The position numbers and the translations under genes were made by a program. 22,623 nucleotides of DNA. Origin: a virus. Where the stretch lies: IMG/VR virus record IMGVR_UViG_3300037099_000127, positions 1 to 22,623 of that record; one strand, 5' to 3'. Numbering within the stretch: position 1 is the stretch's first letter; the number at the start of each line of letters is the position of its first letter. The notes beneath the pieces are model-generated. The model saw only the letters and a list, made by a program, of their open reading frames with translations. It searched no databases and was not told the DNA's origin. Below, piece by piece: positions 1-22,623 of this stretch.

Positions 1-306
1 ACGCTTTCGGGCGATGGCCACTGGTACGTCGCCTTTGCCTGCGACTGCATCCAGCCCCAGCCTCTGCCTGCGACTGGCGCTAACATTGGGGTGGATGTTG
101 GCATCACGACATTCCGTATTGGTCTCCGGCTTCCAAATGCCCCGAGCCCCGCGGCGGCGAGCGTTCGCCGAAGGCATCCGGCTTGGTGCGGGCTCTCCGT
201 CTCCGTTGAGGCTAGGCCGTCTGTCCCTACGGTCCATCCGGAAGTGCCGCGCGTGAGTGAATGCCGCGCCGCTGGGCTTGTCAACAGTTATTTTCGGATC
301 GCATAA
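1..306 (+). pseudogene. tnpB: TnpB-type (IS200/IS605 OrfB) remnant, 5' cut by window edge
   Basis: Reading frame 1 is open from the window edge to a TAA at 304-306. It encodes DGHWYVAFACDC, then PLPATGANIGVDVGITTF. This matches the TnpB pattern of a 'DG.WYV' strand followed by the RuvC-I motif G(I/V)D(L/V)G..TF, whose Asp is the first catalytic residue of the RNA-guided nuclease. After that the protein stops resembling TnpB. Frame 2 contains VLVSGFQMP at about 119-145, which looks more like the expected next strand, so a frameshift near 115 is likely. RuvC-II, the CxxC zinc-binding region and RuvC-III are not seen in any frame, so the element is truncated or decayed and should not encode an active nuclease. 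Only about 100 residues are visible. The upstream part is outside the window. Confidence 0.5.
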
Positions 307-484
307 CACTCGGTAAACCCTTGGTTTTCAGCACACGTGAATATCGTACAAGTAATCAACCATGAGACACGCACCGACACGTTGACGCGTCTTCGGTAAC
401 ACTCCTTACAGACAGCATATGCGTTAGATGCGCCTCGGCAAGAAAGTGCGCCAGCGTTATTGCAAACATTTCAATGTGTTGCGT

Positions 485-620
485 GCAATTGACCAATGAC
501 GCCGTAGGGCCGCAAAAATGAGCCATGTGCCATAAATTGTCACTTTAGGTGACGTTTTCGGTCACTCGGACGGGCAGCACTACGCCCGCGCGTCACGCGC
601 CCACGTATTGAGCAATTGAC
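485..620. repeat. Direct repeat GCAATTGAC (485-493 and 612-620)
   Basis: The nonamer GCAATTGAC occurs at 485-493 and again at 612-620 in the same orientation, 127 bp apart, in the otherwise gene-free leader. It contains the palindrome CAATTG. The copies bracket the GTCAC half-site array. It could be a protein-binding site or chance; no function is shown by the sequence. Confidence 0.4.
539..596. promoter_or_regulatory. Candidate operator array of GTCAC/GTGAC half-sites
   Basis: GTCAC occurs at 539-543, GTGAC at 549-553, GTCAC at 561-565 and GTCAC at 592-596. The first two form an inverted repeat around TTTAG; the second and third form an everted pair around GTTTTCG; the fourth lies inside the palindrome GCGCG-TCA-CGCGC. 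Start-to-start distances from the first are 10, 22 and 53 bp, close to 1, 2 and 5 helical turns, so a protein bound to them would sit on one DNA face. The array lies about 55-110 bp upstream of the candidate promoter at 650. A repressor or activator binding role is inference. Confidence 0.4.
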
Positions 621-649
621 ACGAAACGTGCAGGCAGAGCGCGCGGGGC

Positions 650-676
650 TTGACTTTTGGAGCGGGTTGGTATCCT
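650..676 (+). promoter_or_regulatory. Candidate sigma70-like extended -10 promoter
   Basis: TTGACT at 650-655 resembles a -35 box. TATCCT at 671-676 is preceded by TGG (668-670), giving an extended -10 (TGnTATnnT). The spacer is 15 bp, short of the preferred 17, which the extended -10 could offset. A start of transcription near 683 would leave a short leader before the ATG at 707. It is well placed to drive the whole rightward block. Confidence 0.4.
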
Positions 677-706
677 ATTGCAGGGGAGAGCAGGAATCAG
701 CAGGAA

Positions 707-1288
707 ATGGGAAACCCAAATCCGAGCATAGCGACGCGATTTAAGCCCGGCGTTTCGGGGAATCCGTCGGGCAAGCGCTCTCTCGCATGGATGAAAAATC
801 GCCTAGATCAGATCGGGAAAGACGGCAAGGATGAGCGCGCAAGAATCTTGGAGCACCTGATCGAGGTGGCCACGAGATGGGAAGTCCGGGTGATCGGGAA
901 AGACTCTGAAGGGGAACTTTTGCGCGTGGCTTCGGCCCGCGACAGTGTGGAGGCGGCCAAGCTGATCTATGCCTATGCGGAGGGGAAACCACCCGAATCC
1001 GAGGACGTGCGGTCGTTGGCGCTAGCCGAGCACATGCGCAAAGTCGCCCACGACGCCGCCGAGCTTGCGCTGAAGGTGCTCGGCTCAAGGGTGTACTCGA
1101 TGACTCCCAAAGAACTGGCCGTGTTTTTTCGCGACTGCACAGGAGACTCGGAGTCGTATCTCAAGATTGCCAAAGATGAGATCGAAGCGCGCGAGGAGTC
1201 TGCGCTGGACATCGAGGCAACGGCTGAGCCAGCAGAAGAAACACCAGAACCGGAGACAGCCCAAGACCAGGAATGGCCGCAACCATGA
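707..1288 (+). CDS. terS: Terminase small subunit-like protein (DUF5681-type)
   Basis: This 193-residue protein probably recognises phage DNA and loads it onto the large terminase. Residues 12-23 read FKPGVSGNPSGK, the hallmark N-terminal motif of the DUF5681 family (F.PG.SGNP.G), whose members often sit just upstream of phage large terminases. The middle is mainly helical and basic (about residues 25-110), and the last 40 residues are acidic, rich in Glu, Pro and Ala. An in-frame TTG at 650 would add 19 residues, but it overlaps the candidate -35 box; ATG 707 follows GCAGGAA and directly precedes the motif, so I chose 707. The stop overlaps the next start as ATGA (1285-1288). The small-terminase role is inferred from family and position. 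Confidence 0.65.
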   Translation: MGNPNPSIATRFKPGVSGNPSGKRSLAWMKNRLDQIGKDGKDERARILEHLIEVATRWEVRVIGKDSEGELLRVASARDSVEAAKLIYAYAEGKPPESEDVRSLALAEHMRKVAHDAAELALKVLGSRVYSMTPKELAVFFRDCTGDSESYLKIAKDEIEAREESALDIEATAEPAEETPEPETAQDQEWPQP

Positions 1289-1779
1289 ACGCCAACATTC
1301 GGGACGCCATCGCCCTGCGCCCGATGGTGGCGGCCGATCATGCGTTCGTTCTCGACTCGTTCCGCCGGCACATCCTGGAGGACGGGATCGCGCTAGAGTC
1401 TCTCAATCACGCGGACGTTCGCCCGCATGTAGAGGAGCTTGCTCGATGCCTTCGCAGTGGTATCGCCAGTTGCATGTCGGCCACGCTGGGGACAGACGCG
1501 GATCGTATCGTTGGATGGGCCATAGCACGCGACGGCGAAATCGTCTTCACCTATGTACGCTCGGCATTTCGGCGCTGGGGCATCGGGAGCCAACTGACGA
1601 CAGCCCTCGTAGAATCTGTCCCGATGCCTCTTGTCTATTGGACCTCGCATGCGGAGCGGATTCGCTCCGAGTGTTCCTACCCTCTGTTGTGGGCATGGGA
1701 AACATGCAAACGCATACAACGAAAATCCCCAAGGAGATCCAAGAATGAAGATCAAGCTCGTTCGATTCATGCAGTTTGA
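1285..1779 (+). CDS. GNAT-family N-acetyltransferase-like protein
   Basis: This 164-residue protein has the GNAT layout. An N-terminal ALRPMVAADHAFVLDS segment (10-25) resembles the first strand and helix. It is followed by VGWAIARDGEIVFTYVRSAFR (76-96, beta3-beta4), then the acetyl-CoA loop motif RRWGIG at 96-101, fitting the GNAT motif A pattern (Q/R)xxGx(G/A), and a helix. Family members transfer an acetyl group from acetyl-CoA to an amine; the substrate here is unknown. Similar GNAT-like genes occur near terminase genes in other phages. ATG 1285 is preferred over ATG 1273 because it overlaps the upstream stop as ATGA and lies about 11 nt after AGGAA. The C-terminal 35 nt overlap the next gene. 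The last 30 residues are basic and do not look like part of the GNAT fold. Confidence 0.6.
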   Translation: MNANIRDAIALRPMVAADHAFVLDSFRRHILEDGIALESLNHADVRPHVEELARCLRSGIASCMSATLGTDADRIVGWAIARDGEIVFTYVRSAFRRWGIGSQLTTALVESVPMPLVYWTSHAERIRSECSYPLLWAWETCKRIQRKSPRRSKNEDQARSIHAV

Positions 1780-2095
1780 CGGGGCGGCCATGCAGCCGCG
1801 AGTTCTTCCCGGTATGGGGCGTATCGGGAGCCTGTCTCCCGGCGATGTGGTGAAAGATCCAATCGATGGTCAGGCCGTGGTGCACTCGCTCGAATACGAA
1901 CCGCGAAGCGGGGCGATCATCATCCGCAAAGGGCGACACAAGGATAACCCGACAGATGCCAGTCGGTCGTGGAACCGCAGCGCTGGAGGGAAAGACCCGT
2001 CGGCAGATTGGTGCGCGATTGGCATCGGAAATGCCATGATCCTGGGTGACGACGATAACCCGCCACAGCAGCAGGGGCAGCAGAAGATGAAGTGA
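1745..2095 (+). CDS. Hypothetical phage protein, 116 aa
   Basis: I do not recognise this family. The ATG at 1745 is chosen over an upstream in-frame ATG (1631) because AAGGAG at 1731-1736 sits 8 nt before it, one of the strongest ribosome-binding sites in the window. The first 70 residues alternate hydrophobic and polar positions ([31 protein letters not shown]), suggesting a small beta-rich domain. The C-terminus is polar and rich in Asp, Gln and Lys. It overlaps the GNAT-like gene by 35 nt and its TGA is fused to the next start (TGATG at 2093-2097), so it belongs to the same transcript. Confidence 0.65.
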
Positions 2096-2226
2096 TGCCG
2101 CTCATCCAGTCGAGCAAGAAGCTGGCGAGGCTCAAGAACATCGCCACCGAAGTCAAAGCGGGGCGCCCCGTCAAGCAGGCCGTTGCCATTGCATACGACA
2201 TTCAGCGGAAGGCCAAGAGCAAATGA
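2095..2226 (+). CDS. Small basic phage protein with 'KQAVAIAY' motif, 43 aa
   Basis: The product starts [16 protein letters not shown] and contains [21 protein letters not shown]. Very small proteins of this pattern (MPL..SSKK...NI..E...GKP.KQAVAIA) recur in phage and prophage genomes, often near head or packaging genes; their function is not established to my knowledge. It is lysine-rich and probably a pair of helices. The start is tied to the previous stop in TGATG, and its own stop overlaps the next start in ATGA (2223-2226). The clean overlap at both ends and the family resemblance support a real gene despite its size. Confidence 0.7.
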
Positions 2227-2384
2227 GTACGAGCAACACGATACGCTCGAAGCCCGTCACGAAGTTGTACAAGGCAGGCCACGAGGCCGCGTTTGGGAGC
2301 AAGTGCCGCGGATGTGGTGGGAGCATGAAGCGAGAGCCGGCAGAAGCGACGTGGTGCAAGCGGTGTAAAGAGGATCCACAGTGA
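2223..2384 (+). CDS. Small zinc-knuckle protein, 53 aa
   Basis: The 53-residue product has two CxxC pairs, CRGC (Cys28, Cys31) and CKRC (Cys45, Cys48), separated by 13 residues with a glycine-rich turn after the first. This is a four-cysteine zinc-ribbon or rubredoxin-like knuckle. The N-terminal half is basic ([19 protein letters not shown]). Small zinc ribbons bind nucleic acid or partner proteins; the target here is unknown. The gene overlaps the 43-aa gene at ATGA and the next GTG start at GTGA (2381-2384). It cannot be assigned to a named family. Confidence 0.7.
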
Positions 2385-2623
2385 AGCCGCGCCTTCGCAT
2401 CCCGGTCAAAACCTGGAGGGGTTGCCAGTGGTCCAATGGCTCCCCCTTGAGCCACGGGGAGCGCGAACGACTTTCGATTATGCTTGGCAGTGGGCGCGTG
2501 CCATTGCTTCCCGGCGAATCGCCTGGCTTGTGGTTTGTGCGGGTGCGGAAAGTGCTCGAAACGGCGTTGTTTAATCCGCGCGTAGCACTTGGCAGCAAGG
2601 ACAGAGAAGGCGCGCCGTCATGA
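2381..2623 (+). CDS. Hypothetical protein, 80 aa, GTG start
   Basis: This frame starts with GTG at 2381, overlapping the previous stop as GTGA, and ends in an ATGA overlap with the large terminase (2620-2623). Those couplings at both ends and the absence of any other gene for the interval support it. The product is basic, with Arg- and Pro-rich stretches ([34 protein letters not shown]). No domain is recognised. It is one of five small genes between the small and large terminase genes. Confidence 0.55.
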   Translation: MKPRLRIPVKTWRGCQWSNGSPLSHGERERLSIMLGSGRVPLLPGESPGLWFVRVRKVLETALFNPRVALGSKDREGAPS

Positions 2624-4104
2624 GCAATCGCGCCTCCAGCTTCGCCCTTGAGCAGCTCGCAGCGGTCGCAGCGAGGCAGACAGGCGCCACGTGGATACCG
2701 ATTACCGAAGCCGACTCGTTTCCGGCGCAGTGGCAATTCATCCAAGCCGAATCGCGCGCCATCTGCCTCATGTGCAGTCGCCGTGCCGCCAAGACATACG
2801 GGGTCAGGCTCCGCACCGTCAAGCGCAGTTCGGAGCGGCCCGGATGGCGCACGCTCATCATCCACCACACCCGCATTCTAGGAAAACAACAGGTCTACGA
2901 AACTGGCGATCCGAGGAATCCCGGCATCCGGGAGATCATGGAGTCGCACCACATCCCAGAGGCGCACCACGACTCGACAGAACTGAACATCACCTTCGGA
3001 AACGGCAGTTTCGTCCAAGTCGTTGGCTGCGACGACAAAAACGAGGTGGGCAAGAAGCTAGGATTCCTGTGGAACGACATCGTGCTGATCGAGTGCCAAG
3101 AATTCGACGACGAGATGCTTCGCCGACTCGTTGACAAGACGATTCTCCCGACACTGATCGACCGTGGAGGCTCGCTCACCCTGGAAGGAACTCCAGCTGA
3201 CGTAGAGGCGGGCCTCTGGTACGAGGCTGTCATGGGCGACCAATGGGATCGACTCGGGGCCGCTCCCGGTTTGCCTGCGTGGACGTTGCTGGACAATCCG
3301 TTCATCGACCGAGACGAGATCGTCAACACAATGAAAATTCGCGGATACGAGATCGACTTCGCGAAGCCGGAACGCAATGATTATCTGATTCAAAGGGAAA
3401 TCTTCGGCCGCCAAGTCACCGACCCGAGCAAGCTCCTATACGCATACGCCAAGGGGCGCAACGATTGGCCGGTGACAGGCGTTCCATTCCTCACCGACGC
3501 GCGGGGGATTCCGCTTACCACGTGGCGCTTTGCCATGGGAATCGACATCGGCGGAGCACGCGAAGGGAACGACAAGGACGCTTGCGTGGTGCTCGGATGG
3601 CGCATTGACGATGGAACTCACGCCATCTGGGAGCGCGAGAGCTGGGAAGATCGCCAAGACTCGGAAGCATTTTGTCGGCGTGTGCTGGAGACGTTCAAAC
3701 GCTGGCAACCCATGCAGGCCATTTGTGCGGACACAGGCGGAGCAGGCGCGGTCAAGATGCTCGAATGGCTCAAGCCGCGACTCATGGGTCTGGATTTCAC
3801 CCCAAAGCCCACAAGCGTAGAGGTGAGCGAACGCATGCTTAACGATGAATTCCGCAGCGGAAGGCTTAGGGTAAATCCGCTTGGACTCATCGCCAGGGAT
3901 GCGAAGATTTGCACCAATCCCGAGACATACCACTCGGACGTCATGCCGGCTACTCGATACGCTTTTCACGGTGCTTACAACTGGCTTTCTAAAGAGAAAC
4001 CGAAACCGAAGAGCATCGACGCAGAACTGGAGCGCCTACGTATTGCGCGCTTCCTCCAACAAGAGAAGGACGCGAGACGACCATGGCAATTCGAACTAAG
4101 ATAG
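2620..4104 (+). CDS. terL: Phage terminase large subunit (packaging ATPase and nuclease)
   Basis: This 494-residue protein is the packaging motor. The N-terminal ATPase half has a Walker A-like CSRRAAKTYG at 52-61, a Walker B-like strand IVLIECQEFDDE at 154-165 and a coupling-motif-like SLTLEGTP at 185-192. The C-terminal RNase H-fold nuclease shows the three expected acidic sites: GIDIGG (Asp309), ICADTGG (Asp371) and HSDVMPATRYAF (Asp440). Length and order fit the family. The ATPase motifs are unusual: the glycine before the Walker A lysine is alanine (RRAAKT), and the residue before the presumed catalytic Glu158 is Ile, not the Walker B aspartate. The start is coupled by ATGA to the upstream gene, and the end overlaps the next small gene by 22 nt. 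Confidence 0.92.
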   Translation: MSNRASSFALEQLAAVAARQTGATWIPITEADSFPAQWQFIQAESRAICLMCSRRAAKTYGVRLRTVKRSSERPGWRTLIIHHTRILGKQQVYETGDPRNPGIREIMESHHIPEAHHDSTELNITFGNGSFVQVVGCDDKNEVGKKLGFLWNDIVLIECQEFDDEMLRRLVDKTILPTLIDRGGSLTLEGTPADVEAGLWYEAVMGDQWDRLGAAPGLPAWTLLDNPFIDRDEIVNTMKIRGYEIDFAKPERNDYLIQREIFGRQVTDPSKLLYAYAKGRNDWPVTGVPFLTDARGIPLTTWRFAMGIDIGGAREGNDKDACVVLGWRIDDGTHAIWERESWEDRQDSEAFCRRVLETFKRWQPMQAICADTGGAGAVKMLEWLKPRLMGLDFTPKPTSVEVSERMLNDEFRSGRLRVNPLGLIARDAKICTNPETYHSDVMPATRYAFHGAYNWLSKEKPKPKSIDAELERLRIARFLQQEKDARRPWQFELR

Positions 4105-4295
4105 AGAGAGAAAGTGAAACGGGGCGGATCACTCCCCTTGCGGACCTGAAGGCGCGCATAGCCTTGCTCACGCAGCACGGAGCGACCTACTACAAAGACG
4201 GCATGCTTGAGATGCATCTCACGAAGCGCGACGCGGTTAAGACCAAGGACAACCAGACAGGTGACCGCGTCGACGTGGACCTAGGAAAGGTATAA
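4083..4295 (+). CDS. Hypothetical protein, 70 aa, between terL and portal
   Basis: This small frame starts inside the last codons of the large terminase gene (22-nt overlap) and ends 3 nt before the portal start, so it fits the packed operon. The product is charged (MAIRTKIERESETGRITPLADLKARIALL, then TKDNQTGDRVDVDLGKV) and probably holds one amphipathic helix around residues 18-32. No motif is recognised. Small genes in this slot are common in podoviruses, but no function can be given. Confidence 0.6.
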   Translation: MAIRTKIERESETGRITPLADLKARIALLTQHGATYYKDGMLEMHLTKRDAVKTKDNQTGDRVDVDLGKV

Positions 4296-4298
4296 GCG

Positions 4299-6158
4299 AT
4301 GGGCAAGCTCAGCAGGCAACGAGGAGAAAAGAACGACTTCACGGGCTCTATTTCGTGGACGAAAGAACCGGAGCGACTCCATCAGGTGGTCGACCAGGTC
4401 CAGCAGACGCACGCGACCGAGCTGGTGCTTGCTCGCTGTCTGGGGCGGCAGTATTGGAATCGGCCTCTCGCCGCCGAGATTGTACCGGATACAAACTACA
4501 CCGACACCCGCGCGCTCCAGAGAACCACGAACAGGGTGCTATCTGAGTTCGGGTTCAACGTCACCCGCGAAGTGATCGACGCCATGACAGCACGGGTATG
4601 TCGACAACTCGCCGCGAAGATCATCACTGTCGGCGGAGACAACAAGCTACAGAACCAGGCCACGAAACTTACTCGGTACGTGGACAGCCTTAACAAAGAG
4701 CTTAACACGCGCGATGTGCTTCAACGAATGGCCGTGGACGCATGTTCCATGCGCGGGTTCGGGGCGGGGAAGGTGGCGTTCGATACGCTGAACGATTCGA
4801 TTAGGTTTGACCGCTTGGACCCGCTTGGAGTGTTCTTCCCATTCGAGGAAGGAGAGCGCCCCGTTCACATGTTCGTGCGCTCGGCGGTCCCGCGCGAGAA
4901 GATCCAAGACCTTTACCCCAAAAAGGCGGACGCAATCGGCAGGCTGCCAAAGTGGCGGCGTCCGGCCATCGCGGGAATCGAGCCGACGACCAACAACACC
5001 TGCGACACCGTGCGCATCGATGAGGGTTGGAAGATCCAACAAGGTGAAAGCATTCCGGGTCATTACACGATGGCCGCGGACAAGGTCGTGCTGGAAAACG
5101 AGAAGTACACACACCCATTTCATCAAGTGGTGCTGATTCGATTCTTCCCCGAGTTCACCGGGGCGGGTGGTGTGGCGGCAGGGCGAATTCTGGCGCCCTA
5201 TCACCGCTGGAGGAATCAACTCCTGCGCACTATGCACGACTCATTACTTGGGGCTCTGCCCCGCAGACTCATGCGTGTGGACACCATATGCGAGGACAAC
5301 GGAGACATTCCTTGGCAGGATGTCAAGTGGTCGGGAACGCAGCCTCCTACGCTGGAGGTTCCAAATCCTGTTCCGTCGCAGGTTTTCGACATGTTCCACG
5401 AAATCGAAGACGGCGCGTTCAATGAGATGGGCGTATCTCGCTCCATGTCCGCAGCTCAGATGCCCCAGGGAATCACGAGCGGCCAAGCCATCCGCGACTA
5501 TGCCGGATTCGCCGACGACCGACTGCAAGACCCATCCGAACGCTGGAAGTCCGCGTGGGTCGACGTGGCCCGAGCCATGGTGGGAATCAGCGCGGACGCG
5601 TTCGCTGGGAAATCCGTCCTGACGCGAGCGCCCGGCAAGGACTTCTTGGAGGAAATCAAGTGGTCTGATGTCGATATGCGGAAGAACAAATACAAGATCG
5701 AATTCACGATCACCAGCGGACTGACTGGAACAGTCTCCGCGAAGATCCAGCAGCTCGTCGACCTCCAAGGGATCGGCTTGGCCGATGCGATGACGTTGGC
5801 CAAAGGCCTCGCCGACGACCTCCCCGATTGCGCGGCACTGTTCGACCGACTGACGGCACCGCTCGACCTTGCCACGCGCATGGTGGAAGACGCACTCAAT
5901 GGAGACTATACCCCGCCGACGGGATTGATGGGTCCGGACTGCCTGAACTACATCAAGCAGATCGGCGCGCAGATGTACTGCCGGGCGCTCGTCAACAAGA
6001 ACCACACACCGGAGCAACTCGAATGCTTGCGCAAGCTCATGAAGGCGGCGCAGAGGAAAGAGGCCCCGCCGTTGCCGCCCATCCAGCCCGTGCAAAGCGC
6101 GCCAGGTCTCAACCCAGGCTCCATTCAAGCCCCCGGCATGCAGGGCCCGCCATCGTGA
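4299..6158 (+). CDS. Portal protein
   Basis: The 619-residue product lies directly after the terminase gene and before the scaffold and capsid genes, the fixed place of the portal. Residues 20-110 are helical, with an LVLARCLGRQYWNRPLA segment typical of the start of podovirus portals. Residues 165-200 (RFDRLDPLGVFFPFEEG) resemble the wing. Residues 296-325 (RILAPYHRWRNQLLRTMHDSLLGA) would form the long stem-region helix. Residues 376-401 carry GVSRSMSAAQMPQGITSGQAIRDY, a portal-like segment. The C-terminal 30 residues are rich in Pro and Gln. Twelve copies should form the DNA channel at one capsid vertex and dock the terminase. The stop overlaps the next GTG start. Confidence 0.85.
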   Translation: MGKLSRQRGEKNDFTGSISWTKEPERLHQVVDQVQQTHATELVLARCLGRQYWNRPLAAEIVPDTNYTDTRALQRTTNRVLSEFGFNVTREVIDAMTARVCRQLAAKIITVGGDNKLQNQATKLTRYVDSLNKELNTRDVLQRMAVDACSMRGFGAGKVAFDTLNDSIRFDRLDPLGVFFPFEEGERPVHMFVRSAVPREKIQDLYPKKADAIGRLPKWRRPAIAGIEPTTNNTCDTVRIDEGWKIQQGESIPGHYTMAADKVVLENEKYTHPFHQVVLIRFFPEFTGAGGVAAGRILAPYHRWRNQLLRTMHDSLLGALPRRLMRVDTICEDNGDIPWQDVKWSGTQPPTLEVPNPVPSQVFDMFHEIEDGAFNEMGVSRSMSAAQMPQGITSGQAIRDYAGFADDRLQDPSERWKSAWVDVARAMVGISADAFAGKSVLTRAPGKDFLEEIKWSDVDMRKNKYKIEFTITSGLTGTVSAKIQQLVDLQGIGLADAMTLAKGLADDLPDCAALFDRLTAPLDLATRMVEDALNGDYTPPTGLMGPDCLNYIKQIGAQMYCRALVNKNHTPEQLECLRKLMKAAQRKEAPPLPPIQPVQSAPGLNPGSIQAPGMQGPPS

Positions 6159-6325
6159 AGCGAAGAATCTCCAAGAAGGTGTGCGAGCGGGTAATCCGCG
6201 CGGCACTTCGAGGAGAAGTCGTCAGCTATCCCAATAGCAAAACCATCCGCGCGGCGTCGCTGCGCATGCTCAAAGAATCGCGAAAGCAAAACCGCACACG
6301 TGAGGAAACATGTCAGACCAAGTAA
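6155..6325 (+). CDS. Small basic protein, 56 aa, GTG start
   Basis: The frame begins with GTG at 6155, overlapping the portal stop as GTGA, and runs 16 nt into the next gene. The product is strongly basic (MKRRISKKVCERVIRAALRGE; SLRMLKESRKQNRTREETCQTK) and probably mostly helical. It could bind nucleic acid, but no family is recognised. Its support is the start/stop coupling and the lack of another gene for this gap. Confidence 0.5.
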   Translation: MKRRISKKVCERVIRAALRGEVVSYPNSKTIRAASLRMLKESRKQNRTREETCQTK

Positions 6326-7467
6326 CCGCCGCAGCCGTTCCCACTCCCGTCGTTTCCGCCCCGACAACTGAGGCCGCTACCGTCCCAGGCACGCCCCTGC
6401 CGGCGCATCCAGAAGCGCCAGGAAAGATCGATCTCAAGGCATTCGTCGAGCAGCGCTACAATGAAAAGCACAAGGTCAACCGCGCGACTCCCGCGACAAC
6501 CGTGCAATCTCCCAAACCCACTCCGCCCACTGCACCGGCTCCGCTCCCTGCACCGGCCACCGCACTTGGGGATGCACTGGCAAAGGTCGAGCCGAAGCCT
6601 GTCGAACTTGCCAAGCCCGTCGAGACCGAGAAGAAAACATCAGAGCAAGACGAGATCGCCGCGCGGCTAGCACGACTTTCCGCCGCGAGTTCGGAGGCTG
6701 CTCAGCGCCGAAAACTCCGGGAGCGTGAGCTAGCCGCCGATGCCAAGTCAAAGGCCGCCGAGACAGCGCACGCGAAAGAGATCGAGCTGGCGAGAAAGTT
6801 GGAGGCGGCGCGGACCAAGGGAAGCAAGCTCGCCATCCTTGAGGCAGCCGGCTACACGCCAGATGAACTAGAAAAATCCGGCTTCGTGGTCGACCTGCTC
6901 GATGAGATGTCGAAGCGAACCGCCCCGCCAACCCTCACGGAAGCCGACGTCGAAAAGAAGATCGCCGAACGCTTGAAGGCCGCCGAGGACGAACGCAAGG
7001 CCGCCGAGGAAATCGCGAGGCAGCGTCAGGAGGCCAACAATCTTGTGGCCAAGGAAGAGTTCTATGGTGCTGTCCGTATCGAATACAAAGCCGGCGACTA
7101 TCCCGCCCTGAAGTCGGACAAGGTTACGCAAGGCCAGCTCGACGCTTTCTACCAGCAGCACTTGCGGGACAAGCCCGGCCAGATTCTCACGGCCAAGGAG
7201 CTACTCGACAAGGCGGAAGGCGCCATCCGCGCAACCCTCAAGGCCCAGAAGGAGCGCATTGAAAAGCTCGAAGAGCTGATCAACCCCAAGGACGACAAGA
7301 AGCCAACACCACCCGCGGCAGCGGTTCGCACCATCACGCCCTCCGTGACCTCCGATGCCGGTGACGCCATCAAGATCGAACCTGCCAAGCGCGAAAGCCT
7401 GCGCGACAAGGAGAAGCGACTCCGGGCAACGGTAGAAGCTCAATTTCAAGCCAGGCCCGCGAAATAG
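6310..7467 (+). CDS. Scaffold-like coiled-coil protein
   Basis: This 385-residue protein sits between portal and capsid genes, the usual place of the scaffold that directs capsid assembly and then leaves the head. The first 110 residues are low-complexity Pro, Ala and Thr, including APLPAPATA. They are followed by long charged helices rich in Lys, Glu and Ala (about 115-180 and 205-250), a short YTPDELEKSGF turn, another helix (290-330) and a basic C-terminus (KRESLRDKEKRLRATVEAQF). Scaffolds commonly end in a basic helical segment that binds coat protein. There is no protease motif, so proteolytic maturation is not indicated here. GAGG at 6302-6305 is a good ribosome-binding site. The assignment rests on position and composition. 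Confidence 0.7.
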   Translation: MSDQVTAAAVPTPVVSAPTTEAATVPGTPLPAHPEAPGKIDLKAFVEQRYNEKHKVNRATPATTVQSPKPTPPTAPAPLPAPATALGDALAKVEPKPVELAKPVETEKKTSEQDEIAARLARLSAASSEAAQRRKLRERELAADAKSKAAETAHAKEIELARKLEAARTKGSKLAILEAAGYTPDELEKSGFVVDLLDEMSKRTAPPTLTEADVEKKIAERLKAAEDERKAAEEIARQRQEANNLVAKEEFYGAVRIEYKAGDYPALKSDKVTQGQLDAFYQQHLRDKPGQILTAKELLDKAEGAIRATLKAQKERIEKLEELINPKDDKKPTPPAAAVRTITPSVTSDAGDAIKIEPAKRESLRDKEKRLRATVEAQFQARPAK

Positions 7468-7468
7468 G

Positions 7469-7499
7469 TTGACGTCCTAACGATTCTGTGAACTACTAA
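7469..7499 (+). promoter_or_regulatory. Weak candidate promoter for the capsid gene
   Basis: TTGACG (7469-7474) could be a -35 box, with TACTAA (7494-7499) as -10. The spacer is 19 bp, longer than ideal. It lies at the start of the only sizeable intergenic gap in the structural block, and capsid genes often have an extra promoter. The match is weak. Confidence 0.25.
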
Positions 7500-7551
7500 A
7501 GGCAACCGACGCCCATGTCGGCGCGAAATCCATAGATCCTGCGATTTTGGG

Positions 7552-7638
7552 GTCACCTGAATAAGAGGTCCGCAGCACAAGTGATGCTCGGACAAACCAC
7601 CGGGCCAGCGCGCGAGCGCTGCCCTTGCATCAGGTGAC
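7552..7638 (+). promoter_or_regulatory. Potential three-way-junction RNA sequestering the capsid gene's ribosome-binding site
   Basis: GTCACCTGA (7552-7560) is the exact reverse complement of TCAGGTGAC (7630-7638). The second arm contains AGGTGA (7632-7637), the Shine-Dalgarno sequence of the capsid gene at 7642. Two hairpins lie between the arms. The first pairs GTCCG (7568-7572) with CGGAC (7589-7593), then after bulged C7573 AGCA with TGCT, around a 7-nt loop. The second pairs GGG (7602-7604) with CCC (7622-7624), then after bulged C7605 CAGCGC with GCGCTG, capped by the GNRA-type loop GCGA (7612-7615). Each inner stem has nine pairs and one bulged C. If folded, the ribosome would be kept off until the outer stem opened. 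The regulatory role is inference from base pairing. Confidence 0.5.
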
Positions 7639-7641
7639 ATC

Positions 7642-8988
7642 ATGGGCGCTACTTTCACAGTTGGAGACCTCGGGGGAGTTTTCTCCCAGGTCATGGAGCA
7701 CCAGAATCGCGACATCGTCGACATCTGGACCCAGGCAATCGACCCTCTTCTGGCCGCTTTCGAGGCTCAATCGAGCAACGATGGTTTGGGCCGAGCCTTC
7801 ATCACCCGCGTTGAATACGACACGGGTGTCAGCGCGAACGCGCAGTACACCCTGGCGAACGATATCGCCACGTCTACCGACCTCGGGGCCGCCGCTCTCC
7901 GAGGCCGCTGGTCGACCAACGCAGCCAAGATCGAAGCCATTGCGATGTGGGATCGCGATTCGATGCTGGCCGCAGTCGGCGACGGTCCTGGCGAAGTTGT
8001 CGACATCGTCACCCGCGAGCGCAAGGCGAAGATCGCCTATGTTCGCCACCTGCTGTCCATCATGGCGGCCGAGCGTGGTTGGGGACGAATTTCAACGATC
8101 TCCGTAATCGCCTCCGGGCAAAACTACTTCACGGTGCCGCTGTCCGAGGTGAGCCGCTTCCGCATCGGCATGCGGGTCGTGTTCGGTGCCACCGAGGCCA
8201 CTGGGACTCTGCGCGGAACCGACGGAGCTGGCGATCAGTCCGGGTGGGGCAACGCCTGGACCGTGTCCGGCACCGTTCCGCAGACGGGCAACGTCGTGCT
8301 CGAAACTCGCTCCGCCGACGGTGCCACCAGTCCTTACGACACGGACGCGGTCCGCAACGCCGACACGGTCTTCATTCAGGGCTTCCGACAGAACACCGCG
8401 AGCCCCACCCCACAGTGCCCCGTCGGTATGCGGGGCTGGGTGGATCCGTCCGGCGTGTCCTCAGGTGAGACGTCCTTCATGGGTCTCGCCCGCCGAAACA
8501 TCTGGCAGCTCTGCGGGATCACCATGGACGCCTCCGCCGGGTCGCTCTCCATCGCCGACGCCCTCATCGAGGGCAACATGCTGGCCGAGCAGTACGACAC
8601 CGAGATCGACACCTGGATGGTGTCTGTCTATGACTACGCCACCTTGATCCGCGACAAGGAACGGGTCAAGCTGGTGAGCCTCAACATCGGCCCGTACAGC
8701 GTGGGATTCGATGGCGTCGAAGTGCTCGGAGGCAAGGGCAAGGTTCGCGTCACCCCGTCCAAGTACATCAGCCAAGGCATCTGCTGGGGCGGCCCGTTCA
8801 ACTCGGCGGAGTTCGGCCCCATGCTCAAGCACAACGGCGAGTTGGTCAACACCGACAACGCCGACGGCAACGAATACCTGCGCATGCCCACGTCGACGGC
8901 ATTCCAGCAGAGGCTGTTCTTCCGTGGCGCCATGGTCGTCCCGGGCCCCGGCAAGTTCGTCACCATCGCGAACCTGCCCACCACCTAG
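7642..8988 (+). CDS. Major capsid protein
   Basis: The 448-residue product follows the scaffold gene and is the best candidate for the coat protein. The N-terminus (VGDLGGVFSQVMEHQNRDIVDIWTQ) is helical. The middle has a long helix containing AKIAYVRHLLSIMAAERGWGRI (about 130-152), then beta-rich segments with an HK97-like alternation (YFTVPLSEVSRFRIGMRVVFG). The C-terminal half includes SLSIADALIEGNMLAEQYDTEIDTWMVS and a terminal strand segment (AFQQRLFFRGAMVVPGPGKFVTIANLP). It has its own structured leader and is followed by a terminator-like hairpin, as expected for a highly expressed gene. AGGTGA lies 4 nt before ATG; because it pairs with the distal part of the anti-Shine-Dalgarno sequence, this spacing is functional. 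The coat-protein call is strong; the exact fold is inferred. Confidence 0.82.
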   Translation: MGATFTVGDLGGVFSQVMEHQNRDIVDIWTQAIDPLLAAFEAQSSNDGLGRAFITRVEYDTGVSANAQYTLANDIATSTDLGAAALRGRWSTNAAKIEAIAMWDRDSMLAAVGDGPGEVVDIVTRERKAKIAYVRHLLSIMAAERGWGRISTISVIASGQNYFTVPLSEVSRFRIGMRVVFGATEATGTLRGTDGAGDQSGWGNAWTVSGTVPQTGNVVLETRSADGATSPYDTDAVRNADTVFIQGFRQNTASPTPQCPVGMRGWVDPSGVSSGETSFMGLARRNIWQLCGITMDASAGSLSIADALIEGNMLAEQYDTEIDTWMVSVYDYATLIRDKERVKLVSLNIGPYSVGFDGVEVLGGKGKVRVTPSKYISQGICWGGPFNSAEFGPMLKHNGELVNTDNADGNEYLRMPTSTAFQQRLFFRGAMVVPGPGKFVTIANLPTT

Positions 8989-9001
8989 TCAACAGTCGGA
9001 C

Positions 9002-9026
9002 GGGGCCGGGATAGCTCGGCCCCTTT
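9002..9026 (+). terminator. Intrinsic-terminator-like hairpin after the capsid gene
   Basis: GGGGCCG (9002-9008) pairs perfectly with CGGCCCC (9017-9023) around an 8-nt loop and is followed by TTT (9024-9026). The stem is strong but the T-run is short, so partial termination is more likely than a full stop. It lies 13 nt after the capsid stop, the usual place of an attenuator that favours capsid expression over downstream genes. CTTTC (9023-9027) can also pair with GAAAG (9031-9035), which overlaps the next ribosome-binding site. Confidence 0.6.
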
Positions 9027-9041
9027 CGACGAAAGGCAAGC

Positions 9042-9383
9042 ATGGCATTTCAACCCGACAGGCCGCTGGACGATGAGGAAGGCGACAAGCCGCACCTTGC
9101 AATCGCCATCGGCGTGAGTCCGAAGAAAACGCGGTCGGCGTTCAAACCAGATGCCCCGCTCGATGGGGAAGAAGATGGCGGCGACGAGACCGACGCGGAG
9201 ACGCGCGCAAAAGAGGGTTGTGAAATCCTCGCGAAGATGATCAGCGCTGGGAGGGTGGACGCGAAGCGCTTGCAGGAATGCCTGCACAGCGTGTTTCAGG
9301 CGTTCGAGGACATGCCCCACAGTGAGAACGAGGAAGGCGAAGAGGAAGACAAGGGCGGCGAATACGACAAGGAAGGGAACTAA
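9042..9383 (+). CDS. Acidic protein with a duplicated peptide, 113 aa
   Basis: This acidic protein lies between the capsid and decoration-like genes. It contains two near-copies of one peptide, AFQPDRPLDDEEG (residues 2-14) and AFKPDAPLDGEED (33-45), joined by a linker. A helical stretch follows (KEGCEILAKMISAGRVDAKRLQECLHSVFQAFEDM, about 57-91), then a Glu/Asp/Gly-rich tail. The repeated peptide looks like a short binding motif, perhaps for the capsid, but no family is recognised. AAAGG (9032-9036) gives a suitable ribosome-binding site. It could be a minor head protein; this is inference from position only. Confidence 0.65.
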   Translation: MAFQPDRPLDDEEGDKPHLAIAIGVSPKKTRSAFKPDAPLDGEEDGGDETDAETRAKEGCEILAKMISAGRVDAKRLQECLHSVFQAFEDMPHSENEEGEEEDKGGEYDKEGN

Positions 9384-9386
9384 CCA

Positions 9387-10031
9387 ATGACCGTCACAGC
9401 AGTCACGCGAGACCAACTCGAATACCCGGCAGACGTCTACAACGCGACGGCCATCAAGGCATGGGTGGATGCCGTCACCACGGCAGCGAACGCGGGATCG
9501 CTCGCAGGAGGGGCCCTTTCTGCGGACACTCCTGGGCGCGCCGTCATGGCGACCGGCTATTTCAACGCCGCCAAGGCGCTCGACGCTTTCGCGGCGCTGG
9601 CCATCGTCAACAGCCTAGTCGCCAACAACACGCTCACGGGCGGCAAGATCGCCGTCGCTGCTGCCGGGAATACCATCCCGGCGGTCCCCGTTGAGTACAT
9701 CATCTCGGTGCCCGACGGGGCCACGGGAAATATCGACACGACCGTTGACTCCACGGTGGGAAAATTCACCATAACAAGCATTCGCATTCTCAAGGACGCA
9801 AACGCCGGAGGAGCCTCGGACACCATCCAGATCGCAAACGGCACGGTAGCAACTCCGATCACCGAGGCGGTCAGCGTGAATGTCGCGGCAAACACCGTCG
9901 TCTCGCCCGCGACGATTCTATCCGCCAACGCCATCGTCAGCTCTGCCGCGGTCCTGCGTGTGATTCGCACGAAGTCTTCTGCGGCCGACGCCGGATGCAC
10001 CGTCATCGTTCACGGATACAAGACGGCGTAA
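9387..10031 (+). CDS. Probable head decoration / beta-rich virion protein
   Basis: This 214-residue protein has an Ala-rich helical N-terminal part (AIKAWVDAVTTAANAGSLAGG; YFNAAKALDAFAALAIVNSLVANN). A C-terminal domain (about 105-214) of alternating strands follows: YIISVPDGATGNID, KFTITSIRILKDANAGGASDTIQIANG, AVSVNVAANTVVSPATI, LRVIRTKSSAADAGCTVIVHGYK. That pattern (DTI.I.NG ... I..A.S.NVA ... LRV..TK) resembles beta-sandwich proteins encoded just after capsid genes in many phages, thought to decorate the head. There is no signal peptide. AAGGAAGG before the start serves as the ribosome-binding site. The decoration role is inferred. Confidence 0.6.
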   Translation: MTVTAVTRDQLEYPADVYNATAIKAWVDAVTTAANAGSLAGGALSADTPGRAVMATGYFNAAKALDAFAALAIVNSLVANNTLTGGKIAVAAAGNTIPAVPVEYIISVPDGATGNIDTTVDSTVGKFTITSIRILKDANAGGASDTIQIANGTVATPITEAVSVNVAANTVVSPATILSANAIVSSAAVLRVIRTKSSAADAGCTVIVHGYKTA

Positions 10032-10040
10032 GGCGCAGCC

Positions 10041-10673
10041 GTGCCCGTCGCCGAAATGTCAATCGAAGATGCCGTGGACGCCGTGCGGTCGGCCACGGCG
10101 CACGACAATGATCAACAGGTGACGGACGTTCAAATCACCGCCGAGCTTGACCGGGAATACCGGCGCGTTCGGCGGTGGATTTCCACGTTCATGCCCGAAT
10201 TCTACGCCGTGGAGTATCTGCCTCCTCCCCTGGTTGGTGCCCAGGGCGGGGCCACCATCGCGAAGCCGGACGACTACGAACGTGTGATCCGATTCGAGCG
10301 CCAGTTCCCTATGAACTCCTGGTATCCGATGGCCATGAGGTCGATCAAGAACCAGAAGACCGGCATAGCCATCGACGTATCTGGCCAGTACAGGCTGACC
10401 TACGTGGCGAGGCCGGTCGACGGATACGACTCCTTCAACGTGCCCGAAGGATGCGAGGATTTGCTTACGCTCCCGGTTGCCGCGTGGCTGCGCGCTCGTC
10501 ATGACGAAGATCCTTCGTTCCACATGCAGCGCTACGCGGACATCAAGGAAACGGCAATTGCCGACTTGCGCATGCGCTACGGTGCCCATCAGCGCACGGG
10601 CTTGCAGTTGTCCCCATTCTGGGGGCCCGAAACGTCGTTCTATGAATCAGGCAGCAACTTTGTGATCTTCTAA
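10041..10673 (+). CDS. Head-to-tail adaptor (podovirus connector-like)
   Basis: The 210-residue product lies between capsid and nozzle genes, where P22 places gp4 and T7 places gp11. The first 60 residues are helical (SIEDAVDAVRSAT; ITAELDREYRRVRRWISTFMPEFYAV). A beta-rich middle follows (AQGGATIAKPDDYERVIRFERQ; GQYRLTYVARPVDGYDSF), then helices (DLLTLPVAAWLRARHDEDPSFHMQRYADIKETAIADLRMRYG) and an extended C-terminus. 'PDDYERVIRFE' followed by a late helical bundle is typical of podovirus adaptor proteins. The GTG at 10041 has AAGGCG upstream; ATG 10056 is an alternative start losing five residues. The stop shares one base with the next start (TAATG). Confidence 0.6.
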   Translation: MPVAEMSIEDAVDAVRSATAHDNDQQVTDVQITAELDREYRRVRRWISTFMPEFYAVEYLPPPLVGAQGGATIAKPDDYERVIRFERQFPMNSWYPMAMRSIKNQKTGIAIDVSGQYRLTYVARPVDGYDSFNVPEGCEDLLTLPVAAWLRARHDEDPSFHMQRYADIKETAIADLRMRYGAHQRTGLQLSPFWGPETSFYESGSNFVIF

Positions 10674-13600
10674 TGGCTCTTGCGAAGCAGTCCATTACCC
10701 TGTTCTACGGTGACACCGATCAGGACACCGGGCGCAAGAGCGTGAAGCTCGGAGATCTGATCGTCGCTAAGAACTGCCAGCAAGTGAAGGGCGGAGAGTT
10801 CTCGAAGCGCGACGGCTTTACCGCCATCGGGCAGGGATATGATTATCAGAGCGGGGGTATCACCCCGGATTCGATTCTTTCCCCCGATGGAACGCAAGTC
10901 ATTACGAGAGACGCAGTCACCGACGCGACCTATGTGCGCGGAACGAGCAACACGTCCAATCAGTACCAGGGGCACGCGACAAGATTCGTAACTCAAGTCA
11001 ATACGCGCTTTCCTGCCCTTGGAAGTGGTCAGCAAGAATCCCCCATGGCCAAGCAGTCGGGCAATTATGTCGCGTGGCTTATAGACGCGGGACACTTCGT
11101 CATCGCGCAGGTCAATCCGGATACGGCCGCGGATGCCTTCTCTCCGACTGGCGACTGGGAGACCATCATTCAACAAACCGCGCCTATCTCCGTGGCAGCC
11201 ATCTCTGGCAATGTCAGCTTGCAGATCAAGAGCTTCGCGATCATTGATGCGCCTGTCTTCGATGCCTATAATTTGTGGTTTTGCTGGGTGGATTGGTCAA
11301 ATCAGATCTTCGCGTACAGAGTTCCGCACTCCAATCTATCCTCCGGCTCCTTTCATGTGACGTTTCAGCTTGTCAATTCCGGAACTCTCTACAACGCGTT
11401 CACGAGCGTGACCATGGGTATGGTGGATGCAAACAATCTCGCCATTGCGGCGTGCGGCGTCCAGTACGACACCTCGGCGGCATTCGTGGCACCGGGCCAA
11501 GCCGGATCGGCAGCTACGGGATTTCGTGCGGCCAGCGGAGAGTCGTGTGGTGCGAGCAATTACGCCAAGTCCATTTCGTCGCACTTCTACCTTGCCCTTT
11601 CGGGAGGTCCGGCATCGAGTCCGGTGTCCTATCTCGGAACGCAAGGCAAAGCCGTGGCCGCATGCTGCACCATCGCGAGCGTGGCGGGAGGATTCCAGAC
11701 GTCGAGCGGGACTTGGTACTATGCCTTTGTTGGTGCCAGCAACGCCGGGGATTGGGCCATCATCCTCCAATCCGTAGATGCCGCCACCCTGGAAGTGACG
11801 ACCTATGTGGATTCATTCCCGGCTGTTGCTCCCGACGAGTACGGGAGCCCGACTGACTTCGATGCGACGCTGTTCGCGCGCTACGGTTGGTTCTACAATG
11901 GGGCCTTGGCGGCCAAGGAAACGACAACCGGGATAGAGATCGCGGTGACGTCCATTCCGTACTACGTGACAACCAATGGAACGTTTCGCACGTGGAATCC
12001 TGATTATCTGGCGACGCAATGCTTTGCGTACACCACCACGATCGCCAGCTGGTCGCGGAAATGGATAGCACTCGGGGCAAGCGTTGCGCAAGGATGGATC
12101 CGCCTGCGCGACTACTCGAATACTGGGGCGCACGCGCTGGAGAGCGGGAACGACTACCTGATCACCCAATGGGAGGACAAGACGGCCTTGCAGCCCTCCT
12201 TTCATGTGCGCGAGTGGGACACAGGGGCGATCCTAGCCCAGCTCGCCTACGGGCAGGCGGCACACATCGGCGGGACGGCGACGCGAGACTTGCAAGTGCA
12301 GAGCTATTGCAGCGACCTTCACCAGCCTATGGTTAACGGTGTCCTCTACACGGCTGAAGGCGCTCCGCTCAATATCTACGTTGGATTGCAAAGCGCAAAT
12401 CAGAACGCGTGCGTCGATATCGCAACTGTGCAGCTTCAAATCTGGGATCAGCGGACGAATGCGCCGCCACTGTGGCAGAATCCCGTCGCGTGGCAAGGGT
12501 ACTCGCTGGCGCCGGGGCCAATCCCGACGATCTGCAATGGATTCCAGAAAGTGCGAGAAGCTGGGCCACTGGTGTACCCGTCGATGCCGGAAGCGTATAT
12601 AACGAATGATGTCCGTTGCTTTGGGGCATTCAACACTGCGGGCGTATACGATATGTCCATGTGGACCAAGCTATCCGGGATAGACGTATATCAGCGCAAT
12701 GCGAATGGAGCCTTTTTCGGATATCGCCCGTCTGACGGTCCAATGAACCCGACACTGCCAATGGATACGATGGATCAGTTTGCCATCACGGAAGGATACC
12801 CAACTGATGGAATTTATACTTTAGTGAACGTGGGTAGTATCTCTACTCAGGCCGTAATTCAGCGATCCGTAAATGCAAATACTTCGGAACTTCTGTTCGG
12901 GATCACGTTTCATGTCGTTGGGCCTGGCGGGTCAAACGTCGGGACATATTTTCAGGAGGCGGATGGAGTGGGCACTATTGATGTCACCCAGCCGAACTTT
13001 GCTCCAGTGACGTCTGGCTATGTGGCGCCAACGGGAGACACATCGGTAGCTGTCGTATATCGCCTCACAAGTTCGGATGGAACAATTTGGCGCTCATCTC
13101 CCTATATTCTTCCGAATAGTCTTGTTTGGGAGTCCATGGCAATCTCGCGACTTCGAGTCCCGACGCTCCGCCACCTGATGGAGGGCACAGCAGCGGAAAT
13201 TGAAATATACATAGGCCAAGTTGATTTACAGTTGGTCACGGTCATTGTGAATGATTCGACCGTGGACTGGATAGATCAGATTCTAGCCGGTCCGACCGCA
13301 TCTTATCCCACGATTAGCGCCGCTGTCACGGCGGCCGGCCCCGGTGAACTCCTCTACACCACCGGGGGAGCACTCGAAAATGCTCCCCCGCCGAACGCTC
13401 GCGCGGTCTACATCTGGAAAGACCGCGCATTTTGCGCTGATGGAAACCGGATCTGGGTTTCGCAGGAATTCGCCGACGGCATCGGAATTCAGTGGAATGA
13501 CATCACGTCCATCGAATGGGGCGAGGGGACCGGCGACATCCTTGGCATCTGCCACACAGACTGGAATTATCTCGCATTCTTCAAAAGGGACGCCATCGCA

Positions 13601-14461
13601 GTCATTTCCGGGACGGGCCCCGACGGCATGGGATCGGGCAATTACATCGTGCAGACCTTGAGCACCAAGGCGGGATGCTCGAACCCGAAGAGCCTCATCA
13701 ACGGGGCCGATGGGTGCTATTTCCAGGACTCGCAGACGGGGCGCCTTATGCTACTCAATGCCTCGCTGCAAGTTGCGGAAGCGGCTCCGGGCGCATTCGA
13801 CATCACGGCGGGAACGGACCCGTATACAGTGAACCCAATCACGTGCGCGTTGCACGTGGAACAAAAGCGTCAGATGTGGTTCTATGTCGGCGGAGACGCG
13901 AGCACGATCATCGTGTTGGACTACAAGCACCGAGGAGAGTCTTGCCCCGCTGGAAGCGTCTACACCTGGGACGTGTCCGCGTTGGGAGCACCGTGTGGAA
14001 TGGCCATCGTTCACAACATTCCGACTCTGATCTTTACGGACGGAAGCGTTGCTGAGCAGACAGCGGCGCAATGCTATGACCAGACGGTGAGTTCCGTGAA
14101 GCATGCGATCTTGCAGTCGATGCAGACGTCAGACATCAATCCGCTTGGGTTGCAACGCCAATTCAACCTTTCGAGGATTCAGTTCCTTGGCGAGTTCCAA
14201 GACCAGAGCACGATCACGCTGACGACTTATCCGGACTTTTCGGGCTTTGGCAGCACGAGCGGCCCAGTTAACTTGACCACGGGGCCGGCTCAATTCGTCA
14301 CGAGACCGCCGAATGCTATGCGAATTCAGTCGATTCGCTTTCAGGTGGACGAGGGAGTTTATGCATCCATCTATGGCCGAGGTTTCAAGTTCATTGGCTT
14401 TGCGCTTGAAGTACAGGATTGCGGAAAGATCGCAAGCCTTAGCGTTGGGAGGGTCATCTAA
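10673..14461 (+). CDS. Tail nozzle-like / DNA stabilisation protein, 1262 aa
   Basis: This is the largest gene of the window. The N-terminus (VKLGDLIVAKNCQQVKGGEFSKRDGFTAI) and C-terminal third (from about residue 920: ARAVYIWKDRAFCADGNRIWVSQ; GDILGICHTDWNYLAFFKRDAIAVISG; GADGCYFQDSQTGRLMLLN; ending MRIQSIRFQVDEGVYASIYGRGFKFIGFALEV) resemble the beta-propeller layout of P22 gp10 and other podovirus nozzle proteins. The end matches the 'I...RR.IGFKL.V' pattern. The family is usually about 470-800 residues, so this protein carries several hundred extra central residues of beta-rich sequence with no motif I recognise. Bases 12780-13260 are poorer in GC than the flanks. It should form the tail tip below the adaptor. 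Start TAATG; the stop overlaps the next ATG by one base. Confidence 0.65.
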   Translation: MALAKQSITLFYGDTDQDTGRKSVKLGDLIVAKNCQQVKGGEFSKRDGFTAIGQGYDYQSGGITPDSILSPDGTQVITRDAVTDATYVRGTSNTSNQYQGHATRFVTQVNTRFPALGSGQQESPMAKQSGNYVAWLIDAGHFVIAQVNPDTAADAFSPTGDWETIIQQTAPISVAAISGNVSLQIKSFAIIDAPVFDAYNLWFCWVDWSNQIFAYRVPHSNLSSGSFHVTFQLVNSGTLYNAFTSVTMGMVDANNLAIAACGVQYDTSAAFVAPGQAGSAATGFRAASGESCGASNYAKSISSHFYLALSGGPASSPVSYLGTQGKAVAACCTIASVAGGFQTSSGTWYYAFVGASNAGDWAIILQSVDAATLEVTTYVDSFPAVAPDEYGSPTDFDATLFARYGWFYNGALAAKETTTGIEIAVTSIPYYVTTNGTFRTWNPDYLATQCFAYTTTIASWSRKWIALGASVAQGWIRLRDYSNTGAHALESGNDYLITQWEDKTALQPSFHVREWDTGAILAQLAYGQAAHIGGTATRDLQVQSYCSDLHQPMVNGVLYTAEGAPLNIYVGLQSANQNACVDIATVQLQIWDQRTNAPPLWQNPVAWQGYSLAPGPIPTICNGFQKVREAGPLVYPSMPEAYITNDVRCFGAFNTAGVYDMSMWTKLSGIDVYQRNANGAFFGYRPSDGPMNPTLPMDTMDQFAITEGYPTDGIYTLVNVGSISTQAVIQRSVNANTSELLFGITFHVVGPGGSNVGTYFQEADGVGTIDVTQPNFAPVTSGYVAPTGDTSVAVVYRLTSSDGTIWRSSPYILPNSLVWESMAISRLRVPTLRHLMEGTAAEIEIYIGQVDLQLVTVIVNDSTVDWIDQILAGPTASYPTISAAVTAAGPGELLYTTGGALENAPPPNARAVYIWKDRAFCADGNRIWVSQEFADGIGIQWNDITSIEWGEGTGDILGICHTDWNYLAFFKRDAIAVISGTGPDGMGSGNYIVQTLSTKAGCSNPKSLINGADGCYFQDSQTGRLMLLNASLQVAEAAPGAFDITAGTDPYTVNPITCALHVEQKRQMWFYVGGDASTIIVLDYKHRGESCPAGSVYTWDVSALGAPCGMAIVHNIPTLIFTDGSVAEQTAAQCYDQTVSSVKHAILQSMQTSDINPLGLQRQFNLSRIQFLGEFQDQSTITLTTYPDFSGFGSTSGPVNLTTGPAQFVTRPPNAMRIQSIRFQVDEGVYASIYGRGFKFIGFALEVQDCGKIASLSVGRVI

Positions 14462-16413
14462 TGCCAGGACCAATCATAGGATACGATCCCAACGGTGTTC
14501 CCATCTACGGACCAGATCCGTTGGCGGCGGCGGCGTCGGGTGGGTCCAGTTCAACTGCGCCTACTGCATTTAATCCCGCTGGGCAGGGAGCGAACCCATA
14601 TGCCACCCCAACGGCGACCCCGGGGAGTGCACCCCTTAACGTGCAAGGAACGCAGACTGCAACCGGACAGACTCCAACCGGACAGACTCCAATAGTCCAG
14701 GCTCAGGGCGACGGAACCAACATATTTGGCTCGGTGCTTAGCGGATTGACAGGCGGCACCGCGCAATCCGGTCCCGGTGGCCAGTATGCTGGAAACGCAA
14801 ACGGTGTTATCGGTCAGGCAGAAAATACGCTAGCGAGCCTTCCGGGGGGCAGCATTTTCCAGGGGCTTGGTCTTGCGCCTCAAAATCAGAGTTGGAATCC
14901 ATCGAACGTCAACCCGCAGATCTCACAATCCGAGCAAACTTACGGCGCCGCCATGACGGGCGCCACCGCAGCGGCGGCTGGTCCGAAATACAACACCGTC
15001 GGGACGGGGCTACAAACGATCACCCCCCAGCAGGTAGGAAACCTGCCCACGGTAGCACCGACAACCACCGTCGATGCCGGACAGAATATCACCGGCACAA
15101 ATGCCACGGATTTGAGAGCCCAGCAATTGGCGCAGGCACAGACAGCCGCCAATAGCCCTAGCAGCGCGGCTGCTCAGATGCGCGCGGCAGAGGGGCAGAT
15201 CGAAAACCAGCAAGCAGGACAGGCGGCGCAAGCCCGCGGAGTTGACCGTGCCGGGGCCCGCCGGGCCGCCATGCTGGCAACCGGGACGCAGGAACAGGGC
15301 GCCGCTAGCACCACGGCGGCGCTCGCGGCACAGGAGCAAGCGGCGAAGCAGCAGGCCTACACGGGCGCCCTTGCGGGTGTGCGCGCCGGCGACGTCTCGA
15401 CTGCCCAAGCGGGCATGCAGGCCCAGCAGGCTAACCAACAGGCAGGCCTGACCGCGCAGCAGGCCAACTTGCAAGCCGGGCTTACGGCTCAGGAGGCCAA
15501 CCAGAGTGCGGGCATCCAGGCAGGGAATCTCAACAATCAGGCGCTTCTGACGGCTCAGCAAGCCAACCAGGGGGCCGCCATCAATGCCTACACGGCACAG
15601 ATGGGCGCGACCAACAATTTTCTTGGCACCGCGAATCAGTCCACCGGAGCGGGCAACCAGGCTAACAACACCGTGGCGCAATATCAGGCCAACTGGGATA
15701 AGACCAAGCAAGCGAGCATCCAGGGCGGCACGAGCCAGCTGATGAGTTCAGCCGGCGGAATCCTTTCGGGCATCGGGCTGTCTGACGAAAAAACCAAGGC
15801 TGAAATCGAACCCATTGGATCGCCATCCATCGGCGGGGGCTACTCGGATCAGTACAGCCAAATGCTCGGCAGCGCCTATGGGACGTCGTCGAATCCTGAG
15901 AAGTTCTCGGATCCGTATCTGACCGCAGCGCCAACCCCGCAGACCAATTTCCTCGCGCCTTCACAGTTCGGCATCGTGCCAGACAATCCGAAGCCAAGCT
16001 CGTCGTCTCAAAGCGGTGGGGGCGGCATGCTCGGAGGCGGAGGGGGCGGGGAAGGAGGGGGGCTCGGAGACATGCTCTCGGATATATTCGCCAAGGAGGA
16101 AGTCAACCGGCTTGGCAAGGGCGACCTGGCGAATTGGGCCGAGTCGGTGCCCACGGCGTCGTTTCGCTACAAGCCGGGTGCCCCGGATACTGACGGCGGA
16201 GCTCAATACCACGTCGGCACCGTGGCCCAAGGACTGGAGCGCACGGGCGCGCTCGGGAAGCTACTCACGCACCAGCGCCCCGACGGGCTCAAGGAGGTCG
16301 AATACGGACCCCTCGGGCTCATGGTGGGCAAAGGAGCGCTAGAACGCGCGAACGAGGCGAAGCGCGTCGCCCTGGAGGCATACGCATTGGCAACCAAGAA
16401 GGGAGTGCGCTAG
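14461..16413 (+). CDS. Ejection-type virion protein with hendecad repeats and S74-like C-terminus, 650 aa
   Basis: This protein is rich in Gln, Ala, Gly and Thr. Residues 1-215 are low-complexity. Residues 215-420 form an Ala/Gln/Asn helix with five 11-residue repeats at 321-375 (AQQANQQAGLT type). Residues 441-449 read SDEKTKAEI, matching the start of the peptidase-S74 intramolecular chaperone domain (SD.RLK..I), with a Ser441/Lys446 pair at the spacing of the self-cleavage dyad. Residues 452-555 are an atypical Gly/Ser/Pro linker. Residues 565-630 (SFRYKPGAPD; YHVGTVAQGLERTG; VEYGPLGLMVGKGALE) match the rest of an S74-like domain. Position after the nozzle gene suggests an ejected internal protein; a fibre-like tail protein is the alternative. 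Self-cleavage is inferred. Confidence 0.6.
   Translation: MPGPIIGYDPNGVPIYGPDPLAAAASGGSSSTAPTAFNPAGQGANPYATPTATPGSAPLNVQGTQTATGQTPTGQTPIVQAQGDGTNIFGSVLSGLTGGTAQSGPGGQYAGNANGVIGQAENTLASLPGGSIFQGLGLAPQNQSWNPSNVNPQISQSEQTYGAAMTGATAAAAGPKYNTVGTGLQTITPQQVGNLPTVAPTTTVDAGQNITGTNATDLRAQQLAQAQTAANSPSSAAAQMRAAEGQIENQQAGQAAQARGVDRAGARRAAMLATGTQEQGAASTTAALAAQEQAAKQQAYTGALAGVRAGDVSTAQAGMQAQQANQQAGLTAQQANLQAGLTAQEANQSAGIQAGNLNNQALLTAQQANQGAAINAYTAQMGATNNFLGTANQSTGAGNQANNTVAQYQANWDKTKQASIQGGTSQLMSSAGGILSGIGLSDEKTKAEIEPIGSPSIGGGYSDQYSQMLGSAYGTSSNPEKFSDPYLTAAPTPQTNFLAPSQFGIVPDNPKPSSSSQSGGGGMLGGGGGGEGGGLGDMLSDIFAKEEVNRLGKGDLANWAESVPTASFRYKPGAPDTDGGAQYHVGTVAQGLERTGALGKLLTHQRPDGLKEVEYGPLGLMVGKGALERANEAKRVALEAYALATKKGVR
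14660..14689 (+). repeat. Perfect 15-bp tandem duplication inside the 650-aa gene
   Basis: CAACCGGACAGACTC occurs twice back to back (14660-14674 and 14675-14689) and encodes a repeated TGQTP pentapeptide in the low-complexity N-terminal part. The copies are identical at DNA level, so the duplication is recent or kept identical. It does not shift the frame. Confidence 0.85.
15421..15585 (+). repeat. Five degenerate 33-bp repeats encoding hendecads
   Basis: Five successive 33-bp units encode AQQANQQAGLT, AQQANLQAGLT, AQEANQSAGIQ, AGNLNNQALLT and AQQANQGAAIN (residues 321-375 of the 650-aa protein). The 11-residue period is that of a right-handed or nearly straight coiled coil (hendecad), not the usual heptad. 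The DNA copies differ by synonymous and other changes, so the repeat is old. Confidence 0.8.
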
Positions 16414-18015
16414 ATGGATCTCCTCACGCCTCCAGCGGTAGATACAACGACGACCACAAGCGGATCGTCGACCACATCGCCAACGGCGATGAACTTCAAA
16501 GCGATGCGCGGTCTAACCGATGCTCAGATTGAGCAGCTCCAAGCGCAACAGGGCGTCACCGCCGCCACTCCGCTCACGGCGGACGACGTTGATACTCAGT
16601 TGAGGAATGACGCCAACGATCAGGCATTGCAAGCGCGCAACGCCAGCCTTGGCGAACCGCCGATAGCGGCACAGCCAGATCCATTTGACCCAGCCGGAGC
16701 GCCCGATGTGGCCGGCGCACTTGCTACCGCCAAGGACTTGGACACCCCGGAGCAGCTCCCTGGCAAGACTGCGGCCGAAACTTTCGCCGCGCGGCCGGCG
16801 GCCGGCCAACCGCAATTCGAGAGCCTCGCGGGACCGCGCAACGACATCGAAGCCAAGGATGAAGCGGAGCGATACGCCGCGCTCCAAAAGGAGAAGTTGG
16901 CGCGCGAGGTGGAAGCGCGGCAGGCGGAGTTGCAGAAGCAGCTATCCGCCGCCATCGCTCAGCGGGCGCAAATGCTGGCGCAGGCGTCTCACCCGAGTTC
17001 GCTCTGGGAAGACAAGTCCACGGCACAGAAGGTTCTGATCGCACTCGGCATGATGGGAGACCGCGGGCTGGAGCTGTGGAAGCATGAGAGCCAGCTGGAC
17101 TTCGAGCGCAAGAAGCTGAAGCTCGAAAACGCGATCAAGCTCGGTCAGTTGCCCGAGCAGGCGTACCAGCAAGGCATGGCGGAACTGCTGGCCCATCAAA
17201 AAGCGCAGACCGACGTCATCGACACGAGCGCTCAGCGTATGTTGGCCCCGTTCCCTGCGGCACAGAAGGCGGCGGCCCAGGCAGCAGCAGAGATGCGCGC
17301 CAAGCAGGCCAAGGAAATGTTCGATGCCGTGAAGCAGATCTCCAGTCAGACGTCGACTAGCGGAAGCGCCACCACGCAGAAAATCGGAGGGAAGACGGCG
17401 ACTTTCAATCCGAAGTCCATCGACGCATTGACGAACGCAGAAGAGGCCGCAAAGGACGCCGAGAGAATCAAGGAACTGGTCGCAGCCGGACATACCCCCA
17501 CTCAAGATCAACTACGCGAGCTTGCCGATTACCAGAACTCCATCGAACTCCAACAGCAACAAGACAAGGAGAGTGCGGCCCAGCGTGCGAAAAATGAGGG
17601 ATTGCGGGCCGTAGGGCTCATCCCGTCCGAAGAATTTCCATCGTCTTGGTCTGATGAGCAAAGAGAACTATTCAATTTGCACAACAAGATGGAGCACAGC
17701 GAGGTCGTCCGAAGGCTTGGATCGAAGGTGCTTAGTGGACCCATGGCGAAGGCCGTGCTTGAACCGACGATGGCAGGATTCAGCGACACGGATGCAATGG
17801 CGAAAAAGAAGATTCTTGCCGGCGCCGACCGGGCACAACGCGCCTACGAGAACCTCAAAAAGTCATCCACGCCGCCGGAGGCTACGGCAATCGCCCCGAC
17901 GGTGCGAGATATCGCCGCCAAGGCTCAACAAGTCGTACTGCATCCGCGATTGCACTCAAAGGCGGAGGTCGACGCAGCGAAAGCCGTGATCCGAAAAATT
18001 TCCGGGGGGTCGTAA
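16414..18015 (+). CDS. Probable ejection / internal virion protein, 533 aa
   Basis: This 533-residue protein begins directly after the previous stop and ends directly before the next ATG, so the three large genes form one block. Its N-terminus is Thr/Ser-rich and disordered. A strong coiled coil spans about 145-190 (EAERYAALQKEKLAREVEARQAELQKQL). Helical segments continue through 240-320 (LDFERKKLKLENAIKLG; AAQKAAAQAAAEMRAKQAKEMFDAV) and 350-400. A hydrophobic patch KVLIALGMMGD near 205-215 could touch a membrane. There is no enzyme motif. Position after the nozzle gene, size and helical make-up fit the second of three podovirus ejection proteins. The specific homologue cannot be named. Confidence 0.5.
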   Translation: MDLLTPPAVDTTTTTSGSSTTSPTAMNFKAMRGLTDAQIEQLQAQQGVTAATPLTADDVDTQLRNDANDQALQARNASLGEPPIAAQPDPFDPAGAPDVAGALATAKDLDTPEQLPGKTAAETFAARPAAGQPQFESLAGPRNDIEAKDEAERYAALQKEKLAREVEARQAELQKQLSAAIAQRAQMLAQASHPSSLWEDKSTAQKVLIALGMMGDRGLELWKHESQLDFERKKLKLENAIKLGQLPEQAYQQGMAELLAHQKAQTDVIDTSAQRMLAPFPAAQKAAAQAAAEMRAKQAKEMFDAVKQISSQTSTSGSATTQKIGGKTATFNPKSIDALTNAEEAAKDAERIKELVAAGHTPTQDQLRELADYQNSIELQQQQDKESAAQRAKNEGLRAVGLIPSEEFPSSWSDEQRELFNLHNKMEHSEVVRRLGSKVLSGPMAKAVLEPTMAGFSDTDAMAKKKILAGADRAQRAYENLKKSSTPPEATAIAPTVRDIAAKAQQVVLHPRLHSKAEVDAAKAVIRKISGGS

Positions 18016-20568
18016 ATGAGCGTCGATGATGACGACATCGAAGAGGGAGCAGGTTCCACCGAAGAACCAGCAACGGAGATCACTGGGCCGCCCGCGCCGG
18101 AAAAGCCGTTGCTAGACCAGTTCAACGAATTTCTGACCACGACGCCCGTGGTGCCCAAGGCGACGATTACGGCGAAGCAACCCGCCCCAGTAGACCCGGA
18201 ACGCTCTCAACTGCTCGATCAGTTCCGGCAGTTTCTCGGCGCAACGCCATTGCCAGACCTTCCATCCGCAGGACACTTGGACCTGAAAGGCGGAGCTGGG
18301 TACGTACCTGAACACCGCGTGCGTGCCGTGTTCACCGATGAGCCGGGATCATCGTACACGACAGAGGAGCTTGCAGCGGAACTCGCCAAGACATCGGCGG
18401 ACGAGGTCCGCGAACGAAAGCCGCGCACGTTCAGTCAGTCGATACAAGACTTCGCTACTGGCAAGATGACCGAAAAACAGCGCATGGCCGCCATCGGGGG
18501 CGCGCTCCAAGGGGCGACCCTCGGACTCGGAGACGAGGCGGCGGCTGGGATTGGAGCGCTCGCCGGGAAAGGCTCATATCGGCAATTGCGCGACGAGAAC
18601 CGCGAAGCGGACAAAACCGCGTCGTCATGGGATCGCACCCTATACGGACTTGGCAAACTCGCGGGCAATGCGGTAACCGGATCCGTGCTCGGCCCCGTTG
18701 CGGGCAAGCCATTGCTTTCCGGTGCCAATACGATTGCAGCCGCGGAGCTAGGTGGAGTCCAGGGCCTCGGGGAATCCGATGCCGACTTGACCCGAGGGGA
18801 AGTCGGGAAATCCATTCGAGACACTATTCTCGGGGCTGGGGCAGGAGTCGCCGCTAACACCGTTCTGGGAGGAGGAGCCAAACTCTCCGAAGGGCTCAAG
18901 CGTTACGTGGCGGGGCTACCCGAGGGATTGGCCAAGAAAGCCGACGAGACATTGATAGATGCAGCCACACTCGGAGCCCCCGCAAGCCAGCGGGACGCCC
19001 TCATGGGGCCGCTCGGCCAAGACCGCGGCGACGTGCTCAAGCTCATCCGCTCGAATCCGGAAGTGGAAGCTGCTCTTGAGGCTGGCGATAGACCACGGGC
19101 GGCCTTGCTGATCCGCCAGGCGCAGGAGCAGCATGCGGCCGCCGAGTCCGATACTATCGGCAAGATCCAAACGGCGAAGGGAAACATTGACGTTCTCCCG
19201 GTATTGGAAAAGCTGGAGTCGCAACGAGCCGAGCTTGCGGCTAATCCATCTCTCGAATCTCAGGCCGCCGCCGCTAAGAAGCAAAAGCTGATTGATTCCA
19301 TTCGCGAAAAGTGGATGCCAGAGCCGCCCATGCCAGAACCCAAGGGGAACGAATTGCTCGGCAAGCTCATGGATGGCGCCGATCCGGGTGACAAGCAGCG
19401 GGCGGGCATGAAGGCGGCGGATTTCCTCAGGGTAGCGAAAGAAGCAAAACTTGCCAAGGTAGTCAACGATCCAGAGAAGACTCTCGCGACCGTCGAAAAG
19501 TCTCTCGACAAGATGGGCAAGGAGCGGACCAAGCTCTACGATCAACTGGGGGAAGCCGCCGATGTCCCAATCGGAAACGTCACAGCGAAGCTGGCTGAAT
19601 GGCGTGACGAACTGGCCAAGTCGGCGTCTGGTCTCGAAGACGTGCCCAAAGTTGATAATCTGATCGGGCGCGTGTGGCAGGCCCATGGAAGAGATGGCCG
19701 CGCGGGAATGCCTGCGGAGGAGTTGCGCGCAGAAATCACCAAGATTCAAAACAAAGCGTTTTCCGGATCGTACCTCGATCCCAATAAGTCGGCGGAAATG
19801 GGACGAGAGGCGGCGGGAAGAATGCGTCAAGCTCTCGACGAGCACATCGCGATGATCGACAGGTCCATGCCTCCCGACAGTGAGGTTGGGCGCAAACTGG
19901 CCGCTCTCAACCAGAAATATTCGCCCATGCTCGCGTTCCGAGATGCCGCAGAGAAGCGCGCCTCCGCCGCACGCTTGAAGCCGGTTCCACCTCCCGAGAC
20001 GCGTACGGGGACCGCTGGCGTCAGCGAGGCTCGCGGCCTAGCCAATGCAACCGAGGATGCGGAAGCCAAGCGGGCGCTGACGGGCGGACTATATCAACAG
20101 GTAGGGCCGGAGGCGTCCCATCAACTCGCCGCGCTCGACCGCCAACAAGAGCTTTTGCAGCGGTTACGGGAACCATTGGAGCACAAAGCGGCCCGCGAGG
20201 CGTCGCCTTCTACCACGCTGCGATCTGCTACCCACAAGCTGGGAGATATTATCGGAGGAACGGGGGCTACCGGCGTGGGAGCGGCGGGGCTCACGCTTGC
20301 GGCTGCGGGGCATCACGTGGCCGGACCGAGCCTTGTCGCGTCCGCGCTGGCTATGAAGTACGGACCTACGCTGGGAGCGAAAGCTGAGCGCGCGGTCGCG
20401 GCCATGGTGCAGGCCCAGCGAATGGGTGCCAATCCTGGCCACCTCATGACCATCGCAAAAATCGCGGGAGTCCCGATCAGCGTTGCGAAAGATTTGGTGG
20501 CAAAGGTGGCGCCGCGTGCGGCTGTGTCCGCCGCCATTCCACACCGCCGCCGACAAGGAGCACGATGA
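18016..20568 (+). CDS. Probable DNA-ejection (internal virion) protein with glycine-zipper segments, 850 aa
   Basis: The N-terminal 90 residues are acidic and disordered and contain a duplicated peptide: LLDQFNEFLTTTP (32-44) and LLDQFRQFLGATP (66-78). Residues 158-185 (AAIGGALQGATLGLGDEAAAGIGALAG), 209-252 and 271-288 are Gly/Ala-rich amphipathic segments of the kind found in phage ejection proteins that enter the host envelope. The centre (about 300-690) is charged, helical and coiled-coil rich. A second Gly/Ala stretch lies at about 742-785 (GDIIGGTGATGVGAAGLTLAAAG), followed by a basic C-terminus. No lysozyme or transglycosylase motif is visible. It fits the last and largest of three ejection proteins. 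The stop overlaps the next start as ATGA. Confidence 0.6.
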   Translation: MSVDDDDIEEGAGSTEEPATEITGPPAPEKPLLDQFNEFLTTTPVVPKATITAKQPAPVDPERSQLLDQFRQFLGATPLPDLPSAGHLDLKGGAGYVPEHRVRAVFTDEPGSSYTTEELAAELAKTSADEVRERKPRTFSQSIQDFATGKMTEKQRMAAIGGALQGATLGLGDEAAAGIGALAGKGSYRQLRDENREADKTASSWDRTLYGLGKLAGNAVTGSVLGPVAGKPLLSGANTIAAAELGGVQGLGESDADLTRGEVGKSIRDTILGAGAGVAANTVLGGGAKLSEGLKRYVAGLPEGLAKKADETLIDAATLGAPASQRDALMGPLGQDRGDVLKLIRSNPEVEAALEAGDRPRAALLIRQAQEQHAAAESDTIGKIQTAKGNIDVLPVLEKLESQRAELAANPSLESQAAAAKKQKLIDSIREKWMPEPPMPEPKGNELLGKLMDGADPGDKQRAGMKAADFLRVAKEAKLAKVVNDPEKTLATVEKSLDKMGKERTKLYDQLGEAADVPIGNVTAKLAEWRDELAKSASGLEDVPKVDNLIGRVWQAHGRDGRAGMPAEELRAEITKIQNKAFSGSYLDPNKSAEMGREAAGRMRQALDEHIAMIDRSMPPDSEVGRKLAALNQKYSPMLAFRDAAEKRASAARLKPVPPPETRTGTAGVSEARGLANATEDAEAKRALTGGLYQQVGPEASHQLAALDRQQELLQRLREPLEHKAAREASPSTTLRSATHKLGDIIGGTGATGVGAAGLTLAAAGHHVAGPSLVASALAMKYGPTLGAKAERAVAAMVQAQRMGANPGHLMTIAKIAGVPISVAKDLVAKVAPRAAVSAAIPHRRRQGAR

Positions 20569-20702
20569 AAGCATTGGCCACGTTGGGAGCCATCGCAGGA
20601 TGCGCGTACCTATGCGCAACGTCAGCATGCGGAGCGCCTCTCTGGACGCTCGACAGGATGCTGATATTCGCTGCCGCGCTCGCGCTGTGGGTGACGACAT
20701 GA
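20565..20702 (+). CDS. Small membrane protein or lipoprotein, 45 aa
   Basis: This short frame starts in an ATGA overlap with the ejection gene, with AAGGAG at 20555-20560 upstream, and ends in an ATGA overlap with the next gene. It encodes MKALATLGAIAGCAYLCATSACG, a signal-like segment with two possible lipoboxes (IAGC at 10-13 and TSAC near 19-22). A second hydrophobic segment, MLIFAAALALWV, lies at the C-terminus. It could be a small holin-like or outer-spanin-like protein, or a virion membrane peptide. Two hydrophobic helices in 45 residues are short for a known holin. The couplings at both ends support a real gene. Confidence 0.6.
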   Translation: MKALATLGAIAGCAYLCATSACGAPLWTLDRMLIFAAALALWVTT

Positions 20703-21457
20703 GAGGGACTCTCCCGGCCGAATGCCTCGCGCTCACGACGGGCATCTTTCCCAAGAAGCCTCCGTCGGTCGCGGACGTGGCCCGCGCGCTGAAACTCCAC
20801 AAGCGCGTCGAATCCGCGATCATCGAGTTCTTGGCGGAGGGAAAACCGCAGCGGTTTGAGTGGACGCGACCGCCCCAACAGGAAGAACTGCACATGGACT
20901 TGGTCACGCCGGTTGATGGCTTGAGCTGGCAAGCGGAGCATCTCCCGTTGGAGGTCTTGCCTCAGTGGCTAATGGTCGTCAACCAAGCCCGCAAATACTG
21001 CGCGGACAAATGGCCCATCTACAACGCCGATGGCTTGCAGCCGGCAAACTATGCCCTAGCCGATGACGAGCTTGGGGACATCTGGGAACTTGTGCGCGCG
21101 GTGGATGGAATCGACGCTTTCTTTTCCGATCTCAAGTCGAGCACGTTATCGCCCGCCATGGTGGCAGCCGTTCAATCGTGCTTCCCGGACTACTACGAGA
21201 CCGTGAAGACAATTTCCTTTGACGCCCTCGCGGGATTCTTGGCCAAGAAGAAAACCATCACGCCAGCGCAAGAAGACATGATCCGCGTGCTGCTCCAGAT
21301 TCCTGACGAAGCGCCTATCACGGTCACGCAGGCGCCGCAAACTCCAACCACGACAAAGCCAAAGAAGCCGACCAAGTCCGCGAATGAGAAACTGGCCACG
21401 GCGAGCCGCACGCGACAGGAAGCATACGAAGCGCAACAACAGCAAGCGAGCAAGTGA
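20699..21457 (+). CDS. Hypothetical phage structural-region protein, 252 aa
   Basis: The start at 20699 is chosen because it overlaps the stop of the small membrane protein as ATGA; the frame stays open further upstream but would run into the ejection gene. The protein has a helical N-terminus (SVADVARALKLHKRVESAIIEFLAEG), a Trp-rich middle (HLPLEVLPQWLMVVNQARKYCADKWPIYN; LADDELGDIWELVRAVDGIDAFFSDL) and a helical segment (SPAMVAAVQSCFPDYYETVKTISFDALAGFLAKKK). The C-terminal tail of about 50 residues is rich in Thr, Lys, Pro and Gln. It is likely a soluble helical protein. No domain is recognised. Confidence 0.6.
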   Translation: MRGTLPAECLALTTGIFPKKPPSVADVARALKLHKRVESAIIEFLAEGKPQRFEWTRPPQQEELHMDLVTPVDGLSWQAEHLPLEVLPQWLMVVNQARKYCADKWPIYNADGLQPANYALADDELGDIWELVRAVDGIDAFFSDLKSSTLSPAMVAAVQSCFPDYYETVKTISFDALAGFLAKKKTITPAQEDMIRVLLQIPDEAPITVTQAPQTPTTTKPKKPTKSANEKLATASRTRQEAYEAQQQQASK

Positions 21458-21466
21458 GGAGAGACC

Positions 21467-21856
21467 ATGCGACATCCAATTAACTACCCCGCCACACTGG
21501 GAGCATTTCCAAGCCCCGGCGCCAGCACAACACTTGTGCTATTCGATGACAAGACCAGCGCACTCGGCCGGCCCGCGCCTGCGCCGAACAAGTCGCACGT
21601 GCGAATTGCCCTACAATGGGATCAGGTTGTGACCGTCGTGTGGAAGTGGGCACCCAATCAGGACGCGCCGGATAGCGCGCTCATAACGATCAATGGATCG
21701 GGCTCCGGCGAGGTAACCACGGCCAATGTGTTCTACAAGAAAACGTGCGACTTGCAGCCGGGCAGAAATCAGATCTCTATCGTGGCCGGGGCAACGCCCC
21801 CGTCGGCGAACTACGTCGCGGTCGAAGCGAGTTCTTTTTACGGGACCATTGCATAG
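21467..21856 (+). CDS. Beta-rich hypothetical protein, 129 aa
   Basis: GAGGAGAG just upstream is a strong ribosome-binding site. The product alternates strands and loops (STTLVLFDDKTSALG; SHVRIALQWDQVVTVVWKWAP; SALITINGSGSGEV; QISIVAGATPPSANYVAVEASSF), consistent with a small beta sandwich or jelly roll. Such proteins near the end of a virion gene block are often tail-tip or fibre-associated, but nothing specific is recognised. There is no signal peptide. Confidence 0.6.
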   Translation: MRHPINYPATLGAFPSPGASTTLVLFDDKTSALGRPAPAPNKSHVRIALQWDQVVTVVWKWAPNQDAPDSALITINGSGSGEVTTANVFYKKTCDLQPGRNQISIVAGATPPSANYVAVEASSFYGTIA

Positions 21857-21862
21857 CAATCA

Positions 21863-22144
21863 ATGGCTTTCCGGTTTCCCACACATCCGCCGTCCAGCCT
21901 ACTGGAGCTATTCCAGTGGGTCCGCGACCTGTTGCCGCAATTGGAACCGAAGATCATCAAGAACATGGAAATCGGAACCAACGAAACAGCGGTCGCGCAT
22001 GGCCTAAAGTCGGTCCCGCGTTTCGTTTCGCATTCCACGCCCGATTGCCTCGTTCGCATTCGCCAAACCAAACCCCCAGACGCAAAGAACATCTATTTCA
22101 GGGCAAGTACCTTGTGCGTGGTTGACGTGTGGGCGATCCCATGA
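21863..22144 (+). CDS. Small virion-region protein, 93 aa
   Basis: The product starts with a helix (SSLLELFQWVRDLLPQLEPKIIKNM). A beta domain follows (EIGTNETAVAHGLKSVPRFVSHSTPDCLVRIRQTKPPDAKNIYFRAS, then CVVDVWAIP). The 'ETAVAHGL...P' phrase recurs in small phage proteins beside tail or fibre genes; I know of no assigned function. The stop overlaps the next ATG as ATGA (22141-22144), so it is co-translated with the following gene. Confidence 0.55.
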   Translation: MAFRFPTHPPSSLLELFQWVRDLLPQLEPKIIKNMEIGTNETAVAHGLKSVPRFVSHSTPDCLVRIRQTKPPDAKNIYFRASTLCVVDVWAIP

Positions 22145-22623
22145 GCCGTACGAAACACGTACAGGATGGAGGATATAGCTATCCAGACGAGGACATCGGG
22201 GCGCAGGGCGATCATCTGGTGAAGGCTGACGTCCCGGACACGGATCCGGGCACTCTCCTGCAAAAGCTCAACGGTGGCACGAATATCACGATCTCTGAAG
22301 CCACGGTTGCGGGCGTTCGGACCGCAAAAATAGACGCGCCCGCTTTCTACTCTGGAGCGATGGCCGCCGATTCTGGCAGTGGTTCTCCCGGTGACCCCGC
22401 GGATAATACGACGGCTAAGGGAACCCACAAGCACCCCGCCGCCCCCATCATCCCGCCCGGCGCCCCTCCTGGCGCCACGCCCGAGATGTTCCTCTACCCG
22501 TCCGAGGTGCCGGATCCGCTTGTCCGCGCCAGCGTGACATGCTACAGCGGATTCAACTTTCATCCTGTTCCGTCGCAGACCTACGACGAAAATGGATCAT
22601 TTGCTGGCGGGACCATCCACTAC
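22141..22623 (+). CDS. Probable virion / tail-end protein, 3' cut by window edge
   Basis: The frame opens with ATG in an ATGA overlap and stays open for 161 codons to the window end. The product starts SRTKHVQDGGYSYPDEDIGAQG, followed by GTLLQKLNGGTNITIS. A disordered Pro/Gly/His-rich segment comes next (GTHKHPAAPIIPPGAPPGATP, about residues 97-118), then beta-like sequence (VRASVTCYSGFNFHPVPSQTYDENGSFAGG). The composition fits a fibre-associated or baseplate-like protein, but no family is recognised and the C-terminus is missing. Confidence 0.55.
   Translation, partial: MSRTKHVQDGGYSYPDEDIGAQGDHLVKADVPDTDPGTLLQKLNGGTNITISEATVAGVRTAKIDAPAFYSGAMAADSGSGSPGDPADNTTAKGTHKHPAAPIIPPGAPPGATPEMFLYPSEVPDPLVRASVTCYSGFNFHPVPSQTYDENGSFAGGTIHY

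Follow-up and report, generated by a model that had tools for sequence, protein, structure and literature searches.

The Shine-Dalgarno (SD) sequence of the major capsid gene in the phage DNA analyzed here is predicted to be hidden in the closing stem of an RNA leader, and an SD-hiding stem occupies the equivalent position in another phage, whose capsid protein is 30 % identical. The DNA is a stretch of 22,623 nucleotides (IMGVR_UViG_3300037099_000127, positions 1 to 22,623), referred to below as the window. The folding models and the comparison of the two phages suggest that the SD-hiding leader is real and probably functional, and that it probably exerts control on the timing or the amount of capsid protein. 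The reading favoured here, with some reserve, is that of a conserved, default-closed, cis-acting translational gate on the capsid gene.

The capsid gene and its leader

The major capsid protein gene (7642-8988, + strand, 448 amino acids) is located after the terminase, portal and scaffold-like genes. Its ortholog in the distant relative IMGVR_UViG_3300021440_000031 (G001), sharing 30-33 % identity, matches PHROG 14242 'major head protein' (E 3.8e-7) and, weakly, the Pfam family SU10_MCP, which supports the capsid assignment of the window gene. Structure prediction for the capsid protein was of low confidence (pLDDT 38) and was set aside. The scaffold-like gene (6310-7467, + strand) lies between portal and capsid, encodes 385 amino acids rich in Ala, Lys and Glu, and has no family match; its stop codon is at 7465-7467. 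The intergenic leader between the two genes occupies 174 nt (7468-7641, + strand). The corresponding gap measures 510 nt in G001, compared to 15-33 nt in more distant relatives, which have no such leader.

A perfect outer stem around the capsid SD had been described in an earlier note on this DNA, and this was borne out. The 5' arm at 7552-7560 of the + strand (GTCACCTGA), an anti-SD sequence, is the perfect reverse complement of 7630-7638 (TCAGGTGAC), with 69 nt enclosed and the ATG at 7642. The 3' arm is part of a ribosome-binding 17-mer, ATCAGGTGACATCATGG (7629-7645, + strand), which also contains the SD AGGTGA (7632-7637) and the start codon (7642-7644). The two inner hairpins reported earlier were likewise found, largely as claimed, in the minimum free energy fold: hairpin 1 at 7568-7593 (+ strand; GUCCG-C-AGCAC.../UGCU-CGGAC) and hairpin 2 at 7601-7624 (+ strand; GGG-C-CAGCGC-GCGA-GCGCUG-CCC), the latter with a 5' bulge and a GCGA tetraloop; the position of the bulge is ambiguous by one. 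Folded alone, the 87 nt from 7552 to 7638 reached -42.4 kcal/mol, compared to -26.2 +/- 3.3 kcal/mol for dinucleotide shuffles (z -4.85, with 0 of 200 shuffles as good). Folded in its sequence context, the same stretch gave a z of -3.30 against shuffles, and the outer stem pairing persisted in longer contexts. The predicted pairing of the SD in the stem is at least 0.99.

When the whole leader is folded, the start codon is paired as well, a feature absent from the earlier note: CGCCCATG (7510-7517, + strand) is predicted to form 8 bp with CATGGGCG (7640-7647). A counterpart of this strength was not seen in G001. For the anti-SD arm, another possible partner in the scaffold coding region (7347-7369) was considered and rejected, the SD stem being preferred in the full fold. 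No second anti-SD arm was identified in the window. A search of the leader against Rfam gave no relevant match at E values up to 5 and none at the gathering score.

Evidence from the window alone

It had been stated that a stem of this kind is unlikely to be chance. For the window by itself this is too strong, as a stem of at least 9 bp over the SD occurred in 0.7 % of shuffled leaders; the window has about 15 genes. Partners of at least 9 bp are rare at other starts, being present at 2 of the 162 sites in the window that resemble an SD plus start codon, the capsid site included. The window is GC-rich, and about three other places on its + strand have folds that are no weaker once their GC content is taken into account. 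Among 92 gene starts of the window and related phages, the predicted cost of opening the ribosome-binding site ranked 7th for the window capsid gene and 17th for that of G001, which is high and not unique. The evidence for the stem from the window alone is modest to moderate, and the case is strengthened by the SD-hiding stem at the same gene in the distant relative.

An SD-hiding stem in a distant relative

Two relatives bearing such a leader were retrieved. The twin IMGVR_UViG_3300037108_000025 is near-identical to the window and its leader is the same letter for letter, hence uninformative. G001, retrieved with a degenerate terminase pattern, is 52 % identical to the window in the terminase, 30-33 % in the capsid and 28 % in the portal protein. 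Protein and DNA searches for the capsid among isolate phages and plasmids found no relatives, nor were there any among 50,697 phage records or among genome contigs searched by capsid and terminase. A terminase alignment scan yielded no further relatives, and a pattern of the exact arms plus ATG, searched in viral contigs, returned only unrelated stretches besides the twin. The comparison covers two independent leaders (window and G001), which are all that the collections searched contained, and the lineage is represented here by two diverged types only.

Directly before its capsid start G001 carries TGTTACCTGATT, 59 nt and AATCAGGTGACA, forming a 12-bp stem with one G-U pair that hides the SD. 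This stem, tested after that of the window, has a shuffle P of 1.5e-4, and the fold alone a z of -4.01. The part homologous to the 9 bp of the window encloses 63 nt in G001 compared to 69 nt in the window. The capsid ribosome-binding 17-mer is identical in both phages, whereas six other orthologous ribosome-binding sites share 2-14 of 20 bases, none of them being identical over such a run. The 5' arm of the window aligns with GTTACCTGA in G001, where a single C-to-U change yields a G-U pair. Thus, 8 of the 9 outer-stem pairs are invariant and one changes from C-G to U-G; none is changed on both sides (n = 2, with identical SD arms), because the SD arm is invariant. A spacing match between the window and the upstream arm of G001 (TCACCTG-9-TCCGC) was dropped as the homologous register, since GTYACCTGAWTWAGMGG aligns better. 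Outside the arms the similarity between the two leaders is not significant (local alignment, P 0.07-0.21).

G001 harbours a second anti-SD arm, TCACCTG, which is mutually exclusive with the long arm and gives a near-isoenergetic alternative fold. In the model the SD pairing probability is about 1 in both phages; to free the SD even in part, the anti-SD arm has to be blocked, and in G001 both arms. The competing arms are located at 2586-2592 and 2609-2620 of the reverse complement of L054, the second sitting in the loop of the hairpin that is formed when the first pairs. The tRNA-Asn gene that G001 carries between scaffold and capsid contains CAGGTGAT (2361-2368 of the same strand), a sequence complementary to that of the first anti-SD arm, ATCACCTG; this may be chance.

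Conservation concerns the SD-hiding outer stem. The three-way junction, which the earlier note had taken as the unit, is not conserved: the favoured fold of G001 has a single long inner branch, although a near-isoenergetic alternative is a junction. Hairpin 1 has no counterpart in the favoured fold, and an inner hairpin of G001 (AGCGG UA GAGC GAGU GCUC CCGCU) has a shape like that of hairpin 2. The junction is incidental or lineage-specific.

The ribosome-binding sequence does not in itself bring along an anti-SD arm. A matched control of 17 unrelated contigs carrying the 16-mer ATCAGGTGACATCATG showed at most 8 pairs (one of them G-U), mostly 0-6, and 9 or more pairs in 0 of 17; the arm is therefore not an automatic accompaniment of this site. 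That complementary arms came to stand at the start in a GC-rich phage by chance, with no regulatory role, is an unlikely explanation. It draws on the frequency of such stems in shuffles relative to the number of genes, on the equally strong folds elsewhere in the window and on an opening cost that ranks no higher than 7th of 92 starts; against it stand the longer stem at the same gene in G001 and the lack of the stem at the matched unrelated sites.

The proposed translational gate and its alternatives

In the proposed mechanism the anti-SD arm upstream of the start codon would pair with the capsid SD and so shut ribosome access by default, and the closed stem would uncouple capsid translation from the upstream scaffold gene. 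Translation of the capsid gene would then require the stem to open transiently or a factor to favour the open form, be it an RNA-binding protein of phage or host origin or strand exchange. On the folding models, the stem would form in the cell, capsid translation would be lowered or timed by it, and some factor would open it. Within this reading a regulated gate can be put forward tentatively, and a static or kinetic attenuator is a weaker candidate. The capsid protein is normally the most abundant protein of the virion, and a default-closed start is odd for such a protein. Also speaking against a gate is that there are two independent leaders only and that their inner architecture differs.

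Two ways of opening the stem suggested earlier have lost ground. Melting by translation of the scaffold gene is effectively excluded, because scaffold translation ends 84 nt before the 5' arm of the window, and in G001 more than 400 nt before it, with the tRNA-Asn gene in between. A temperature switch is unlikely, since in a purely thermodynamic model no SD base exceeds an unpaired probability of 0.10 at temperatures up to 70 °C. A known riboswitch is also disfavoured, no known RNA family having matched, and the lack of conservation of the inner parts argues against a ligand pocket.

A leader peptide might open the stem instead. In this scenario a short ORF, starting at GTG 7581 or ATG 7584 and ending at the TGA at 7635-7637 within the SD, would be translated through the stem, and the ribosomes leaving it would be passed on to the capsid start, 4 nt further on. 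No stop codon interrupts this frame before the TGA within the SD, and the unpaired junction offers an SD-like AAGAGG at about 7563-7568; coupling by overlap of a stop codon and an SD is common in phages. However, the spacing from AAGAGG to the start is poor, and a stop in AGG TGA is inherent in the SD sequence. The same frame in G001 permits only an 11-codon GTG ORF with no clear SD, the longer leader ORF of that phage being in another frame, and no leader ORF conserved between window and G001 was found. Such coupling is rated slightly below chance as an explanation.

It is improbable that the stacked stems serve, as in the leaders of T7 and lambda, as an RNA processing or stability element, either an RNase III site or a 5'-protective structure, in which pairing of the SD would be incidental or the SD pairing would be cleaved off. 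The outer stem and a hairpin could stack as a helix of about 20 bp, and a tRNA-Asn gene lies immediately upstream in G001, so that the transcript of this phage is probably cut at that point. However, it is specifically the SD complementarity that is conserved and not the inner helices, and cleavage within the outer stem would harm the SD. A DNA-level site, with TCACCTGA and TCAGGTGA as near-palindromic halves for a repressor or another DNA-binding protein, has very little probability: both arms have the form TCA-NN-TGA, but their central CC/GG are complementary and not identical, as needed for an RNA stem and not for a DNA operator, and the long arm of G001 (TTACCTGA) deviates from the TCA half-site while still pairing.

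Comparison with known systems

The leader is ordinary in kind, as an SD-sequestering structure, and unusual in its place at a capsid gene. In the lambda cIII mRNA leader, as summarized in an article citing the original work, mutually exclusive folds set access to the ribosome-binding site and act as an RNA thermometer (PMC4166951, citing Altuvia 1989). The two exclusive anti-SD arms of G001 resemble these alternative folds. However, one of the cIII folds has the ribosome-binding site open, while both G001 folds, which are similar in energy, hide the SD; moreover, no temperature response is predicted here and the gene is a capsid gene. Leader structures also control translation in phage RNA thermometers such as SPbeta blyA and a candidate sigma70 thermometer, few of which are known in phage genomes (PMC11182007). 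The stem described here differs in being, according to the model, too stable for melting in the physiological range. Translational riboswitches with the SD in their P1 stem are similar to the window leader in having a three-way junction with a closing stem that contains the SD, but differ in that no relevant Rfam match was obtained and in that the junction and inner hairpins are not kept between window and G001.

In T7, gene 10 (capsid) has its own phage promoter (phi10) after the scaffold gene, and in P22 scaffold autoregulation acts on the scaffold gene itself. The likeness to these phages lies in a capsid expressed apart from the scaffold, or in post-transcriptional control of structural genes; the difference from T7 is the dedicated phage promoter used there. 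A single-subunit RNA polymerase was not found in G001 or the twin, in a search whose control was blank and which is therefore weak. No site passed in a scan for sigma-70 promoters. In both phages the sequence GTTGACG, resembling a -35 box, closely follows the stop codon of the scaffold gene (window 7468-7474; reverse complement of L054, 2186-2192), and a dedicated capsid promoter at this site is possible.

A search of the open-licence literature found no described capsid leader of the SD-hiding type; if the present reading is true, a capsid-specific, default-closed switch would be a form of control not found described in that search. In tailed DNA phages, capsid and scaffold proteins have to be made in the right proportion and at the right time, and a conserved closed capsid start would be a means of achieving this post-transcriptionally. 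The two diverged natural versions, which share the ribosome-binding 17-mer and differ in their locks, form a compact, testable RNA. It is a speculative further step to suppose that this uncultured tailed-phage lineage possesses a default-closed capsid switch with interchangeable anti-SD arms that mimic the 3' end of 16S rRNA and that would be opened by a phage or host factor during infection.

Several minor observations concern the remainder of these genomes. The window is devoid of tRNA genes, and its structural genes match hardly any Pfam or PHROG family. In G001 the region between the scaffold-like and capsid genes (reverse complement of L054, 2321-2498) holds tRNA-Asn(GTT) and a second tRNA-like match (29.3 bits, gathering score 29). 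The C-terminal part of the product of 14461-16413 in the window matches Peptidase_S74, an endosialidase-type chaperone (E 7.9e-5). Upstream of the terminase, 1273-1779 shows a weak match to GNAT acetyltransferases (E 0.001, under the curated cut-off), and in L056 and L057 the terminase is likewise preceded by ORFs that resemble it by eye.
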